A stretch of 64,000 bases of DNA from Acidobacteriota bacterium. GTDB lineage: Bacteria > Acidobacteriota > Vicinamibacteria > Vicinamibacterales > SCN-69-37. Below, in pieces: positions 1-64,000 of this stretch. The notes beneath the pieces are model-generated. The model was not told the origin of the DNA and searched no databases. It saw only the letters and a program-made list of their open reading frames with translations. The translations under genes and the position numbers were made by a program. The DNA is taken from NCBI GenBank assembly GCA_005799825.1, contig SYFT01000004.1:1-64000 (forward strand), given 5' to 3'. Position 1 is the first letter of the stretch. Each line of letters begins with the position of its first letter.

Positions 1-147
1 AGTCGTACGCGCACACCTGAGTCGCGACCTGCGCGGCTACCGGACGTGGCCGGCCCGTCGCCACGCGCTTGCGAGGGCGGCGGCGGGGCACCTGCAAGCC
101 CGCCGGCCGCCACAGCCGATGCGCGCGGTCCGGACTCATCAACCTAA
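1..147 (+). CDS. possible C-terminal tail of a gene entering from the left edge (partial)
   Basis: Frame 1 is open from the first base to a TAA at 145-147 and would encode 48 residues rich in Pro, Ala, Gly and Arg. It has no recognisable domain. Such composition could be the disordered tail of a plus-strand protein converging on the amidohydrolase that ends at 309, but an open frame of this length is common by chance in GC-rich DNA. Bases 148-308 hold nothing I recognise; the 63-codon ORF at 69-260 looks spurious. Confidence 0.18.
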   Translation, partial: SRTRTPESRPARLPDVAGPSPRACEGGGGAPASPPAATADARGPDSST

Positions 148-308
148 ACCGCCGATACTGGACTCTCTCATTTCCCGAGGGCGCTATTTTGTCAGGTCTC
201 AACTGGTCTGGAAAACGCCTAGCAGGTCACAGAGGATCGCTGGGCGAAACGCCTGCCTGAGGGCGTTGGAGTGGCTGTTTGCAAAACCGTAGCGCGGATC
301 AGTTGCCT

Positions 309-1784
309 TCAGCGCCCGCCGCCGCGGCCACCGCCCCGTCCCGCACCCGCCGCGGTCATAGTGATCTCAATGGGTCGTCCGTCGATGAAGACGTGACGCA
401 CGCGCGTGGCGGCTTCGAACAGGTCGCCGTCGGTGACGAGGATGTTCGCGATCTTGCCCTGTTCGATTGAGCCCACGCGATCGGCGGCACCGGCGATTCG
501 CGCGGCCTCAAGAGTCAGCGCTTTGAGCGCGGCGTCAGCCGTCAGGTTGCCTTCCTTGACCGTTCGGGCGGCATTGCGTACGAAGTCTGACGGCAGCGAT
601 GTGCCGCCGCTCGTGAAGGCAAAGGGCACACCGGCCTGCGCCAGCATCGCCGGTACTTTCGGGGCATCGGCCGCCGCCTGCATCGCGCGCAGCGAATCCC
701 CGCTGCCGAAAGCCGAGATCGTCAACACGCGCCCTCCGCCGCCGCCACCGGCAGGTGCACCAGCGCCCGCGCCGCGGAAGTTCACGCCGTAGATCACGCT
801 CGCCTTTGCCTTCTGCAGGTCTTCGATGCGCAATCCCGCGCCGGCGCCGCCCACGATGATCGGGTCGAGGCCGAAGTCACGCGCCATTAGCAGCGACCGG
901 TCGATCTCGCGGCCTTCGTTCGCGTCGAACGCCACCGGCATCTGCTTCGCGAGCGCCGGCTTTAGCGCGTCAAGCGACGGCTCCACGAGCGGCCGCGGTC
1001 CACGAGCGCCAGTCTTTTCGTAGATCGCCGTGGCATCACGCTGCCACTGCGCGTCCAGGAATCCCTGACGCGTAAATGCGATCGTACCAAGGAGCGAGTT
1101 CGGGTACCCCGTCCCGCCGCCGCGTCCGCCGATATTCACATGCTGGGCGACAGGCGCCTTCACCACGGCGAGACCGCGTCGATAGTCCGCAATGGTGCTG
1201 ATCTGCGGATCCTCGGGCGGATACATGGTGTTGACCAGCGCGCTCTGGCCCTTGAAGATGCCCTGCGAGGGCACAGCCAGGACGCTCGTGATGCCGGCCT
1301 GCGCCATCTGGCTCAGGGCGTCGCTCGCTTCGACGAGGTCTTCAGCGGCCTGATAATCGGGACGAAGGATGGCCGCGCGCTTCGCGCGGTCGACTTCCTC
1401 AAGCGTGGCAAACGTCGCGCCACCTCCGCCGCCACGGCTCCCGCTACCCCCGCGTCCTGCCGCTGGATCCTGTGCGGCTGGTGCCGACGCTTCGAGCGGC
1501 GCCGCGCTGGCCATGTCGATGAGACCCGGGTAAACCGTCAGCCCGGTGCCGTCGGTGACGATGGCATCAGCCGGGATGGCGATGTTCGCCCCCACCGCCT
1601 GGATCACGCCATCGCGCATGACGATGGAGCCGTTGTCAATCACCGTCCCTGCGACGGTGACGATCTTTGCGCCCTTGATGGCGTACGTGAGGCCGGCCGG
1701 TGCCGCGCCCCCCGTGAGGGTGAACGTGAGCGTCGCGACGAGAATCGCAGCGCCCTGAATGATGAATGTTCTCAGGTTTCGCAT
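309..1784 (-). CDS. secreted amidohydrolase-family protein, metal site apparently lost
   Basis: 491 aa with an N-terminal signal-like segment (about residues 1-28), then the amidohydrolase composite-domain start (YAIKGAKIVTVAG). The C-terminus, ending in a family-typical ANILVTDGDL stretch, is also present. Active members carry a His-x-His metal pair in the GLIDAHSH segment; here the equivalent segment near residues 87-95 reads GLIDMASAAP, so both histidines are missing. A Gly/Arg-rich insertion near 110-120 and a Gly-rich C-terminus flank the fold. It lies 11 bp downstream of the larger amidohydrolase and probably shares its mRNA. Inference: a non-catalytic partner or binding protein in the cell envelope. 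The family assignment is firm, the function is not. Confidence 0.8.
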   Translation of the reverse strand: MRNLRTFIIQGAAILVATLTFTLTGGAAPAGLTYAIKGAKIVTVAGTVIDNGSIVMRDGVIQAVGANIAIPADAIVTDGTGLTVYPGLIDMASAAPLEASAPAAQDPAAGRGGSGSRGGGGGATFATLEEVDRAKRAAILRPDYQAAEDLVEASDALSQMAQAGITSVLAVPSQGIFKGQSALVNTMYPPEDPQISTIADYRRGLAVVKAPVAQHVNIGGRGGGTGYPNSLLGTIAFTRQGFLDAQWQRDATAIYEKTGARGPRPLVEPSLDALKPALAKQMPVAFDANEGREIDRSLLMARDFGLDPIIVGGAGAGLRIEDLQKAKASVIYGVNFRGAGAGAPAGGGGGGRVLTISAFGSGDSLRAMQAAADAPKVPAMLAQAGVPFAFTSGGTSLPSDFVRNAARTVKEGNLTADAALKALTLEAARIAGAADRVGSIEQGKIANILVTDGDLFEAATRVRHVFIDGRPIEITMTAAGAGRGGGRGGGR

Positions 1785-1795
1785 GTCGATTTCTC

Positions 1796-4432
1796 CTACT
1801 GCCGCCCCATGTAACGGTTGAATAGTTCCGTCTGCTTATTCTGCAGCGCCACTTCTTTCCCGGCAATGACCACGTGCAGCACTCGCGACCGGATTTCCAT
1901 CGCGTCGCCGTTGGTCACCACCAGGTTGGCCACCTTGCCGGGTTCAATGCTGCCCACAAGCGCGTCGGCGCCGAAGATCTTCGCGGCATCAAGCGTCATG
2001 GCGCGCAGGGCGCCCTCCTTGCTGAGTCCCCAGGCCACAGACATCGCCGCCTGGAAGGGAATCAGGCGGACGTTCTGGAAGCCGCCGCTCGAGAATGCGA
2101 ACGTCACGCCAGCCTTCTCCAGTTCGCCCGCCGCCTGATACGTGGCCGCGTGGAACGCGTCGTCGCCCTGTGGCAACTCCAGCACGTTGCTGATGATGAC
2201 CGGTACGCTCGCCGCCTTGAGCGCCGCCGCGCTGGCCACCGCCGTCGCCGGGCTTGTCCGAATCACGATGTTCACCCCCTGGCGCTGCGCCCAGGCCATC
2301 GCCTGTGTGATGGCCGCCTGGCTGCCGGCGCTCACGTAAAACGCCTGCTGCTTGCTGAGGATGGGCAGGAAGGGTTCGAGGTTCCAATTCTTCTCTCGCG
2401 CCGGATTGGTGCCATAGACCTTGGCTTGTGCCAGAAGCGCTTCAAGTTCGCGCAATCCCGAATTGCCGCCGGCGCCGCCCGCACGGCCGCCCGCCGGGAA
2501 CCCGCCACCGCGGCCTCCGCCACCACCGCCCGGGAATGAAAACGCGAGCCCCGCAGCCGGCCGCACCACGTTCTCCTCCCACGTCCAGCCATCCAGGTTC
2601 ATGAGCGGCACTTCGCCGCCGATGATGCCGCCGCCGGGGAAAATGCCCGCTGACGTGATGCCTTCGGTGCGCGCGACCGCGATGGCGTCGCTGTCCGACT
2701 GATACGCCACGCGCGTGCGCAGCATCTGGTTGAACGGCAGCATCTCATTCACATCGTCGTAGCTGCGGACGCCGGGCTCGTTGAGGCCGAGGTCGGTCTG
2801 CGCGTCGATGAATCCCGGATACACGCTGCCGCCTTTGGCATCCACCACACGAGCGCCCGAAGGCACGCTGACGTTGGCGCCGACGGCCTGAATCAGATTG
2901 CCCCGTATGACGACGGTGCCCTTCGGAATAACCGGTGCAGACACCGGATGAATGCGGGCGTTGGTGATGGCCCAGGTGCCGCCATTCGCGTTGTACGCGA
3001 CCTTGCCCGCCTCAGGCGTGATGTTGAAGAGGTTCGCGGTGACGGCCGGTGCAGTGGCGGCGTCGCCGGCGCGGCCACCGCCGCCAGGAAATGATGCGCG
3101 CTGTTTCTCGACGTCAGCAGCCTTTGCCAGATCCACCACGCGGTCGTAGTAGACCTTGCCGTCGATGTATGTCTGGTCAACGATGGCGAACGTGCTGAGC
3201 GGATGGTTGTTCCAGAGCACCACGTCGGCGTCCTTGCCAACATCTAGGGAGCCCACGCGGTTCTCAATGCGCAGCTGGCGTGCCGGATTCATAGTGACCA
3301 TGGCGATGGCCTGGTCGTCGCTGACGTCACCCCAACGCACGGACTTGGCGGCTTCGGTGTTCAGCCGGCGCGCGTGTTCCGCGCTATCCGAGTTAATCGA
3401 TACGTTCACGCCCTTATGGGTCATGAGGCCGGCGTTGCCGGGGATGGCATCTTCGGCTTCGATCTTGTAGCCCCACCAGTCAGAGAAGGTGGACGCGCCC
3501 GCGCCGTGGGCCGCAATTTCCTTGGCCACCTTGTAACCCTCGAGCACGTGCTGGAAGGTGGCGATCTTGAAGCCCATCTCGTCGGCGACTCGAATCATCA
3601 TCAGGATTTCGTCGGCGCGGTACGAGTGGCAGTGGACAAGGCGTTTGCCCTCAAGAACCTCGACGAGTGCGTCAAGCTGCAGATCCCGACGCGGTGGAAT
3701 CGTATTCGCCTTGTCGGCCGACGCGTTGTAGGCCGCCCAGTCCTTCTGATATTTTTTTGCGCGTGTGAATGCGTCGCGGATGACAAACTCCACGCCTTGC
3801 CGCGTTGCGGGATAACGGGGCGGACCGCCACCCTGCAGGCCGCCGGCACCACCACCCTGGCGCTTGGGATTCTCACCGAGCGCGAACTTGATGCCGGGCA
3901 TCGACCCTTCGAAGATGAGGTCGTCACCTTTCTCGCCCCCCCAGCGCAGCTTGATCGTCACCGACCCGCCGCCGATCGGATTGGCGCTGCCGTGCAGGAT
4001 GTTGGCGGTGGTCAGGCCACCCGCCAGATCGCGCTGGATGGCGATGTTGGTCGGGTTGAGCACCTGGCCCATGTCAGTCATCGAACTGACCGCCGTGGCG
4101 CCTTCATTGATGGCGTCGTTGCCGATGTGCGAGTGCGCATCGATGAGGCCGGGCGTCACGAACTTGCCCGTGCCGTCCACGACAGTCGCGCCGGCCGGCA
4201 CTTGGACGTTGGCGCCGATGGCGGCAATCTTGCCGCCACGCATCACGATGGTGCCGTTGTTGATGGTGCCTCGCGACACCGTGATCAGTGTCGCGTTCCG
4301 AATTGCGACGACCGAGGGGCCTGGTGCCTGAACCGGGGCTTGGCCCGAGAGCCGCGCCGCAGACTCGGGAATCAAAACTGCCGCAATCAGCGCCAATCCA
4401 AGAACGAAAGAGCGGATGCCTCGACGTGCCAA
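1796..4432 (-). CDS. secreted two-domain amidohydrolase (active N-domain plus degenerate C-domain)
   Basis: 878 aa, about twice the usual length. A signal peptide (about 1-30) precedes a first amidohydrolase domain that keeps the metal-binding HSH (residues 100-102) in GLIDAHSHIG. It also keeps a second histidine region (LVHCHSYRADE) and a late Asp in NSDSAEHARRL, so it is probably a functional metal-dependent hydrolase. A second amidohydrolase-like domain begins near residue 480, but its metal segment reads GFIDAQTDLG without histidines, and it carries a Gly/Arg-rich insertion. The protein therefore fuses an active and an inactive copy, followed by another inactive copy as a separate gene (309-1784). 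The substrate is unknown; imidazolonepropionase- or peptidase-like members are the nearest group. Confidence 0.82.
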   Translation of the reverse strand: MARRGIRSFVLGLALIAAVLIPESAARLSGQAPVQAPGPSVVAIRNATLITVSRGTINNGTIVMRGGKIAAIGANVQVPAGATVVDGTGKFVTPGLIDAHSHIGNDAINEGATAVSSMTDMGQVLNPTNIAIQRDLAGGLTTANILHGSANPIGGGSVTIKLRWGGEKGDDLIFEGSMPGIKFALGENPKRQGGGAGGLQGGGPPRYPATRQGVEFVIRDAFTRAKKYQKDWAAYNASADKANTIPPRRDLQLDALVEVLEGKRLVHCHSYRADEILMMIRVADEMGFKIATFQHVLEGYKVAKEIAAHGAGASTFSDWWGYKIEAEDAIPGNAGLMTHKGVNVSINSDSAEHARRLNTEAAKSVRWGDVSDDQAIAMVTMNPARQLRIENRVGSLDVGKDADVVLWNNHPLSTFAIVDQTYIDGKVYYDRVVDLAKAADVEKQRASFPGGGGRAGDAATAPAVTANLFNITPEAGKVAYNANGGTWAITNARIHPVSAPVIPKGTVVIRGNLIQAVGANVSVPSGARVVDAKGGSVYPGFIDAQTDLGLNEPGVRSYDDVNEMLPFNQMLRTRVAYQSDSDAIAVARTEGITSAGIFPGGGIIGGEVPLMNLDGWTWEENVVRPAAGLAFSFPGGGGGGRGGGFPAGGRAGGAGGNSGLRELEALLAQAKVYGTNPAREKNWNLEPFLPILSKQQAFYVSAGSQAAITQAMAWAQRQGVNIVIRTSPATAVASAAALKAASVPVIISNVLELPQGDDAFHAATYQAAGELEKAGVTFAFSSGGFQNVRLIPFQAAMSVAWGLSKEGALRAMTLDAAKIFGADALVGSIEPGKVANLVVTNGDAMEIRSRVLHVVIAGKEVALQNKQTELFNRYMGRQ

Positions 4433-4466
4433 TGATGCCTCCAGGGAGATGGAACTTTCAGAGACT

Positions 4467-4946
4467 CTAGCGTACTGGGGAAGTTGGGAAGTTAGGAACT
4501 GAGGAACTCCGAATCACGATCAACCAGTAGGCGCCGGCGGACCAGAGGCCACACCACGCGCCGAGCGCGGCCCAGCGCAAGGCCATCTTTACGGTGTCCA
4601 TGTCCGGGGCCGGACGGACGTCGAGCACAAGATTCGTGCCCATGACGTAGCCGTCAAACAACAGGAACGGGGTTGAGCCGAGGATGATACCGGCCATCGC
4701 GTGGCGCCTGAAGCCGGTGTGTCCCAGATGCGCCAGCCGATGCGCCAGGGGACCACCGGCCGCAACAATGAGGAAAAACGCGACCGGTGCCGAGAAGGCG
4801 GCGTAGAGCAGGATGCTGTCCTGCACGAGGGGCCAGCCCCGCTCTCCGAACCAGCCCACCTGAAAAAAATAGAGGGCGCCGAATATCGCGGCAATCGCCA
4901 GGGGTGTGGCGCACGTCGCGGCGATCACTCCCAGCGCAATCCGCAT
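4467..4946 (-). CDS. small multi-pass membrane protein of unknown function
   Basis: 159 aa with about four hydrophobic segments, for example ALGVIAATCATPLAIAAIFGALYFF at the N-terminus. I recognise no family. It starts 4 bp after the argF stop codon, so it is likely the last gene of the argCBDAJF transcription unit or is read through from it. Its final residues (SSSVPNFPTSPVR) are encoded by a four-unit octamer repeat array, which suggests that the repeat has replaced or extended the original C-terminus. Confidence 0.6.
   Translation of the reverse strand: MRIALGVIAATCATPLAIAAIFGALYFFQVGWFGERGWPLVQDSILLYAAFSAPVAFFLIVAAGGPLAHRLAHLGHTGFRRHAMAGIILGSTPFLLFDGYVMGTNLVLDVRPAPDMDTVKMALRWAALGAWCGLWSAGAYWLIVIRSSSVPNFPTSPVR
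4477..4508. repeat. octamer short tandem repeat array, 4 units
   Basis: On the minus strand the units are AGTTCCTC, AGTTCCTA, ACTTCCCA and ACTTCCCC, exactly 8 bp apart. They overlap the 3' end of the 159-aa membrane protein gene. A related array of ANTTCCNN octamers lies at 24936-24973. Confidence 0.65.
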
Positions 4947-4950
4947 CAGC

Positions 4951-5879
<929 letters not shown>

Positions 5880-5883
<4 letters not shown>

Positions 5884-7103
5884 GTCCGGTACTCCGCGTT
5901 AATCTTGACGTATTCCTGACTGAAATCGCAGGTCCACATCGTCGCCTCGTCTGTGCCGCCTGTGCCCAGGTCCACCGTGATGACCATCCGTTCCTGCCCA
6001 AGCACCGTGGCGGCGGCTGCGGCACGCTCGTCAAAAGGCACGCCATTGACGAAGAGATCCACATCGCCGATGTGTACGGATGCGGCGTCGAGCACAAAGC
6101 GGGCGCCCGATCGTCCGGCCGCGGCGATCAGGCGGCCCCAATTCGGGTCGCTGCCGTGGATGGCGGTCTTGACCAGCGGCGAGTTGCAGATCGTCCGCGC
6201 GGCGAGCCTCGCGTCAGCCAGCGATGCGGCCCCGGTGACCCGCAGGGTCACGAGTTTGGTAGCACCCTCGCCGCCCCGCACGATCTCTCGCGCCAGGTAG
6301 CCCGCCACCACGCGCAGCGGTTCCATTAGCGCGGGGTCCGCCGGGTCGGTGATGTCCACGCCCGAAAAGCCGGACGCCATCAGCAGCACGCAGTCGTTCG
6401 TCGAGCATTCGCCGTCCACGGTGATGGCGTTGAATGTCTCGTCGCACACCTGGCGCAGTGCCACCTTGAGGACCTCGGGGGCGACGCTGGCATCGGTCGT
6501 GAGAAAGCCGAGCATGGTGGCCATCCGCGGTTCGATCATTCCCGAGCCCTTGGTCATGCCCCCGACAGTCACGCGGCCTTTTGGTGTGTCGATGACGGCC
6601 GCACACGACTTCGGAAACGGGTCCGTCGTCATGATGGCGCGTGTGGCGTCGGCGCCGCCGTCAGTAGAAAGTGCTGCGGTCGCCTGGGCGATGCCCGCCT
6701 TGATCTTCCCGAGGTTCAACGGCACGCCGATGACGCCAGTGGACGAAACAAAGATATGGCCGGTGTCACAGCCCAGCGCCGTCGCTGCTGCCGCCGACAT
6801 TTGCCGGGCCACCTCCATGCCGGCGTCCCCCGTGCACGCGTTAGCGCAGCCGCTGTTGACGACTACGCCCGCGCAGAGGCCTCCGGACTGATCGAGGTGG
6901 TCCCGCGAGACCACGACCGGCGCAGCCACGGCCAGGTTCGTGGTGAACACCGCCGCCGCAGGCACGGGGCCGCGCGTGGACGCGATCAGGCACAAGTCGA
7001 GCGGGTGTGTGACGGGGTTCGGCTTTTTGATGCCGCAGTAGACGCCGGCCGCAGTAAACCCTGCAGGGGTGGTCACGCCGCCTTCGATGAGACGCGCCGT
7101 CAT
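5880..7103 (-). CDS. argJ: glutamate N-acetyltransferase / amino-acid acetyltransferase
   Basis: 407 aa from the ATG at 7103. The longer ORF to 7262 would add 53 residues with no family resemblance and would run into the upstream gene. ArgJ recycles the acetyl group from N-acetylornithine to glutamate and self-cleaves into two chains. The cleavage/nucleophile region is clear in TKGSGMIEPRMATMLGFLT, where the Thr of MATML is the catalytic residue. The later NSPLVKTAIHGSDPNWGR segment is also typical. The start lies 2 bp after the stop of the GNAT argA. Because a separate acetylglutamate synthase is encoded next door, ArgJ here could be the monofunctional type; sequence alone does not settle this. 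Confidence 0.95.
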
Positions 7104-7105
7104 GG

Positions 7106-7636
7106 TCAGGCCACCCGCGCGCGCGAGCGCTCCGCGGTCACCAGCGGACTGCTGCGACGATACAACTGCTGCGTCTGAAGCGGCAGCACTACGGCGTGCT
7201 GTGCGCACTTGCGAAAGAGTGGGCAGCCGACGCAGTCGGTCATGATTTTTTCGGGCACCCACACGTGCGGCACGATCGAGAACCCCTGCCGCACGAAGAA
7301 TCGCGCGTCGTGCGCGAACGCGGTGAGTGTATCGAATCCCCTCGTCCGCGCGCGTGTGCGCAGTTCGCCTACCAGGCGATATGCGAGGCCCACGCCGCGA
7401 AAGTCGCGCGAGACGACGAGCGACCGCACCTCGGCGACCTTCTTGGAAAGCGGCGCCAATTCAGCGCAGGCCGCAATCCGTCCAGTCACGTCACAGACGA
7501 TGAATCGATCAGCGTGGACGCGCAGTTCCGCTAGCTCGCGTGGCAACAAATGACCCTCGTCCAAATGGTCGGTCACAAGCGCGTGAATCGCCTCGGCGTC
7601 CGCGGCAGTCGCGGGCCGGATGATCAGATCGGTCAC
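7106..7636 (-). CDS. argA: N-acetylglutamate synthase, short GNAT type
   Basis: 176 aa, a single GNAT domain that acetylates glutamate with acetyl-CoA as the first step of the pathway. It shows VRSLVVSRDFRGVGLAYRL, matching the acetyl-CoA pyrophosphate loop. It also has a C-terminal cysteine set (TDCVGCPLFRKCAQ) that I associate with standalone ArgA-like acetyltransferases in arg clusters; those cysteines may bind a metal, which is inference. The gene sits between argD and argJ, overlapping argD by 4 bp, and this context supports the arginine role over a generic acetyltransferase. Confidence 0.85.
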   Translation of the reverse strand: MTDLIIRPATAADAEAIHALVTDHLDEGHLLPRELAELRVHADRFIVCDVTGRIAACAELAPLSKKVAEVRSLVVSRDFRGVGLAYRLVGELRTRARTRGFDTLTAFAHDARFFVRQGFSIVPHVWVPEKIMTDCVGCPLFRKCAQHAVVLPLQTQQLYRRSSPLVTAERSRARVA

Positions 7637-8850
7637 GGGGCAGTCCCTCCCGCCATGATGGCGTCTTCGAGCAGCGGCAGCGCCGCATCCACGTCCGCCG
7701 TCGTGATGATGTACGGCGGCAACAGTCTCACCACGGTGGTGCTGGTGCGGTTGATCAGCAGACCGCGCTCAAACGCGGCGGCCACGACGGGCGCCGCGTC
7801 GAACGCCAGGTCCACGCCCACCATCAGTCCCGCGCCGCGGACATCCTTGATGGCCGGGAGCCGGCGCTGCATCGCCCGCAAACCCGAGAACAACCGATCC
7901 GAAGCCGCCGACATCGACGCGGTGAGCGCAGGCGAGGACAACACCTCGAGAAACACCAGCGCCGCTCGGCAGGCCAGGAGGTTGCCGCCATACGTGCTGC
8001 CGTGATCACCCGGCGTCGCGGCGGCGGCCACGGCGTTCGAGAACATCGCGACGCCCACCGGCATCCCGGCACCCAGAGCCTTACCCAGTGCGACCAGGTC
8101 GGGAGTCAGGCCCAGCGTCTGGCTGTAAAGGAACGCACCAGTCCGCCCCGATCCGCTCTGCACTTCGTCGGCGATGAGCAGCGCGCCCGTGCGCGCGCAT
8201 GCCGCTTCAATGGCGGCCGCCATCGCCGCAGGAATCGGCCGCACTCCACCCTCGCCCTGAATCGGTTCGACGACGATGGCTGCAGTGGTGTCATCAACCA
8301 GCGCGTCGAATCCCGCCACATCAGTGGGATCCGCAAAAACAACGTTCGGGACGAGCGGCGCAAATGGCGCACGGTAGTGATCGTCCCACGTCACCGACAA
8401 CGCACCCATCGTGCGCCCGTGGAAGGAGTGGGTGAACGCGACATACTTTGTCCGACTGGTCGCGCCCTGCGAATACCAGTAGCGGCGCGCGAATTTCAGG
8501 CACGCTTCCACGGCCTCTGCGCCGCTGTTGCAGAAGAACGCACGGTCAAGTCCTGTGCGCGCGGCCAGCCGCGTGGCGACTTCGGCCTGCAGGGGATGGT
8601 AGAAGAGGTTCGACGTGTGCAGCAGGGCGCGCGCTTGGGCGCCGATGGCGTCGGCCAGGCCCTTGTGGCCATGGCCGAGAGCCACCACGCCCACGCCCGA
8701 GATGAAGTCGAGGTACTTGCACCCCTCGCCGGTGAACAGGTGTGCGCCTTCGCCGCGCTCGAACACGATCGGCGTGCGGCGATACACCTGCAGGATGTGC
8801 AGGGCTTCAAGTTCCTGAACCGAATGCGTCACCGTTGAAGATGTGTGCAT
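7633..8850 (-). CDS. argD: acetylornithine aminotransferase
   Basis: 405 aa from the ATG at 8850; the ORF extension to 9162 is only the shadow of argB. It is a PLP class-III aminotransferase converting N-acetylglutamate semialdehyde and glutamate to N-acetylornithine and 2-oxoglutarate. It shows DEVQSGSGRTG and LGKALGAGMP, in which the lysine forms the PLP Schiff base, and the N-terminal YLDFISGVGVVALGHGH. The start overlaps argB by 22 bp and the end overlaps argA by 4 bp, implying translational coupling. A succinyldiaminopimelate role is possible, since some ArgD enzymes are dual. Confidence 0.94.
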   Translation of the reverse strand: MHTSSTVTHSVQELEALHILQVYRRTPIVFERGEGAHLFTGEGCKYLDFISGVGVVALGHGHKGLADAIGAQARALLHTSNLFYHPLQAEVATRLAARTGLDRAFFCNSGAEAVEACLKFARRYWYSQGATSRTKYVAFTHSFHGRTMGALSVTWDDHYRAPFAPLVPNVVFADPTDVAGFDALVDDTTAAIVVEPIQGEGGVRPIPAAMAAAIEAACARTGALLIADEVQSGSGRTGAFLYSQTLGLTPDLVALGKALGAGMPVGVAMFSNAVAAAATPGDHGSTYGGNLLACRAALVFLEVLSSPALTASMSAASDRLFSGLRAMQRRLPAIKDVRGAGLMVGVDLAFDAAPVVAAAFERGLLINRTSTTVVRLLPPYIITTADVDAALPLLEDAIMAGGTAP

Positions 8851-9656
8851 CGCTGTCCCACCGTTTGCGCGGTCTTTCTGGCCGCGTGTTGTGTCAGAGT
8901 CGTGCCTGGCAACGCCGCCGGATTCACCCCCGCACCAAAAGTTCGACCGTCCACAAGGCGCACGCTTGGCACACCATCTTCGAGCGCCGCGCGGCAGGCG
9001 CTGAGTTTGGCCACCATGCCCGCCGTGGCGGTGCCGTCGCCAATCAATGCGGCGACGCCGGCGACCGTCACCGCGGGAATCAGTACACCGTCCGCGTCGA
9101 GGACCCCTACCGTGGTGCCGGCGATGATGAGTTCCGCACCCAGCGCCGCCGCTAGGCGGCACGCCATGACGTCCGCGTTGACGTTGAGGATACCGGCGCC
9201 CGTGAGGCCGGATTCGATCCCCAGGCTGGCCACCACCGGCACGTATCCCTGCGTCATCAACAGCTCAAGCAGCGACGGATCCGCATCATCAGGGTCGCCC
9301 ACCAGGCCCAGGTCCAATGCGCGAGCCGCTTCGGCCATTCCCGCATCCACGCCGGTCAAGCCGACGGCCCGCACGCCGGCCATTACCAGCGCCGCGACCA
9401 GTTCAGTATTGGCGGTGCCGGCGAGCACCGCCACGACCGCTTCAAGCGTGGGCGCGTCGGTCAACCGGATGCCATCCACTTTTTGTGGCGCGATCTGACG
9501 CCGCGCCAGCTCCGCATCAATCGCGCGTCCACCGCCGTGCACGACCACCAATGGCCGCGACGCCTGAAGGGCTATGGCCATCTGCGCGAACGCCGCGCGC
9601 GCTGAGGCGGTCTCGATCAGTTCGCCGCCGAGCTTGAGGACGAGTGGCCCGGTCAT
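8829..9656 (-). CDS. argB: acetylglutamate kinase
   Basis: 275 aa amino-acid-kinase fold protein that phosphorylates N-acetylglutamate with ATP. It shows the N-terminal LVLKLGGELIETASARAAF, the glycine loop VVVHGGGRAIDAEL, and the substrate region ILNVNADVMACRLAAALGAE. The start overlaps the argC stop by 4 bp. No extended N-terminal helix is visible ahead of the kinase core, so hexameric arginine feedback of the classical type is not supported by the sequence. The C-terminus runs 22 bp into argD. Confidence 0.94.
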   Translation of the reverse strand: MTGPLVLKLGGELIETASARAAFAQMAIALQASRPLVVVHGGGRAIDAELARRQIAPQKVDGIRLTDAPTLEAVVAVLAGTANTELVAALVMAGVRAVGLTGVDAGMAEAARALDLGLVGDPDDADPSLLELLMTQGYVPVVASLGIESGLTGAGILNVNADVMACRLAAALGAELIIAGTTVGVLDADGVLIPAVTVAGVAALIGDGTATAGMVAKLSACRAALEDGVPSVRLVDGRTFGAGVNPAALPGTTLTQHAARKTAQTVGQRCTHLQR

Positions 9657-10660
9657 CGCAGGCCCATCCGCTCGTCAAACCCGCACATGACGTTGAAGTT
9701 CTGGACGGCCTGCCCGGCCGCGCCCTTCACCAGATTGTCCAGGCACGCCACCATGATCAAGCGCCGGCTGGCGGCATCAAACACCCAGCCGATGTCGCAA
9801 AAGTTTGTTCCGGTCACGTGTTTGATTTCCGGCAGCGCTTCTTCGGTGAGGCGCACAAACGGCTCGTCCTTGTAGGCGCGCGCGAGGGCTTCGCCAATAG
9901 CCTCGTTGGTCGTGCCGGGTCGTGTCCTGACGTAAATGGTCTCGAGAATGCCGCGGTCAAGCGGCACCAGGTGCGGCACAAACGTCACTTCGCTGCCCAG
10001 TTCCTGTTCCATCTCAGCCACGTGACGATGGCCCATCACGCCATAGGCCGCCATCGATCCGTGGTTTTCGGAAAAGTGGGTCCGATCGCTCGCCGTCCGG
10101 CCCGCGCCCGAGATGCCAGACTTGGCGTCAATGATCAGTCCGCAGGACGTATCCACCAGGCCGGCGTTGACTAGTGGGACAAGCGCGAGCAGTGCGGCGG
10201 TGGGATAACAGCCGGGGCACGCCACCATGGAGGCGTTCTTGATGGCCTCCCGGTTGTGTTCCACCAATCCGTAGGCGACTGACCCGGGCATAAGGCTCGT
10301 GGCCGGATACCACTTCGCGCGCATGGCTTCGTCGCGAATCCGGAAGGCACCCGACAAGTCGATGACCTTGACGCCGGCCTCCAGGAGTTTCGGCGCCAGT
10401 TCCGCCGCGGCAGCCTCGGGCATCGCCAGGAACACAAACGTCGCTTCTGTCTCGAGCTGACCTCGGTCGAAGAGCTCAATCTTGCCATCCCAGGTCCGCG
10501 CGAGCCGGGGCAACGGTCGCGCGACCGACTCGGCGCTCGACGACATGGCGGCCACAATGTGCACCTTCGGGTGCCAAACCAGCAGATTCAACAATTCCTG
10601 GCCCGCATAACCGGTGGCCCCGGCAATCGCCACACGAACTGGAACTGGATATATATTCAT
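9653..10660 (-). CDS. argC: N-acetyl-gamma-glutamyl-phosphate reductase
   Basis: 335 aa NADPH-dependent reductase, first gene of the minus-strand arg operon. It shows the Rossmann motif VAIAGATGYAGQELL, the active-site cysteine in ACPGCYPTAALLAL, and the catalytic histidine region MGHRHVAEMEQEL. The ATG at 10660 lies only about 5 nt from the transcription start predicted from the TTGATT-17-TATACT promoter, and no Shine-Dalgarno sequence is seen, so the mRNA may be nearly leaderless. A GTG at 10633, just before the Rossmann motif, is an alternative start that would drop nine residues. Confidence 0.94.
   Translation of the reverse strand: MNIYPVPVRVAIAGATGYAGQELLNLLVWHPKVHIVAAMSSSAESVARPLPRLARTWDGKIELFDRGQLETEATFVFLAMPEAAAAELAPKLLEAGVKVIDLSGAFRIRDEAMRAKWYPATSLMPGSVAYGLVEHNREAIKNASMVACPGCYPTAALLALVPLVNAGLVDTSCGLIIDAKSGISGAGRTASDRTHFSENHGSMAAYGVMGHRHVAEMEQELGSEVTFVPHLVPLDRGILETIYVRTRPGTTNEAIGEALARAYKDEPFVRLTEEALPEIKHVTGTNFCDIGWVFDAASRRLIMVACLDNLVKGAAGQAVQNFNVMCGFDERMGLR
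10646..10659. promoter_or_regulatory. candidate ARG box (ArgR operator) over the argC start
   Basis: The sequence TGGATATATATTCA matches the ArgR consensus TGAATwwwwATTCA at all but one position. It lies over codons 1-5 of argC and just downstream of its predicted promoter, where bound ArgR would block initiation. argR itself is the divergent neighbour. Binding is inferred from the match and the context. Confidence 0.55.
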
Positions 10661-10671
10661 AATATAGCTTA

Positions 10672-10700
10672 AGTATACGAACCAGAATTCATTAAATCAA
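10672..10700 (-). promoter_or_regulatory. sigma70-type promoter for argCBDAJF
   Basis: Reading the minus strand, TTGATT (10700-10695) and TATACT (10677-10672) are separated by exactly 17 bp inside an AT-rich island that contrasts with the surrounding GC-rich DNA. A half-matching ArgR-like site (CGAACCAGAATTCA, 10678-10691) lies in the spacer. Confidence 0.6.
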
Positions 10701-10761
10701 CAAATAAATCGTAAATTACGGCCATCAAATGCATAAATTGGCTGTATACTTAGTGTCGGAC

Positions 10762-10775
10762 TGAATACTTATGAA
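10762..10775. promoter_or_regulatory. weak candidate ArgR site over the argR start
   Basis: TGAATACTTATGAA has a perfect left half-site (TGAAT) and a 3-of-5 right half, and it overlaps the argR ATG. A TATACT hexamer at 10745-10750 could be the argR -10 element, but no good -35 is visible. Autoregulation is plausible and unproven. Confidence 0.3.
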
Positions 10776-11220
10776 GTCTTGGCGCCAATCGCAGATTCTC
10801 GAAATTGTGGACCAGGAGGCCGTGGCATCCCAGGAGGAACTGCGGCGTCATCTCGCGGGCAAGGGTATTGAGGCGACTCAGGCCACGATCTCTCGCGACC
10901 TGAAGGAACTGGAGTTGGTGAAGCGGGCCGGCGACGGGGCGTACGTGCGGCCCGGTATTGAGCGCAGTTCCCCAGCGACCGATGAGCAATTGCGACGCGC
11001 CGTGGCGACGCTTGTGCGCAATCTCGAGCGTGTCGGCAATCTGGTGGTGTTGCGCACCGACCCCGGGCAGGCTCAGCCGGTGGCGATCCTGATCGACAGG
11101 GCGCAACCGGCTGAGGTCGCCGGCACGATTGCCGGCGACGACACGATTCTCATCATCGGTCGAGGCGAAGACGCCGCGCGCGCGCTTGAAACACGGTGGA
11201 ACGGAGTGGTGAAAGGGTGA
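10771..11220 (+). CDS. argR: arginine repressor
   Basis: 149 aa, the normal ArgR size. The N-terminal winged helix-turn-helix (about 1-70) includes QEELRRHLAGKGIEATQATISRDL in continuous sequence. The C-terminal arginine-binding and oligomerisation domain (about 80-149) shows VVLRTDPGQAQPVAILIDRA and GTIAGDDTILIIGR, the segment that contacts arginine in known ArgR proteins. It is divergent from argC across a 110-bp AT-rich spacer and is followed immediately by the argG-like and argH genes, so it probably controls both arms of the cluster. Confidence 0.94.
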   Translation: MKSWRQSQILEIVDQEAVASQEELRRHLAGKGIEATQATISRDLKELELVKRAGDGAYVRPGIERSSPATDEQLRRAVATLVRNLERVGNLVVLRTDPGQAQPVAILIDRAQPAEVAGTIAGDDTILIIGRGEDAARALETRWNGVVKG

Positions 11221-12158
11221 CTCCGACTGGACATGTCATTCTGCTGGCCTACGCCGGCGATTTCGAGTCGTCGGTGGCAGTGGCGTGGCTCGAGGAGCAA
11301 TATCAGACGGATGTGGTGACGATGACCCTCGACTTTGGGCAAGGTAATGATCTGGCCGATGTGCGCGATCGCGCGCTGGCGCTCGGCGCCGTGCGTGCGC
11401 ACGTCCTTGATGTGCGCGAAGAGTTTGCCCGCACCGCCATGGCGCCGGCGCTGGCCTTGGGTGTGGGCGAACCACGGGTGGCTGCACTCGCGCGGCCGAT
11501 GGTGGCCAGGTATTTGGCGCAGGTCGCCGCGATTGAGGGCACGGCCCTCGTGGCCCATGGCAGTCATGTGCCTCAGTCGGACGCCGGAGGTCTCGATGCA
11601 CTGGTGGCGGCTGGCAGCGGTGAACTGCGCGTGATGGCGCCCTGCCGCGATTGGACGTTGGCTCCCCCGCAGGTGTTACCTTTCGCGAGAGCCAGGGGTG
11701 TGCCGTTGCCGTCCGCGGTGGATCATCTGAGCGCCGTGCGTAACCTGTGGGGCCGCGCGCTCACCGGCAACCTGCTGAGCGACCCTTGGGCCGAAGTGCC
11801 GCCAGCCGACTTCACGCTCACGCGCCCGGTCGCGGACTGGTCTGATACTCCGGCGATGCTCGATCTTGAGTTTGCAGACGGAGTGCCGGTGTCACTCAAT
11901 GGCGTGGTGATGCCTCTGATCGAACTGTTGCCCAGTCTGGAAACCATCGCGGGATCTCGCGGCCTTGGCCGGCTCGACTTTCCCGCCATCGCTGGCGTGC
12001 GCCCGAGAATCGTCGAAGAAGCGCCCGCGCCCGTCGTCCTGCACCAGGCGATGAAAGCGCTGTCAGCGGTGGTGCCTGCCATGTGGCCGGCGGTGCGCGG
12101 AACCGTGCGATTCAACTGTCATCTGGGCGAGTGCCATATCGAAGAGGTGTCCATCTGA
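11217..12158 (+). CDS. degenerate argininosuccinate synthase homologue
   Basis: 313 aa from the GTG at 11217, which overlaps the argR stop as GTGA and has GGAGTGG and GAAAGG upstream; typical ArgG is about 400 aa. Family landmarks remain: FGQGNDLADVRDRAL, RNLWGRALTGNLLSDPW, and VPVSLNGVVMPLIELL. However, the ATP-binding motif SGGLDTS reads AGDFESS (residues 13-19), the GKGNDQVRFE substrate segment is replaced by SHVPQSDAGGLDA, and much of the C-terminal region is deleted. Position between argR and argH is exactly where argG belongs. Either it is a strongly altered enzyme or a non-catalytic relic or regulator, with the true argG elsewhere. The reading frame is intact, which argues against simple decay. 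Confidence 0.8.
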   Translation: MTPTGHVILLAYAGDFESSVAVAWLEEQYQTDVVTMTLDFGQGNDLADVRDRALALGAVRAHVLDVREEFARTAMAPALALGVGEPRVAALARPMVARYLAQVAAIEGTALVAHGSHVPQSDAGGLDALVAAGSGELRVMAPCRDWTLAPPQVLPFARARGVPLPSAVDHLSAVRNLWGRALTGNLLSDPWAEVPPADFTLTRPVADWSDTPAMLDLEFADGVPVSLNGVVMPLIELLPSLETIAGSRGLGRLDFPAIAGVRPRIVEEAPAPVVLHQAMKALSAVVPAMWPAVRGTVRFNCHLGECHIEEVSI

Positions 12159-13552
12159 TGTCGAACCTATGGAGTGGCCGATTCGAGGGTGCGCCCAACG
12201 CCGAGGTCTTCGATTTTGGCAAGTCGCTGGGCGTGGACAAGCGGCTGATTGACGACGACCTGACCGGCAGCAGCGCATGGGCGCAGGCGCTGTCGAAAGC
12301 CGGCGTACTGACGGCGGCCGACACTGATGCGATTGTCTCGGGTTTGGAGGCCGTGCGCGCGGCGGTGCATGCCGACCCGACCCTGCTCGATCGCGCTGAT
12401 GACGAGGACGTGCATGCGTTCGTGGAGCGTGAACTGGTGGCCCGCATCGGGGACGCCGGCAAACGGCTGCATACCGGCCGCTCGCGCAACGAGCAGGTCT
12501 CAGTGGACTTCCGCCTGTACTTGCGGCGACGGATTCCCGCGCTGCAACGTGGCGTGGTGGCAGTGGTCGAAGCGATGGTCTCGCAGGCAGAATGGGCAGG
12601 GCAGGCGACCATGCCGTCGTACACGCACCTGCGCCGCGCCCAGCCTGTCCTTGTGGCGCATGTCTGGCTCTCGCATGCGGCGGCCCTTCGACGCGATTGG
12701 GACCGGCTCGAGACCGCCCGCCGCGAAGCGGACCTGATGCCGCTGGGGTCGGGCGCCATTGCCGGCACGAGCTATCCAATCGACACCGAGTTCCTGGCGC
12801 GGACACTCGGGTTTTCCAGGGTCACCCTGAACAGCATCGACACATCGGGCGATCGGGATTTTGTCGCGAGTTTTCTCTTCGCCTGCGCGATGTGCATGAC
12901 ACGACTGAGCCGGCTCGCCGAAGACGTCATTCTGTTCACGAGCGAAGAATTCGGCTTCTTCGAACTGGCCGACGAGGTGGCCACCGGTTCCAGTCTCATG
13001 CCGCAGAAGAAGAACCCCGACCCCATGGAACTGGTGCGCGGGAAAACCGGGCGCGCGATCGGGGTGCTGGCGGGCTGGTTGGCGACGATGAAAGGGCTGC
13101 CTCTTGGCTACAACAAGGACCTGCAGGAAGACAAGGCTCTGGCGTTCGGAGCCGAGGACGACCTGGCAGGTTGCCTGATGACCTGCTCTGCAGTGGTCCG
13201 CACCCTGACTCCACGCCCGGCTGTGATGCGGCAGGCGGCGTCCGGATTGCTCCTGGCGACCGAGGTGGCCGACTACCTTGTAGGCCGAGGCCTGCCGTTT
13301 CGGACGGCCCATGAAGTCTCCGGCCAGATCGTCCGAGACTTGTATGAGACGGGTCGCGATTTTTCGTCGCTCGACCTTCAAAACTGGCAGCAGTATCACC
13401 TGCTGTTTGAGGAGGGGGTGTTTCAGGCCATCACGCCCGAGGCGGCCGTCGCCGCCCGTCTGACCCCGCAATCGACCGGCCCGGGGCCCGTCGAGGCTGC
13501 CTTAAACGAGACAAGACGGTGGCTTACGGACTTTTCGTCGCCGCCTGGCTGA
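12158..13552 (+). CDS. argH: argininosuccinate lyase
   Basis: 464 aa from the ATG at 12158, which shares one base with the preceding stop (TGATG); the upstream ORF extension is a shadow. It cleaves argininosuccinate to arginine and fumarate, the last step of the pathway. It begins with the typical LWSGRFEGAP and carries the fumarase-superfamily signature GSSLMPQKKNPDPME, plus HTGRSRNEQVSVDFRLYLRR and THLRRAQPV. The length is normal. It is the third gene of the argR-argG-like-argH transcription unit. Confidence 0.95.
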   Translation: MSNLWSGRFEGAPNAEVFDFGKSLGVDKRLIDDDLTGSSAWAQALSKAGVLTAADTDAIVSGLEAVRAAVHADPTLLDRADDEDVHAFVERELVARIGDAGKRLHTGRSRNEQVSVDFRLYLRRRIPALQRGVVAVVEAMVSQAEWAGQATMPSYTHLRRAQPVLVAHVWLSHAAALRRDWDRLETARREADLMPLGSGAIAGTSYPIDTEFLARTLGFSRVTLNSIDTSGDRDFVASFLFACAMCMTRLSRLAEDVILFTSEEFGFFELADEVATGSSLMPQKKNPDPMELVRGKTGRAIGVLAGWLATMKGLPLGYNKDLQEDKALAFGAEDDLAGCLMTCSAVVRTLTPRPAVMRQAASGLLLATEVADYLVGRGLPFRTAHEVSGQIVRDLYETGRDFSSLDLQNWQQYHLLFEEGVFQAITPEAAVAARLTPQSTGPGPVEAALNETRRWLTDFSSPPG

Positions 13553-13682
13553 CGTGCCCAGTCGAGCCGTTTTACCTCGTCCTTGAAATGTTTACGCCAG
13601 GTATTGCGCCACTCGGTAAAGTCGGCTCGAACTACTCCCGAGCCATTCCCGCTCCATCCAAAGGGCCGACGGGGTGCCTAAT

Positions 13683-13710
13683 CGCGGGTGCATTTGAAAT
13701 GGCACCCGCG
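13683..13710. repeat. hairpin between argH and the PH-domain genes
   Basis: CGCGGGTGC and GCACCCGCG form a 9-bp perfect stem around a short loop that can itself pair. There is no T-tract, so it is not a clear intrinsic terminator. The rest of the 13553-13798 gap holds nothing recognisable. Confidence 0.4.
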
Positions 13711-13798
13711 TGGCCGCTCTTGAGTCTCGAGGCAGCCATCAGCCACGTCAGCGATTCTCTGCGGTGTACCCCAGGACGAAAGTGGAATAATCGGCGGA

Positions 13799-14293
13799 AT
13801 GCTCCCTGATGGCTTCCATCGCCTCGATCCCCGCTTTGTGCACGTGCAGCAGATTACCGGGCTGATCACAGCTGGGGTGTTCTCGGCCGTCGCATTGCTG
13901 GCGCTCGGGTCGTTGGGATTGGCAGTTGGCGCGTCGTGGATGGTGGCCGGACTTGGCGCGGGCGCGTGGCTCGCCGGTTCGGGCCTGCTGGCCTGGTGGC
14001 TCTGGGTCTGGCCCCGCCGGGCGTACGCCCATGCGGCATACCGGCTCGATGCCGAGGGTCTGGAGATTCGGCGCGGCGTGATCTGGCGGCAGGTCATCAA
14101 CGTACCGCACACGCGCGTGCAGCATACCGACGTGTCGCAGGGGCCCATCGAACGCAGTCACGACCTCAGCACACTTATCGTCCATACCGCGGGCACCGAG
14201 CATGCCCAGGTGGCGCTGGCGGGATTGAGCCGGGAGGATGCGTTGGCGCTGCGCGACCAGTTGCTGCCGCGCGATGGACGCGATGCCGTCTAG
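13799..14293 (+). CDS. bacterial PH-domain membrane protein, YdbS-like
   Basis: 164 aa. Two hydrophobic segments lie between about residues 20 and 72 (GLITAGVFSAVALLALG and a second one). They are followed by a bPH2 domain with AYRLDAEGLEIRRGVIWRQ and NVPHTRVQHTDVSQGPIER, in which the IPxxRIQ-type strand is typical. Pairs of this small protein with a larger YdbT-like protein are common and encode inner-membrane proteins of uncertain role, associated with resistance to certain bacteriocins in Gram-positive bacteria. The gene overlaps its partner. Confidence 0.82.
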   Translation: MLPDGFHRLDPRFVHVQQITGLITAGVFSAVALLALGSLGLAVGASWMVAGLGAGAWLAGSGLLAWWLWVWPRRAYAHAAYRLDAEGLEIRRGVIWRQVINVPHTRVQHTDVSQGPIERSHDLSTLIVHTAGTEHAQVALAGLSREDALALRDQLLPRDGRDAV

Positions 14294-15749
14294 CAGTTCC
14301 AATCAGCGGTTTCACCCCCTCACGGTGTTGTTTGCCCTCGGAGGTGAGCTGCGCAACTTCCTGCTGCCCGCGCTGTTCGCCACGATGACCGCCAGCCGCG
14401 GCAACAGCGTCGAGCGATTCCTGCTCGTGTTCCTGGTGCCCGGCACCATTGCGGCCGTGGCCCGCTACCTGTCTTCCACGTATCGCTACGACGCCACGGA
14501 GCTCGTCGTGCGCACGGGCATCATCTTCAAGAACGAACGACACATTCCCTACGCGCGCATCCAAAGTGTGGACGCGGTGCAGAACGTGCTGCACCGGTGG
14601 TTCGGCGTGGTGGACGTGAAGGTGCAGACCGGCACAGGCGGTGAAGCGGAGGCGACGCTGAGTGTGCTGCCGTTTGCCGCGCTTGATGAAATGCGGCAAC
14701 AGGTGTTCGAGGGCCGGCCCTCGGAGTCAGCTGCAGCGGCCGTCGAACCGAGTGCCGAAGGGGTCGAGCTCGCGCCGATGCCGCACGCCCGTGCGCCACG
14801 GACGCTCCTGCAATTGCCATCGCGAGAACTGGCCCTGGCCGGACTGTTGGACAACCGCGGGTGGGTGGTGATTGGCGCCGTGTGGGGCCTGCTCTTTGAG
14901 TCTGGCGTCTGGTACCGATTCAAAGGTTGGGATTCCACCCCGTGGCCGATGTTTGCATCCGTCCTGGTCGGCTTGTTCGTGATCGCACCCATTCTCTCGA
15001 TGGTGTGGGCCACGGTGCGGCTGCACGGATTTTTGGTGGCTCGGCGCAGTGGCGACCTGCGCATCGAATACGGGGCGCTGACGCGTGTGACGGCCACGAT
15101 TCCCCTGCGTCGTGTGCAGGCGATCAAGATCTTCAGGGGGCCCGGCCACCTCTGGGCCGGACGCGCATCGGTCAGAGTGGAAACGGCCGGCGGAAGTCCC
15201 TCAGGTAGATCAGCTACCGAACGTGAGTGGATCGCGCCGATTATCAAGATGGCCGACCTGCCGGCATTTGTGGCTGAGGTGCTGCCCGAGGCCGACCTGT
15301 CGGCGCTCGACTGGCAGCCGGTAGACCCCCGTGGATTCCGGCGCCGCCGCGACCTTGCCCTCATCTGGGCGGGCGTCATGGGCGGCGCGACCGCGCCATG
15401 GCTGGGTGGCCTCTGGGCGGCCGGCGTTGGCCTGCTGCTGGCTGTGTGGTGGGTGATGTCGGCGCGGCTCTACGTCAGGAGCCTCGGCTGGGCGCGGACC
15501 GATCGCGTGATGGCATTCAAGAGCGGCTGGATTCGCAGGGCGGTTACGATGGTGCCGCTCGACAAGATCCAGGCGGTCGATCTCGAAGAATCGCCGTTCG
15601 ACCGGCGCTGGTCGATGGCCTGCCTTCGCGTCGATACCGCCGGTGCCGGCGCGCACCGCATCGACATTCCGTACCTCTCTCGTCCCATTGCCGAAGACGC
15701 GCGCGTGGCGCTCGCGCGTGAGGCCGCCGCCACGACCTTCCGCTGGTGA
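14274..15749 (+). CDS. bacterial PH-domain membrane protein with repeated bPH2 domains, YdbT-like
   Basis: 491 aa from the ATG at 14274; an ATG at 14283 is equally possible, and both overlap the previous gene. Three bPH2 units alternate with paired membrane segments: YRYDATELVVRTGIIFKNE with IPYARIQSVD, IEYGALTRVTATIPLRRVQ, and MAFKSGWIRRAVTMVPLDKIQ. This is the domain order of YdbT proteins. Together with the upstream YdbS-like protein it likely forms one membrane complex. Its biochemical function is not known for the family. Confidence 0.82.
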   Translation: MDAMPSSSSNQRFHPLTVLFALGGELRNFLLPALFATMTASRGNSVERFLLVFLVPGTIAAVARYLSSTYRYDATELVVRTGIIFKNERHIPYARIQSVDAVQNVLHRWFGVVDVKVQTGTGGEAEATLSVLPFAALDEMRQQVFEGRPSESAAAAVEPSAEGVELAPMPHARAPRTLLQLPSRELALAGLLDNRGWVVIGAVWGLLFESGVWYRFKGWDSTPWPMFASVLVGLFVIAPILSMVWATVRLHGFLVARRSGDLRIEYGALTRVTATIPLRRVQAIKIFRGPGHLWAGRASVRVETAGGSPSGRSATEREWIAPIIKMADLPAFVAEVLPEADLSALDWQPVDPRGFRRRRDLALIWAGVMGGATAPWLGGLWAAGVGLLLAVWWVMSARLYVRSLGWARTDRVMAFKSGWIRRAVTMVPLDKIQAVDLEESPFDRRWSMACLRVDTAGAGAHRIDIPYLSRPIAEDARVALAREAAATTFRW

Positions 15750-15767
15750 AGACTGCTACGATGCGAC

Positions 15768-17066
15768 ATGCCCCTTCGACTGCTTCTCGTGCTCGCCATG
15801 ACTGCCGCGCTGACGCAACCAGTCACACTTACTGCTGAAGAGCGCGCCTTGACCGCGTTCATCGATGGCGACAACGATCGCGCGCTGGCGCTGCTCGAGC
15901 GGGTCGTCAACATCAACAGCGGCACTATGAACTTCGCGGGCGTGCGCGCGGTCGGCGCCGCGTTCCGCCCGGAGTTCGACGCCCTCGGCTTTAAGACCGA
16001 ATGGGTCGATGGCACACCGTTCGGCCGCGCGGGTCACCTGGTGGCGGACCATCCGGGTCCAGGTCCGCGCATGCTGCTGATCGGCCATCTCGACACGGTG
16101 TTTGAGGCCGACAGTCCCTTCCAGAAGTTCGAACGCGTCAGCGCCATCGCCACCAAAGGGCCAGGCATCACCGACATGAAAGGCGGCAACGTCGTCATGC
16201 TCCAGGCGCTAAAGGCGCTGCAGTCGGTGGGCCTCCTGAAGTCCATGAACATCGTGGTCGTGATGACTGGGGATGAAGAGTCTGCAGGCCGGCCGCTCGC
16301 CACGTCGCGGGCGGCACTGGTCAAGGCGGCACAGGGCGCAGCCGTGGCGATCGGGTTTGAGGATGGTGACGGGAATCCGGCGACGGCCGTGATCGCTCGG
16401 CGGGGGACGACGAATTGGGAGTTGCGGGTGAAGGGGAAGCCCGCGCATTCGTCGCAAATCTTTAACACAGAGAATGGCTTCGGTGCGGTGTTTGAGGCCG
16501 CGCGCATCCTGAATGCGTTTCGCGAAAAGCTAGCCGGTCAGCCCCATCTGACCTTTAACCCCGGCGTGGTGCTCGGTGGCACGTCGGTGGAGTTTGACGC
16601 GCCGACGTCGAAAGGGACGGGCTTCGGCAAGGGCAACGTCATTGCCGAACACACCGTGGTAGCGGGAGATGTGCGTGCATTGTCGCTGGAGCAGTTCGCC
16701 GCTGCGAAGAAGATGATGCAGGACATCGTTGCTCAGTCGTTGCCGCAGACGAGCGCGACGCTGACATTTGATGATGGCTATCCGCCGCTGGCCCCAACGC
16801 CTGGCAATGAACGACTGCTGACGTTGTACAATCGCGCCAGTCTTGATGTGGGCGCGGGTGAGGTGGTGGCGGTTGATCCCGACAAAGCCGGCGCCGCCGA
16901 CGTGTCGTTTATCGCCGGACAGGCCCGGATGATTCTCGACGGTGTCGGGTTGATGGGAGCGGGCGGGCACACCGTCAACGAAACAGCCGACCTGCGTACG
17001 CTCCCGTCGATGACCAAACGTATGGCGGTACTGCTGGCGCGGTTGCAGCGCGACGGGGCGAAGTAG
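15768..17066 (+). CDS. secreted M20-family metallopeptidase (glutamate carboxypeptidase-like)
   Basis: 432 aa with a signal peptide (MPLRLLLVLAMTAALTQPVT). M20 features are present: LIGHLDTVFEADSPFQ (zinc-ligand His and Asp), the GPGITDMKGG bridging Asp, and MTGDEESAG with the catalytic Glu pair. A dimerisation domain follows, then a late histidine in GAGGHTVNETADL. The nearest described relatives are CPG2-type enzymes that release C-terminal glutamate. The stop codon shares a base with the glutathione peroxidase start, so the two are co-translated. The substrate is inferred only from the family. Confidence 0.88.
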   Translation: MPLRLLLVLAMTAALTQPVTLTAEERALTAFIDGDNDRALALLERVVNINSGTMNFAGVRAVGAAFRPEFDALGFKTEWVDGTPFGRAGHLVADHPGPGPRMLLIGHLDTVFEADSPFQKFERVSAIATKGPGITDMKGGNVVMLQALKALQSVGLLKSMNIVVVMTGDEESAGRPLATSRAALVKAAQGAAVAIGFEDGDGNPATAVIARRGTTNWELRVKGKPAHSSQIFNTENGFGAVFEAARILNAFREKLAGQPHLTFNPGVVLGGTSVEFDAPTSKGTGFGKGNVIAEHTVVAGDVRALSLEQFAAAKKMMQDIVAQSLPQTSATLTFDDGYPPLAPTPGNERLLTLYNRASLDVGAGEVVAVDPDKAGAADVSFIAGQARMILDGVGLMGAGGHTVNETADLRTLPSMTKRMAVLLARLQRDGAK

Positions 17067-17578
17067 TGTCAGGCCTGTACGACATTGCGGTGACGCGGAT
17101 CGACGACACGGCCACGTCAATGTCGGAGTATCGGGGCAAGACGCTGATCGTGGTGAACGTGGCCAGCGAGTGCGGCTATACGCCGCAGTACGACGGTCTG
17201 GAATCGCTGTATCGCGAGTTCAAGGACCAGGGCCTGGTGGTGCTTGGGTTTCCCTGTGACGAATTCGGCGGCCAGGAGCCCAGCGGCAATGAGCAGATTC
17301 TGGATTTCTGCACGGCGACGTTTGGCGTGACATTTCCAATGTTCGCGAAGATCGGCATCAAGGGTGCCAACGGGCATCCGTTGTTCAAGTGGCTGGCCTC
17401 GCAGAAGGCAGGCATCCTTGGCATAGGCGCGATCAAGTGGAACTTCACCAAGTTTCTCGTCGATGGCGGCGGCAACGTGGTGAAGCGGTACGGATCGGTG
17501 AATACGCCCGCGCAGATCCGCAAGGACGTGGTGAAGCTGCTCGTGAACGATGAGACTGCTGCTCATACACCACGCTGA
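17066..17578 (+). CDS. glutathione peroxidase family (Cys type)
   Basis: 170 aa from the GTG at 17066. It reduces peroxides using glutathione or, more often in bacteria, thioredoxin. The peroxidatic cysteine is in VNVASECGYTPQYDGLE, where vertebrate enzymes have selenocysteine. The Gln region GFPCDEFGGQEPSGN and the Trp in IKWNFTKFLVD complete the catalytic set. It follows the M20 peptidase with a 1-bp overlap, and its last 29 bp overlap the SixA-like gene. Confidence 0.92.
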   Translation: MSGLYDIAVTRIDDTATSMSEYRGKTLIVVNVASECGYTPQYDGLESLYREFKDQGLVVLGFPCDEFGGQEPSGNEQILDFCTATFGVTFPMFAKIGIKGANGHPLFKWLASQKAGILGIGAIKWNFTKFLVDGGGNVVKRYGSVNTPAQIRKDVVKLLVNDETAAHTPR

Positions 17579-17984
17579 CGCCGTCGGGCCGGATGTCGAT
17601 CCGCAGCAGCCCCTGTCCACGCCTGGTTACGAACACGCTTTGCGGCTGGCGCTGACAGCAAAACAACACGGCGCAGCCCCGGCAGTGATCTGGCACAGCG
17701 GCAAGTTGCGCGCACGACAGACCGGAGAAGCGTTCCTTCGCAACTGTGCGCCGTTTGCCCAGTTCAAGATGGTGCGCGGACTCAGTCCTGATGATTCCCC
17801 CGGCATCATCCATACGGCGATTCAGCAGCAGTCGAGGGATCTGGCGCTTGTGGGCCATTGGCCGTCGTTACCTGCCCTTTTATGCCTGTTGTCACCCTCA
17901 AGTGCGCCCATGCCGCAGCACGGCGCCGTGGCTCTTTCCAGCGATGACCATGGTCTGACATGGTCGGAAATCTGGCGGAGCTGA
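17550..17984 (+). CDS. SixA-like histidine phosphatase
   Basis: 144 aa of the histidine-phosphatase (phosphoglycerate mutase) superfamily, SixA size. The usual N-terminal RHGxA motif reads LLLIHHADAVG: the catalytic His is kept but the preceding Arg is changed to His. The SGKLRARQTGEAF and LALVGHWPSL segments supply the second Arg and second His. SixA acts on phosphohistidine in phosphotransfer proteins, but this family also contains small phosphoesterases, so the substrate is unknown. The 29-bp overlap with the glutathione peroxidase gene suggests coupled translation. Confidence 0.75.
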   Translation: MRLLLIHHADAVGPDVDPQQPLSTPGYEHALRLALTAKQHGAAPAVIWHSGKLRARQTGEAFLRNCAPFAQFKMVRGLSPDDSPGIIHTAIQQQSRDLALVGHWPSLPALLCLLSPSSAPMPQHGAVALSSDDHGLTWSEIWRS

Positions 17985-18075
17985 CCGACGCCAGTCCGCC
18001 GTTCACCCACGGGCCAGACCCCTCATCCAACATGGCCGTATGGGCGGGTGAAGATTATTTCACATAGTCAGAGGG

Positions 18076-18663
18076 ATGGCACTTGCGCTCCTGGTTTTCG
18101 CACTCGTCACATGCGGTATTGGCCTGGCTCACGCATTTGCACGAACAGTGGACGACATCGTGGCGAAAGACTACGCCACCAGGGGCGGTGCCGCGAAGTG
18201 GAAGTCGATTTAGACTCAAACAATGACCGGCACTGCGATAGGACAGGGTGCTGAGGCGGGCATCACGATCTACGGCAAGCGGCCGAAGGCTGACACCATG
18301 CAGGAGCAGTCTGACTTTGACAGGTCGCTGATCGAGTATCGCGCGAAGGGCCACACTGTTGAGTTGGTCGGCGCGGAAAGCGTTGGCGCAAAGAAGGCTC
18401 ATCACCTGAAGGTGAGCCGAAAAAGCATGCCGGCCCAGCACTTTTATCTCGATGTGGAGACCGATCTGGAATTCAAGGTCACCACCGAAGCCGGCCGTGG
18501 TCCTGCGACCGACGTGGAATTATCAGACTATCGCACCGTGGACGACGTGCCGGTGGCGCACATGATCCGCATCACGCAGAACGGTGTGGTGGTCGGCGAA
18601 CTCCGGATCGCCACGGTCGAGTTCAACGGGCTCCTCGCCGACGCGCTCTTTAAAGTGCGGTAG
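18076..18663 (+). pseudogene. broken outer-membrane lipoprotein-sorting-like gene
   Basis: From the ATG at 18076 the frame encodes a signal peptide (MALALLVFALVTCGIGLAHAF) and a family-typical start of the mature domain (VDDIVAKDYATRGGAAKWKS). A TAG at 18211-18213 then interrupts it. The same frame resumes with TMTGTAIGQGAEAGITIYGKRP and continues to 18663. Compared with related secreted proteins, the central segment between KRP and FDRSLIEYRAKG also seems deleted. Both lesions point to a decayed gene of the LolA/outer-membrane lipoprotein-sorting fold. The downstream ORF (18223-18663) alone could still be translated but would lack export. Confidence 0.65.
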
Positions 18664-18675
18664 AGCTGGAGCTCT

Positions 18676-18724
18676 CACTATGAATCTCCATGAAGATCCA
18701 TGAAGTGTCATGCTGTTCATAGTG
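18676..18724. repeat. inverted repeat between convergent genes
   Basis: CACTATGAA (18676-18684) and TTCATAGTG (18716-18724) are perfect 9-bp inverted copies around a loop containing repeated CCATGAAG words. It lies between the broken lipoprotein-like gene and the convergent decarboxylase and could act as a weak two-way terminator. Confidence 0.35.
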
Positions 18725-18738
18725 AAAATCCTGGGGTG

Positions 18739-20184
18739 TCAGCGAAACGCGTCAAGGGCTTCGTGCAGTAGGTCCCAGGCGCGGCGGAGGTGACGTTCCT
18801 CGGTGCGCAGGTTGCCGACGGCGAGGCGAATCACGATCTGTCCGTTCAGTGATGTGTGCGAGAGGAAGACGTCGCCGGACTTGTTGACGCGCTCGATCAG
18901 CGCATGGTTGAGTACGTCAAGGTTCCCAGCATAGGCATGTGGCGCAGACCTGAAACACACGACCGAGAAGGGCACAGGTGCCACGCGTTCAAAGTCCGGA
19001 TGGGCATCGACCCACGCGGCGAACACCTGCGCCAGCCGGCAGTGCTCGCGCAGGCGGGCGCGCACACCCTCGGCGCCGAAGTAACGCAGGATGGCCCACA
19101 ACTTCAGCGCCCGGAACCTGCGCCCCAGTTGGATGCCGGTGTCCATCAGGTTCTTCACTGCGCCCGCTTCCGGCGTCTTGAGATATTCGGGCGTCAGCGA
19201 AAACGCCTGGCGGATCACGTCCATGCGCGGAGTGAACAGCACGCTCAGATCAAACGGCGTGAACAACCACTTGTGGGGGTTCACAACAATCGAGTCGGCC
19301 TGGTCCAAGCCAGCGCGCATCCACGCAAATTCAGGAACCATGGCCATGACACCGGCATACGCCGCGTCCACGTGCAACCACGCGCCCTCGCGCCTGGCAA
19401 TCGCCGCAGCGGCTGGCACGTCATCGACCGATGTGCTTGATGTGGTGCCGATGGTGGCGACGATCGCCATCGGCGTGATGCCGGCGGCTCGGTCTTCGGC
19501 AATCGCCGCCTCGAGCGCGTCGATGCGCATGCTGAACGCACTGTCTGCCGAGATGCGTCGGAGCGAATCGTGACCAAGGCCGAGGGCGATAACGGCTTTG
19601 TCCACCGACGAGTGCGCGTGTTCGGACGCATAGACGCGCATGCGGGGCAGGCTGCGGCCCGCTAGACCCTTGGTGCGCACATCAGGCACAGCCACTTCAC
19701 GTGCCGCCGCCAGTGCGTGCAGCGTGGAGATGGAAGCCGTATCGTAGATGACCCCTTCCATCTGATCGGGTAGATGCATCAGGCGCGCGAGCCACCGCAG
19801 TGTGACCTCTTCGAGTTCGGTGGCCGCCGGAGACGTGCGCCAGAGCATCGCCTGCTGGTTGAGGGCCGACGAGACCAGGTCCATCAGGACGCCGGGCGCG
19901 CTGCCAGTAATGGCGAAGTAGGCGAAGAACCCCGGGTGGTTCCAGTGTGTGGCCGCCGGCAGGATGATGCGATCGAGGTCTGCGATGACCTGCTCGAACG
20001 GTTCAGGCTGCTCGGGCGCGTGGTCGGGTAGGGCCTTTCGCACGTCGCCAGGTAACACCTGCGACAGGACCGCGTGCGTTTCGATCTGTTCGAAGTAATC
20101 GGCCGCCCATTCCACGAGCGTGTGCGCGTAGCGCCGAAAGTCGTCCGGCGGCATGTCACCGAACGGCGGCTGTGCGGGTGTCAT
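18739..20184 (-). CDS. PLP-dependent group II amino-acid decarboxylase
   Basis: 481 aa, the size of aromatic-L-amino-acid decarboxylases. The PLP lysine is in SIVVNPHKWLFTPFDLSVLF, the PLP-ring Asp region in WLHVDAAYAGVMAM, and the N-terminal substrate region has HWNHPGFFAYFAITGS. Such enzymes decarboxylate Trp, Tyr, DOPA or related amino acids; specificity cannot be read from the sequence. It overlaps the upstream secreted phosphatase-like gene by 4 bp, forming a minus-strand operon with that gene and probably with the glycine-zipper protein gene. Confidence 0.88.
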   Translation of the reverse strand: MTPAQPPFGDMPPDDFRRYAHTLVEWAADYFEQIETHAVLSQVLPGDVRKALPDHAPEQPEPFEQVIADLDRIILPAATHWNHPGFFAYFAITGSAPGVLMDLVSSALNQQAMLWRTSPAATELEEVTLRWLARLMHLPDQMEGVIYDTASISTLHALAAAREVAVPDVRTKGLAGRSLPRMRVYASEHAHSSVDKAVIALGLGHDSLRRISADSAFSMRIDALEAAIAEDRAAGITPMAIVATIGTTSSTSVDDVPAAAAIARREGAWLHVDAAYAGVMAMVPEFAWMRAGLDQADSIVVNPHKWLFTPFDLSVLFTPRMDVIRQAFSLTPEYLKTPEAGAVKNLMDTGIQLGRRFRALKLWAILRYFGAEGVRARLREHCRLAQVFAAWVDAHPDFERVAPVPFSVVCFRSAPHAYAGNLDVLNHALIERVNKSGDVFLSHTSLNGQIVIRLAVGNLRTEERHLRRAWDLLHEALDAFR

Positions 20185-20732
20185 CCCTTGTGCGTCGCGA
20201 CGTACTCAAGCGCGAATTTCTGCAACGCGTCACTCGAGAGGCCAATCGCTTTCGCTTCGGCCACGGCCTGTTCTTCAGGCCACTTGTCCACCAGCATGCG
20301 CTTGATCAGCCACAAGGCGCCAACGCGATTGGCGCTGCCGCAGTGAATGAACAGTGGCTGGTTGTCGGTGTTCGCCACGATCTGCAGGAACTCGCCCGCC
20401 ACTTTCGGATCCGGCGTGGATCCCTTGAACGGCAGGTGGATGTATTTCAGGTCGACGGCTTCGGCAGCCGTTTGTGATTCGTCGATCAACACGCCGGCTT
20501 CGATCGCCTCGCGCAGGTTCAGCACGGCTTTGTAGCCAAGCTTCGCGATGTTCGCCAGTGCCTTGCTGTCCGTTGCTCCGGCGCACCCGACGGTGGCGTC
20601 AACTTTTGTGTAGTTCCGAACGCCCTCGATAGTTTCCTTCTGGGCTGTGGGAGTGGGCGGAGCGGTTGACGTCTGCGCCTGTCCGACACCGCCGAGGGCG
20701 AAAACTGCGGCGACAAGCAGAGCTCGAATCAT
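20181..20732 (-). CDS. secreted dual-specificity phosphatase-like / DUF442-type protein
   Basis: 183 aa with a signal peptide (MIRALLVAAVFALGGVGQAQT). The domain shows VLNLREAIEAGVLIDE and the active-site loop FIHCGSANRVGALW. That loop has a Cys and Arg separated by four residues, as in the beta-lactamase-hydrolase-like (DUF442) group, rather than the HCX5R of classical PTPs. A phosphatase or sulfur-transfer role in the periplasm is therefore possible. It overlaps the decarboxylase start by 4 bp. Confidence 0.72.
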   Translation of the reverse strand: MIRALLVAAVFALGGVGQAQTSTAPPTPTAQKETIEGVRNYTKVDATVGCAGATDSKALANIAKLGYKAVLNLREAIEAGVLIDESQTAAEAVDLKYIHLPFKGSTPDPKVAGEFLQIVANTDNQPLFIHCGSANRVGALWLIKRMLVDKWPEEQAVAEAKAIGLSSDALQKFALEYVATHKG

Positions 20733-20767
20733 GCCCTGATTATACGGCCGGAGGCAGGATGGCGAAA

Positions 20768-21703
20768 TTACCGGCTAATCGCAACGGCCACCTCTTCGGC
20801 GAGCCGTACTGTCAACGGCGCGCCGGCGGCGATGGACGCTTCGCCGGATTCGGAGTTCATCACTGTGGCCGCGCCACCGGCACTACCAGCGACACTTCCG
20901 ATGACCGCACCCTTCTTGCCGCCGAGTAATCCGCCCAGGATCGCGCCGGCCACCGCGCCTGCACCGACCTTGGCTGTCGCATCGGCAGTCGGCGAGTCGC
21001 CCTCGCGGTAAATCGTGTCGGTCTTGATCGGCACGCGCATGCCATCCGCCAGAATCATCCGGTCGAACCGCAGTCCGATTCGTGAACGATTCCTGAACTT
21101 GCCACCACGTTCCACCAATGACACGGTGCCTTCCAGTCGTGTGCCGGCGGGAATCGCCGTGCGGCCATCCACCGTGACATCGCGACTAACGCTGGCGGAC
21201 ACGCGGTCTTCGAGGCGAGCGGTGCGAGTGGAGACAGCTTCGTCGAGACGGATGCCGATGACCGAGTGTTTTTCGACGGTCAGTTCTTTAAGTTGAATCC
21301 GCTGCGGTTCTGAAACTGGCGCGGCGACCTGCACGGGCGCGTCCGGCACATACCGTGGCGGTTCCACAGGTACAGGAGGCTGGGCCGGCGGCGCGACTGG
21401 CGGCTCCACGGACACGGCAGGCGGCTGGGTAACAGGTGTCTCCACCGGGGCTGTTTGCGGCGACACAGCGCCGACCGGTTCTGGGGTTCTTGCTGATGGC
21501 TGAGAGGAGGGCCTCGGGGTGGTGGTCTGTGCCGGCCTCGCAGGAGGCGGGACGGGCGTTGGGTCTGGATTTAAAATCGCCGCCGCCGGGGCCAGGTCCG
21601 ATGCCGCCGGGCGCATCGCGATGTAGCCCCCGGCCACCGCCGCCAGGCACCCCACGCTCACGAGCCCAAGGAGTTTGGCCGACACAAGTACAATAGATAG
21701 CAA
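20768..21703 (-). CDS. membrane-anchored Pro-rich protein with TrbI-like and glycine-zipper C-terminus
   Basis: 311 aa if the TTG at 21703 is used. It has GGAAGAGG 8 bp upstream and opens directly into the membrane segment (LLSIVLVSAKLLGLVSVGC). ATGs at 21748 and 21751 lack a ribosome site. After the anchor come about 130 residues of Pro/Val-rich linker. A beta domain follows, with IPAGTRLEGTVSLVERGGKF and RSRIGLRFDRMILADGM, resembling TrbI/VirB10-type export proteins. The GAGAVAGAILGGLLGGKKGA segment after that is a glycine zipper. It is probably an envelope-spanning structural protein; no conjugation genes are nearby, so a secretion-system role is not supported. Confidence 0.65.
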   Translation of the reverse strand: MLSIVLVSAKLLGLVSVGCLAAVAGGYIAMRPAASDLAPAAAILNPDPTPVPPPARPAQTTTPRPSSQPSARTPEPVGAVSPQTAPVETPVTQPPAVSVEPPVAPPAQPPVPVEPPRYVPDAPVQVAAPVSEPQRIQLKELTVEKHSVIGIRLDEAVSTRTARLEDRVSASVSRDVTVDGRTAIPAGTRLEGTVSLVERGGKFRNRSRIGLRFDRMILADGMRVPIKTDTIYREGDSPTADATAKVGAGAVAGAILGGLLGGKKGAVIGSVAGSAGGAATVMNSESGEASIAAGAPLTVRLAEEVAVAISR

Positions 21704-21829
21704 GGCCCGTACCTCTTCCAAATGCCACGCCGCTTGGGCCTTTGCCATCATAGTCGGCGGACGTCCGGACATTTGCCAACCATTGGGGACATGGCGTGTC
21801 CACGCGGCGCTACAGGGGCGTGGGGAATA

Positions 21830-22603
21830 ATGGGCCCATTGGCTCATTTACGAATCGCAGTAATCGGTGCTGGAATCATCGGCGCGGCCATCGCTGACGC
21901 ACTGACCGCGCGGGGCGCCCGGGTGTCCATGTACGACAGGCGATCCCCAGGCGCAGGCGCGTCGCAGGCCTCGGCCGGCGTGTTGTGTCCCTATACGGAA
22001 GGCTCGCCGGGCAGCCCCCTTCTTGCGCTCGGCGCGCGCAGCCTCGCCATGTGGGAGGGATGGGTGGAGCGGCTCCGCGCCAAGACCGCAGTGCCTTTTG
22101 CGTATGACCGGTGCGGCACACTCGAGATTGCCCTGAGCACCGACGAGGTCGCTCATCTGCGAAGTGCGCGCGATTGGCTGGCAGCCGAAGGCATCGGCCA
22201 TTAGTGGCTCGAGGGCGGTGCGCTGCGCAGGTTCGAGCCGACGGTCAGCACGTCAGCGCCGGCGGGACTTGCAATCTCTGGTCACGGATATGTGCAGGTG
22301 CCGGCGCTCGTGACGGCCCTGATGGCGTCGGCGCGTGCGCGGTGCGCCACGTGTGAAACGCCGGCCGAGATTATTCAGATCGACCAGAAGCGTGATGTCG
22401 TGCGTGTTCGCGTCGGCAACCGCGTAGATGAATTCGACCATGCCGTCATTGCCGCCGGTAGCTGGTCGCGCCGCGTGCGTGTGGCCGATGGGCCCGTCTT
22501 CCCCAAGCGGCCCATCCGCGGATAACTGCTGCATTTGAAGTGGCCCGGGCCGGCATTGCCGCAACGCTCCGTGTGGGGCGCGCGCTGTTACACCGTGCCT
22601 TGG
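21830..22603 (+). pseudogene. broken FAD-dependent glycine/D-amino-acid oxidase (thiO-like)
   Basis: The frame from the ATG at 21830 gives the FAD-binding start (IAVIGAGIIGAAIADALTAR) and the family segment SQASAGVLCPYTEGSP. It is broken by a TAG at 22202-22204 and a TAA at 22523-22525 while homology continues in the same frame (FEPTVSTSAPAGLAISGHGY and later VWGARCYTVPW). The TAA stands in the VRGQLLHL-like motif where a CAA (Gln) is expected. Homology ends abruptly near 22603, about 100 residues short of the C-terminus, at the junction with the convergent DUF3052-like pseudogene. It was an oxidase of the kind used for the glycine imine in thiamine synthesis. Confidence 0.75.
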
Positions 22604-22909
22604 CCGCTCCTGCGCATAAGCGCTTCGGTGACAACCGTCGACGCCCTCTTCGGCCACGCGATCCACATCATGCCCGCCGGTACCAATCGAGCCTTCCAAC
22701 GGACGATGCTGGATGCAAGTGTGCGGGCCTCGTCGGCAAACAGAATGACGCAGTCAACCGGACTGTTGCCCCTAGTGACCACGACCACATCGTCGGGCAG
22801 GGGAGCCAGTTCCTTGATGAAGCCGGCAGGCTCGCTCGCCAGCACCAGCCGGTGCCCCTGCGTGAGGCTGATCTTCTAAACAAACGATTTTGCCGTTACA
22901 TCCCGCCAT
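22588..22909 (-). pseudogene. broken DUF3052-like gene (frameshifted and 3'-truncated)
   Basis: From the ATG at 22909 the first residues (MAGCNGKIV) fit the family start (MAGYSGKPL-like). The next frame then carries KISLTQGHRLVLASEPAGF, LAPLPDDVVVV, VDCVILFADEA and MMWIAWPKRAS, all typical of DUF3052 proteins. A one-base shift near 22872-22880 separates the two parts, and in the second frame a TAG precedes KISL. The last 40 or so residues are missing at the point where the convergent thiO-like remnant begins. The function of the family is unknown to me. Confidence 0.65.
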
Positions 22910-22939
22910 GACCGCGGCAGTCTAGGCTAGTATTTCCCC

Positions 22940-24166
22940 ATGCGTCAGACACGAAGTTTCGGAACTCTTGCCGTCAGCCTGTGCGCCGCAGTTGGCGCGA
23001 TGTACGCTCAGCAGCAGGGCGTGGATTTGCGGCCGGCCAATGCGCCCGACCAGAAGCCCGCCTTTGCTGGCCAGACTGATGCGCCTGAGCGCCTGACGAA
23101 TGTCGCGTTCGAGGTCGTCACCGTTGCCCAGGGCCTCGAGGTTCCGTGGGGACTTGCGTTTCTACCGGGCGGGAAGATGCTAGTGACCGAGAAGCCCGGC
23201 CGCCTGCGAGTGGTGGCGGCCGACGGCACGCTGTCGGCGCCCGTCGTCGGAATGCCGCCGATCGCGACACGCGGACAGGGTGGGTTGCTCGACGTGGCGC
23301 TCGACCCGGCGTTCGCCACCACTCAACTCGTCTATTGGAGCTTCTCCGAAGCGCAGGAAGACATGACCAGCCATACAGCTGTCGCGCGGGGGAAATTCGT
23401 CGATGGCACCGAACCGCGCGTGGAGAATGCCCAGATCATCTACACACAGGCGCCGTCGCTGCGGTCGAATGGGCACTACGGGAGCCGCCTCGCGTTCGGA
23501 CGTGACGGTACGTTGTTTGTGGCACAAGGGGATCGGCAGGTACAAGCAGGTCGCCAACTCGTGCAGGAAATGGACTCGCTGCAGGGGAAGATTGTACGTA
23601 TCAATCCGGATGGTTCGAGCCCCAGGGACAACCCCTTCGTTGGCACGGCAGGCGCGCGGTCGGAGATTTGGTCGCTCGGTCACCGTAACATCCAGGCAGC
23701 CGCCATCAACCCCGCGACCGGCGAATTGTGGGAAGTGGAACACGGTACGCGCGGCGGCGACGAACTCAACATCGTGCGCAAGGGCAAGAACTACGGTTGG
23801 CCGGTGACGGCGTATGGCATCGAGTACCAGGGCAAGCCGATCACAGGCGGTATCACGGCGCAGGACGGCATGGAGCAGCCGGCGTACTACTGGGACCCCG
23901 TGATTGCCCCGAGCGGCATGATGTTCTACACCGCCGACTTGTTCCCGGCATGGAAGGGCAGCCTGTTCATCGGCGGCCTTGCCACCACGAACCTCGTGCG
24001 GCTCGACATCAAGGGTGACCGCGTCGTGAGTGAGGAGCGCCTGCTCAAGGACCTGCAGCCGAAGGCCGAGCGGATTCGTGACGTGCGCCAGGGCCCTGAG
24101 GGCGCCATCTACCTGCTCACCGACAACCCGCAGGGGCGAATTTTAAAGCTGGTCCCAAGGAAGTAG
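22940..24166 (+). CDS. PQQ-dependent aldose sugar dehydrogenase family protein
   Basis: 408 aa with a signal peptide ([19 protein letters not shown]). It is a six-bladed beta-propeller of the soluble glucose/aldose dehydrogenase (YliI) group that oxidises sugars in the periplasm with PQQ and calcium. Family landmarks: [70 protein letters not shown] and [16 protein letters not shown], which include the catalytic His/Arg region. It starts 30 bp downstream of the pseudogene pair. No PQQ synthesis genes are in the window. Confidence 0.9.
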
Positions 24167-24177
24167 TCCGCGCCAGC

Positions 24178-24465
24178 ATGCACAGCCTGAACTCCACTGA
24201 ACTTCGCGCGGCGTTGGCGGGCCTGCCGGGTTGGGTGGCTGACGCGTCGGCTATCAGTCGAACGTTCACCTGTCTGTCGTTCCCCGAGGCGATGGCTTTT
24301 GCGGGCCGCGTCGCCACCTACGCCGAGTCCGTGGATCACCACCCCGACCTGCTCATCAGCTATCAAAAGGTCACCGTTACGTGGTCCACGCACAGCGCGG
24401 GCGGTGTGACCGACAAGGACCTGGCGGCCGCAAGGGCGACCGATGCCAGGTTCCTCACCCCGTGA
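24178..24465 (+). CDS. phhB: pterin-4a-carbinolamine dehydratase
   Basis: 95 aa, the normal size. It dehydrates 4a-hydroxytetrahydrobiopterin formed by aromatic amino-acid hydroxylases and may also assist molybdopterin metabolism. The family signature is intact: AESVDHHPDLLISYQKVTV with the catalytic His pair, then WSTHSAGGVTDKDLAAAR. It follows the sugar dehydrogenase by 11 bp and is followed 7 bp later by the MerR-type gene, giving a probable operon. No phenylalanine hydroxylase gene is present in the window. Confidence 0.9.
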   Translation: MHSLNSTELRAALAGLPGWVADASAISRTFTCLSFPEAMAFAGRVATYAESVDHHPDLLISYQKVTVTWSTHSAGGVTDKDLAAARATDARFLTP

Positions 24466-24472
24466 CGCGCCG

Positions 24473-24928
24473 ATGAAGCTGAAGTCTTCCTACTCCGCCC
24501 GCGACGTTGCGGCCCAAACCGGGCTGACCGGCAAGCAACTGCAGTGGTGGGATGAGGCGCGCGTCTTCCAGCCCTCCATCGCGCCGCGGAAAACCGACCA
24601 GGGTGGCTTCACCGAGCGGCGGTACTCGCCCGTGGACGTGCTTGAACTCTTCGCGCTCGCCGACCTGCGCCGTCGCGGCTTCGACAACGCCACACTCAAG
24701 CAGATGATGGAGGCCCTGCGCGACTACTTCCGCCGCCGCCTCTTTGAAACCTTGGATGATGCGGGGGATTTGAGACTGCTGACCAATGGCGTCGGGCTGT
24801 TCCTTGAGACGAGACAAGGCCACGTATTTGACCTTCTCGTGGACCCTACCCAGGCGTTGCTTGGTGCTGAGGTGCTCAAGCTGAAGCCAGTCAAGGGGAA
24901 GGCCGTGAGGAAGAAAAGCGCCAGTTAG
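24473..24928 (+). CDS. MerR-family transcriptional regulator-like protein
   Basis: 151 aa from the ATG at 24473; the ORF start at 24443 lies inside phhB. The N-terminal helix-turn-helix region reads YSARDVAAQTGLTGKQLQWWDEARVF, then ERRYSPVDVLELFALADLRRRGF with the wing, as in MerR proteins. There is no cysteine set for metal sensing. The C-terminal part has a Lys-rich end (KPVKGKAVRKKSAS). Its ligand and target are unknown; the neighbours do not suggest one clearly. Confidence 0.78.
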   Translation: MKLKSSYSARDVAAQTGLTGKQLQWWDEARVFQPSIAPRKTDQGGFTERRYSPVDVLELFALADLRRRGFDNATLKQMMEALRDYFRRRLFETLDDAGDLRLLTNGVGLFLETRQGHVFDLLVDPTQALLGAEVLKLKPVKGKAVRKKSAS

Positions 24929-24935
24929 CTCCGCC

Positions 24936-24973
24936 AATTCCAGAGTTCCGCAGTTCCGCCACTTCCGTCAGTT
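24936..24973. repeat. octamer short tandem repeat array
   Basis: Units AATTCCAG, AGTTCCGC and AGTTCCGC are followed by a slightly irregular ACTTCCGT-C-AGTTAAC. The ANTTCCNN unit is shared with the array at 4477-4508. It fills the gap between the MerR-like gene and the M14 peptidase gene. Confidence 0.6.
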
Positions 24974-24984
24974 AACATGCCCCT

Positions 24985-27705
24985 ATGTCTCGCACAGCTC
25001 GCTTGCTCGCAGCCTTCCTCATCCTCGCATCAGTGTCCCTGTCCGCCCAGTCCGGAGTTCCGACGCCTCAGTCCGTCATCGGGTTCAAGCCCGGGGCTGA
25101 TTTCAAGCTGGCCACTTACGACGACACGATCAAGTACTTTCGGGCGTTGGATGCGGCGACCGCGAAGATGCAGCTTGTGCCGATGGGCACGTCTACGCAG
25201 GGACGGACGTACTACGTTGCGCTGATTTCCACCGAGCGCAACCTAGCGCGCGTGGATCGGTACCGCGAGATTGCGCGACGCCTCGCATCGCCCGAAGGCC
25301 TTACCGAGGCGCAGGCCCGCGCCTTCTCGCGCGAAGGCAAGGCCATCGTCCACATCGATGGCGGTCTGCACTCGAGCGAAGTGGCGGGACCGCAGCACAC
25401 GCTGCAACTTGCCTACGACCTGCTCACCACGCACCCGAATGAGCCGGGCCGCGACGAACAGGTGCAACGCATCCTCGACAACGTGGTGCTGATGTTGTGG
25501 CCCACCATCAATCCGGATGGCCATCAGATGGTGGCTGAGCACTACATGAAAAACGTCGGGACGCCAGGCGCGAGCACGACGCTGCCTGTGTTGTACCAGG
25601 AGTACGTCGGCCACGACAACAACCGCGACGCGTACATGCTCAACATGATCGAGTCGCGCGTGATGGAGCAGGCGTGGCGGCAGTGGGAACCGCAGATTGT
25701 TTACGTACATCACCAGACCGCCCCGTTTCCCACACGTATCTGGCTGCCACCGTTTGCCGAACCCATCGCACTGCATGCACCGTTCCTGATGTCGCGCACC
25801 GTGAACACGATCGGCATGGCCATCGCACAGGGGCTGGAGGAACGCGGTCAGGTGGGCGCCACGCACATGGGCACGGGGTTCGACGCGTGGTACGCGGGGT
25901 ATATCGACTACGCGCCGATGTTCAAGAACATTGCCGCGTTCTGGACTGAGACCGCGCTGGCGAACATGGCATCGCCGCGCGACTACACCATCAAGGACAT
26001 CCCGCAGGCGTATCAGGACCTGCGGCCGCAGAGCCTGTATCCGAGCCCGTGGGCAGGCGGGCGCTTCGGGTTGGGCGATTCAGTGGCCTACATGCATACG
26101 GCGTCGATGTCGGTGCTTGACTACGCCGCGAAATATAAGGACAACGTCCTGATGAACCGGTGGCGGTCGGGGATGGCCCAGATCACGCAGCATCGCGCGA
26201 GTGGGCCTTCGGCGTACGTGGTGCCGAAGACGCAGAGCGATCCAGTGGCCGCTGTCGAGATGTTGAAGCGGATCGCGTTTGGCGGTGTGCGAGTGTCGGA
26301 ATTGACCGCCGACTTCACCATGGGTGACGTGACGTACGCGGCCGGCAGCTGGGTGGTGCCCACCGATCAGGAGTTCATCGCGCTCGCCCGCGAGGTCCTC
26401 GACGTCCAGAAGTATCCGGACCTCCGGGAGTCGCCTGGCGGCGCCCCCGAGCAGCCCTACGACGCCGCGGGCTGGACACTGCCGCTCTCGATGGGCGTGG
26501 CGATGCAGACAGTCGGCACGCTGGACGACGCGAAGCGGGCGGAGTTGAAGAAGGTGTTGAAGCCTCTGGGTCAGGTGGCCGAGCCCACCGCTCGCACGTC
26601 GCAGTACGACTCCATCGGCGGCGCGGATCCTGCGCCGTATGACAGCGCGCCAGGACTTGGGTTCGAGACCATTCCTCTGGCTGCGGCCATCATGCCGCCA
26701 GCAGGTGCCCTCACTGGCACGGGGCCGTCGCTCGCAATCGATCCCGCGCAGAACAACGCGTTCCGCGCCGCGAATCAGGCCTGGAAGAGTGGCGCGACAG
26801 TCGGGTGGGCGCCAGGCGCCGCTAGCACTGCCGGCCGCTACGTCATTTCGGGTCTCACGCCCGAAGCGCAGGACACTTTAGTGCGTGCGCTCGCGTTGCG
26901 TGCGGAACGCGTCGCCGCGCCGACCATGAGCCTTCGTCAGCCGCGCATCGCGCTGTTTAACCCAGGCGCGAGTATGGACGAGGGATGGACACGCTGGGTG
27001 CTCGAGCGCTTCGAGTTTCCCTTCACCAGGCTCTCAGCCGACGAAATTGCCGCGGGCAATCTCCGCTCGCGTTTTGACGCGATCGTTGTGACCGACGAGC
27101 CACGCGGCGTTCTTGCGGGCGCGGGCCGTGGTGGACGCGGCGGGCCTGCTGGAGCTGGTGGTGCTGGCGGAGCAGCTCGCGCAGCCGGAGCCGGCGCCAC
27201 GGGGGCCTCTGCGTTGCCCGAGGGCGACGCGAATCGCGTCAAGGCGATCGATGAATTCGTGCGCGCGGGCGGCACGCTCGTCTGCCTGAACCGAAGCTCG
27301 GCCTTTGCCATCGACCAGTTGAAGCTGCCGGTGCGCAACGCGCTTCAGGGACTCGGCCGTCAGGAGTTCTTCGTCGGCGGCTCGTTGCTCAACGTTGAGG
27401 TCGATCCGTCGCAGCCTGTGATGGCCGGCTTGCAGAAGACAACCGCCGTGTTCTTCAACTCGAGCCCGGCGTTCGAAACCCTCGTCGGGTTCAGGGGCGC
27501 CATCCTCGCGCGATACGCCGACACGGGCTCGCCGCTGGCGTCAGGTTACCTGCTGGGCGAACAGCACCTGCGGGGCAAGGCCGCCGCGCTTGAGGTGGAG
27601 CACGGTGAGGGACGCGTGATCCTGTTCGGCTTCCGCCCACAGTGGCGTGGTCAGACCTTCGGCACCTTCAAGGTGATCTTCAATTCGCTGACGGGAGCGC
27701 GCTAG
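24985..27705 (+). CDS. large secreted M14-family zinc carboxypeptidase
   Basis: 906 aa with a signal peptide (LLAAFLILASVSLSAQS). The M14 zinc site is visible in IVHIDGGLHSSEVAGPQ (HxxE) with a later histidine in IVYVHHQTAPFPTR. The WPTINPDGHQMVAEHYM and HDNNRDAYMLNMIESR segments are family-typical. After the peptidase domain (to about residue 400) comes a long C-terminal region. It ends in a class-I glutamine-amidotransferase-like fold (ARIALFNPG-like start, GGTLVCLNRSSAFAI, GRVILFGFRPQWRGQTFG) split by a Gly/Ala-rich linker. It probably degrades peptides or wall fragments outside the cell. Confidence 0.85.
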   Translation: MSRTARLLAAFLILASVSLSAQSGVPTPQSVIGFKPGADFKLATYDDTIKYFRALDAATAKMQLVPMGTSTQGRTYYVALISTERNLARVDRYREIARRLASPEGLTEAQARAFSREGKAIVHIDGGLHSSEVAGPQHTLQLAYDLLTTHPNEPGRDEQVQRILDNVVLMLWPTINPDGHQMVAEHYMKNVGTPGASTTLPVLYQEYVGHDNNRDAYMLNMIESRVMEQAWRQWEPQIVYVHHQTAPFPTRIWLPPFAEPIALHAPFLMSRTVNTIGMAIAQGLEERGQVGATHMGTGFDAWYAGYIDYAPMFKNIAAFWTETALANMASPRDYTIKDIPQAYQDLRPQSLYPSPWAGGRFGLGDSVAYMHTASMSVLDYAAKYKDNVLMNRWRSGMAQITQHRASGPSAYVVPKTQSDPVAAVEMLKRIAFGGVRVSELTADFTMGDVTYAAGSWVVPTDQEFIALAREVLDVQKYPDLRESPGGAPEQPYDAAGWTLPLSMGVAMQTVGTLDDAKRAELKKVLKPLGQVAEPTARTSQYDSIGGADPAPYDSAPGLGFETIPLAAAIMPPAGALTGTGPSLAIDPAQNNAFRAANQAWKSGATVGWAPGAASTAGRYVISGLTPEAQDTLVRALALRAERVAAPTMSLRQPRIALFNPGASMDEGWTRWVLERFEFPFTRLSADEIAAGNLRSRFDAIVVTDEPRGVLAGAGRGGRGGPAGAGGAGGAARAAGAGATGASALPEGDANRVKAIDEFVRAGGTLVCLNRSSAFAIDQLKLPVRNALQGLGRQEFFVGGSLLNVEVDPSQPVMAGLQKTTAVFFNSSPAFETLVGFRGAILARYADTGSPLASGYLLGEQHLRGKAAALEVEHGEGRVILFGFRPQWRGQTFGTFKVIFNSLTGAR

Positions 27706-27730
27706 CGAGAGTGTGTTGCGTTTGTGTATC

Positions 27731-27783
27731 GGCCTCGGCCTCGAAACCCAGGCCGAGCGACGTTCGAAAAGGTCGAGCTACGC
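27731..27783 (-). repeat. REP-like palindromic repeat, copy C (one and a half units)
   Basis: On the minus strand, ACGTCGCTCGGCCTGGGT followed by TTCGAGGCCGAG matches the copies at 51627-51660 and 52982-53015. A half unit (GCGTAGCTCGACC) precedes it. It lies between the M14 peptidase and the microcompartment gene. The remainder of 27706-27858 holds nothing else I recognise. Confidence 0.55.
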
Positions 27784-27858
27784 ACGAGCGGATATCGATC
27801 CGGAAGCTTGGGATGGTTCTCAAGCCCGAGTGATCGGGACACGCAAACCACAAACGCT

Positions 27859-28152
27859 TTAATCGATCGGAAAAATCTGACCTACGTCGTCGGCCGGGCG
27901 CGGGATGACGTGCACGCCGACGAGGTCGCCAACCTTGCGGGCGGCAGCCGCGCCAGCGTCGGTCGCGGCCTTCACTGAAGCGACATCGCCGCGCACGATG
28001 GCGGTCACCAGGCCGGCGTCCACTTTCTGCCAGCCCACGAACGTCACGTTCGCCGTCTTCAGCATCGCGTCGGTGGCTTCCACCATCCCGACATAGCCGC
28101 GCGTTTCGACCATTCCCAGTGCGTCGCCGGATGGGACTGTTTTGGGTGTCAT
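27859..28152 (-). CDS. bacterial microcompartment hexameric shell protein (BMC-H), orphan
   Basis: 97 aa, a single BMC domain of PduA/EutM size. It shows [20 protein letters not shown], then [19 protein letters not shown] and [13 protein letters not shown], which match the canonical fold and hexamer edges. The pore loop reads KVDAGLV where PduA has KIGSGLV, so an Asp may face the pore. No other shell, vertex, signature-enzyme or encapsulation-peptide gene is in the window. Its ATG overlaps the stop of a small ORF (TGATG), and a D-threonine-aldolase-like gene lies upstream on the same strand. Confidence 0.92.
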
Positions 28153-28286
28153 CAGGGCTGGACTTTACCACGAGTGCCACCGCTACGACAGCCCGGCGAG
28201 GTCGGCGCGCGGGATCTGGCGGCCGTGATCTCGTGGCTGGTGGCGGCGCGAAGACGGCGGAACCAGGCGAGATCGGTGCCCTGCAT
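28152..28286 (-). CDS. possible small protein translationally coupled to the BMC shell gene
   Basis: 44 codons from the ATG at 28286, preceded by the strong ribosome site CAGGAGGG at good spacing. It ends in a TGATG overlap with the BMC-H start. The sequence ([19 protein letters not shown] and then a Pro/Gly/Arg-rich tail) matches nothing I know. It could be a leader for coupled translation, a short peptide with an amphipathic helix, or chance. The rest of the 28287-28418 gap has no convincing gene. Confidence 0.35.
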
Positions 28287-28418
28287 CGTGCCCTCCTGGT
28301 CAAAGTGGCCAGGCGCGGCACAGGATGGCCGGGGTGGTGATGATGCCGATGGTGCCTGGACTGAGCGAACATCAGGCTGCAATCTCAACAGACCACAAGA
28401 TGTTCGTGCAAACGGGGT

Positions 28419-29558
28419 TCACCAGTTGCGTCCGCGCGCAGCGACAGCCAGCGGCGTGAGCGCGCCCTGATCGTTGGCCAACCACAGGCGATCGGTGAGG
28501 TTTGTGACAGTACAAGCATGATTGGGGAGCACACGGACACGATCGCCGGGCCGTAGCGGTGACGACTCAGGCACGCGGCAGATTGCATGTTCTTCAGAGA
28601 CGCGCTCGATGACGATCGACGTGTCGGGCTGATTCTCGTTCAAAGACAGGAAGACCGCGCCGTAGCCAGGCAGGTCCGCGAATCCTCGGGCTCCGTCCGA
28701 GGTCAAGGTCTTGCTCCCACAGTCGAGGACCGCGCGGTCGGGAGCGGGCCGGCTCACGACTGTCGCCACGATAAAGAGCGCGCAGTGTTCGTAGGTTGCA
28801 GACCCCAGGCCGACTTGCGATCGGTCCAGAAACACGTAGGTACCCGGCCGCATCTCGGTAATGCCCTTCTGGGTTGCCGCAAGTGCCGCGGAGGGCGTGG
28901 ACCCAACGCTGATCTCCTCCACGGCCACGCCGGCCTCACGCACACGCTGCGCCAGGCCGGTCATGATTGCTGTTTCGCTGGTCACCATGGCCGCAAGGGC
29001 GTATGCCGATTCGGCGTTGTAGGTGTGTCCCGCGTGGCTCAGCAGGCCGCGGAAGGACAGGCCGGGCAGTCGCGCGATGCGGGTAATCGTCCCCACCACA
29101 TTGGACGCTTCCGGATTCACACCACACCGGTGCGTGCCCACGTCCACCTTCACCAGGATGTCCAGGACCTTTCCTGCGCGCGTCATCGCGCCCGACCAGT
29201 CAGCCGCAACGTCGGCGTCATCAACGATGATCGACAGGTGAACCCGTTCCATCAGCACGAGCACGCGATCGGCGTTGGACGGATTGACCGGATAGGGAAC
29301 CCGGATATCCGTGATGCCCGCGTCGGCAAACACGGCGGCTTCCGATAGTTTCGCGCAGCAGATGCCGACGGCGCCCGCGTCGATTTGCATGCGAGCGATC
29401 ACCGGGCTCTTGTGCGTCTTGGCGTGCGGCCGCAAGCGGACTCCGGCGTGGTTGGCCAGTGTCTGCATCCGAGCGATGTTCGCGGCCAGGCGGCTGGCCG
29501 AGACGACGGGATAGGGCGATCGGGGGGATAGTGGCATGGCGTGAGTAATTGTAGACAC
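28419..29558 (-). CDS. D-threonine aldolase / D-serine dehydratase (DSD1) family enzyme
   Basis: 379 aa, alanine-racemase-type PLP barrel fold. The PLP lysine is in LRPHAKTHKSPVIARMQ, and the C-terminal metal site in VLPNHACTVTNLTDR supplies the His-x-Cys ligands of this family. Members cleave D-threonine to glycine and acetaldehyde or dehydrate D-serine. An ATG at 29537 is an alternative start. It is the first gene upstream of the small ORF and BMC-H gene on the same strand, which would fit an aldehyde-producing enzyme if they are linked; that link is inference. Confidence 0.86.
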   Translation of the reverse strand: MSTITHAMPLSPRSPYPVVSASRLAANIARMQTLANHAGVRLRPHAKTHKSPVIARMQIDAGAVGICCAKLSEAAVFADAGITDIRVPYPVNPSNADRVLVLMERVHLSIIVDDADVAADWSGAMTRAGKVLDILVKVDVGTHRCGVNPEASNVVGTITRIARLPGLSFRGLLSHAGHTYNAESAYALAAMVTSETAIMTGLAQRVREAGVAVEEISVGSTPSAALAATQKGITEMRPGTYVFLDRSQVGLGSATYEHCALFIVATVVSRPAPDRAVLDCGSKTLTSDGARGFADLPGYGAVFLSLNENQPDTSIVIERVSEEHAICRVPESSPLRPGDRVRVLPNHACTVTNLTDRLWLANDQGALTPLAVAARGRNW

Positions 29559-29618
29559 TTGCGAAAAACTGTCGGGCGTCTTTTCGGCCTAAAATGCAAG
29601 GTGTGGGGGTTGCTTCAC

Positions 29619-30428
29619 ATGACTGAGTTTGCACGACGAGTGATTTCTGGCGGAGCTTCGGCTGTATTGATGGCGGGCACCGTGTTGGCCGTGCAGGTGG
29701 CAACCACACAAAAGCCGTTCGAGCCCAAGGTCGGTCAGGCTGGTAAAGACGTGGTCTGGGTCCCCACGCCGCAGCCCACCGTGGACGCGATGCTCGACAT
29801 GGCGAAGTTGACCAAGGCCGACTTCCTCGTTGACCTGGGTTCTGGCGACGGCATCACGGTCATCACAGCCGCCCAGCGCGGCGCCAGGGCCATGGGGGTG
29901 GAATTCAATCCCGACATGATTGCGCTGGCGCAGAAGCGAGCACAAGAGGCGGGGATGTCTGCGCGCGCCACGTTTGTCCAGGGTGATTTCTTCAAGACTG
30001 ACTTCTCAAAAGCCAACGTGCTCACCATGTTCCTGCTGCCGAGCCTCAACGAACAGCTGCGGCCGACCATCCTGAACATGACGCCCGGCACGCGCGTGGT
30101 CACCAATACCTTCCGTATGGGTTCGGGTGACGATGAGTGGTTGCCGGAGGCGGAGAAACGCGTGGACCCCTGCGAAACTAGCTGGTGTACGGCGATCCTG
30201 TACGTGGTGCCGGCCAAAGTCGAGGGTGTCTGGAAAATGGGCACGAGGACCCTGACGCTGACACAGAAGTTCCAGATGGTAAGCGGCACGATGGGCACCG
30301 CCGCGATCACCGAAGGCAAGCTCTTGGGCAACGACTTCACGTTCACTGTCGGGGGGCAGCACTACACGGGCATGGTGAGTGAGGACGGCCGGACGATTAA
30401 AGGCGCCAACTGGACCGCTTTGCGCTGA
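29619..30428 (+). CDS. exported class I SAM-dependent methyltransferase-like protein
   Basis: 269 aa from the ATG at 29619 (GTGGGGGT upstream); the ORF start at 29541 lies in the divergent gene. A hydrophobic N-terminus (VISGGASAVLMAGTVLAVQVA) looks like a signal peptide. It precedes a Rossmann methyltransferase domain with LVDLGSGDGITVITAAQ (motif I), GVEFNPDMIALAQKRA, and DFFKTDFSKANVLTMFLLP. A C-terminal beta region (about 190-269) of unknown role follows. Methyltransferases outside the cytoplasm lack SAM, so the hydrophobic segment may be a membrane anchor instead. Confidence 0.75.
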   Translation: MTEFARRVISGGASAVLMAGTVLAVQVATTQKPFEPKVGQAGKDVVWVPTPQPTVDAMLDMAKLTKADFLVDLGSGDGITVITAAQRGARAMGVEFNPDMIALAQKRAQEAGMSARATFVQGDFFKTDFSKANVLTMFLLPSLNEQLRPTILNMTPGTRVVTNTFRMGSGDDEWLPEAEKRVDPCETSWCTAILYVVPAKVEGVWKMGTRTLTLTQKFQMVSGTMGTAAITEGKLLGNDFTFTVGGQHYTGMVSEDGRTIKGANWTALR

Positions 30429-30470
30429 CGGTAGGCGCCTTGGCGAATGACGCCGACCGTCCGCATCCTG

Positions 30471-31694
30471 TCAGCGAATAATCCCAAGTTTGCTCTTGGC
30501 CGAGTAGCCCGGGAAAACCGAGCTGATGTCCTTCGTGCCGAGGTGGCCGCCGAGCACCTCCGAGAAGACGTCGCGGAAGTCGGTAGTGATCGCCAAGTCG
30601 CGTCCTTCGTAGCGCTGTTCGCGCTCGAGACCGGGCCACTTGCCGTAGACCTTTCCACCCTTTACGTCCCCGCCGAGCAGTAGCATCGCGTTGCCGTGGC
30701 CGTGGTCAGTACCGCGCGCGCCATTCTCGGACACCGTCCGCCCGAACTCAGACATCGTGAGCACCATCACGTCGGCCATGCCGTCGCCAAGGTCCTGCGC
30801 GAAGGCCGCGATACCGCTGGCGAAGTCGTCGAGGCGGTTGGCGATCTGTGGACCCTCGTTCGCGTGGTGGTCCCAGTTGCCTGACTCAGCGAACGCCACC
30901 TCCAGGCCCATGTTCGCCTTGATGAGCTGCGCGATCTGCTTGAGCGCCTGACCGTAACCGCTGTTGGGATAGACGGCGCCGTTCTGCGGCGTGTACTTGG
31001 CCAGATCCACTGACTCCAGGTGCCTGATCGCGTCAAAGGCCTCCTTGCTGATGGGCTTGAGCAGCGAATCTGCAGCGGCCGCGTACTGGGCCTCGAACGA
31101 CGACTGCATCATGTCGCCGCGGTCGCCGGCGCGCAGGCCGAATCGGCCGAGCTGGTCGATGGCCAGCGCCGGAGCCGTGCCCTGCAGCGCGCGCGGCAAT
31201 TGCTGCGTGAGCGATACGGCGCGAAACGCACTCGCCTCTTCATGCTCTTTCGCATGGAGGTATCGATTGAGCCAGCCATCGCGCGTGCTCTTGCGACCAG
31301 GAGTGCCGCTTTCCATGTAGTCCTGCGCATCGAAGTGCGACCGCGTCGGATCGTTGGAACCGGTGGCGTTGACGATCGCCAGCTCGCCCCGCCTGAAGTA
31401 TGGCTGCAGCGACGCCATGCGCGGGTGGAGGCCGAAGAACCCATCCAGGTCTACCGCGCCGTTCGGCTCACCCGGCTTCGAAATCGCGATCGACGGCCGT
31501 GCCTGGTAGTAGGCCTTCTCGCCGAAGGGGACGATCATGTTGAGCCCGTCCACCGCGCCGCGCTGGAACACCGTGACCAGCACCTTGCGCTTCGTCTGAG
31601 CGGCCTGTGCGGCTCTGGTGAAAAACGCCGGCGCGAAGCCAAGACTGACGAGAGCCAGGCTGCCGTTCTTGAGGAAAATTCTTCGGTTCATCAT
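30471..31694 (-). CDS. DUF1501 family exported protein
   Basis: 407 aa. The N-terminus (MMNRRIFLKNGSLALVSLGF) resembles a twin-arginine signal. The body shows the DUF1501 landmarks VLVTVFQRGAVDGLNMIVPF, DYMESGTPG, and MVLTMSEFGRTVSENGARGT with DHGHGNAMLLLGG, a sulfatase-like fold. It lies 4 bp downstream of the DUF1800 gene, a pairing seen widely in Acidobacteria, Planctomycetes and Proteobacteria. The biochemical role of the pair is unknown. Confidence 0.9.
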   Translation of the reverse strand: MMNRRIFLKNGSLALVSLGFAPAFFTRAAQAAQTKRKVLVTVFQRGAVDGLNMIVPFGEKAYYQARPSIAISKPGEPNGAVDLDGFFGLHPRMASLQPYFRRGELAIVNATGSNDPTRSHFDAQDYMESGTPGRKSTRDGWLNRYLHAKEHEEASAFRAVSLTQQLPRALQGTAPALAIDQLGRFGLRAGDRGDMMQSSFEAQYAAAADSLLKPISKEAFDAIRHLESVDLAKYTPQNGAVYPNSGYGQALKQIAQLIKANMGLEVAFAESGNWDHHANEGPQIANRLDDFASGIAAFAQDLGDGMADVMVLTMSEFGRTVSENGARGTDHGHGNAMLLLGGDVKGGKVYGKWPGLEREQRYEGRDLAITTDFRDVFSEVLGGHLGTKDISSVFPGYSAKSKLGIIR

Positions 31695-31698
31695 GGGG

Positions 31699-33486
31699 TT
31701 ACCGTTTCTGGAACTCCGGAGACCCGAGTGTTAGTGCAATCAGCTGTTGCGGGGACTCGGCCCTGGCCAGAGTATCTCGGGTGATTTGCGACGCGTTGCC
31801 ATGGAGCAGTGACTGCACCAGGGCGTTTCGGCTGGTCTCAGAAGTGTTGGGCGCGAGCTCGCGCACGTTGACGCGCACACCTCGAAGCTGGCCGTTCGAT
31901 AACTGCACGGCGAAGTTCAGCCGGTTGAGCAATGCGCCGGTGCTGACCCAGTCTTCGGCGATGTCGCCCCAGCCGGTGGGCGGCTGCGCACCGTAGAGCG
32001 GCATCCCGAGCGATCGCAGTGCTCCAATAAGCGGCTGCGGATTGTTGAGGTCCGTCCCCGATGCGCGCACGGCCGACGCCACGAACTCGAGCGGCGTTTT
32101 TACCTTTGCGAGCCGCACCTCGGTCGAGAAAAATTCCGGAGACGTGATGATGGCCCGCGTCACTTCGCGCAGGTCGCCCTTCGTATCCAGAAACACTTTT
32201 GCTGCGCGATCCACCACTGACGCCGGCGGCTCATCCGCCACAAAGCGCCGCGCGAGTTTGGTGGCAATGAACTTCGCCGTCGCCGGATGCGTCGCGAGCA
32301 GGTCCAGCACGCGCTCACCATCCGCCTTGCCGCCGGCGTCGATGGTCTTTCCAAGCACCACCTTCGGGTCGTTGTCGTGCATGACTGCGTTGAACTGGAA
32401 GCTGCCGCCATCCCTGGGCCGGTCGATCGTCCAGCCGGTGAACGCCCGGGCCACGGCGATGACGTCGGCCTGCGTGTAGCCGGCGTCGACACCCAGCGTG
32501 TGCAGTTCCATCAGCTCACGCGCGTAGTTCTCATTCAGACCCCTGTTGCGAAGCTGCTGGATGCGCTCTGCCGGTGTCTGGTTCCCCTGCGCGTTCTGTC
32601 GCGGCGTCTGCACGCGTCCTCGACCCTGGCCACGTAACGCCGCCTGCTGCAGGCGGGCGGCCTGCTCATCCGCCTGACGACCTGCGGCCTTCGGATCAAC
32701 GCTCTGGAAATTGTCCAGGTAGAACAGCATCGCCGGGCTCTCGGCCACCGCGCCGAGCATGTCGCGGAAGTTGCCAAGCACATACGGACGAATCGACTCG
32801 CGTTCGTACTCCGTCAGATACACCCGCACCTGGCCCTTGCCAGAGAACACATTGAAGTGGTTGAACCAGAAGTCCACCAGCACTTCCTCAAGCTGGCGCT
32901 CCGAAGTGACCGCCCGCACCAGCCGCGCCTGCATCAGGTCTTGCAGGATCTGTTGCTCCTTCTGGCGAGCGGCCCGCAACTCTGGCGACTGGTCGCGGTC
33001 CTGCGGGCGTTGTGGTGCCCCCGCCATCGCCGGATCACCCGCCATCGTCTGGCCGGAGGCCTGGGCCGCCGTGGCCTGTCCCGGGGCACCGGCGGCCGAT
33101 CGTGCAGGCTGATTGGCTTGGGTGCGCTGCTCCGCCCGCCGCAATTGCTCGGCCGGACCGTAATAGTCACGCGCGAGCTCCGCTGTGGAAAGTCCAATGG
33201 TCGGATAAACGGCGAGTCGCGCCTTCAGGTCGGCGTCTTCAATCCGCTCCGGATGCAGCTGTGCCTCGATGTACGCGGCCACCGTCATCTGCTGCACGCG
33301 GGCGATATCACCGGGGGAGGGCCCGTAACCCAGCCGATTCAGCACATGCGCCACCGTCGCATCGTCGGACGTGCGGGGCACCGCACTCGGTCCCTTTTGC
33401 GCGATCACGACCGGGGCGAGAAGGACTACCGCCAACGCCACCACAGCGCCGACCGCGCGTCCGAGGATTCCTGTGTAATTTGTCAT
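31699..33486 (-). CDS. DUF1800 family exported protein
   Basis: 595 aa from the ATG at 33486, which has AAGAGG upstream; six extra residues are possible from 33504. The signal peptide (AVGAVVALAVVLLAPVVIAQ) is followed by DUF1800 landmarks: HVLNRLGYGPSPGDIARVQ, LEEVLVDFWFNHFNVFSGKG, NENYARELMELHTLGVDAGY, and VARAFTGWTI. A Gln/Ala-rich insertion lies near residues 120-165. It is paired with DUF1501 immediately downstream. The divergent acetyltransferase start lies 29 bp away. Confidence 0.9.
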   Translation of the reverse strand: MTNYTGILGRAVGAVVALAVVLLAPVVIAQKGPSAVPRTSDDATVAHVLNRLGYGPSPGDIARVQQMTVAAYIEAQLHPERIEDADLKARLAVYPTIGLSTAELARDYYGPAEQLRRAEQRTQANQPARSAAGAPGQATAAQASGQTMAGDPAMAGAPQRPQDRDQSPELRAARQKEQQILQDLMQARLVRAVTSERQLEEVLVDFWFNHFNVFSGKGQVRVYLTEYERESIRPYVLGNFRDMLGAVAESPAMLFYLDNFQSVDPKAAGRQADEQAARLQQAALRGQGRGRVQTPRQNAQGNQTPAERIQQLRNRGLNENYARELMELHTLGVDAGYTQADVIAVARAFTGWTIDRPRDGGSFQFNAVMHDNDPKVVLGKTIDAGGKADGERVLDLLATHPATAKFIATKLARRFVADEPPASVVDRAAKVFLDTKGDLREVTRAIITSPEFFSTEVRLAKVKTPLEFVASAVRASGTDLNNPQPLIGALRSLGMPLYGAQPPTGWGDIAEDWVSTGALLNRLNFAVQLSNGQLRGVRVNVRELAPNTSETSRNALVQSLLHGNASQITRDTLARAESPQQLIALTLGSPEFQKR

Positions 33487-33515
33487 ACAACCTCTTGGAC
33501 CCACAGAATCAGTGG

Positions 33516-34466
33516 ATGGTAAGAGACATCTCGGATCCCTCCCTATTGGACCAGATTCTGGACGCCACGTATCCCGTGTGGGGGGAAGGCCTGTCCAGAC
33601 AGTCCTACGGGTCGTGGAACCGGGCCCTGGGGATGACCGCCTGGGGCTGTGAGCATGTGGCCAGGGTCGGGTTCGTCGAGGGCGACGAGGTAGTGGTCTC
33701 CGCCAGACGCTATCTCTTCGATGCCCAAGCTGACGGGCGGCCGATCAAGGTCCTTGGAATCGGCGCGGTCTTCACCGCGGAGCATCGTCGCGGCCAACGC
33801 CTGGCCCAAAGACTGATAGAAGCGATGATTGACGAAGGGCGCGTGCGCGGGTGCGACGTCGCGTTGTTGTTTTCGGAGATCGGCGCGGACTACTACGCTC
33901 GCCTGGGGTTCTCGGTTGTCGAGCGCCCGCGCCTGACCATCGAGGTGCCGCGCAATCGGAGGGGCGCGCCTGCGGTGTTGGTGCGCGCGGCCGAGCCGAG
34001 TGACTTGCCGCTGCTGTCCGAGATCTCCATGCTCTACTCCGGCGACACGGGCTTCGCGATCGACCGGCCGGCGTCGCTGCTGGAGTTTGGCGTTCTGCGG
34101 CGGCGCTTACTCGCCGGGCTGGGTCCTTCGGGTCTCCGGTCGCTGGAGTTTTTCGTAGCCGAAGAGGGCTACCGCGCAGTGGCGTACGTGGTGGTTTCGC
34201 GGGGGCCGGGCGGGGTCGTGCTCGAGGAATGCGGCGATCGCGACCCGTCCGGTGCACGGGTGGGTGCGATGCTCGAATCGCTGGCTGAGCGCGATCCCTC
34301 ACAGATGGACCGGACCATGCGTGCTGTGTTGCCCGCGTCGTTCCGGCCGCTTCAGCTTGAGGTGATCAAGAGCGAACCGTCACCCAAAGTCATGATGGTT
34401 CGTTCGATCAGCGGCGTGGAGCCAGATTACTCGCGCGCGGTGTACTGGCAGACGGACGTGTTCTAG
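33516..34466 (+). CDS. GNAT-family N-acetyltransferase, Eis-like
   Basis: 316 aa from the ATG at 33516; the ORF extension to 33012 lies in the DUF1800 gene. The acetyl-CoA motif is in IGAVFTAEHRRGQRLAQRLI, followed by VALLFSEIGADYYARLGFSV. A second, more divergent acetyltransferase-like half follows (LVRAAEPSDLPLLSEISML onwards). This tandem arrangement resembles Eis-type enzymes without their sterol-carrier-like third domain. The acceptor is unknown. The gene ends 4 bp into the convergent oxidoreductase gene. Confidence 0.78.
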   Translation: MVRDISDPSLLDQILDATYPVWGEGLSRQSYGSWNRALGMTAWGCEHVARVGFVEGDEVVVSARRYLFDAQADGRPIKVLGIGAVFTAEHRRGQRLAQRLIEAMIDEGRVRGCDVALLFSEIGADYYARLGFSVVERPRLTIEVPRNRRGAPAVLVRAAEPSDLPLLSEISMLYSGDTGFAIDRPASLLEFGVLRRRLLAGLGPSGLRSLEFFVAEEGYRAVAYVVVSRGPGGVVLEECGDRDPSGARVGAMLESLAERDPSQMDRTMRAVLPASFRPLQLEVIKSEPSPKVMMVRSISGVEPDYSRAVYWQTDVF

Positions 34467-36055
34467 CGCCGCTTGAGCGTGCGAACGATCGCGCGTGCGG
34501 CGTTCAGGCCCGACTGGCCGGTGAGACCGCCGCCGGGATGGGTTCCCGCGCTGGCGAAGTACAAACGCTGAATGGGTGTCTGGTACTGCGCCGCGCCCTG
34601 CACGGGACGACTGACCCACCATTGATCGAGTGTCTGCTCGCCGTGAGAGATGTGACCGCCCACAAAACCCCAGTGCGTCTCGAGATCTTCTGGCGTGATG
34701 ACTTCGCGTTCGACGACCGACGCCTCAAGGCCTGGAGCGTGTGGCGCCAGCGTGTTCATGACCGAGCGATACAACGCTTCGCGCGTGCCCGACCATGTCC
34801 CTTCGCGCAACGTTCGCGGTGCGTAGTGCACGTACACCGACATGACGTGCTGGCCCTCGGGTGCGAGCGTGGAGTCGTTCATGGTCGGCACTGCCAACTC
34901 AAGCCAGGGGTGGGGCGAGTGGTGGCCATACTTGGCCGCATCAAACGCGCGCTCGATGTAATCGATATCGGGCGCAATCAACAGGCGACCCTTGAGCGAC
35001 AGCTCGTCTCCATGCAGCGCGGGGAATGCCGGCGCGGCCGAGAGGGACAGGTTGACCTTCGCCGTGACGCCCCGTCCGCGGACCTGACGCATTCGCTGCA
35101 GGAACGACGGGGCCAGGTCAGCGGGGTCCAGAAGGTTGAGACACAAGTGTCTGGGGTCAACCGCGCCGACCACGGCATGCGCGGCGATCTCTTCGCCGGT
35201 GTCGAGCACCACGCCGGTCGCCACACCATCGTGCGTCAATACGCGTGCAACTCTGGCCTGTGTTCGAATCAGCGCCCCAGACGCTTCTGCCAGTTCAGCC
35301 AGCGCCTGAGCGAGCGCACCCGGCCCGCCAACCATGGTGACACCGCCACCAACGGGCATCGGGTCTTCGGCTATGCGGTTGATGAGCATTGCGCCGGTTC
35401 CGGCAGACCACGGACCGAGTAGATGTCCGAACACCCCGCGCACGCCAATTGCGGCCTGCACGAGATCGTGTTCGAACCACTCGGCCACCAGATCCGCCAC
35501 CGCCATGGGCGCATATCGTGCAAGCCTGCCCAGGTCGCGCCGACCGAGGGCTCGGACCCGGCGACCGGTGCCAAACAGGTCGAGCAGTTCCCGGTAGGAC
35601 GGGGCATCAATTGACGGCGGCGCATGGCGATTGATGTTCGCCATCACGCCAGACAGTCGTTGCATGGTCAGCACGAAGGACTGCCACTGGCCTGCGTCAT
35701 GGGCCGACAGCCGGTTGATCGAGGCGGCCGTCAGGATGTCATCGCGATGGAACGTGATGCACTCGCCGTTGTGACCGAGCGTTGTGAGCGCCGGGTCCGG
35801 CAGCAGGAACTTGAGCTTGGCGCGCGCGAGTGCGGAATTCCCGCGGTGGAGCGTGCGCACCACCTCCGGCGAGAGCGGCCCGAGCGAGTGGCTCAGCCGC
35901 GGCGCACTGAATCCCCGTATGGATGTGTTGGTGATGGCGGCGCCGCCCACCCGGTCGTGCTGATCGAGCACCACCACGGCGAGTTTGTGCCGAGCCAGGG
36001 TGGCCGCGGCCACCAGACCATTGATCCCGCCACCGACGATGACGACGTCGGTCAT
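34463..36055 (-). CDS. PYROXD2/phytoene-desaturase-like FAD oxidoreductase, copy 2
   Basis: 530 aa from the ATG at 36055, overlapping the stop of copy 1 as ATGA; the ORF extension is a shadow. The FAD dinucleotide motif is VVIVGGGINGLVAAATLARH with a downstream VLDQHDRVGGAA. The C-terminal FAD segment reads YFASAGTHPGGGLTGQSGLN. It is a paralogue of the adjacent upstream gene, which has the same length. These enzymes belong to the carotenoid-desaturase/amine-oxidase group, but no carotenoid genes are nearby. The GcvT-like and permease neighbours suggest an amine or amino-acid substrate (inference). Confidence 0.85.
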   Translation of the reverse strand: MTDVVIVGGGINGLVAAATLARHKLAVVVLDQHDRVGGAAITNTSIRGFSAPRLSHSLGPLSPEVVRTLHRGNSALARAKLKFLLPDPALTTLGHNGECITFHRDDILTAASINRLSAHDAGQWQSFVLTMQRLSGVMANINRHAPPSIDAPSYRELLDLFGTGRRVRALGRRDLGRLARYAPMAVADLVAEWFEHDLVQAAIGVRGVFGHLLGPWSAGTGAMLINRIAEDPMPVGGGVTMVGGPGALAQALAELAEASGALIRTQARVARVLTHDGVATGVVLDTGEEIAAHAVVGAVDPRHLCLNLLDPADLAPSFLQRMRQVRGRGVTAKVNLSLSAAPAFPALHGDELSLKGRLLIAPDIDYIERAFDAAKYGHHSPHPWLELAVPTMNDSTLAPEGQHVMSVYVHYAPRTLREGTWSGTREALYRSVMNTLAPHAPGLEASVVEREVITPEDLETHWGFVGGHISHGEQTLDQWWVSRPVQGAAQYQTPIQRLYFASAGTHPGGGLTGQSGLNAARAIVRTLKRR

Positions 36056-37644
36056 CGCCGCATCGCTTTCATCGCGGCATTGCGGCCAGGTGCGCCCATG
36101 ATGCCGCCACCAGGATGAGTGGCGGACCCGCACATGTAGAGTCCCTTGATCGGCGTCCGGTAGTCGGCCCAGCCGGGTGCCGGACGCAGCACGAACAGTT
36201 GTTCGAGGGTGAGCTCGCCCTGGAAGATGTTGCCTTCAGACAACCCGAACGTGCGTTCGATATCGAGGGGCGTCACCACCTGCCTGTGCAGAATCAGGTC
36301 TTTGAGGTTGGGCGCGTATTCGGCAATGGTGTCGATCACCGCGTCACCAAACGCCTCGCGATGTTGATCCCACAACGGCGTGTCACCCGTGGAGGGTTCC
36401 CGCAGATCGTATGGCGCGTACTGCACAAAACACGACATCACGTGTTTGCCAGGCGGCGCGAGCGTGGAGTCCGTGAGGCTGGGTATGACGATGTCGATGT
36501 AGGGGCGGCGCGAGTACTGACCGTACTTTGCCTGATCGTAGGCCCGCTCCATATAGTCCACGTTCGGCGAGATCGAGATCGCGCCACGCAGGTGCGGGCC
36601 TGCGCCCTTGAGTGCGGTGAAGTCGGGCAATCCGTCGAGCGCCAGGTTGACCTTGCCTGACGAGCCGCGAAACTTGTAGTGGCGAATGTCTTCGACAAAG
36701 TCCCCAGGCAGATGCGATTCGCCCACCATCTTCATGAACGTCAACCGCGGGTCCACGCTCGAGAGCACAGTGTCGGCGAGCACGTAGTCGCCGTTCTCAA
36801 GCACCACGCCCGTCGCGCGGCCGTTGCTGATAAGAACCCTGCTGACCGATGCCTCAAGCCGGATCTCGGCACCGGCCGCCCGGGCAGCTGATGCAATCGA
36901 CTCCGAGAGCATGCCCGTGCCGCCACGCGACAGACCCCACGACCTGAAGGCGCCGTCGATCTCGCCCATGTAGTGATGCAGCAGCACATACGCCGTGCCC
37001 GGAGACCGCACGCCCAGGAACGTGCCGATAATGCCCGACGCCGACATCGTGGCCTTGAGCACATCCGTCTCGAACCACTGGTCGAGGAAATCCGCCGCGC
37101 TCATGGTGAGCAACTGCGTCTGGTTGTATCGGCTCGCGTCGGGCATCGCGCGGAAGCGGGTCAGGATGTCGAGCAACGGCTTGAGGTCGCGCAGTTTTCG
37201 CGAGAAGGGATCCGACGGCGTCATGCCGAGGATCGGCTTCGCGAAGCGGCTCATGTCCACCATCGCCAAGCCGTACTCGTCATACGCCTCAGCGTCTACG
37301 CGCGAATGACGCGAAATGTCACGGAACGTCTGTGCGTGATCGTTGGTCCGCCACAGGTAGTCACCACTCGGCATGGGCGTGAATGTGCCGTCGAGTGGCA
37401 ACAGTTCCAGCCCATGTTTCGCCAATTCCAGCTCGCGGATGATCTCGGGCCGCAGTAGCGACACGACGTAGGAACAGACTGAGTATTTAAACCCTGGGTA
37501 GATCTCTTCGGTGACTGCCGCCCCGCCCACCACATGCCGTCGTTCGAGCACCAGGACCTTGCGCCCTGCACGGGCGAGATACGCGGCGGCGGTCAGGCCA
37601 TTGTGTCCGGCACCAATGACAATGGCGTCGTAGTGCGAGGGCAT
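36052..37644 (-). CDS. PYROXD2/phytoene-desaturase-like FAD oxidoreductase, copy 1
   Basis: 530 aa from the ATG at 37644; eleven more residues are possible from 37677. It has the FAD motif DAIVIGAGHNGLTAAAYLAR, VLVLERRHVVGGAA, and the C-terminal YMCGSATHPGGGIMGAPGRN typical of PYROXD2-type proteins. It is divergent from the GcvT-like gene across 90 bp, so the two may share control. Copy 2 follows with a 4-bp overlap. The two copies are diverged well beyond recent duplication and may form a heteromer or act on successive steps. Confidence 0.87.
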   Translation of the reverse strand: MPSHYDAIVIGAGHNGLTAAAYLARAGRKVLVLERRHVVGGAAVTEEIYPGFKYSVCSYVVSLLRPEIIRELELAKHGLELLPLDGTFTPMPSGDYLWRTNDHAQTFRDISRHSRVDAEAYDEYGLAMVDMSRFAKPILGMTPSDPFSRKLRDLKPLLDILTRFRAMPDASRYNQTQLLTMSAADFLDQWFETDVLKATMSASGIIGTFLGVRSPGTAYVLLHHYMGEIDGAFRSWGLSRGGTGMLSESIASAARAAGAEIRLEASVSRVLISNGRATGVVLENGDYVLADTVLSSVDPRLTFMKMVGESHLPGDFVEDIRHYKFRGSSGKVNLALDGLPDFTALKGAGPHLRGAISISPNVDYMERAYDQAKYGQYSRRPYIDIVIPSLTDSTLAPPGKHVMSCFVQYAPYDLREPSTGDTPLWDQHREAFGDAVIDTIAEYAPNLKDLILHRQVVTPLDIERTFGLSEGNIFQGELTLEQLFVLRPAPGWADYRTPIKGLYMCGSATHPGGGIMGAPGRNAAMKAMRR

Positions 37645-37734
37645 CTGCTTGAATTTTACTCGGAATCCTGGGTTCAAAGTCGAGGGGGACCGGAGTCAGG
37701 GCACTTTCACGCAACCTCGAGTAATATTCTCCCT

Positions 37735-38922
37735 ATGCTCGTCGGCACGCCGTTTCACGACCGTATCCTGCCGCTCTGCAAGAGCCTCAACTACCGCGAC
37801 TGGGCCGGCTACTACACGGCGAGCGCGTACGAAACCCATCACGACCACGAATACAACGCCATCAGGAACGGCACGGCGCTGATCGACATCTCCCCCCTGT
37901 TCAAGTACCTGATCACCGGACCCGGTGCGGTCCATCTGGTGGACCGAGTCATCACTCGCGACGCGCATCGGATGAGACCAGGGCAGGTCGTCTACACCCC
38001 ATGGTGCAACGAGCAGGGCCGCGTGCTCGACGACGGCACAGTGACCAGACTGGGGGAGCAGGCGTTCCGCTGGACCGCCGCAGAACCAAACCTGCGATGG
38101 CTCCGCCAGCAGTCGGCCGGCCTGGATGTCCATATCGAGGACGTCTCCGAGCAGGTCGCGGCCCTCGCGCTGCAGGGCCCTACGTCAGCGGCTCTCCTGC
38201 GAAGCATCGTCGACGGGGACATTGAGGGCGTGAAGTACTTCGGGATGACGAGCGTGAAAATTGCAGGCGCCGACGTTGACGTGTCCCGCACAGGCTACAC
38301 CGGCGATCTTGGCTATGAACTGTGGATGGACCGTGCCGAAGCGCTCAAAGTCTGGGACGTCCTCGTGGCGGCCGGACCCGCGTACGGACTGATGCCCGCC
38401 GGCATGCTGGCTCTGGATGTTTCGCGCGTCGAGGCGGGTCTGCTCTTGATTGACGTAGATTTCTTCAGCGTACGAAAAGCGGTGACTGCCGCGCAGATTT
38501 ATTCGCCCTTTGAGTTGGGCCTGGGCCGACTGGTTGATTTCAACAAGGAACGTTTTGTTGGCCGCGCTGCACTGGTGGCGGAACGTACCGTCGCTCCGAG
38601 ACGACGCATCGTCGGCCTCACACTCGACTGGCCGTCGGTCGAGCGGCTGTACGAAGCCGTCGGCCTGCCACCGATGGCACTTGCCACCGCTTCTCGCGTT
38701 GCCGTGCCCGTGTATGCGGGCGGTGTCCAGATCGGCCGCATGACGTCGTCCACCTGGTCGCCGGTGTTGAAACAGATGATCGGCCTGGCCACCGTCAACG
38801 CATCCCACATGGCTGTGGGCACCACTGTGGAGGTGGAGCACACCGTCGAGGCTGTGCGCCACCGTGCGCCCGCCGTGGTGACGATGACGCCGTTTTTTAA
38901 TCCGGCGAGAAAGACGGCGTGA
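37735..38922 (+). CDS. GcvT-family folate-dependent aminomethyltransferase-like protein
   Basis: 395 aa from the ATG at 37735; the ORF extension lies in the divergent gene. GcvT landmarks: EYNAIRNGTALIDISPLFKY, RDAHRMRPGQVVYTPWCNEQG, SRTGYTGDLGYELWM, and the C-terminal barrel (VYAGGVQIGRMTSSTWSP). Family members transfer one-carbon units to tetrahydrofolate from glycine, sarcosine, dimethylsulfoniopropionate or other methylated compounds. No other glycine-cleavage gene is present, so a demethylase role fed by the adjacent FAD enzymes is more likely than a role in GCV. This is inference from context. Confidence 0.85.
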   Translation: MLVGTPFHDRILPLCKSLNYRDWAGYYTASAYETHHDHEYNAIRNGTALIDISPLFKYLITGPGAVHLVDRVITRDAHRMRPGQVVYTPWCNEQGRVLDDGTVTRLGEQAFRWTAAEPNLRWLRQQSAGLDVHIEDVSEQVAALALQGPTSAALLRSIVDGDIEGVKYFGMTSVKIAGADVDVSRTGYTGDLGYELWMDRAEALKVWDVLVAAGPAYGLMPAGMLALDVSRVEAGLLLIDVDFFSVRKAVTAAQIYSPFELGLGRLVDFNKERFVGRAALVAERTVAPRRRIVGLTLDWPSVERLYEAVGLPPMALATASRVAVPVYAGGVQIGRMTSSTWSPVLKQMIGLATVNASHMAVGTTVEVEHTVEAVRHRAPAVVTMTPFFNPARKTA

Positions 38923-38982
38923 CACTCAGGGCCGTAGCGCGCAGTTTGTTCTACGCCGCGTGATACAACTGCCCGAGCCCAC

Positions 38983-40266
38983 ATGAGCGAACGCTCCGGC
39001 CGTCTGCGGCGTGAACTTGGCAAGTGGGACCTGACTGCCATTGGGGTGAACCAGGTCATTGGCGGCGCTGTCTTCCTCATGGCGGCGCCTCTGGCGACGC
39101 AGATCGGTGCATGGAGCGCCATCGCAGTGGCGCTGGTGGGGATCCTTTCTCTGATGATCGCGCTCAACTTCGCCGAGGCCGGCAGCCGGTTTGACGGCAC
39201 CGGCGGCGCGTATCTCTACACACGCGCGGCGTTTGGGCGCTTTTTCAGCTTCGAAGTGGGCTGGATGATGTGGGTGACCCGCGTCACCAGCTGGGCCTCG
39301 GTCGTCAACGGGCTCACCACGGCGCTTGCATACTACTGGCTCGCGCTTGGAGCCAACCAACCAGGCCTGGCCCGCGAAGCGGTCATCACAGGCGTGGTCC
39401 TGACGATCATGACGATCAACGTGCTCGGCATCCGGCAGAGCGCGTGGGTGGTGAACGCGCTGACGGTGGGCAAGCTGATGCCGCTTGTGATCTTCATCCT
39501 CTTTGGTCTGCCGTATGTGGCGTTTGACGCTCTTCGGCCGGACGTCGCGCTGACCTGGACGCAGATCTCGACGTCGGCTCTGCTCCTGATCTTTGCGTAC
39601 GGCGGCTACGAGGTTGTGGGTGTTCCCGCCGGAGAAACCCGGGATCCCAAACGCGCCGTGCCCTTCGCCATGGTCATGACCACCGTCATTGTCGCCGTGG
39701 TGATGACGTTGGCGCAGGTGGTTGCCATGGGGACGCTGCCCAATATCGCCGGGTCGCAGAGGCCGCTTGCGGACGCGTCCCTGATCTTCATCGGCGCGTG
39801 GGGCGCCCTGCTCATGACCACCGGTGCCGCCGTTTCGATGAGCGGCAACAACATGGGACAGGCACTGTCGGGATCGCGCAACCTTTACGCGCTAGCGGAA
39901 CAGGGCGATCTGCCGTCCGTGTTCGGCCGTGTCCATCCGCGGTTCCACACACCTGCCGTGGCGATCGTGGTGACCTCGCTCGTGGCGCTGGCGCTCGCGC
40001 TGTCGGGGAACTTTGTCACGCTGGCGGCCAGCAGCGCGGTCAGCAGGTTGATGGTGTACGCGGGAACGTGCGCGTCGGTGCTGGTGCTTCGCCGGCAGGG
40101 ACGTGCGGCATTTATGATTCCCGGCGGGCCCGTCATTCCTGTAGTCGCGCTGTTGGTGTCTTTGGCTATTCTCGGCGGTGCCACGACGCTGCAGCTGCAG
40201 GTGGGCCTCGTCGCACTGGTTGTGGGCGCCGCGTTGTATCTTGTGGCTCGCTGGAGATCGCGATGA
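38983..40266 (+). CDS. APC-family amino-acid permease
   Basis: 427 aa with about twelve membrane segments. It has the N-terminal APC motif ELGKWDLTAIGVNQVIGGAVF and the conserved GTGGAYLYTRAAFGRFFSF, and later FAYGGYEVVGVPAGETRDP. It imports an amino acid or amine across the inner membrane. It follows the GcvT-like gene by 60 bp on the same strand. It may therefore supply the substrate of the FAD/GcvT enzymes. Its stop overlaps the next start by 4 bp. Confidence 0.9.
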   Translation: MSERSGRLRRELGKWDLTAIGVNQVIGGAVFLMAAPLATQIGAWSAIAVALVGILSLMIALNFAEAGSRFDGTGGAYLYTRAAFGRFFSFEVGWMMWVTRVTSWASVVNGLTTALAYYWLALGANQPGLAREAVITGVVLTIMTINVLGIRQSAWVVNALTVGKLMPLVIFILFGLPYVAFDALRPDVALTWTQISTSALLLIFAYGGYEVVGVPAGETRDPKRAVPFAMVMTTVIVAVVMTLAQVVAMGTLPNIAGSQRPLADASLIFIGAWGALLMTTGAAVSMSGNNMGQALSGSRNLYALAEQGDLPSVFGRVHPRFHTPAVAIVVTSLVALALALSGNFVTLAASSAVSRLMVYAGTCASVLVLRRQGRAAFMIPGGPVIPVVALLVSLAILGGATTLQLQVGLVALVVGAALYLVARWRSR

Positions 40267-40769
40267 AACAGATGTTCATTCTGGGTGTGGTGATGGTAGC
40301 GATGGCGATTCCAGTATTTGCGAACGCGCAGATGGTGATTGTGGTGCGGCATGCCGAGCGGGCGGACGACGGCGCGTCGCCGGGCACATCGATGACCGCG
40401 AGCCCCGACCCCGAACTGTCCGCGGCGGGAAAGGCACGGGCGCAGAAACTGGCGGCGATGCTGGGTGATGCGGGCATCACGGCCATCTACACCACCGAAT
40501 ACAAGCGCACGAAGGACACGGCGGCGCCTCTTGCGGCAAAGACCGGCGTGATGGCCGAGGTGGTGCTAGCGCGTGACGCGGCAGCACTGATTGCGAAGGT
40601 CAAGTTGCACAAGACAGGTGCGGTTCTTGTAGTCGGCCACTCCAATACCGTGCCCGCAGTCGTTAAAGCTCTTGGCGGCTCCGCAGTAACGATGGCCGAT
40701 GATGAGTACGACAGCATGTATTTTGTGGTGGTCAACGGCACCACCACTCGCATTCGGTTCAAGCCGTGA
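40263..40769 (+). CDS. exported histidine phosphatase (phosphoglycerate mutase-like)
   Basis: 168 aa from the ATG at 40263, overlapping the permease stop (ATGA). Signal peptide MKQMFILGVVMVAMAIPVFANA. The histidine-phosphatase motif is intact: MVIVVRHAERADDG, then TTEYKRTKDTAAPLA with the second Arg, and VLVVGHSNTVPAVVKAL with the second His. It is a periplasmic or surface phosphatase of unknown substrate. It is translationally coupled to the permease upstream and the M14 peptidase downstream. Confidence 0.85.
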   Translation: MKQMFILGVVMVAMAIPVFANAQMVIVVRHAERADDGASPGTSMTASPDPELSAAGKARAQKLAAMLGDAGITAIYTTEYKRTKDTAAPLAAKTGVMAEVVLARDAAALIAKVKLHKTGAVLVVGHSNTVPAVVKALGGSAVTMADDEYDSMYFVVVNGTTTRIRFKP

Positions 40770-42136
40770 CCTGTCGTCGGCGGTGGCGGTCGCGGTGCGC
40801 AGTACTGGTCCTGGCGTGCACCGCTGGTGCGGCGATCGGCGCTGGCCCTGAGGCGCAGCGGGCGGGGGCACCCTCGCCACCGGTTCTGGCCAGGATGTGG
40901 GACGCCGAGCACGTGTCGTCGCTCGTGTCGCCCCTTGTTGACCATGCCGAGGTGAAGTCGCGCATCCAGGCGATTGCCGCGTCGGACAGCCCTGTGATCC
41001 GAGTGCGCGAGGTGGGGCGGTCCCTTGAAGGTCGTGAGGTATGGGACGTCACATTCGGCACGGGTCCCACCACAGTCCTCATGTGGTCGCAGATGCATGG
41101 CGACGAGCCGACGGCGACGTCAGCACTATTCGACATCTACGAGTACATCCGTCTGCACGAAAAGGAACCAGCCGTGCAGCAGGTGCTGTCGGCGCTGACC
41201 GTGCACACGGTGCCGATGCTCAATCCTGACGGCTCGGAGCGATTCCAGCGGCGCAACGTGCAGAGCATCGACATCAACCGCGATGCGCTGTTGCTGCAGA
41301 CTCCGGAGGGGCGCCTGCTTAAGTCGCTGCGGGACGAGTTAAACCCGGCTGTGGGGTTCAACCTCCACAATCAGAGCTGGCGCACCACGGTCGGGAAGCC
41401 GCCGAAGGGCGCGGCCATCTCGCTGCTTTCCGTGGCTTACGACGAAGAGCGCTCGGTAAGCCCTGGTCGTTTGCTGACCAAGCGCCTTGGTGCCGTGGTG
41501 CGCGATGCACTCGAGCCGTTTGCACTGGGCCGCATCGGCAAGTACGACGACAGCTTCGAGGTGCGCGCCTTCGGTGACAACCTGACGCTCTGGGGAACGC
41601 CGGTGTTGCTGGTGGAGACTGGGCCGTGGCCCGAGGTCAACCCCGATCCCATGTTGCTGCGGCTGAACTACACCGCCCTGATTCACGCGCTTCACGCGTT
41701 GGCGGATGGGTCGGTACACAAGGCCGATGCGGCCCGGTACGATTCGCTGCCGGAGAACCAGACCGGGGGGTTCTACACAATTATTCGGAATGTATCGATC
41801 GTCACAGGCACCGGCATCCCGTCGTTTACCGGCGATGTCGGCCTTGTGGCGAATCGGCGCGTACGCATCGAAGACGGCAAGCGAGTGCTTGTCACGCAGC
41901 ATTCGATTGACGACATCGGAGATCTGCGCACGGCCGGTGGCCTGTTCGAGGTGGATGGTGCGGGCAAGGTGCTGGCGCCGCTTCGACCCGGTGCGGAGGT
42001 CGGCACCGAACTGGCCTTGCCCGCAGGTAAGTGGGATTCGACGATCGTCGTAGGCGCGCCAGCCAATGTGATGATGCTGGCGCCGTTGCCGGACGGCCGG
42101 TATCGTGTCGAGCGGGTATTTCGGGGAACAACCTGA
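40766..42136 (+). CDS. secreted M14-family zinc peptidase
   Basis: 456 aa from the GTG at 40766, overlapping the previous stop (GTGA). Signal peptide CAVLVLACTAGAAIGAG. The zinc-site HxxE is in MWSQMHGDEPTATSALFDI, the substrate region in TVPMLNPDGSERFQRRNVQS with DINRDALLLQTPEG, and a further histidine in PAVGFNLHNQSWR. The catalytic domain (to about 300) is followed by a beta-rich C-terminal region that might bind substrate. It is the last gene before a strong terminator-like hairpin. Confidence 0.85.
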   Translation: MTCRRRWRSRCAVLVLACTAGAAIGAGPEAQRAGAPSPPVLARMWDAEHVSSLVSPLVDHAEVKSRIQAIAASDSPVIRVREVGRSLEGREVWDVTFGTGPTTVLMWSQMHGDEPTATSALFDIYEYIRLHEKEPAVQQVLSALTVHTVPMLNPDGSERFQRRNVQSIDINRDALLLQTPEGRLLKSLRDELNPAVGFNLHNQSWRTTVGKPPKGAAISLLSVAYDEERSVSPGRLLTKRLGAVVRDALEPFALGRIGKYDDSFEVRAFGDNLTLWGTPVLLVETGPWPEVNPDPMLLRLNYTALIHALHALADGSVHKADAARYDSLPENQTGGFYTIIRNVSIVTGTGIPSFTGDVGLVANRRVRIEDGKRVLVTQHSIDDIGDLRTAGGLFEVDGAGKVLAPLRPGAEVGTELALPAGKWDSTIVVGAPANVMMLAPLPDGRYRVERVFRGTT

Positions 42137-42184
42137 AAAGACGTCGGGTGCCTTTCTAGAGGAAAAAGACACCCGACGTCTTTT
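42136..42184 (+). terminator. intrinsic terminator after the M14 peptidase gene
   Basis: AAAAGACGTCGGGTG (42136-42150) is perfectly complementary to CACCCGACGTCTTTT (42170-42184), and the T-run continues to 42187. The 15-bp stem has a 19-nt loop. The A/T-flanked stem could terminate in both directions. It directly abuts the stop codon and precedes the panE ribosome site. Confidence 0.85.
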
Positions 42185-42201
42185 TTTCTGTGGAGTCCGG
42201 T

Positions 42202-43128
42202 ATGAAGATCGCGGTTATCGGGGCGGGTGCGGTGGGCGGGTATTACGGTGCGCTGTTGTCCAGGGCGGGCGCGGATGTCAGTTTTGTGGCCAGGGGCGCG
42301 CACCGGGATGCGATTCTCGCCAACGGGCTGCGCATCATCGGCGTCCAGGGCGATTTCACTGTCAAGATCGCCGCCGAAGATGACCCCGCGCGCATCGGCC
42401 CCGTTGACATGGTGATCATCGCGGTCAAGACCTACGACAACGACACGGCGTTCCCATTGGCGAAGGTGCTGATGCGTGAAGGAACGGCCGTCTTGACGCT
42501 CCAGAACGGCGTGGACAGCGCCGACGACCTCGCGCAAGCAGTAGGCAGGGCCGCGGTCCTCGCTGGGTCCACCTATATCGCGACCGCGATTGACGCGCCA
42601 GGTGTCATTCGTCAGACCGGATCCCATCGGCGCATTGTGTTCGGCGAGGTGTTTGATCCACCGTCCGAAGTCACGCCGCGAGTGCGTGCGCTGGCGGACC
42701 TCATGCTGGCGGCCGACATCCATGCTGAGCCCGTTGCGGACGCGCGCGTGCCGCTGTGGGAGAAGTTCATCTACCTCGCGCCATTCGCCGCGTTCACCGG
42801 TGCGGCTCGGCTGCCGATTGGCCCGCTCTGGGCTGACGAGGAATCTCGCGCGGCGTTCATGGACGCCGTGCGTGAGGTGGAGCGCGTGGCGCGCGCGTCG
42901 GGCGTCAACGTGGCGGCCGACAGCGTCGAGAAGGTCGCCGCCTACACGGCCGGCATTCCCGCCAGCACGCGGTCGTCGCTGCTCATTGATCTGTCAATCG
43001 GGAAGCGGATCGAAGTGGAATCACTCCCCGGGTCGGTGATCCGCCGTGGGCGCGCGGTTGGCGTCGAGACACCAATGATGCGGGCCCTGTATGCGGCACT
43101 CAGGCCACACCTGAAAATGGGCCAATGA
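42202..43128 (+). CDS. panE: 2-dehydropantoate 2-reductase (ketopantoate reductase)
   Basis: 308 aa from the ATG at 42202, preceded by TGGAGT. It reduces ketopantoate with NADPH in pantothenate synthesis. The Rossmann motif MKIAVIGAGAVGGYYGALLS is intact. MVIIAVKTYDNDTAFP and LTLQNGVDSADDLAQ follow. The catalytic lysine lies in WEKFIYLAPFAAFTG and a C-terminal signature in RSSLLIDLSIGKRIEVESL. Some relatives act on other 2-keto acids. Its last codons run into the octamer array at 43116. Confidence 0.88.
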   Translation: MKIAVIGAGAVGGYYGALLSRAGADVSFVARGAHRDAILANGLRIIGVQGDFTVKIAAEDDPARIGPVDMVIIAVKTYDNDTAFPLAKVLMREGTAVLTLQNGVDSADDLAQAVGRAAVLAGSTYIATAIDAPGVIRQTGSHRRIVFGEVFDPPSEVTPRVRALADLMLAADIHAEPVADARVPLWEKFIYLAPFAAFTGAARLPIGPLWADEESRAAFMDAVREVERVARASGVNVAADSVEKVAAYTAGIPASTRSSLLIDLSIGKRIEVESLPGSVIRRGRAVGVETPMMRALYAALRPHLKMGQ

Positions 43129-43176
43129 GGCAATGGGCCAATGCAATGAGGCAATTGGGCAATGAGGCAATGGCCC
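43116..43176. repeat. octamer short tandem repeat array (AATGRGSC units)
   Basis: Seven 8-bp units plus one 5-bp partial: AATGGGCC, AATGAGGC, AATGGGCC, AATGC, AATGAGGC, AATTGGGC, AATGAGGC, AATGGCCC. The array covers the panE stop and most of the gap before the TauE gene. The same unit recurs at 46989-47021 and, as a short inverted pair, near 21829-21847. Confidence 0.75.
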
Positions 43177-43195
43177 ATTTACACTGGGTCACCAG

Positions 43196-44008
43196 ATGAT
43201 CGTCCTGTTCACCTTCCTCGCCGGGATAGGCGCCGGCAGCCTGGGAGCGATGCTGGGGTTGGGCGGGGGTATCTTCCTGGTGCCGGTCTTGAACATCGCG
43301 CTGGATATGCCGTTGCCGCAGGCGATGGCAATCAGCCTCGTGGCGGTCATCGCCACCTCGAACTTCGTGTCCCTGGCCTCAGCCGGACAGAAGTCAGCGA
43401 ACATTCGATTGGCCATGCTGCTGCAACTGGTTTCGGCTATTGGAGCCATTGGCGGCACCTACATGCTGGACTACATGTCGATGCGTACGCGCGAGCAGGT
43501 CTTCGGCGGGACCACGATCGTGGTTGCTGCGGTGATCCTCTCAAGGCTCAACCAGCGCAACGTATTGCACGGGCACGTCGACGATGTAGGATTTTTGGGT
43601 GGCTGGTTTCAGGATCACGATACGGGCGACTTGGTTGCGTATCGCCTTAAACGCGTTCCCGCTGCGGTTGGGGTCGCCGCCGGCGCCGGAGTGATCTCGA
43701 CGCTTGCCGGGATCGGCGGGGGAGTGCTGGTGGTCCCCGCGCTGAATTCGTGGTGCGGCGTCCCCATGCGAGTGGCTGCCGCGACGAGCGCAGTCATTCT
43801 CGGCGTGACCGCAATTCCTGGCGTGATTGACAATTTCGCGGATGGACACCTCACTAGCCCAATGCTGGCTGCCGGCGGTGTGTTGGGTGTGCTCGTGGGT
43901 TCGCGCGCCGGTTTCTGGATCGGCGCCAAGGTTAAAGTGCGTTCACTCAAAATTTTGCTGGCAGTTATCCTTATCGTGGTCGCGTCCCAATACCTCTTCT
44001 TCAAATGA
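43196..44008 (+). CDS. TauE/SafE-family sulfite or organosulfonate exporter
   Basis: 270 aa with about eight membrane segments in two homologous halves. The family glycine motifs are GIGAGSLGAMLGLGGGIFLV and GVISTLAGIGGGVLVVPALN. Members export sulfite, sulfoacetate or similar anions across the inner membrane. It overlaps the DUF1634 gene by 4 bp and is convergent with the molybdopterin enzyme gene, so a role in sulfite disposal is plausible. Confidence 0.88.
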   Translation: MIVLFTFLAGIGAGSLGAMLGLGGGIFLVPVLNIALDMPLPQAMAISLVAVIATSNFVSLASAGQKSANIRLAMLLQLVSAIGAIGGTYMLDYMSMRTREQVFGGTTIVVAAVILSRLNQRNVLHGHVDDVGFLGGWFQDHDTGDLVAYRLKRVPAAVGVAAGAGVISTLAGIGGGVLVVPALNSWCGVPMRVAAATSAVILGVTAIPGVIDNFADGHLTSPMLAAGGVLGVLVGSRAGFWIGAKVKVRSLKILLAVILIVVASQYLFFK

Positions 44009-44301
44009 CCAGCCATCTGGAGTTGTCTGCGTTGAAGCGCGGGTTGCGGCTAGCACTGATGGCCACCTCCGCGACGCTCGCGATGGGGCTGGCCCTCTCG
44101 CTGTTCGTGTCCGGCCCGGCAGCGCCAGTCGCTGAGGCGCTGTTGTGGCTCGGACTCGGGATGCTGGTCGCCATCCCGGTCCTCAACGTCATCGACGTCG
44201 TGCTCATCGAGTGCCGTCTCAAGGAATGGCGATTTGCCGCCGCTGGTGTGACCGTGCTCGTACTGCTCGCGTACACCGTCGCGGTGAAGGTGTGGCCCTA
44301 G
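44005..44301 (+). CDS. DUF1634 family small membrane protein
   Basis: 98 aa with three hydrophobic helices (about 18-38, 44-64 and 75-95). Its size, helix pattern and coupling (ATGA overlap) to a TauE/SafE gene fit DUF1634, a family often found beside such exporters and possibly an accessory subunit. The gene ends 4 bp into the convergent catalytic-subunit gene. Confidence 0.75.
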   Translation: MTSHLELSALKRGLRLALMATSATLAMGLALSLFVSGPAAPVAEALLWLGLGMLVAIPVLNVIDVVLIECRLKEWRFAAAGVTVLVLLAYTVAVKVWP

Positions 44302-46988
44302 GGAAAGTCGTAGGCCGCGCGGACGGGCTTGAGCGGGCGATCGAACCACAGCGGACGCCGCGTGCCGTCCGGGCCAGGCGCCGGCCGCGTCTTTGCCATC
44401 CACTCCAAGTACAGTGCATGCGACTTCGCGGTATCAACCATCACGTCGCCGTACGAATCATCCGGCGCCGCCTTTTCGAGCCGCACGCGCTGATGCCAGC
44501 AATGCATCCCACTGACGGGATCCGGCTGGACAGGGAACGTCAGGTTCTGGTGCACGCCAATTTCAGTCCACCACACCCGTGCGCTGTCCGCGTCGTCGCT
44601 CTTGAACGGCTGTGTGCCGTGCACCTGGCGCATTTCATACTTGCCGTCGTCGCTGCGCGCAATTCGCACCAGCGCTGAGGCGTTGCGCGCGCCCCCCTGG
44701 TCTTCGTCAAGGCGCCATCGACCGAGATGATGCGACATGGCGACGACCCCGGGACGAATGCCCTCGGTGACCCATGCCCGCGTGATGAAGAAACCGATAC
44801 CGGTATGGACCTTCACCAGATCGCCAATCGCGATACCCAATTTCGCCGCGTCGCCGGAGGCGATCCACAGTGGGTTGCTGTGAGCGATCTCATACAGCCA
44901 CTTTACGGGCGCCCGCGTGTGAATCAACGTCGGCAACCGGAAGTTCGGCAGCAGATCGAACTCGTTCTCCGCCGGGTTGAGGTCGCGCCAGTACACGTGC
45001 CCAGTGACGTACCGCGGAATCGCGTGCTCAGGCCAGCCCCATTCGGCCAGCGTCGGCGAAAAGAACTCGAGTTTACGTGACGGCGTATTAAACCCCGTCA
45101 TCCTTTTGCCATCGATCTCCACGCCACCGGTCTCCACCGGCTGCTCATGCACCTTGCTGTACGCCACGTCGTCTACCTTGAAGACGCCGTACTTGCGCAT
45201 GTACTGGAGCGGAGTCAGTTCTTCCTTCTTCGCCGCTTCGGGAAGGCCTGGCACGGAGTTCTCGAACATCCAGCCGTAGTACTCATCGACCGTGATCTGT
45301 TTTCCAGCGCGATACGGCGACTCAAAGAACTTGCGAATGCCGAGTGAGCCGTCTGGATCGATCTTCCACGAGAGCGCGATCCAGAACTCTGACTCTTCCC
45401 ACACTTGACCGGGGTTGGCCTCATGCGTGGCGCCAACCGGCGTGCCCCGCTTTTCGAGTGCCACTCGCCGCACGGGTTGCCGGAAGCCGAGCCAGCGTCC
45501 GGCATGAGTCTCCTGGCTCATCGTGTCGTGCCGCTCGGTGCCAAGGCCCATTGGCAGCACGTAGTCGGCGAACCACGCCGTCTCGCTCCACATCGGCGTG
45601 AGCGCCACATGGAGGCCGACCTTCGATTCGTCCTCAAGCATCTCCATCCATGAAAAGCCGTCGGGGTTCGTCCACAGCGGGTTGTAGACGCGCGTGAAGT
45701 ACACGTCGAGCTTGCCGCGGCCTTCTTTGAGGAAGTGCGGCAGCAGGAAACTCATCTCGAAGAATGCGAGTGGGAACTCCTTCGGGAACAGCAGCTCGTT
45801 CCAGTAATCGGGCGCCGGCGGCGGATTTGGGTGCTTGGGCACGAACTTGTTCGTGACGTGCAGGTTCACGCCGCCCTTTTCCCCCACCGCACCCATGAGG
45901 ACCACGAGGAAGTAGAGCGCACGGGTAATCTGCCATCCCCACAAGTGCCCAGCAGCCGCAGCGCGCCAACTGTGGGTCGAGAACGCGGTGCCGGCGTCAG
46001 CGATCGCTTCAGCCGCTTCAAGGATCTTGTGCGCGGGTACACCCGACTCACTCTCCGCATACTCCGGCGTGAACTGCGCATATTCTTCTTTCAGCGCGAT
46101 CTCGAACGCATCAAACGTCACCGGAAGGTCTGGCCGGCTCGTCGTCAGATACGTGTCCCAGTTCACCCAGCGCTTGACGAAGTCGCGGTTGTACTTCCCC
46201 GAGTCAATCAAGTACTTCCCGATGGCCAGCAGGATTGCGCCCTCTGTGCCCGGCTTGGTCGGCATCCACACATCGGCTTTTGCCGACGTGTTCGACATGC
46301 GTGGATCCATGACGATGAGCTTGGCGCCTTTGGTTTTGCCTTCGATGATGCGCTGCGCGTGCGGGTTGAAGTAGTGCCCCGACTCGAGATGTGACGACAG
46401 CAGCAAAATGGTCTTTGCGTTCGCGTAGTCGGGAGACGGACGATCCGCGCCCGTCCACAGGAAGTGCGCTAGGCGCGCCGATGACGAGCACACGTTGGTG
46501 TGGCTGTTGTGGCCGTCGAGGCCCCACGCCTGCAGCACGCGGTTCACGTAGCCGTCTTCGCCGGGACGGCCGACGTGATACATCACCTCGCGGCGGCGAT
46601 CTTCGAGAATCGCCTTCCGGATGCGGCCGCCAATGTCTTCGAGCACTTCATCCCAGCTCACGCGCGCCCACTCGCCACTGCCGCGCTTTCCGACGCGCCT
46701 TAGGGGATACAGGATGCGGTCTGGGTCCTCGAGCTGATTCGGTGTGACCACGCCTTTAGCGCACGTGCGCCCGCGACTGCCCGGGTGCAGGGGGTTGCCT
46801 TCGATCTTTCGAACGTCCAGCGTGTCTTTGTCGACATAGGCGATGACGCCACAGCCCGACTCGCAGTTGAAACAGATGCTGGGGATGATCCAGTACTTGC
46901 GCCGATCCTTCTTCGGCCAGCTCGTCGATTCAAAATCGACATAGTTGTCCCAATCGGATACGGGCGGGTGCTTCCTGAACTCAGTCAT
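44298..46988 (-). CDS. molybdopterin oxidoreductase catalytic subunit, SoeA/PsrA-like
   Basis: 896 aa of the DMSO-reductase superfamily. The N-terminal [4Fe-4S] motif is SICFNCESGCGVIAYVD with the fourth cysteine in RGRTCAKGVVTP. Cofactor regions include HNSHTNVCSSSARLAHFLW (possible Mo-ligand area) and LIVMDPRMSNTSAKADVWM; the C-terminal dinucleotide domain starts near residue 670. There is no twin-arginine signal, so it acts in the cytoplasm, as does SoeA of sulfite dehydrogenase and unlike Psr/Phs/Ttr enzymes. The gene follows the fused Fe-S/NrfD gene across an octamer-repeat spacer. Sulfite is the best substrate guess, given the TauE neighbour. Confidence 0.82.
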   Translation of the reverse strand: MTEFRKHPPVSDWDNYVDFESTSWPKKDRRKYWIIPSICFNCESGCGVIAYVDKDTLDVRKIEGNPLHPGSRGRTCAKGVVTPNQLEDPDRILYPLRRVGKRGSGEWARVSWDEVLEDIGGRIRKAILEDRRREVMYHVGRPGEDGYVNRVLQAWGLDGHNSHTNVCSSSARLAHFLWTGADRPSPDYANAKTILLLSSHLESGHYFNPHAQRIIEGKTKGAKLIVMDPRMSNTSAKADVWMPTKPGTEGAILLAIGKYLIDSGKYNRDFVKRWVNWDTYLTTSRPDLPVTFDAFEIALKEEYAQFTPEYAESESGVPAHKILEAAEAIADAGTAFSTHSWRAAAAGHLWGWQITRALYFLVVLMGAVGEKGGVNLHVTNKFVPKHPNPPPAPDYWNELLFPKEFPLAFFEMSFLLPHFLKEGRGKLDVYFTRVYNPLWTNPDGFSWMEMLEDESKVGLHVALTPMWSETAWFADYVLPMGLGTERHDTMSQETHAGRWLGFRQPVRRVALEKRGTPVGATHEANPGQVWEESEFWIALSWKIDPDGSLGIRKFFESPYRAGKQITVDEYYGWMFENSVPGLPEAAKKEELTPLQYMRKYGVFKVDDVAYSKVHEQPVETGGVEIDGKRMTGFNTPSRKLEFFSPTLAEWGWPEHAIPRYVTGHVYWRDLNPAENEFDLLPNFRLPTLIHTRAPVKWLYEIAHSNPLWIASGDAAKLGIAIGDLVKVHTGIGFFITRAWVTEGIRPGVVAMSHHLGRWRLDEDQGGARNASALVRIARSDDGKYEMRQVHGTQPFKSDDADSARVWWTEIGVHQNLTFPVQPDPVSGMHCWHQRVRLEKAAPDDSYGDVMVDTAKSHALYLEWMAKTRPAPGPDGTRRPLWFDRPLKPVRAAYDFP

Positions 46989-47021
46989 TACCCCATTGCC
47001 TCATTGGCCTATTGGCCCATT
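46989..47021. repeat. octamer short tandem repeat array, 4 units
   Basis: On the minus strand: AATGGGCC, AATAGGCC, AATGAGGC, AATGGGGT, exactly 8 bp apart. It occupies the entire gap between the Fe-S/NrfD fusion gene and the catalytic-subunit gene. It is the same unit as the array at 43116-43176. Confidence 0.7.
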
Positions 47022-48543
47022 ACGAAATGGGGACACATTGTCCCGCCTCCACCCAGATGTATTCCCACGCCAGGCTGCCGGCCAGCGTGACGACCGCCAT
47101 CGGAATGAGTATCGTCATTGAAAAGCCCGTGGTGGCGGCCACCGCAAACAGGGCGAGAGGGGCGAGGCCACCAAGGCCCAGTGCGCCCACCCAGAACAAT
47201 CGCGCGTACGCACCATGTCGAATCGCGCGGACGGCCAATTCGTGATGCAGCGTTGGGCTGGGCGCCAGCAGATTCTCGGAGATCAGAATCAGCAGATGAA
47301 GCGAGGTCGCCCCCGCCAGCGTCCAGCCCAGTGTGCGCAACACCCAGGGATCAACGTTGGTGAAGAGGGCGGCGATGAGCAGGGCGGCGGCGCCTTCCAT
47401 CGCTGCCTGCGCGATGAGGTCAATGGTCGCGTGCGGGCCCTGCCACAGATCGCGAGCCAGGCCTTGCGCGAACAGTAGGCCTGTGTAGCCCGTGGCCGCG
47501 AGCGCAATCGGCAGTGTTAGTACCGCTAGCCCCGTGATCAGCGTCGGTGCGTCAAGCAGCCAGGCCAGCACCCAAAGGCCACCGACGGCGCCATGAGCTG
47601 TAAGGATGAATGCACCGCGCGCCATCCAGGAGTTCCAGTTGGGCCGGATGAGGATGTAGTAGAACCGCTCCGGACGTTCCAGGTCCATGACGAGCACCGC
47701 TGCGGTCAGCGTAGAAAAGATTGATGCCACCAGCGGTGCGGCAAGGCCTGACAGCGCGCTGCGGTCACCCATCAGCCAGAGAATCGCGCCCAGGAACAAC
47801 GCTCCGGTCGAGATGCCTTTGGTGAGCAGGTACAGCACGAGGTCTATCCCCCAGGCCTTCTTGTGCGGCACGTCGTAATCCACGCGCGGGTCGCCAGGGG
47901 ACTGGGGATCCGGTTCCTTCGAACCCAGCGGCCGCAGGTGCACCCCGCCCTCCTTAAACATGAAAGGACGCGACGCAATCTCTGGCTGAATAATACTGTC
48001 GTCGGCCGACAGGTAGAAGACCTTCGGGCCCGTGCCCTTCTCAGGTTTGCGGACGGTAAACGCCTCGCGCTGCACAATCTGTGCAACTTCCGTCGTCGGG
48101 TCGTCCATGTCACCGAAGATCCGGCATTCCGTGGGGCACACGCTCACGCAGGCGGGCTCCAGGTGATTCTCCACACGGTTCGCACAAAAATTGCACTTCT
48201 CGGCGGTCCGCGTATTCGGATCGATGAAGAGCTGGTCGTAGGGACACGCGGCCATGCACGCCTTGCATCCGATGCACGAGTCGCCATGCAGATCGACGAT
48301 GCCGTCGTGGCGACGGAAGAGGGCGCTGGTCGGGCAGATCTTCATGCACGGCGCATCTGCGCACTGGTTGCATAACACCGGCAGGAACAGCCGCTGCGCG
48401 TCGGGGAAGCGGCCCTTTTCGACCGTCTTGACCCAGCAGCGGTTCACGCCCACCGGGATGTCGTGCTCGGCCTTGCAGGCGATCGTGCAGGCGTGACAGC
48501 CGATGCACTTCTTCAAATCGATAACGAAGCCGTAATTAGGCAC
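47020..48543 (-). CDS. fused four-cluster ferredoxin subunit and NrfD-type membrane anchor (SoeB-SoeC-like)
   Basis: 507 aa. Residues 1-190 form a PsrB/SoeB-type electron-transfer unit. Four cysteine groups are visible: CIGCHACTIACKAEH, CNQCADAPCMKICP, CIGCKACMAACPYD and KCNFCANRV with CVSVCPTEC. After a linker (about 190-230) come eight or so membrane helices of an NrfD/PsrC-type quinone-reactive anchor, including KGISTGALFLGAILWLMGD and DLERPERFYYILIRPNWNSW. In most complexes of this type these are two proteins. It should carry electrons between the cytoplasmic molybdenum subunit and the quinone pool. Confidence 0.88.
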   Translation of the reverse strand: MPNYGFVIDLKKCIGCHACTIACKAEHDIPVGVNRCWVKTVEKGRFPDAQRLFLPVLCNQCADAPCMKICPTSALFRRHDGIVDLHGDSCIGCKACMAACPYDQLFIDPNTRTAEKCNFCANRVENHLEPACVSVCPTECRIFGDMDDPTTEVAQIVQREAFTVRKPEKGTGPKVFYLSADDSIIQPEIASRPFMFKEGGVHLRPLGSKEPDPQSPGDPRVDYDVPHKKAWGIDLVLYLLTKGISTGALFLGAILWLMGDRSALSGLAAPLVASIFSTLTAAVLVMDLERPERFYYILIRPNWNSWMARGAFILTAHGAVGGLWVLAWLLDAPTLITGLAVLTLPIALAATGYTGLLFAQGLARDLWQGPHATIDLIAQAAMEGAAALLIAALFTNVDPWVLRTLGWTLAGATSLHLLILISENLLAPSPTLHHELAVRAIRHGAYARLFWVGALGLGGLAPLALFAVAATTGFSMTILIPMAVVTLAGSLAWEYIWVEAGQCVPIS

Positions 48544-48552
48544 GCCCAGCGA

Positions 48553-49212
48553 CTATAACCTGCCTCCGCCGCGGCGCGGCAGGGTCTCGAGGATGTGTGG
48601 CTGTTTCAGGTAGTCAGACGAGACCAGCCACATGCTCGAACTTTCCCAGGGGTTGTCCAGGTAGGGACGGTCGGCCCGAAGCCGCGCGAACGACGCAGCG
48701 TCTGTCGGAAAGACCGGCACACTAAAGCGCGTCTTCAGGTCGTCTGCCCACTGCGCCATCAACGGAGGCGGCACCAGCACCAGCACTCGCGCGTCAGCCT
48801 CGCGCCGCAGCGTTTCGGCCACGATGAGCGCGGCCTGCACGGTGTTTCCCAGGCCTACGCCATCCGCGATGAGCACTCGCCGTGCGCCCGCGAGCACAGC
48901 CAGCGCGGGCTCAAGTTGATACGCGAAGACCGTCGTGTGCGCGTTCACCATGGATGTGGGCGTGGACGCGGCACACGCGCGGGCCGAACACGCCGCAAGC
49001 CAGGCGAGCGCACGTTGGCGTGAGACGCCGCGAGTGCGCCCCGGCTGGTCGGTGATCCACGGCTCGACGGGCAGCAGGAAGGTCCGCTGGCGCGTGGCGC
49101 GCCCATCGTCCACCACCACGCGCGTCAGGCCGGCGCCCGAGTGGGTGGCCTGCACACGCCAGCGCCGTTGCCGGATCCAGATCAGGTCGCCTTGTACAGG
49201 CAGGTCTCGCAC
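48553..49212 (-). pseudogene. truncated SNF2/DEAD-like helicase remnant
   Basis: 219 aa. The N-terminal part and first helicase motifs of an SNF2-family ATPase are visible: VFAYQLEPALAVLAGARRVL, then the Walker A region ADGVGLGNTVQAALI. There the invariant GKT lysine is Asn (AAC). LVLVPPPLMAQWADDLK matches motif Ia. The frame ends just before the expected DEAH motif, and the rest of an approximately 900-residue protein is missing. The break lies 10 bp upstream of the start of the Fe-S/NrfD fusion gene. It is non-functional as an ATPase. Confidence 0.7.
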
Positions 49213-49322
49213 CTGCTGTCACTCCCCGAGGCGCTCGACATTGCAGAATCTGCCACTTTGGTCCGTTGGCACGGGTTAGGTGGCGCCTGCACGCCTCTAC
49301 TGAAGCAAGGCCAGGGCCAGGT

Positions 49323-49667
49323 TCAGCGCGAGGGGTGCGTGGCCACCACAGTGGTGATGATGCCGCCGCGCGCGGTGAACGCGCCGGTCACGGTCATACG
49401 CCTGGGCTGGCACGCCTGCACGAGGTCATCCAGGATCTTGTTCGTGGCCGCCTCGTAAAAGATGCCCTGATTGCGATAGTCGAGCAGGTAGTACTTCAGG
49501 GCCTTCAGTTCCAGGCAGGCCTGGTCGGGAATGTACTGGATGCGGATCTCGCCAAAATCGGGCAGGCCCGTCTTTGGGCACATGGAGGTGAACTCCGGGC
49601 ACCGGATGTCGATGTCGTAGTCGCGGTCAGGGCGGGGGTTCGGGAATGTGTCGAGCGGAGCGGCCAT
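49323..49667 (-). CDS. queF: NADPH-dependent 7-cyano-7-deazaguanine reductase (short type)
   Basis: 114 aa from the ATG at 49667; the ORF extension to 49793 reads divergently over the HU promoter. It reduces preQ0 to preQ1 in queuosine synthesis. The catalytic cysteine is in [19 protein letters not shown], and the QueF motif in [20 protein letters not shown] carries the NADPH-binding Lys residues. The C-terminal strand [15 protein letters not shown] is also present. It is shorter than the 165-residue B. subtilis enzyme but retains the core. No other queuosine gene is nearby; the gap 49213-49322 is empty. Confidence 0.9.
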
Positions 49668-49795
49668 GCTGATATTGTAAACGGCAGGACGTGGGACTGA
49701 AGTTTGACAGTAACCGGGGGGGCGAGGATACGATACCGGGCGCCACACGTGAGTACGCGACCAAATTGACGGCCGATTCAGGAATGGAGACACCG

Positions 49796-50095
49796 ATGGC
49801 AGACGCCAGGCGCATGGGGAAGATGGAGTTGTTCGCTCACTTCGCTGACAAGTTCGACTTGAAGCGCACTGTGGTGCGAGACCTTTTTGACGAGTTGCTG
49901 GTGTTGTCTGAGAAGGAACTCAAGCGGACAGGCGAGTTTTCCGTTCCCGGCATGTGCAAGCTGGTTGTGCAGCATCGCCTGGCGCGGGACGGGCGCAACC
50001 CGGCCACCGGTGAGACGATCAAGATTGCAGCCAAGACCGTGGTCAAGGCCCGAATCGCCAAGCAGCTGAAGGACGCCGTCCTTCCGCGCAAGTAG
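49796..50095 (+). CDS. HU-family DNA-binding protein
   Basis: 99 aa from the ATG at 49796, with GGAG six bases upstream; an ATG at 49784 is possible. It is a HU/IHF-fold nucleoid protein: [20 protein letters not shown], then [20 protein letters not shown] and [20 protein letters not shown], including the DNA-contacting beta arm with its NPxTG tip. The C-terminus is Lys-rich. It is a single gene, divergent from queF and followed by a terminator. Confidence 0.9.
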
Positions 50096-50140
50096 GCTTC
50101 GCACACGCTCGCGCGGCCGCCGCTTCCGACCGAAAAGTTT

Positions 50141-50187
50141 GATACCCGTGGTCTGGCGTCACGCTGGTCCACGGGTGTCTTTTTTTG
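50141..50187 (+). terminator. intrinsic terminator after the HU gene
   Basis: GATACCCGTGG (50141-50151) pairs with CCACGGGTGTC (50169-50179) with one G-T wobble, and T7 follows. The downstream T-run touches the presumed start region of lpd, so lpd transcription must start within or just after it. Confidence 0.85.
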
Positions 50188-50201
50188 TTAACGTGACAGC
50201 T

Positions 50202-51623
50202 GTGGTACACGAATACGACGTAGTGGTCATTGGCGCGGGCACGGGCGGTTATGTCGCCGCCATTCGCGCATCGCAACTGGGCCTCAAGACCGCCGTAGTC
50301 GAGCGTCAGCCCACCCTGGGCGGCACCTGCCTCAACTGGGGCTGCATTCCAACCAAGGCCCTACTCGAAAACGCCCACGCCCTGAAGATTGCGCAGGACG
50401 CGAAGGAGTGGGGCATCGTACTGGGCGACATCAAACCGTCCATCGATATGGCCCGCGTGAACGCGCGCCGCGTCAAGGTGGTGACGGGGCTCACCAAAGG
50501 CATTGAGTTTCTCTTCAAGAAAAACAAGATCGATTGGGTCAAAGGCAGCGCGCGGCTTGGCGGCGGTGGCCAGGTTCACGTCACCTCGCCCGAAGCCGCC
50601 CCGCAAACCCTGCAAGCCAAAGAGATCATCGTCGCCACCGGCTCTTACGCGCGCAGCGTTCCGGGGATCGAGATTGATCACAACCACATCATCACGAGCG
50701 ATCACGCAATTGCGCTGAACGAAGTGCCGGCCTCGTTGGCTATCATGGGGAGCGGCGCGGTGGGCGTGGAGTTTGCGTCGATTTATCGGCGATTCGGCAG
50801 CGCGGTCACGGTGATCGAGCTGCTGCCGCGTCTCGTGCCCAACGAAGACGAAGCCGTGTCGGCGGAGCTCGAGAAGGCATTCAGGAAACGCGGCATCGCC
50901 GCAAAGACGGCCACCAAAGTCACCGCTGCGGTCGTCAAGGACGGCGGCGTGACCATCGATATGCAGGGCGCCGATGGCAAGACCGAGTCGATTAGGGTGT
51001 CGAAGCTCCTGGTGGCTACGGGCCGGGGCCCGGTCACCGATGGCCTGGGCGCCGAGGAACTGGGCCTCGAAATGGAACGCGGCTACATCAAGGTCGACTC
51101 ACTGTTCCGTACAAACGTGCCGGGCATTTCAGGGGTGGGTGATGTCATTACGATGGGCAATGGCGCCCATCCCCAGTTGGCGCACCTGTCGTCGGCTGAA
51201 GGCATCTTGCTGGCCGAGCGCCTGGCGGGCATGGATGTGAAGCCCCTCAATTACGATCAGGTGCCCGGCTGTACTTACTGTGATCCCGAGATCGGCAGCA
51301 TCGGCCTCACTGAGCAGGAAGCAATCGCTCGCGGGTTCGATGTGCGCGTCGGCGTTTTTCCCTTCGGTGTGCTTGGGCGCGCGAAGATTGCGAATGAGAC
51401 GGAAGGCTTCGTGAAGATCGTGGCTGAGAAGAAGTACGACGAGATCCTTGGTGTGCATATGATCGGCCCGAGGGCCACCGAACTGGTGGCTGAAGCAGGT
51501 GTTGCGCTGCGGCTTGAGTGCACGGTAGAAGAACTCATCCGCACCATTCATGCGCATCCCACCATGTCCGAGGCGGTAGGCGAAGCCGCACATGCGGTGC
51601 ACGGCGCCGCAATACACTCGTAG
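50202..51623 (+). CDS. lpdA: dihydrolipoyl dehydrogenase (E3)
   Basis: 473 aa from the GTG at 50202; a GTG at 50193 is also possible, and the ORF start at 50139 lies in the terminator. It reoxidises dihydrolipoyl groups of 2-oxoacid dehydrogenases with FAD and NAD. It has the FAD motif VVVIGAGTGGYVAAIRASQL, the redox disulfide LGGTCLNWGCIPTKALL, the NAD motif LAIMGSGAVGVEFASIYRRF, and the C-terminal catalytic His-Glu in AHPTMSEAVGEAAHAVHG. It is the first gene of an E3-E2-lipB group. Confidence 0.95.
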   Translation: MVHEYDVVVIGAGTGGYVAAIRASQLGLKTAVVERQPTLGGTCLNWGCIPTKALLENAHALKIAQDAKEWGIVLGDIKPSIDMARVNARRVKVVTGLTKGIEFLFKKNKIDWVKGSARLGGGGQVHVTSPEAAPQTLQAKEIIVATGSYARSVPGIEIDHNHIITSDHAIALNEVPASLAIMGSGAVGVEFASIYRRFGSAVTVIELLPRLVPNEDEAVSAELEKAFRKRGIAAKTATKVTAAVVKDGGVTIDMQGADGKTESIRVSKLLVATGRGPVTDGLGAEELGLEMERGYIKVDSLFRTNVPGISGVGDVITMGNGAHPQLAHLSSAEGILLAERLAGMDVKPLNYDQVPGCTYCDPEIGSIGLTEQEAIARGFDVRVGVFPFGVLGRAKIANETEGFVKIVAEKKYDEILGVHMIGPRATELVAEAGVALRLECTVEELIRTIHAHPTMSEAVGEAAHAVHGAAIHS

Positions 51624-51626
51624 TGG

Positions 51627-51660
51627 AACGTAGCTCGGCCTGTTCCTCAAGGCCGAGAAC
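51627..51660. repeat. REP-like palindromic repeat, copy A
   Basis: AACGTAGCTCGGCCTGTTCC then TCAAGGCCGAGAAC. CTCGGCCT and AGGCCGAG form an 8-bp stem with an 8-nt loop. It fills most of the lpdA-E2 gap, ending 13 bp before the E2 start. Confidence 0.7.
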
Positions 51661-51673
51661 AAGAGGAAAGAGA

Positions 51674-52948
51674 ATGGCAACTGAAGTAGTAATGCCCCAG
51701 ATGGGCGAATCAATTGCGGAAGGCACCATCGTCCGCTGGATCAAGAAAGTCGGCGACGCGATTGACCGCGATGAGCCGCTGTTTGAGATCTCCACTGACA
51801 AGGTGGATGCGGAGATTCCGTCGCCTGGCGCCGGGGTGCTGCTCGAGATCATGGTCAAGGAAGGCGAGACCGTGCCGGTGAACAGCGTCGTTGCGCGGAT
51901 CGGCGCGGCTGGCGAGAAGGCCGCGGTGGCGTCTGTGTCGGCGGCCGCGGCCGTTGCCACGAACGGCGCCAGCGCGCCACCCGTAGTTGTGGCCGCACCA
52001 CCCGCGGCCGCAGCGCCCGCAGCTGAGGTCGCACACGTCGAGTACGCAAACGAACTCGAAGCGCGCCTGCGCACGAAGTCGTCGCCTGTTGTCCGGAACA
52101 TCGCGAAGGAACACGGCATCGACATCCGTCAGCTCAATGGCTCCGGCATTTCCGGTCGTGTGACAAAGAAGGACATCCTCGACTTCGTCGAGAGTGGCGC
52201 GACTACGAAGGCCGCACCCGCGGGTAGAAGCGTGGCGCCTGTGATTGCAAAGATTATCGAAAATGTGCGCATTGAACCGATGGGCATCATGCGCAAAAAA
52301 ATCGGCGAGCACATGGTGTCGAGCATTCGCACGTCGCCACATGTGTACTCGGCGTACGAGGTGGACTTCGGCCGCATCGACGAGATTCGCCTGAAGAAGA
52401 AGGCCGAGTACGAAGCGGCTGGCGCGAAGTTGACCTACACGGCCTTCATCGCCAAGGCCACCGTAGACACGATCCGGCAGTTTCCGTTCTCAAACGCGTC
52501 AATCGATGGCGAGAACATCGTCTACAAGCGCGACATCAACCTCGGCATTGCCGTGGCGCTCGATCAGGGACTGATCGTGCCCGTCATCAGGAATGCCGAC
52601 GAACGGAATATGGTCGGTATTTGCCGCGCGATCCAGGACCTGTCGGGCCGCGCGCGGAGCAAGCAACTGAAGGCAGACGAAGTGCAGGGCGGCACGTTCA
52701 CCATCACCAACCCGGGTATTTTCGGCGCAGTGTTCGGCCTGCCGATCATCAGCCAGCCCCAGGTGGCCATTCTGGGTGTGGGCAGTGTAGACAAGCGCGT
52801 GGTGGTGATTGACGACATGATCGCCATTCGCCCGATGTGTTACCTGACGCTGGGCTACGACCACCGGCTGATTGATGGCGCCGACGCCGGCCGATTCTTG
52901 CAGGCCCTTAAAGAGCGGCTGCAGGACTTCGACGAGGGGTGGGTCTAG
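51674..52948 (+). CDS. 2-oxoacid dehydrogenase dihydrolipoyl acyltransferase (E2)
   Basis: 424 aa from the ATG at 51674 (AAGAGGAAAGAG upstream). The domain order is classical. A lipoyl domain (about 1-75) carries lipoyl-Lys43 in FEISTDKVDAEIPSPGAGVL. After an Ala/Pro-rich linker comes a peripheral-subunit-binding domain (about 135-170, SSPVVRNIAKEHGIDIRQL). The acyltransferase core ends in the catalytic YDHRLIDGADAGRF. It could serve 2-oxoglutarate, pyruvate or branched-chain dehydrogenase; the E1 genes are not in the window, so I do not choose between sucB, pdhC and bkdB. Confidence 0.93.
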   Translation: MATEVVMPQMGESIAEGTIVRWIKKVGDAIDRDEPLFEISTDKVDAEIPSPGAGVLLEIMVKEGETVPVNSVVARIGAAGEKAAVASVSAAAAVATNGASAPPVVVAAPPAAAAPAAEVAHVEYANELEARLRTKSSPVVRNIAKEHGIDIRQLNGSGISGRVTKKDILDFVESGATTKAAPAGRSVAPVIAKIIENVRIEPMGIMRKKIGEHMVSSIRTSPHVYSAYEVDFGRIDEIRLKKKAEYEAAGAKLTYTAFIAKATVDTIRQFPFSNASIDGENIVYKRDINLGIAVALDQGLIVPVIRNADERNMVGICRAIQDLSGRARSKQLKADEVQGGTFTITNPGIFGAVFGLPIISQPQVAILGVGSVDKRVVVIDDMIAIRPMCYLTLGYDHRLIDGADAGRFLQALKERLQDFDEGWV

Positions 52949-52982
52949 GGTCCAGGGTCCAGGGTTCAGGGGCCAGAGTCCA
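52948..52982. repeat. heptamer short tandem repeat array, 5 units
   Basis: GGGTCCA, GGGTCCA, GGGTTCA, GGGGCCA, GAGTCCA, exactly 7 bp apart. It begins on the last base of the E2 stop codon and runs into REP-like copy B. Confidence 0.75.
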
Positions 52983-53015
52983 ACGTAGCTCGGCCTGGGT
53001 CTCAAGGCCGAGAAC
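52982..53015. repeat. REP-like palindromic repeat, copy B
   Basis: AACGTAGCTCGGCCTGGGTC then TCAAGGCCGAGAAC; identical to copy A except in the loop. It lies in the E2-lipB gap, 18 bp before the lipB start. Confidence 0.7.
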
Positions 53016-53033
53016 TGTGCCGCGCCAAGTGTC

Positions 53034-53696
53034 ATGACTGAAATCACCGTCCGGCGTCTCGGTCGCGTCGACTACCAGGCCGGCCTCGATCTGCAGGCGG
53101 CACTGGTTGAAGACCGGCGCGCGGGGCGCATCGGCGACACGTTGTTGCTGCTTGAACATCCACCAGTGATTACCCTCGGCGTCAAAACGCGCCTTGGTTC
53201 GAAACACATCATTGCGTCCGATGAGGAACTCACGCGGCAGCGCGTGACTGTTCACGAGACCGGCCGAGGCGGAGACGTGACGTATCACGGACCTGGGCAA
53301 CTTGTCGGGTATCCCATCCTTGACCTGAAGCCAGACCGGTGCGACGTGCACAAGTACGTGCGTGACTTGGAGGAAGTCTTGATCCTCGCGCTTCGCGGGT
53401 TCGGCATCGAAGGCGGCCGTGTGAAGGGGCTGTCCGGTGTTTGGGTTGGCCCTGAGGGACAGGAGCGGAAGATCGCCGCCATCGGTGTTCGTATCAGCAG
53501 GTGGATTACGAGCCATGGCTTTGCGCTCAATGTGGCCACCGACCTTCGTCACTTTCAGCTCATCGTTCCGTGTGGCATCGCGGACAAGGGTGTGACGTCG
53601 GTGGAAGAGGGACTCGGCCGACGGGTCCCGCTGGCGGAGATCGAGGACGCGATCGTGCGCGGGTGTGAAGTTGTGTTTGCCCCTACTCGCGCGTGA
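53034..53696 (+). CDS. lipB: octanoyl-ACP:protein octanoyltransferase
   Basis: 220 aa. It transfers octanoate from ACP to lipoyl-domain lysines, the first step of lipoylation, and so serves the adjacent E2. The signature GRGGDVTYHGPGQLVGYPIL is perfect. The GLSGVWVGPEGQERKIAAIG segment has the conserved Lys, and the acyl-thioester cysteine is in FQLIVPCGIADKGVTS. lipA is not in the window. The C-terminus overlaps the convergent dehydrogenase-like gene by 14 bp. Confidence 0.94.
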   Translation: MTEITVRRLGRVDYQAGLDLQAALVEDRRAGRIGDTLLLLEHPPVITLGVKTRLGSKHIIASDEELTRQRVTVHETGRGGDVTYHGPGQLVGYPILDLKPDRCDVHKYVRDLEEVLILALRGFGIEGGRVKGLSGVWVGPEGQERKIAAIGVRISRWITSHGFALNVATDLRHFQLIVPCGIADKGVTSVEEGLGRRVPLAEIEDAIVRGCEVVFAPTRA

Positions 53697-54525
53697 GCGC
53701 GTTCATGAATTCCACGCGCTCCTGCGGGCTGAATGAGGGGCTGTGCCGCGCCAACACGCGCCCATTGCCCAGCGATACCTGGAGCAGGGCAGCGCGGCTG
53801 CGAGCGCCAAACTCCCGGTCAACGATCGTCACAGCCGGAATCTGGGCGCGGGTGCCAGAGAGGAGGCCCTCCACAACAGGCGCCGTCGCTGCGGCAATCG
53901 CGGAGGGGCCGGTCGGCCACAGGCCCTTGGTCTGCTGTGAAATCGCCACCAACCGATGCGCGGGGACCCGGTCGGTGATGAGGGCGCCGCCGATGGTGGC
54001 GCTGGACCATGCGATCACAAACGCGGGCGGCCGTCCGGCCACCGCAAGCGACACGTCCGCGCCCGAACCGTTCACTTCGAGCGCCACCAGTGCACGCGCG
54101 GCCCCGGCAACCGCGGCTGCCGCTGTGCCCAGGACGCGGTCGGCTGGTACGCCAAGTTCGCGGACGACCGCTTCCATCAGCCATGTCTGTTTAGGGCCGG
54201 CGAACACAAACGGCGCAGTTGCACCGGCGGTTACAAGTTGGCGCACCAGCGCCAGCCCGCGATCGCCTTCCCACCCACCAGACTCATGGCTGTCGGCAAT
54301 GACGATGACGCCGGCGCCGGCGGCGGCAAGGACATCGCCCTCACCCGAGATGCGGGTGTCGTAGCCCTCAACCGGACCAGACTGCCTGATGTCGAGCGCC
54401 TTGCCGGCAGCCACGGAAGCCGCAGCATCGATTAGGCAGACATCACGCACACGCGCGCGGCGCGCCAGTGTATGCGCCACGCTCGCACCGATCAGCCCGG
54501 CCCCGAGGATGGCAACAGTCGGCAT
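53683..54525 (-). CDS. catalytically degenerate malate/lactate dehydrogenase-fold protein
   Basis: 280 aa against about 310 for the family. The NAD-binding start is good (VAILGAGLIGASVAHTLARR) and an Asp for the adenosine ribose follows (VCLIDAAASVAAGKALDIRQ). The catalytic part is not conserved. The NPVD segment reads FAGPKQTWL, the LDSARFR arginine segment reads GTAAAAVAGAARAL, and the GxHGDxxVP histidine segment reads VAGRPPAFVIAW. An intact frame with a normal N-domain suggests a protein kept for NAD binding or another reaction, or a slowly decaying paralogue. Confidence 0.7.
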   Translation of the reverse strand: MPTVAILGAGLIGASVAHTLARRARVRDVCLIDAAASVAAGKALDIRQSGPVEGYDTRISGEGDVLAAAGAGVIVIADSHESGGWEGDRGLALVRQLVTAGATAPFVFAGPKQTWLMEAVVRELGVPADRVLGTAAAAVAGAARALVALEVNGSGADVSLAVAGRPPAFVIAWSSATIGGALITDRVPAHRLVAISQQTKGLWPTGPSAIAAATAPVVEGLLSGTRAQIPAVTIVDREFGARSRAALLQVSLGNGRVLARHSPSFSPQERVEFMNALTRE

Positions 54526-54554
54526 CGCGTCCTCATTGTAGCTAGACTACCTGC

Positions 54555-55286
54555 GTGCTGGAACACTCAACCACATGGCTCGCCATAGCGTTTTTTGTGG
54601 CGGCGGTGCTGTATTCGTCCGTCGGTCATGCCGGCGCGTCCGGCTATCTTGCGGGGATGGCGTTTGTCGGGATGGCCACGCCGATGATGCGGCCCACCGC
54701 CCTGGTGCTCAATCTTCTTGTCGCGTCCATTGCGACCATTCGGTTCTCCCGCGCGGGATTTTTCTCGTGGCCGTTGTTCTGGCCGTTCGCGCTGGGCTCT
54801 ATCCCGCTGGCCTACATTGGTGGCGCAATTACATTGCCGGGGCACTGGTACCGGACGCTTGTGGGGCTCGTGCTTTGGACCGCCGCGCTGCGCTTGTGGC
54901 TGGATGTCCGCCTGGTCACGACTCACGCGCCGCCAAGGGTGGCGGCGGTGCTCTCCGGGTCGGCCATTGGGTTGCTTGCAGGGCTGACCGGTACCGGCGG
55001 TGGGGTATTCCTCAGTCCACTCCTGCTGTTCATGGGCTGGGCGCAAGCCCGCGAAACAGGCGGTGTCTCGGCGGCATTCATTCTGGTGAACTCCCTGGCC
55101 GGACTCGCGGGCAATCCGGCGAGTCTCGGTAACCTGCCTCCAGAGTTGCCACTGTGGGGCGGGGCCGTGTTTGTCGGCGGACTCATTGGAGCGGAACTTG
55201 GCAGCCGACGAATCGGCACGCCGGCGTTCCGGCGTCTCCTCGGGCTCGTACTCCTCATCGCAGGCGCAAAGTTGGTGTTCTCATGA
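54555..55286 (+). CDS. TauE/SafE-family membrane transporter, second copy
   Basis: 243 aa from the GTG at 54555, with about seven membrane segments and the family glycine motifs SSVGHAGASGYLAGMAFVG and GLLAGLTGTGGGVFLSPLLL. It is only distantly related to the copy at 43196. It overlaps the downstream acetyltransferase by 4 bp and begins a plus-strand operon with the GNAT and MOSC genes. The MOSC domain (sulfur carrier) next door hints at sulfur chemistry. Confidence 0.83.
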   Translation: MLEHSTTWLAIAFFVAAVLYSSVGHAGASGYLAGMAFVGMATPMMRPTALVLNLLVASIATIRFSRAGFFSWPLFWPFALGSIPLAYIGGAITLPGHWYRTLVGLVLWTAALRLWLDVRLVTTHAPPRVAAVLSGSAIGLLAGLTGTGGGVFLSPLLLFMGWAQARETGGVSAAFILVNSLAGLAGNPASLGNLPPELPLWGGAVFVGGLIGAELGSRRIGTPAFRRLLGLVLLIAGAKLVFS

Positions 55287-55708
55287 TCACGTATCGCGTT
55301 GGCAACAACATTCCGGTGGACGAGGTCAAAGCGTTGTACGAGGCATCCACGCTCGGCCAGCGCCGGCCGATTGATGATCCAGGTACTCTCGAAGCGATGA
55401 TGCAGAACGCCAATTTGGTGGTGACGGCGTGGGACGCCGATGAACTTGTCGGCATCTCGCGGACGTTGACCGACTTCGTCTACGTCGGCTATCTGTCGGA
55501 CCTCGCAGTTCACGAACGGTGTCAGCGCCAGGGCATCGGCATCGGCCTGATCGAAAGGACCCGCGCCGCAATGGGGCCGAAGTCGAAGCTGATCCTGCTC
55601 GCGGCTCCAGCCGCCGTTGACTACTACCCCCGCATCGGCTTCACGCACCACCCGCAGGCGTGGATCCTCTCGGCCACGGACCCCTTTCCCACGAGCGCCT
55701 CGTCATGA
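55283..55708 (+). CDS. GNAT-family N-acetyltransferase
   Basis: 141 aa from the ATG at 55283, overlapping the TauE-like stop. It is a compact acetyltransferase: VGYLSDLAVHERCQRQGIGIGLIERTR carries the acetyl-CoA loop RQGIGIG, and AAPAAVDYYPRIGFTHHPQ the C-terminal motif. The substrate is unknown. It also overlaps the MOSC gene by 4 bp. Confidence 0.85.
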   Translation: MITYRVGNNIPVDEVKALYEASTLGQRRPIDDPGTLEAMMQNANLVVTAWDADELVGISRTLTDFVYVGYLSDLAVHERCQRQGIGIGLIERTRAAMGPKSKLILLAAPAAVDYYPRIGFTHHPQAWILSATDPFPTSASS

Positions 55709-56292
55709 CCTGTGCCATCACTGACCGCCCGGAACCTCAGGCCCTTGAAACCCTGTCGGCGAAGTTGCCGCACATTCAACAGTCACCCAAGGTTGAGGGC
55801 GTACTGGCGTTGATTGTCCGGCGGCCCCAGGTTGACGCGCGTGAAGTGCTGCCTGAAGGCGAGCTGAATCTGCTCGAAGGATTGGCCGGCGACACATGGA
55901 ACAAGCGGAGAAGTTCGCGAACACCCGACGGATCGCCGCACCCGGACATGCAGCTCAACCTGATGAACGTGCGCGTGATTGAAGCGATTGCTGGAAAGAT
56001 CAAGCGATGGCCGCTTGCCGGCGATCAGCTTTACGTCGATCTCGACTTGAGCCAGGCCAACATTCCGCCGGGCACACGGTTGTCGATCGGCGATGCCGTC
56101 ATCGAAATCACGCCGCAGCCCCACACGGGGTGCACCAAGTTCGCGGCGCGCTTTGGCAGAGATGCGCTCAAGTTCGTCAACTCACCAGAGGGCAGGATGC
56201 TCGGCCTTCGAGGCGTGAACGCGAAAGTGATTCAGCCCGGGCGTCTCAAGGTGTGGGATTCGGTCCGCAAGCTGGTCAACTGCGACTCGTAA
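55705..56292 (+). CDS. MOSC-domain protein
   Basis: 195 aa from the ATG at 55705. MOSC domains occur in molybdenum-cofactor sulfurases and amidoxime-type reductases, where a conserved Cys carries sulfur or binds the cofactor. That cysteine is in TPQPHTGCTKFAARFGRDAL, and the C-terminal LGLRGVNAKVIQPGRLKVWD is typical. It lacks the beta-barrel N-domain of MOCOS proteins. It ends the tauE-GNAT-MOSC operon. Confidence 0.85.
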   Translation: MTCAITDRPEPQALETLSAKLPHIQQSPKVEGVLALIVRRPQVDAREVLPEGELNLLEGLAGDTWNKRRSSRTPDGSPHPDMQLNLMNVRVIEAIAGKIKRWPLAGDQLYVDLDLSQANIPPGTRLSIGDAVIEITPQPHTGCTKFAARFGRDALKFVNSPEGRMLGLRGVNAKVIQPGRLKVWDSVRKLVNCDS

Positions 56293-56295
56293 CGG

Positions 56296-56736
56296 CTAAG
56301 AACAGTGCCGTCGCGTCACAGCGTGGCGATGGGCGAACATCTGACGCAGCCCGAGTTTCACCGCCCAGCCGAGCAGAGCATTCATGACCGAGCCCCCAGG
56401 CAACGCGAATGTTACGCGGTCTGTGAGTCGGCAGCGGCCGCCCTCGTCCAGAAATTCATGGCGGTGGTTCCAGAGCGCGAAGGGGCCGCTGGCTTGCTCA
56501 TCCACGAATAGTGCGTCCTGTACAAACGACGTATGATGCGCCACCCAGGTGATTGGGCCAATTCTCAGAACGACCTGGGCACCGGTGCGAATGCCCCCGG
56601 TTCGTGAGCTGACGCGCACAGGGGGAAACGCGGGCGACAGCAGCGCCAATGCGTCTTCCCGGTCGTGAAAGGCGAACACCACTGACACAGGCGCGTTGAT
56701 CAGGCTGCTCTTCACAAAGGTTGGCACACCTGCCAT
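56296..56736 (-). CDS. SRPBCC (START-like) family protein
   Basis: 146 aa from the ATG at 56736; five further residues are possible. The fold signature is an N-terminal strand-helix (VKSSLINAPVSVVFAFHDRE), a central beta sheet with FVDEQASGPFALWNHRHEF, and a long C-terminal helix. Relatives of this type are annotated as ligand-binding or cell-division-inhibitor-like proteins. The function is unknown. It is divergent from the SDR gene, with 9 bp between the starts. Confidence 0.75.
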   Translation of the reverse strand: MAGVPTFVKSSLINAPVSVVFAFHDREDALALLSPAFPPVRVSSRTGGIRTGAQVVLRIGPITWVAHHTSFVQDALFVDEQASGPFALWNHRHEFLDEGGRCRLTDRVTFALPGGSVMNALLGWAVKLGLRQMFAHRHAVTRRHCS

Positions 56737-56745
56737 GGTAGACCC

Positions 56746-57456
56746 ATGCACACTGCAATTGTCACCGGTGGAACAAAAGGAATTGGCTACGGCATTGCGG
56801 AGGCACTGCTTGCCGCGGGCGGCTGCGTAATGATCACTGGCAGGAATGCTGCCGGTGTGGCGGATGCTGTGGGGAGGTTGGGTGCCGGCGCCGGAAAGAG
56901 CACTCGCGTGAGCGGCCGGGCGGTGGATGTGCGCGACCGCGCGGCGGTTGACGCGATGGTTGCTGAGGCCGTCAGGCAGTTCGGTTCACTGAACACGCTC
57001 GTCAATAACGCCGGCGTCGGGCTGTTCACCGCGGTGGAGCAGACGACGGACGAAGACTGGGCCCGCGTCATCGAGACGAATCTTACGGGGGTGTTCTACT
57101 GTTCCCGAGCCGCGATCCCCGCCTTGAGGCAGGCTGGCGGCGGATGGATGATCAACATCGCGAGCCTGGCGGGCCGCAACTATTTCGCGAATGCATCGGC
57201 CTACTGCGCATCGAAGGCGGGCCTGGTGGCGTTTAGTGAGGCGCTCATGCTTGAGGTGAGAAACGACAACATTCGGGTGAGCGTGGTGATGCCTGGCTCG
57301 GTGGCCACGGACTTCACGGGGCCGTCGGGAAAACACGACGACGAGTCGTGGAAGCTCACGCCTGCCGACATCGCCGAAGTCGTGATGGACCTGCTTCGCC
57401 ACCCTTCGCGGAGCCTGCCGAGCAAGGTCGAGATCCGCCCGGCGCGGACCAAGTAG
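56746..57456 (+). CDS. short-chain dehydrogenase/reductase
   Basis: 236 aa classical SDR. NAD(P) motif TAIVTGGTKGIGYGIAEALL, the NNAG strand in TLVNNAGVGLFTAVEQ, and the catalytic Tyr-Lys in YFANASAYCASKAGLVAFSE; the Ser lies in NIASLAGRN. It is closest in appearance to FabG-type 3-oxoacyl reductases, but the specificity is open. It converges on the MFS gene with the long hairpin at 57456-57571 between them. Confidence 0.9.
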   Translation: MHTAIVTGGTKGIGYGIAEALLAAGGCVMITGRNAAGVADAVGRLGAGAGKSTRVSGRAVDVRDRAAVDAMVAEAVRQFGSLNTLVNNAGVGLFTAVEQTTDEDWARVIETNLTGVFYCSRAAIPALRQAGGGWMINIASLAGRNYFANASAYCASKAGLVAFSEALMLEVRNDNIRVSVVMPGSVATDFTGPSGKHDDESWKLTPADIAEVVMDLLRHPSRSLPSKVEIRPARTK

Positions 57457-57571
57457 GGGGACGGGTGTGTTTTCCACAGAAACGCGGGAAATGGGGACAG
57501 GTCTCGGTTGAAAGGGGGGCCGAGACCTGTCCCCATTTCCCGCGTTTCTGTGGAAAATACACCCGTCCCCC
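57456..57571. repeat. 52-bp near-perfect inverted repeat between convergent genes
   Basis: The arms 57456-57507 and 57520-57571 are complementary over 52 bp with a single mismatch and a 12-nt loop. They span exactly from the SDR stop to the MFS stop. The stem contains GACGGGTGT, TTTTCCACAGAAA and GGGGACAGG words. It could terminate both genes, but the stem is far longer than a usual terminator. Confidence 0.9.
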
Positions 57572-58785
57572 TAGCGATGGGAAGGCCGAGGCGCCAGTGC
57601 CCAGATAAGGGCCGGCACCCAGAGGCCCAGGCCGACGATCGCGGCCAGCAGGCGTGGATCGACATGCCACAGGTCCAGCGCCACCGCCGTCGAATACGCC
57701 ACCGCCGACTGCACCAGCGCCATCACGATGAGTTCTGCCGAGAACACGCGGCCGCGGAACGCGTCGGGCACGCGCATTTGCAGCAACACATTGCTCGCCA
57801 CCCACAACATCGACCCGAAAACATGTGCGGCAATGACAATAGCCGCGGCGAACCAGATCGTCGGCACAATTGCCAGCGCCGCGTAACAGGCGCCGGCCAC
57901 GAAATACGCCGGCGCTATCAGGCGGATCAGATTGCCCTGCCTCGCCGCAATCAGACTGATGATGAGTGAGCCGGCAAAGGCGCCAATGCCTCGCGCGGCG
58001 AACAAGATGCCAATGCCCGCATCGCTCGAGTCACCGATGCGAAAAATCCTGTCGCCAAAGACCGTGAGCAGCAGGAGCGCGCCGCCCACAATGGCCCACC
58101 CGCCCTTGATGAGTGCGATTCGAGCCACATCGCCGTGGCGACGCATGTAGGACAGGCCATCCATAACCCCCTGAAGGCCGAGCGTCGCCCGTTCGGACGC
58201 CTCCCTGGCAGGCACACGCATCCGCCAGAGGAACACGGCCGATGTGAAGAACGACAGCGCGTTGATGACAAAGGCCGCGTCGCGGCCGAGCAGCACGGTC
58301 ACGCCGCCGCCGAGCGACGCGCCTATCGCCAGCATCGCCGACCAGGTGCCCGTCGAGATGGCGTTGGCCGCCACAAGCTGCTCGCGCGGCACGATCGACG
58401 GCACGGTGGCCGAACGCGCCGGCTCGAAGAAACCCGAACACGCCACCATCACGCCGGTCACGACGTACGCGAGCCACACAGTGTCGGAAGACCGGACCAG
58501 GATTAGGCCGAGCACCGCCGCGCCTCTGACGAGGTCTGCAGCGATCATGATGCGCCTCCGATCGAAGCGGTCCACAATCACTCCGGAGATGGGTCCTACA
58601 ATCGCGACTGGCAGCAACTGCATCACCATCATGCCGGCCACGGCCGTGGCCGAACCCGTGAGTTCGAAGAGCAGCGCGTAGAGGGCGACGACGTTGAACC
58701 AGTCACCGAGCTGGCTGACGATTTGTCCGAACCAGAGCAGGCGGAAGTTGCGATTGTCCCTGACGAGGGTGAGCAGAGTGCGCAT
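57571..58785 (-). CDS. MFS-type efflux transporter
   Basis: 404 aa with about twelve membrane segments. N-terminal FRLLWFGQIVSQLGDWFNVVALYAL is typical of the macrolide/enterobactin-exporter-like MFS group, with the loop motif GVIVDRFDRRRIMIAADLVR (motif A) and the EPARSATVPSIVPREQL segment. It probably exports a small molecule; the substrate is unknown. The stop codon touches the long hairpin. The dehydratase-like gene ends 18 bp upstream on the same strand. Confidence 0.87.
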   Translation of the reverse strand: MRTLLTLVRDNRNFRLLWFGQIVSQLGDWFNVVALYALLFELTGSATAVAGMMVMQLLPVAIVGPISGVIVDRFDRRRIMIAADLVRGAAVLGLILVRSSDTVWLAYVVTGVMVACSGFFEPARSATVPSIVPREQLVAANAISTGTWSAMLAIGASLGGGVTVLLGRDAAFVINALSFFTSAVFLWRMRVPAREASERATLGLQGVMDGLSYMRRHGDVARIALIKGGWAIVGGALLLLTVFGDRIFRIGDSSDAGIGILFAARGIGAFAGSLIISLIAARQGNLIRLIAPAYFVAGACYAALAIVPTIWFAAAIVIAAHVFGSMLWVASNVLLQMRVPDAFRGRVFSAELIVMALVQSAVAYSTAVALDLWHVDPRLLAAIVGLGLWVPALIWALAPRPSHR

Positions 58786-58803
58786 GGGGGCAGCTGGCGC
58801 GTA

Positions 58804-59799
58804 CTAGAGAATCCGCCTCAGGACGGCTTCATCCACGTTCCGACCTGTCAGCATCACCCCGACGGGACCTCCGCCCAGGTCGAGACCGCCCTGCAGCAGG
58901 GCCGCAACTGCCGCCGCTCCCGCGCCTTCAGAGACCAGCCGTTCGCGGTAGATGAGGCAGCGCATGGCGGTCTCGAGCGACGACTCTGTCACGAGCGCGA
59001 CGGCGTCAACCAGATCGCGCACCAGATTGAACGTCTGACTTGCGCGCTCGAGATTGCCCGCAAGGCCGTCTGCCAGCGTGGGTTCCACCTTGACGGTCGT
59101 GATCTCACCGGTCGCAAGCGCCGCTGTGAACACGGGCGAACTCTCTGCCTCGGCGCCGATGACACGTACGTCGCTCTGGTGACCGCGCGCGACCAGCGCG
59201 GCCCCGGCAAGAAGGCCTCCTCCGCCAAGCGGCGCGATGATGGCTGTGAGCGAGGGTTCGTCGTCGAGCATCTCAAGCGCCACGGTGCCCGCACCTGCGA
59301 TCACGTCCGGGTGGTTATACGGCGAGATGTATGACGCGCCGGTCTGGGCGGCGTCAGCGCAGGCGGCAGTTTCGGCCGCATCGTAGTCGGCGGCCTCCAC
59401 CAGTTCGGCGCCATACGACAGTAGGGCGTTGCGCTTGGCCGCTGGTGCACTCACAGACAGGTGCACGCGGAGTCGCAGGCCGAAGTGCTGCACCGCAATG
59501 GCCATCGCCGTGCCATGGTTGCCCGCCGACGCCGTCACGACCGTCGTGACATCCGGGCGCTCGGTATGAAGCAACTGCAGTGCGTTGAGCGCGCCCCTGA
59601 TCTTGAACGACGCGCCCGGTTGAACAGTTTCGACCTTGAGCCATACGTCTGCCTTCACCCGGTCCGACAACCATGCCGACCTGAGCATCGGAGATCGGCA
59701 GACGCGGCCCGACCCGCTCATGCGTATGCCCGCCAGGCGCCGTGCCGCCGCTTCAACGTCGGCTCGTGTGGGGACGCGGACTCCGGGATAATGGGACAT
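58804..59799 (-). CDS. threonine dehydratase-like PLP enzyme
   Basis: 331 aa fold-type II PLP enzyme. The PLP lysine is in VQPGASFKIRGALNALQLL, the Asn/Gly PLP loop in VTASAGNHGTAMAIAVQ, and the phosphate-binding glycine loop in IIAPLGGGGLLAGAALVAR. No C-terminal ACT regulatory domain is present, so it is of the catabolic or serine-racemase-like type. It deaminates Thr or Ser, or racemises Ser. Likely first gene of a unit with the MFS gene. Confidence 0.88.
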   Translation of the reverse strand: MSHYPGVRVPTRADVEAAARRLAGIRMSGSGRVCRSPMLRSAWLSDRVKADVWLKVETVQPGASFKIRGALNALQLLHTERPDVTTVVTASAGNHGTAMAIAVQHFGLRLRVHLSVSAPAAKRNALLSYGAELVEAADYDAAETAACADAAQTGASYISPYNHPDVIAGAGTVALEMLDDEPSLTAIIAPLGGGGLLAGAALVARGHQSDVRVIGAEAESSPVFTAALATGEITTVKVEPTLADGLAGNLERASQTFNLVRDLVDAVALVTESSLETAMRCLIYRERLVSEGAGAAAVAALLQGGLDLGGGPVGVMLTGRNVDEAVLRRIL

Positions 59800-59811
59800 C
59801 GGTCATCGATT

Positions 59812-60459
59812 ATGCATGTGTGGACAACCTCGGCGCCCCCCTTCTACAAGAACGGCTACGTCGTAGCCTGCGAACGCACCCGCCACGCCATCGTCATCGA
59901 CCCGGGTGATGACGTAGCAGAGCAACTGGCGGTGGTGAAGCGAGAGGGCGTATCGGTCACGATGATTCTGCTGACCCATGCGCATCTTGACCACGTCACC
60001 GGCGTTGGCGCCGCGAAGGCCGCGCTCGGCGTGCCGGTGTGGCTCCACAGCGACGACCTGTTCCTCTATGAACGCGCGGCCGAGCAGGGGCGGATGTTCG
60101 GGTTGCATCTGAACCCCCAGCCTAAACCTGACCGGTTCTACGTGGAAGGCGAGTCACTGACCTTTGGCGATTACGTGGTGGACATCAGGCACACGCCAGG
60201 CCACTGCCCAGGGGGTGTTTGCCTGGCGATTGGCAAGGCCGGCCAGGACGGCCGTGAGCTGTTTGTGGGCGACACGCTGTTTGCCGGGTCGATCGGCCGG
60301 ACCGATCTGCCAGGCGGCGATCTGGACACGCTGCTCTTTTCAATCCGCAACGAGTTGTTTGTGTATCCCGACGCAACGCTGGTGCACTCCGGCCACGGTC
60401 CGGACACGACGATTGGCGAGGAACGCAGAGGGAATCCGTTCCTGCATTCGGGACAATAG
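59812..60459 (+). CDS. metallo-beta-lactamase-fold hydrolase (glyoxalase II-like)
   Basis: 215 aa from the ATG at 59812; the ORF start at 59461 lies in the divergent gene. The metal site is LLTHAHLDHVTGVGAAKAAL (HxHxDH), then HTPGHCPGGVCLAIG, FVGDTLFAGSIGRTDLPGGD and LVHSGHGPDTTIGEE. This pattern fits glyoxalase II-type thioesterases or persulfide dioxygenase relatives; it is shorter than GloB. It is divergent from the dehydratase-like gene, 12 bp apart. Confidence 0.88.
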   Translation: MHVWTTSAPPFYKNGYVVACERTRHAIVIDPGDDVAEQLAVVKREGVSVTMILLTHAHLDHVTGVGAAKAALGVPVWLHSDDLFLYERAAEQGRMFGLHLNPQPKPDRFYVEGESLTFGDYVVDIRHTPGHCPGGVCLAIGKAGQDGRELFVGDTLFAGSIGRTDLPGGDLDTLLFSIRNELFVYPDATLVHSGHGPDTTIGEERRGNPFLHSGQ

Positions 60460-60473
60460 GGGGACCCAACCCC

Positions 60474-60767
60474 TTAGCCTTCCGTCACGGTGAAAGACAC
60501 GCGGCCGACGCCGAGGACGTCGTTGGGGCGGAGGACGGCGCGCGCTGTCGGCGTGCCGTTCACGGATGTGCCGTTCGTGCTGCCAAGGTCTTCCATCACC
60601 AGTTGCCCGGATGCGTCAGCGGTGAGCCGGCAGTGCACGCGGGAAACGAGCGGCGCTTCGAACACAAAGTCTGCGTGGGCGCCGCGACCAATGGTGCGCG
60701 CCGTGCCAGGGGTGAGCCGCAACAGCCGCGGCGTTTCGTCGTTGCTTTGGAGAATCCAGCCAGCCAT
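60474..60767 (-). CDS. stand-alone FHA-domain protein
   Basis: 97 aa consisting only of a forkhead-associated domain. The phosphothreonine-binding residues are visible: Arg in TIGRGAHADFVFEAP, Ser and His in VSRVHCRLTADASG, and Asn in EDLGSTNGTSVNGTP. It should bind a Thr-phosphorylated partner. No kinase gene is nearby. It is 22 bp downstream of the hydrolase gene and probably co-transcribed. Confidence 0.88.
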   Translation of the reverse strand: MAGWILQSNDETPRLLRLTPGTARTIGRGAHADFVFEAPLVSRVHCRLTADASGQLVMEDLGSTNGTSVNGTPTARAVLRPNDVLGVGRVSFTVTEG

Positions 60768-60789
60768 GGCGCTCGAGTGTAGACGAAAA

Positions 60790-62472
60790 CTACCGCTTTG
60801 CCGGAAGGACCTCTTTCAACCACGAAATCAGCGTATCGGTGATTTCACGCGACACCGTCTTGACCGGCAACGACGCATATTCCTCCACCTCGCCCGTGCG
60901 GGTGGGCACCAGCAGGTGATTGACGCCGGGCACCACGATCTTGCGAGTGACGGCCGACGGGCCTGCGCGGCGGGCATTTGCCAACGCTTCGAGCTTGTCT
61001 GCCTGATCGGGTGGCACCTGCGTGTCGAGCGAGCCCTGCAGCAGAAGGATCGGCTGATTGGTCCGTCGCACGACCTGAGCGGGATCAAACAGCAGCCAAC
61101 TCCGGAACCACACGCTGTCTGCCTGGCGCCTCAGTTCCGGCGGCACGGTCTCCCAACCGGCGCCTGAAATGACGGCATCCATGATCCTGTTCTGGAGGGC
61201 GATTTTTTCCTGTTTCGCAGTTTCCGGTTCCTGCAGTTTGTCCAGCGCCCGGCGCTGCTGCATGAGCGTGATCTCGCGCCCGGTTTGTCCCGGCGCTGCA
61301 AGCAGTCCCAGCGCGCGAACCTGTCCGCGCATCTGACTCCCGACAAGGAGCGCAACGCTGCCGCCTTCGGAATGTCCCACCACCGCCACTCGATCGGTGT
61401 CCACGTCCTTGCGCCTGCGCACCCAGTCGACCACTCCGCGCAGGTCCTCGGCATACGCTTCAATTGAGGTGGTCTCAATACGTCCGCCGCTCTGGCCCAC
61501 GCCACGTTTGTCGTAACGCACCACGAAGAACCCGGCATCCGACAATCGCCCCGCCACCTGGCCGAGGATGGGGATGCCGAACACGGTTTCGTCGCGGTCC
61601 TGCGGACCCGAACCCGACACGAGAATGACCACTGGCGGCTTGGCGATCCCTTCCGGTTTCGTAAACGACGCCGCCAGGCTGAAGCCGTTTGCCGGGATGA
61701 ACGCCGCCTCGTCGCGCGGATGGCTGAACGAATCAAGCCGCGACATGACACTCGACAGGTCGTCACGCACCACGGCCAGTGAGGCCACGGGAATGGCGAA
61801 TCTGGCCAGCCGGCCGCGCGCGTCCACCCAGACCTCCACCAGCAACGCACCCCCTGGATTCTGAAACGACAGATCGAACTGGCGCAGTTCGTATTTCGTT
61901 GAGGATGTTTCCATCCGACGCGGTGTGATCTTTATGACCGTGGCCTGGATTTCTGCCTGGGGCGCGACATAGATCGGAAAAGCCGAACCTGCCTGCGCCG
62001 TGTGAAGACGCAGCGCCAACACTTCGTAGGCGCCATAGAAGTTGTTTGGCAGCGCAATCGTGTCCGCCGATACCTTGTGTGAGAGCCGCGCCTGTTTGCC
62101 TGCCTGCACCACGTCAGACGATGCGGTGCCGCCGCTGAATTCGGTATTCAGCAACAGGCCCTGGCCGCGCATCTGGCCCAAGACTTCAAGCGACTGCGTC
62201 TGCCAGTCGGCGCCATAGCGCGCCACGAACTTGTCAAAGCTGAACTCAAGAGGCGGTCCGGTGCGCCCCGTGGCGGTCACCACCCAACCGCCTGAAGGCC
62301 GCGCGACCGTGACTTCCTCTGAGCCGATGCGCTGGCCGCGGAGAAACACCGTGAACACAGCCTCGCCGGTCTGGTCTTCCTGCCCGGTTTGCACAGATTG
62401 TCCGGCCGGCCCGGCGCTCCACATTGTGAAGGCCACAAGCCCAACGCTAAGATGCCTGAACCACTGCTTCAT
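60790..62472 (-). CDS. secreted alpha/beta hydrolase with N-terminal accessory domain
   Basis: 560 aa from the ATG at 62472, which shares bases with the divergent ygfZ start. Signal peptide LSVGLVAFTMWSAGPAGQS. Residues 30-255 form a beta-rich domain of unknown role. The hydrolase follows: VVILVSGSGPQDRDETVFG (oxyanion region), the nucleophile in VAVVGHSEGGSVALLVGSQM, the Asp in ILLLQGSLDTQVPPDQADKL, and the His in VVPGVNHLLVPTRTGEVEEY. An esterase or peptidase is expected. FHA lies downstream. Confidence 0.85.
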   Translation of the reverse strand: MKQWFRHLSVGLVAFTMWSAGPAGQSVQTGQEDQTGEAVFTVFLRGQRIGSEEVTVARPSGGWVVTATGRTGPPLEFSFDKFVARYGADWQTQSLEVLGQMRGQGLLLNTEFSGGTASSDVVQAGKQARLSHKVSADTIALPNNFYGAYEVLALRLHTAQAGSAFPIYVAPQAEIQATVIKITPRRMETSSTKYELRQFDLSFQNPGGALLVEVWVDARGRLARFAIPVASLAVVRDDLSSVMSRLDSFSHPRDEAAFIPANGFSLAASFTKPEGIAKPPVVILVSGSGPQDRDETVFGIPILGQVAGRLSDAGFFVVRYDKRGVGQSGGRIETTSIEAYAEDLRGVVDWVRRRKDVDTDRVAVVGHSEGGSVALLVGSQMRGQVRALGLLAAPGQTGREITLMQQRRALDKLQEPETAKQEKIALQNRIMDAVISGAGWETVPPELRRQADSVWFRSWLLFDPAQVVRRTNQPILLLQGSLDTQVPPDQADKLEALANARRAGPSAVTRKIVVPGVNHLLVPTRTGEVEEYASLPVKTVSREITDTLISWLKEVLPAKR

Positions 62473-63493
62473 GACTCCCCAGTATCGCACCATCGCGACA
62501 GGCGCAGGATGGCTCGACGTGAGCGCTCGAGGCCGCCTGCGATTCGACGGTCCTGACGCGGCGTCGTTCCTGCACGCCCTTGTCACTAATGACGTCGCGA
62601 ACGTCCCTGTTGGCCGGGGCGTTTACGCCGCGCTGCTCACGCCGCAGGGACGAATGGTCACCGATTTGCGCCTGTTGCGTGTTTCCGAGGCCATCCTCGC
62701 CGAGGTCCCGGCGGGCCTCGCCTCAGGCCTGGCCGTCCGGTTCGATCATCTGATCTTCTCCCAAAAGGTCGCCGTGGCTGACGACAGCGGCGACACACGT
62801 GCCCTCTGTGTATTTGGCGGCCGCGCGGCGCAGGTGCTGTCCGATGCCACCGGCGTTCCGACTACCCGAATCTCGGAACTCTCGATTCTTGACCACATCA
62901 CGCATAACGGCCTTACTTTGATCCGCACGGACGACGTGACGCTCCCGAATTTTGAAATCTGGATGCCCACCCTTCAATGGGACTCCACTGTGGCTGCGGT
63001 GATTGCCGCCGGTGGCGTCGACGTGAAGCCGGCCAGCGCGGCGGGGCAGGGCACCATCTTCGACGCCCTTCGGATCGAGGCCGGGCATCCATTATTCGGC
63101 ATCGACATGACAGCCGACACGATCCCACTTGAGGCAGGCCTGCTCGACCGTGCGATCAGCACCACGAAAGGTTGTTACGTGGGCCAGGAAGTCATCATTC
63201 GCATCTTGCATCGTGGCGGCGGACGCGTGGCGAAATATCTCATCCAGCTCGTGGCCGGTCTGGATGTGACTGAAATTCCAGGTGCCGGCACACCGGTGTT
63301 CGACCAGGGTCGCGAAGTTGGGGCCGTGACCAGTGCGGCGCTCGGGCCAACTGCCGGCCGCGTGGTCGCGCTCGGCTACGTGCATCGCGACAGCGCTGGG
63401 GATGGGCGCTATGTGACTGTGGGCTCGTCGCTCAGTCGCTGGACGGTTCAACGTGAACCAGCACATCCGCTACCCACGGCAGATCCCGCTTGA
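62471..63493 (+). CDS. ygfZ: YgfZ/GcvT-like tetrahydrofolate-binding Fe-S maintenance protein
   Basis: 340 aa from the ATG at 62471; the ORF extension to 62231 lies in the divergent gene. YgfZ assists folate-dependent assembly or repair of Fe-S enzymes. The hallmark KGCYVGQEVIIRILHRGG is intact, with the N-terminal domain GRLRFDGPDAASFLHALVTND and the C-terminal barrel with AALGPTAGRVVALGYVHRDS. It is a paralogue in fold of the GcvT-like protein at 37735. Its 3' end overlaps the original 3' end of the convergent cation transporter. Confidence 0.9.
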   Translation: MTPQYRTIATGAGWLDVSARGRLRFDGPDAASFLHALVTNDVANVPVGRGVYAALLTPQGRMVTDLRLLRVSEAILAEVPAGLASGLAVRFDHLIFSQKVAVADDSGDTRALCVFGGRAAQVLSDATGVPTTRISELSILDHITHNGLTLIRTDDVTLPNFEIWMPTLQWDSTVAAVIAAGGVDVKPASAAGQGTIFDALRIEAGHPLFGIDMTADTIPLEAGLLDRAISTTKGCYVGQEVIIRILHRGGGRVAKYLIQLVAGLDVTEIPGAGTPVFDQGREVGAVTSAALGPTAGRVVALGYVHRDSAGDGRYVTVGSSLSRWTVQREPAHPLPTADPA

Positions 63494-64000
63494 GGGTGGC
63501 CCGCACGTGCCCGCCAACGGCATGTGATGCGGCAACAGTCATGAGCGGGTCCACTTCGATATGCAGGTCGATGTGCTACTGCAGTCCGGTCTTGCGTACA
63601 AACATTGTGTCGATACCAAGGACGCTCGGTACCGTTCTGGCCACTGGGATCACCTGGGCCGACAGCCCCGTAGGTGGCATGGCATCAACAAGCTCGCTGG
63701 ACGCACCCTTCACCACTCGCAGGCCGGTGATGACCACCACGATGCCGACCACGAACCCGCCATAGTGATCGGCCACAAGGAACCGGCCGGGTTCGTACAT
63801 CGCAAGGTCCACGGCCGTGAGCGCCGCCACGGCCGACAGGATGTCTACCGCGTCATTCCAGGCGTCGGCCACCAGGGCTGAACTCCGAATCTTGCGCCCC
63901 ACTCGGAACTTCCATGACGCCATGACGCCGCGAAGAATGCTGGCAACCAGCAGCGCCGCAACTGCGCTCGGACCGGATGGTGCATGGCTCGCGCCGATGG
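63432..64000 (-). pseudogene. cation diffusion facilitator, 3' part with premature TAG (continues past the window)
   Basis: The frame is open from the right edge. RKIRSSALVADAWNDAVDIL is the CDF transmembrane metal-site signature (Asp-x3-Asp/His type). ADHYGGFVVGIVVVITGLRV is another membrane helix. A TAG at 63576-63578 then stops translation. Beyond it the same frame continues with HIDLHIEVDPLMTVAASHAV and LPWVADVLVHVEP to a TGA at 63432-63434, which is the normal cytoplasmic C-terminal domain. The TAG replaces an expected Tyr codon. The product would be truncated by about 48 residues, so I call it a probable pseudogene, although a shortened transporter might function. Confidence 0.75.

Follow-up and report, generated by a model that had tools for sequence, protein, structure and literature searches.

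The window, i.e., the whole stretch of 64,000 nucleotides analyzed here, carries an arginine biosynthesis cluster in which the position between argR and argH is occupied by a homologue of the argininosuccinate synthase gene argG, hereafter referred to as pseudo-argG (Table 1). The earlier note on this DNA had described an intact frame that overlaps both neighbors in a coupled manner, and this description holds, with no internal stop codon and with bases shared at either end. Within the remainder of the cluster, argF was assigned by NCBIfam, while argB, argD, argJ, and a GNAT acetyltransferase-like frame were assigned from their reading frames and from a gene order conserved in relatives. The GNAT-like frame sits between argD and argJ and possibly encodes N-acetylglutamate synthase.

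Table 1. Genes and features of the arginine cluster (positions in the window)
Feature	Position	Strand	Remarks
argB, argD, GNAT-like acetyltransferase frame (7106..7636), argJ, argF	4951..9656	-	remaining arginine cluster
argC	9653..10660	-	arg gene, divergently transcribed
argR, arginine repressor	10771..11220	+	overlaps pseudo-argG by 4 bases (stop and start share GTGA, 11217..11220)
pseudo-argG	11217..12158	+	313 aa; GTG start; ArgG homologue predicted to lack a working active site
Eroded PP-loop, residues 11-19	11247..11273	+	AYAGDFESS; canonical AYSGGLDTS
Retained core, residues 37-70	11325..11426	+	TLDFGQGNDLADVRDRALALGAVRAHVLDVREEF; several columns 100% identical in 55 degenerate copies
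Former aspartate/citrulline/ATP segment, residues 115-125	11559..11591	+	GSHVPQSDAGG; canonical G[AC]TGKGNDQVR
C-terminal end after internal deletion	12075..12158	+	retains the last beta strands but not the oligomerisation tail (GFIKIWGLP)
argH, argininosuccinate lyase	12158..13552	+	505 bits against a cut-off of 279.5; overlaps pseudo-argG by 1 base (TGATG; argH ATG at 12158)

The reading of the slot gene as an ArgG homologue was confirmed by matches to both ArgG Pfam domains, PF00764 (102 bits, 5e-29) and PF20979 (73 bits, 4e-20), each with a cut-off of 27, and its closest solved relative is the Thermus thermophilus ArgG (1j1z, E 2e-47). The protein nevertheless reaches none of the curated ArgG equivalog cut-offs and falls short by a wide margin, with 198 bits against 334 for PRK00509, 177 against 268 for TIGR00032, and 158 against 512 for another ArgG equivalog. 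As in type I ArgG (PRK00509/TIGR00032; 1j1z), it lies in the orthologous operon slot and contains the same two Pfam domains in the same order, and it shares 43-51% identity with those slot ArgGs of its order that are intact; it differs from this family at its ligand-binding positions and in its C-terminal part. The SGGxDTS PP-loop of N-type ATP pyrophosphatases is replaced by AGDFESS, as the earlier note had observed, and the GKGNDQVRFE active-site segment that it had reported as absent is indeed gone, since HGSHVPQSDAGG stands in place of the canonical HGATGKGNDQVR. When 16 ligand or ATP-contact residues were compiled from a deep mutational study of human argininosuccinate synthase (ASS; PMC13289927), 12 were found to be replaced in pseudo-argG, leaving R93, G115, D122, and S172. 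All eight citrulline and aspartate contacts (Y84, T116, N120, R124, S182, E184, E258, and Y270 in T. thermophilus numbering) are among the positions replaced, the citrulline-site residues E258 and Y270 included. These contact positions are highly intolerant to change in human ASS (PMC13289927).

The shortening of the C-terminal part noted earlier is also real but is not a simple truncation. A stretch of approximately 40 residues is missing internally, as is the entire tail beyond the last beta strand, while the last strand pair survives the internal deletion (RGTVRFNCHLGECHI, canonical VTGTVRLKLFKG). The ASS tail forms an oligomerisation helix and part of the active site of the neighboring subunit, which in the human enzyme is fed by a C-terminal extended loop (PMC13289927). 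Both the loop and the helix are missing from pseudo-argG and from nearly all other degenerate copies described below. With most of its ligand residues and the oligomerisation tail missing, pseudo-argG, judging from its sequence, cannot be an ordinary argininosuccinate synthase and is with high probability dead as such. Core columns of the fold are retained in the degenerate copies; an AlphaFold model of pseudo-ArgG built from a three-sequence alignment reached a pLDDT of only 42 and gave no reliable structure.

The earlier note had also suggested that argG was replaced by a copy elsewhere, and this is supported. A whole-genome search returned one further ArgG in the rest of the same genome, namely, the first 129 residues, with SGGLDTS, of a PRK05370-type (Escherichia coli-type) protein cut by the edge of contig C33. 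The sister genome G006 encodes a complete second ArgG that is 97% identical to this fragment over the corresponding part and scores 866 bits on PRK05370 (cut-off 657), against 48 bits for the G006 slot protein. It is thus very likely, from these assignments, that the conversion of citrulline to argininosuccinate is served by a gene outside the operon. According to its family assignment, the E. coli-type ArgG would perform the same reaction as the ancestral slot gene and is a probable functional replacement, although it is encoded outside the operon and is only distantly related to the slot protein.

An equivalent of pseudo-argG with an intact frame is present in all six other genomes of the genus. 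The window gene is also 91% identical to a gene of the independently named assembly Baikal-deep-G11, an acidobacterial metagenome-assembled genome from Lake Baikal, and eroded equivalents occur in two single-contig genomes of another family (G016:C1, 7.48 Mb; G028:C1, 6.47 Mb). A Sphingomonas locus (L005) was considered as a relative of the degenerate group and rejected, its product being an ordinary intact ArgG.

We then surveyed the argR-argH slot in 162 genomes of the order and in 31 others of the same class. Within the order, the slot holds either an intact full-length ArgG or a short eroded one, and the copies were sorted into 65 eroded, 7 with loss of the tail only, 28 intact, and 9 in which the gene is lost or reduced to a fragment. 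In the 31 other genomes, only ArgG frames of roughly ordinary length, as judged by frame length, were present among the matches listed. All 65 degenerate copies between argR and argH appear to be single frames without internal stops. The tail-only class (G010, G012, G036, G030, G063, G081, and G118) shows at most small changes at the active site, which is nearly intact. One of its genera (G010, G012) belongs to family f1 together with eroded genera; its contact residues are almost complete and only the tail is missing. Loss of the tail seems to have been an early event in several lineages.

Decay of the slot gene goes together with the presence of a second ArgG, which occurs in 56 of the 65 genomes with an eroded copy, in all 9 gene-less or fragment genomes, and in 8 of the 28 with an intact copy (Fisher p = 1.5e-8 in a simple count that ignores shared ancestry). 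Over phylogenetically independent pairs, of which few were informative, the association was not significant. The second ArgG of family f4 belongs to another type than that of E. coli, and erosion has therefore accompanied at least two kinds of replacement. A second ArgG was absent from 9 of the 65 eroded genomes, against 4.8 expected (P = 0.04). Three of the genomes lacking a detectable second copy (G018, L114; G031, L049; G047, L054) carry an eroded slot copy and argH and are 97-98% complete, compared with about 0.3 such genomes expected from incompleteness alone; a recently acquired gene may have been misbinned there, or another enzyme may serve.

To estimate the number of inactivation events, a maximum-likelihood tree was built from the flanking-gene products ArgR, ArgC, and ArgH, and active-site loss was taken as irreversible. 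The best tree required 21 losses, which fell to 13 when branches with support below 80 were collapsed and to 10 when those below 95 were collapsed, counts that could drop if whole operons with an intact argG were transferred. Reversible parsimony on the flanking-gene tree gave 13 changes. The active site of the slot gene has thus been lost independently at least about 10 times, and the PP-loop, the TGKGND segment, E258/Y270, and the tail were lost in differing ways across lineages.

To measure selection on the dead protein, dN/dS was calculated by pairwise maximum likelihood between relatives in which both copies are eroded and the ancestor was very probably eroded too. For pseudo-argG of the window genome and that of G006, dN/dS was 0.082 (bootstrap 0.045-0.125; dS 0.55), and four other eroded pairs, unsaturated with dS up to 1.6, gave 0.080, 0.135, 0.078, and 0.154, with likelihood ratios against dN/dS = 1 of 134 to 180. 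Values for argH in the same pairs ranged from 0.017 to 0.045, the constraint on the slot gene being about 2-5 times weaker. About 12 stop codons would be expected under a neutral divergence of 0.55 per site, and none is present. Since dN/dS is 0.08-0.15 between relatives that were already degenerate, decay is not neutral, and these values together with the absence of stops rule out a neutral pseudogene in the sampled pairs. The earlier note had named scattered decaying copies with dN/dS near 1 as evidence against its reading; what we found is dN/dS far below 1, yet copies have been lost in some lineages.

Constraint is unevenly distributed along the protein. Among columns conserved in canonical ArgG, those that touch ligands are retained in 55 degenerate copies at a median of 0.42, compared to 0.55 for the others (p = 4e-10), and survival at single ligand columns is as low as 2% for N120, 4% for E258, 9% for S173, 11% for T116, and 13% for D12. 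Conversely, several core columns of residues 36-60, as well as E106 and A112, are kept in 55 of 55 copies. The blocks kept along the chain are residues 1-75, 91-105, 211-255, 271-285, and 331-345; those lost (76-90, 106-195, 256-270, and 346-390) include the tail and the greater part of the active site. Every column that is at least 90% conserved in the eroded group carries the ancestral ArgG residue, indicating that no new shared motif has arisen. Fourfold-site diversity in the conserved segments equals that elsewhere; constraint therefore acts on the protein, and a DNA-level constraint such as an internal promoter was rejected. Loss is hence concentrated in the active-site segments while the core is kept, under purifying selection after inactivation. 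The dead slot argG is real, widespread among the Acidobacteriota of this order, and under selection.

The slot gene is dispensable in the long run, as it is absent or fragmentary in several genomes. It is gone from G039, G040, G106, G119, G129, and G131, in which argR and argH are adjacent, is down to fragments in G046, G102, and G126, and has shrunken to 180-290 residues in G110, G115, G120, and G127. In operons without the slot gene, argR and argH overlap or are separated by 4-137 bases, a layout that appears functional, and argR-argH coupling was accordingly rejected as the sole reason for the slot gene. At L051 (G058), the eroded gene and argH lie approximately 1.9 kb apart owing to additional sequence, showing that the coupling is not always tight. 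When gene-less lineages were compared with their gene-keeping sisters in a relative-rate test, ArgH, ArgR, and ArgC gave no consistent signal; since neither ArgH nor ArgR accelerates consistently after loss of the slot gene, these rates point to no particular partner.

Taken together, the slot gene is probably a pseudoenzyme, that is, the ancestral operon argG, which a second argG released from catalysis and which is retained for a role that is non-catalytic and dispensable. A second, complete argG would have been acquired elsewhere in the genome, active-site loss in the operon argG would have followed, on many occasions across related families, and purifying selection would afterwards have kept the core of the fold and not the active site. 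The product would fold but not catalyze and would be made alongside ArgR and ArgH, and it may act by protein contact, most plausibly with ArgH or another pathway enzyme, as a scaffold or regulator. We favor such a role in arginine biosynthesis, since the gene keeps its place between argR and argH irrespective of which type of ArgG replaces it. The benefit would be modest, as some lineages later shrink or lose the gene. Of the earlier proposal of a regulatory or scaffolding pseudoenzyme, the part concerning a dead protein under selection is upheld by dN/dS and by the contact losses, while the regulatory or scaffolding role is one that we infer. A broader version, which we offer tentatively, is that bacterial ArgG does a second job in the arg operon that is not catalytic and can be separated from making argininosuccinate, and that the native protein, its active site lost after a foreign ArgG took over the chemistry, was kept for that job alone in at least 10 parallel cases, perhaps touching ArgH or ArgR via its well-conserved N-terminal core.

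Alternatively, the slot gene could be a slow relic, left without a job after its displacement, with its frame kept by the translational coupling of argR, pseudo-argG, and argH and by selection against toxic or polar intermediates until it is finally deleted. The states observed can be arranged in a graded series consistent with such a course, from loss of the tail (G010, G012, G036, G063, and G118) through erosion of the site to shrunken, fragmentary, and absent genes, and the slot gene is less constrained than its neighbors. We nonetheless consider this rather unlikely, since the low dN/dS after inactivation and the columns invariant in 55 copies fit poorly with a loss of protein-level constraint, and the gene-less operons show that coupling needs no slot gene. 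It is also improbable that the ArgG fold has gained a new catalytic activity, whether this would be a second way of making argininosuccinate from citrulline or some other ligation, and the new chemistry that the earlier note had considered was not borne out: ArgG-fold proteins with other chemistry exist, such as the distantly related nitrile synthetase (9lei, 9leh), three nearly complete genomes have no second ArgG that we could find, and family f2 copies keep an SGGxRSS-like loop, but the ligand positions are what erodes, in ways that differ by lineage and leave no new residue common to the degenerate copies, and most carriers have an intact ArgG. Finally, an assembly or binning artefact is hardly conceivable even though the source is a metagenome-assembled genome in 111 contigs and 93.5% complete, as the gene in Baikal-deep-G11, the counterparts in every one of the seven genomes that represent the genus, and those in the two single-contig genomes rule out assembly error as the origin of the eroded site, and no version with SGGxDTS occupies the slot anywhere in the genus.

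Compared with known systems, the pseudoenzyme reading has partial parallels. NF038212 (argG_rel) is likewise an ArgG homologue that NCBI separates from true ArgG, but pseudo-argG is not a member, at 77 bits against a cut-off of 425. Nitrile synthetase shares with it an ArgG-like fold family and a changed function; the match is of 45 bits, with no evidence of common chemistry. Inactive metallopeptidase homologues (PMC11266112) and PRPS-associated lineages (PMC13252144) resemble it in having lost catalytic residues while the fold core is under selection and an active relative is present in the same cell. The present case differs in that a single operon slot has undergone the switch repeatedly, once a second enzyme had been gained. 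Literature searches on ArgG combined with pseudoenzyme or xenolog returned no described ArgG case, and those on acidobacterial argG returned nothing on point. Pseudoenzymes have mostly been studied singly. In the argR-argH slot, the same essential enzyme has been turned many times in parallel into a protein that is dead yet under selection. Since related genomes show it intact, intermediate, dead, shrunken, or absent, the slot allows one to ask what besides catalysis is selected. On the practical side, the label argG in these operons does not equal the ArgG enzyme, and pathway annotation based on the operon only picks the wrong gene.

Several further variants were encountered in the survey. 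In family f2, a block of related copies (e.g., L048, L078, and L080-L082) has the PP-loop aspartate changed to arginine (SGGLRSS, SGGWRSS), and in f1, f4, and single f6 copies the second PP-loop glycine is changed to aspartate (AGD). In the f9 genomes G021 and G150-G155 (L046, L111), the only ArgG match belongs to yet a different kind (LVSGGLDSVT, GATGRGNDQTR), and neither argR nor argH was matched in the pieces scanned; this ArgG is apparently a third replacement. In family f11, the canonical slot argG of G043 (L148) and G052 (L076) is split over two frames and no other ArgG was found in either genome, the split reflecting either base-calling errors or very recent frameshifts. G067 and G068 (L135, L136) carry a full-length slot ArgG with an intact PP-loop, in which GKGND is changed to GKDND and R124 to G, in addition to a second ArgG, a state that looks like the first step of inactivation.
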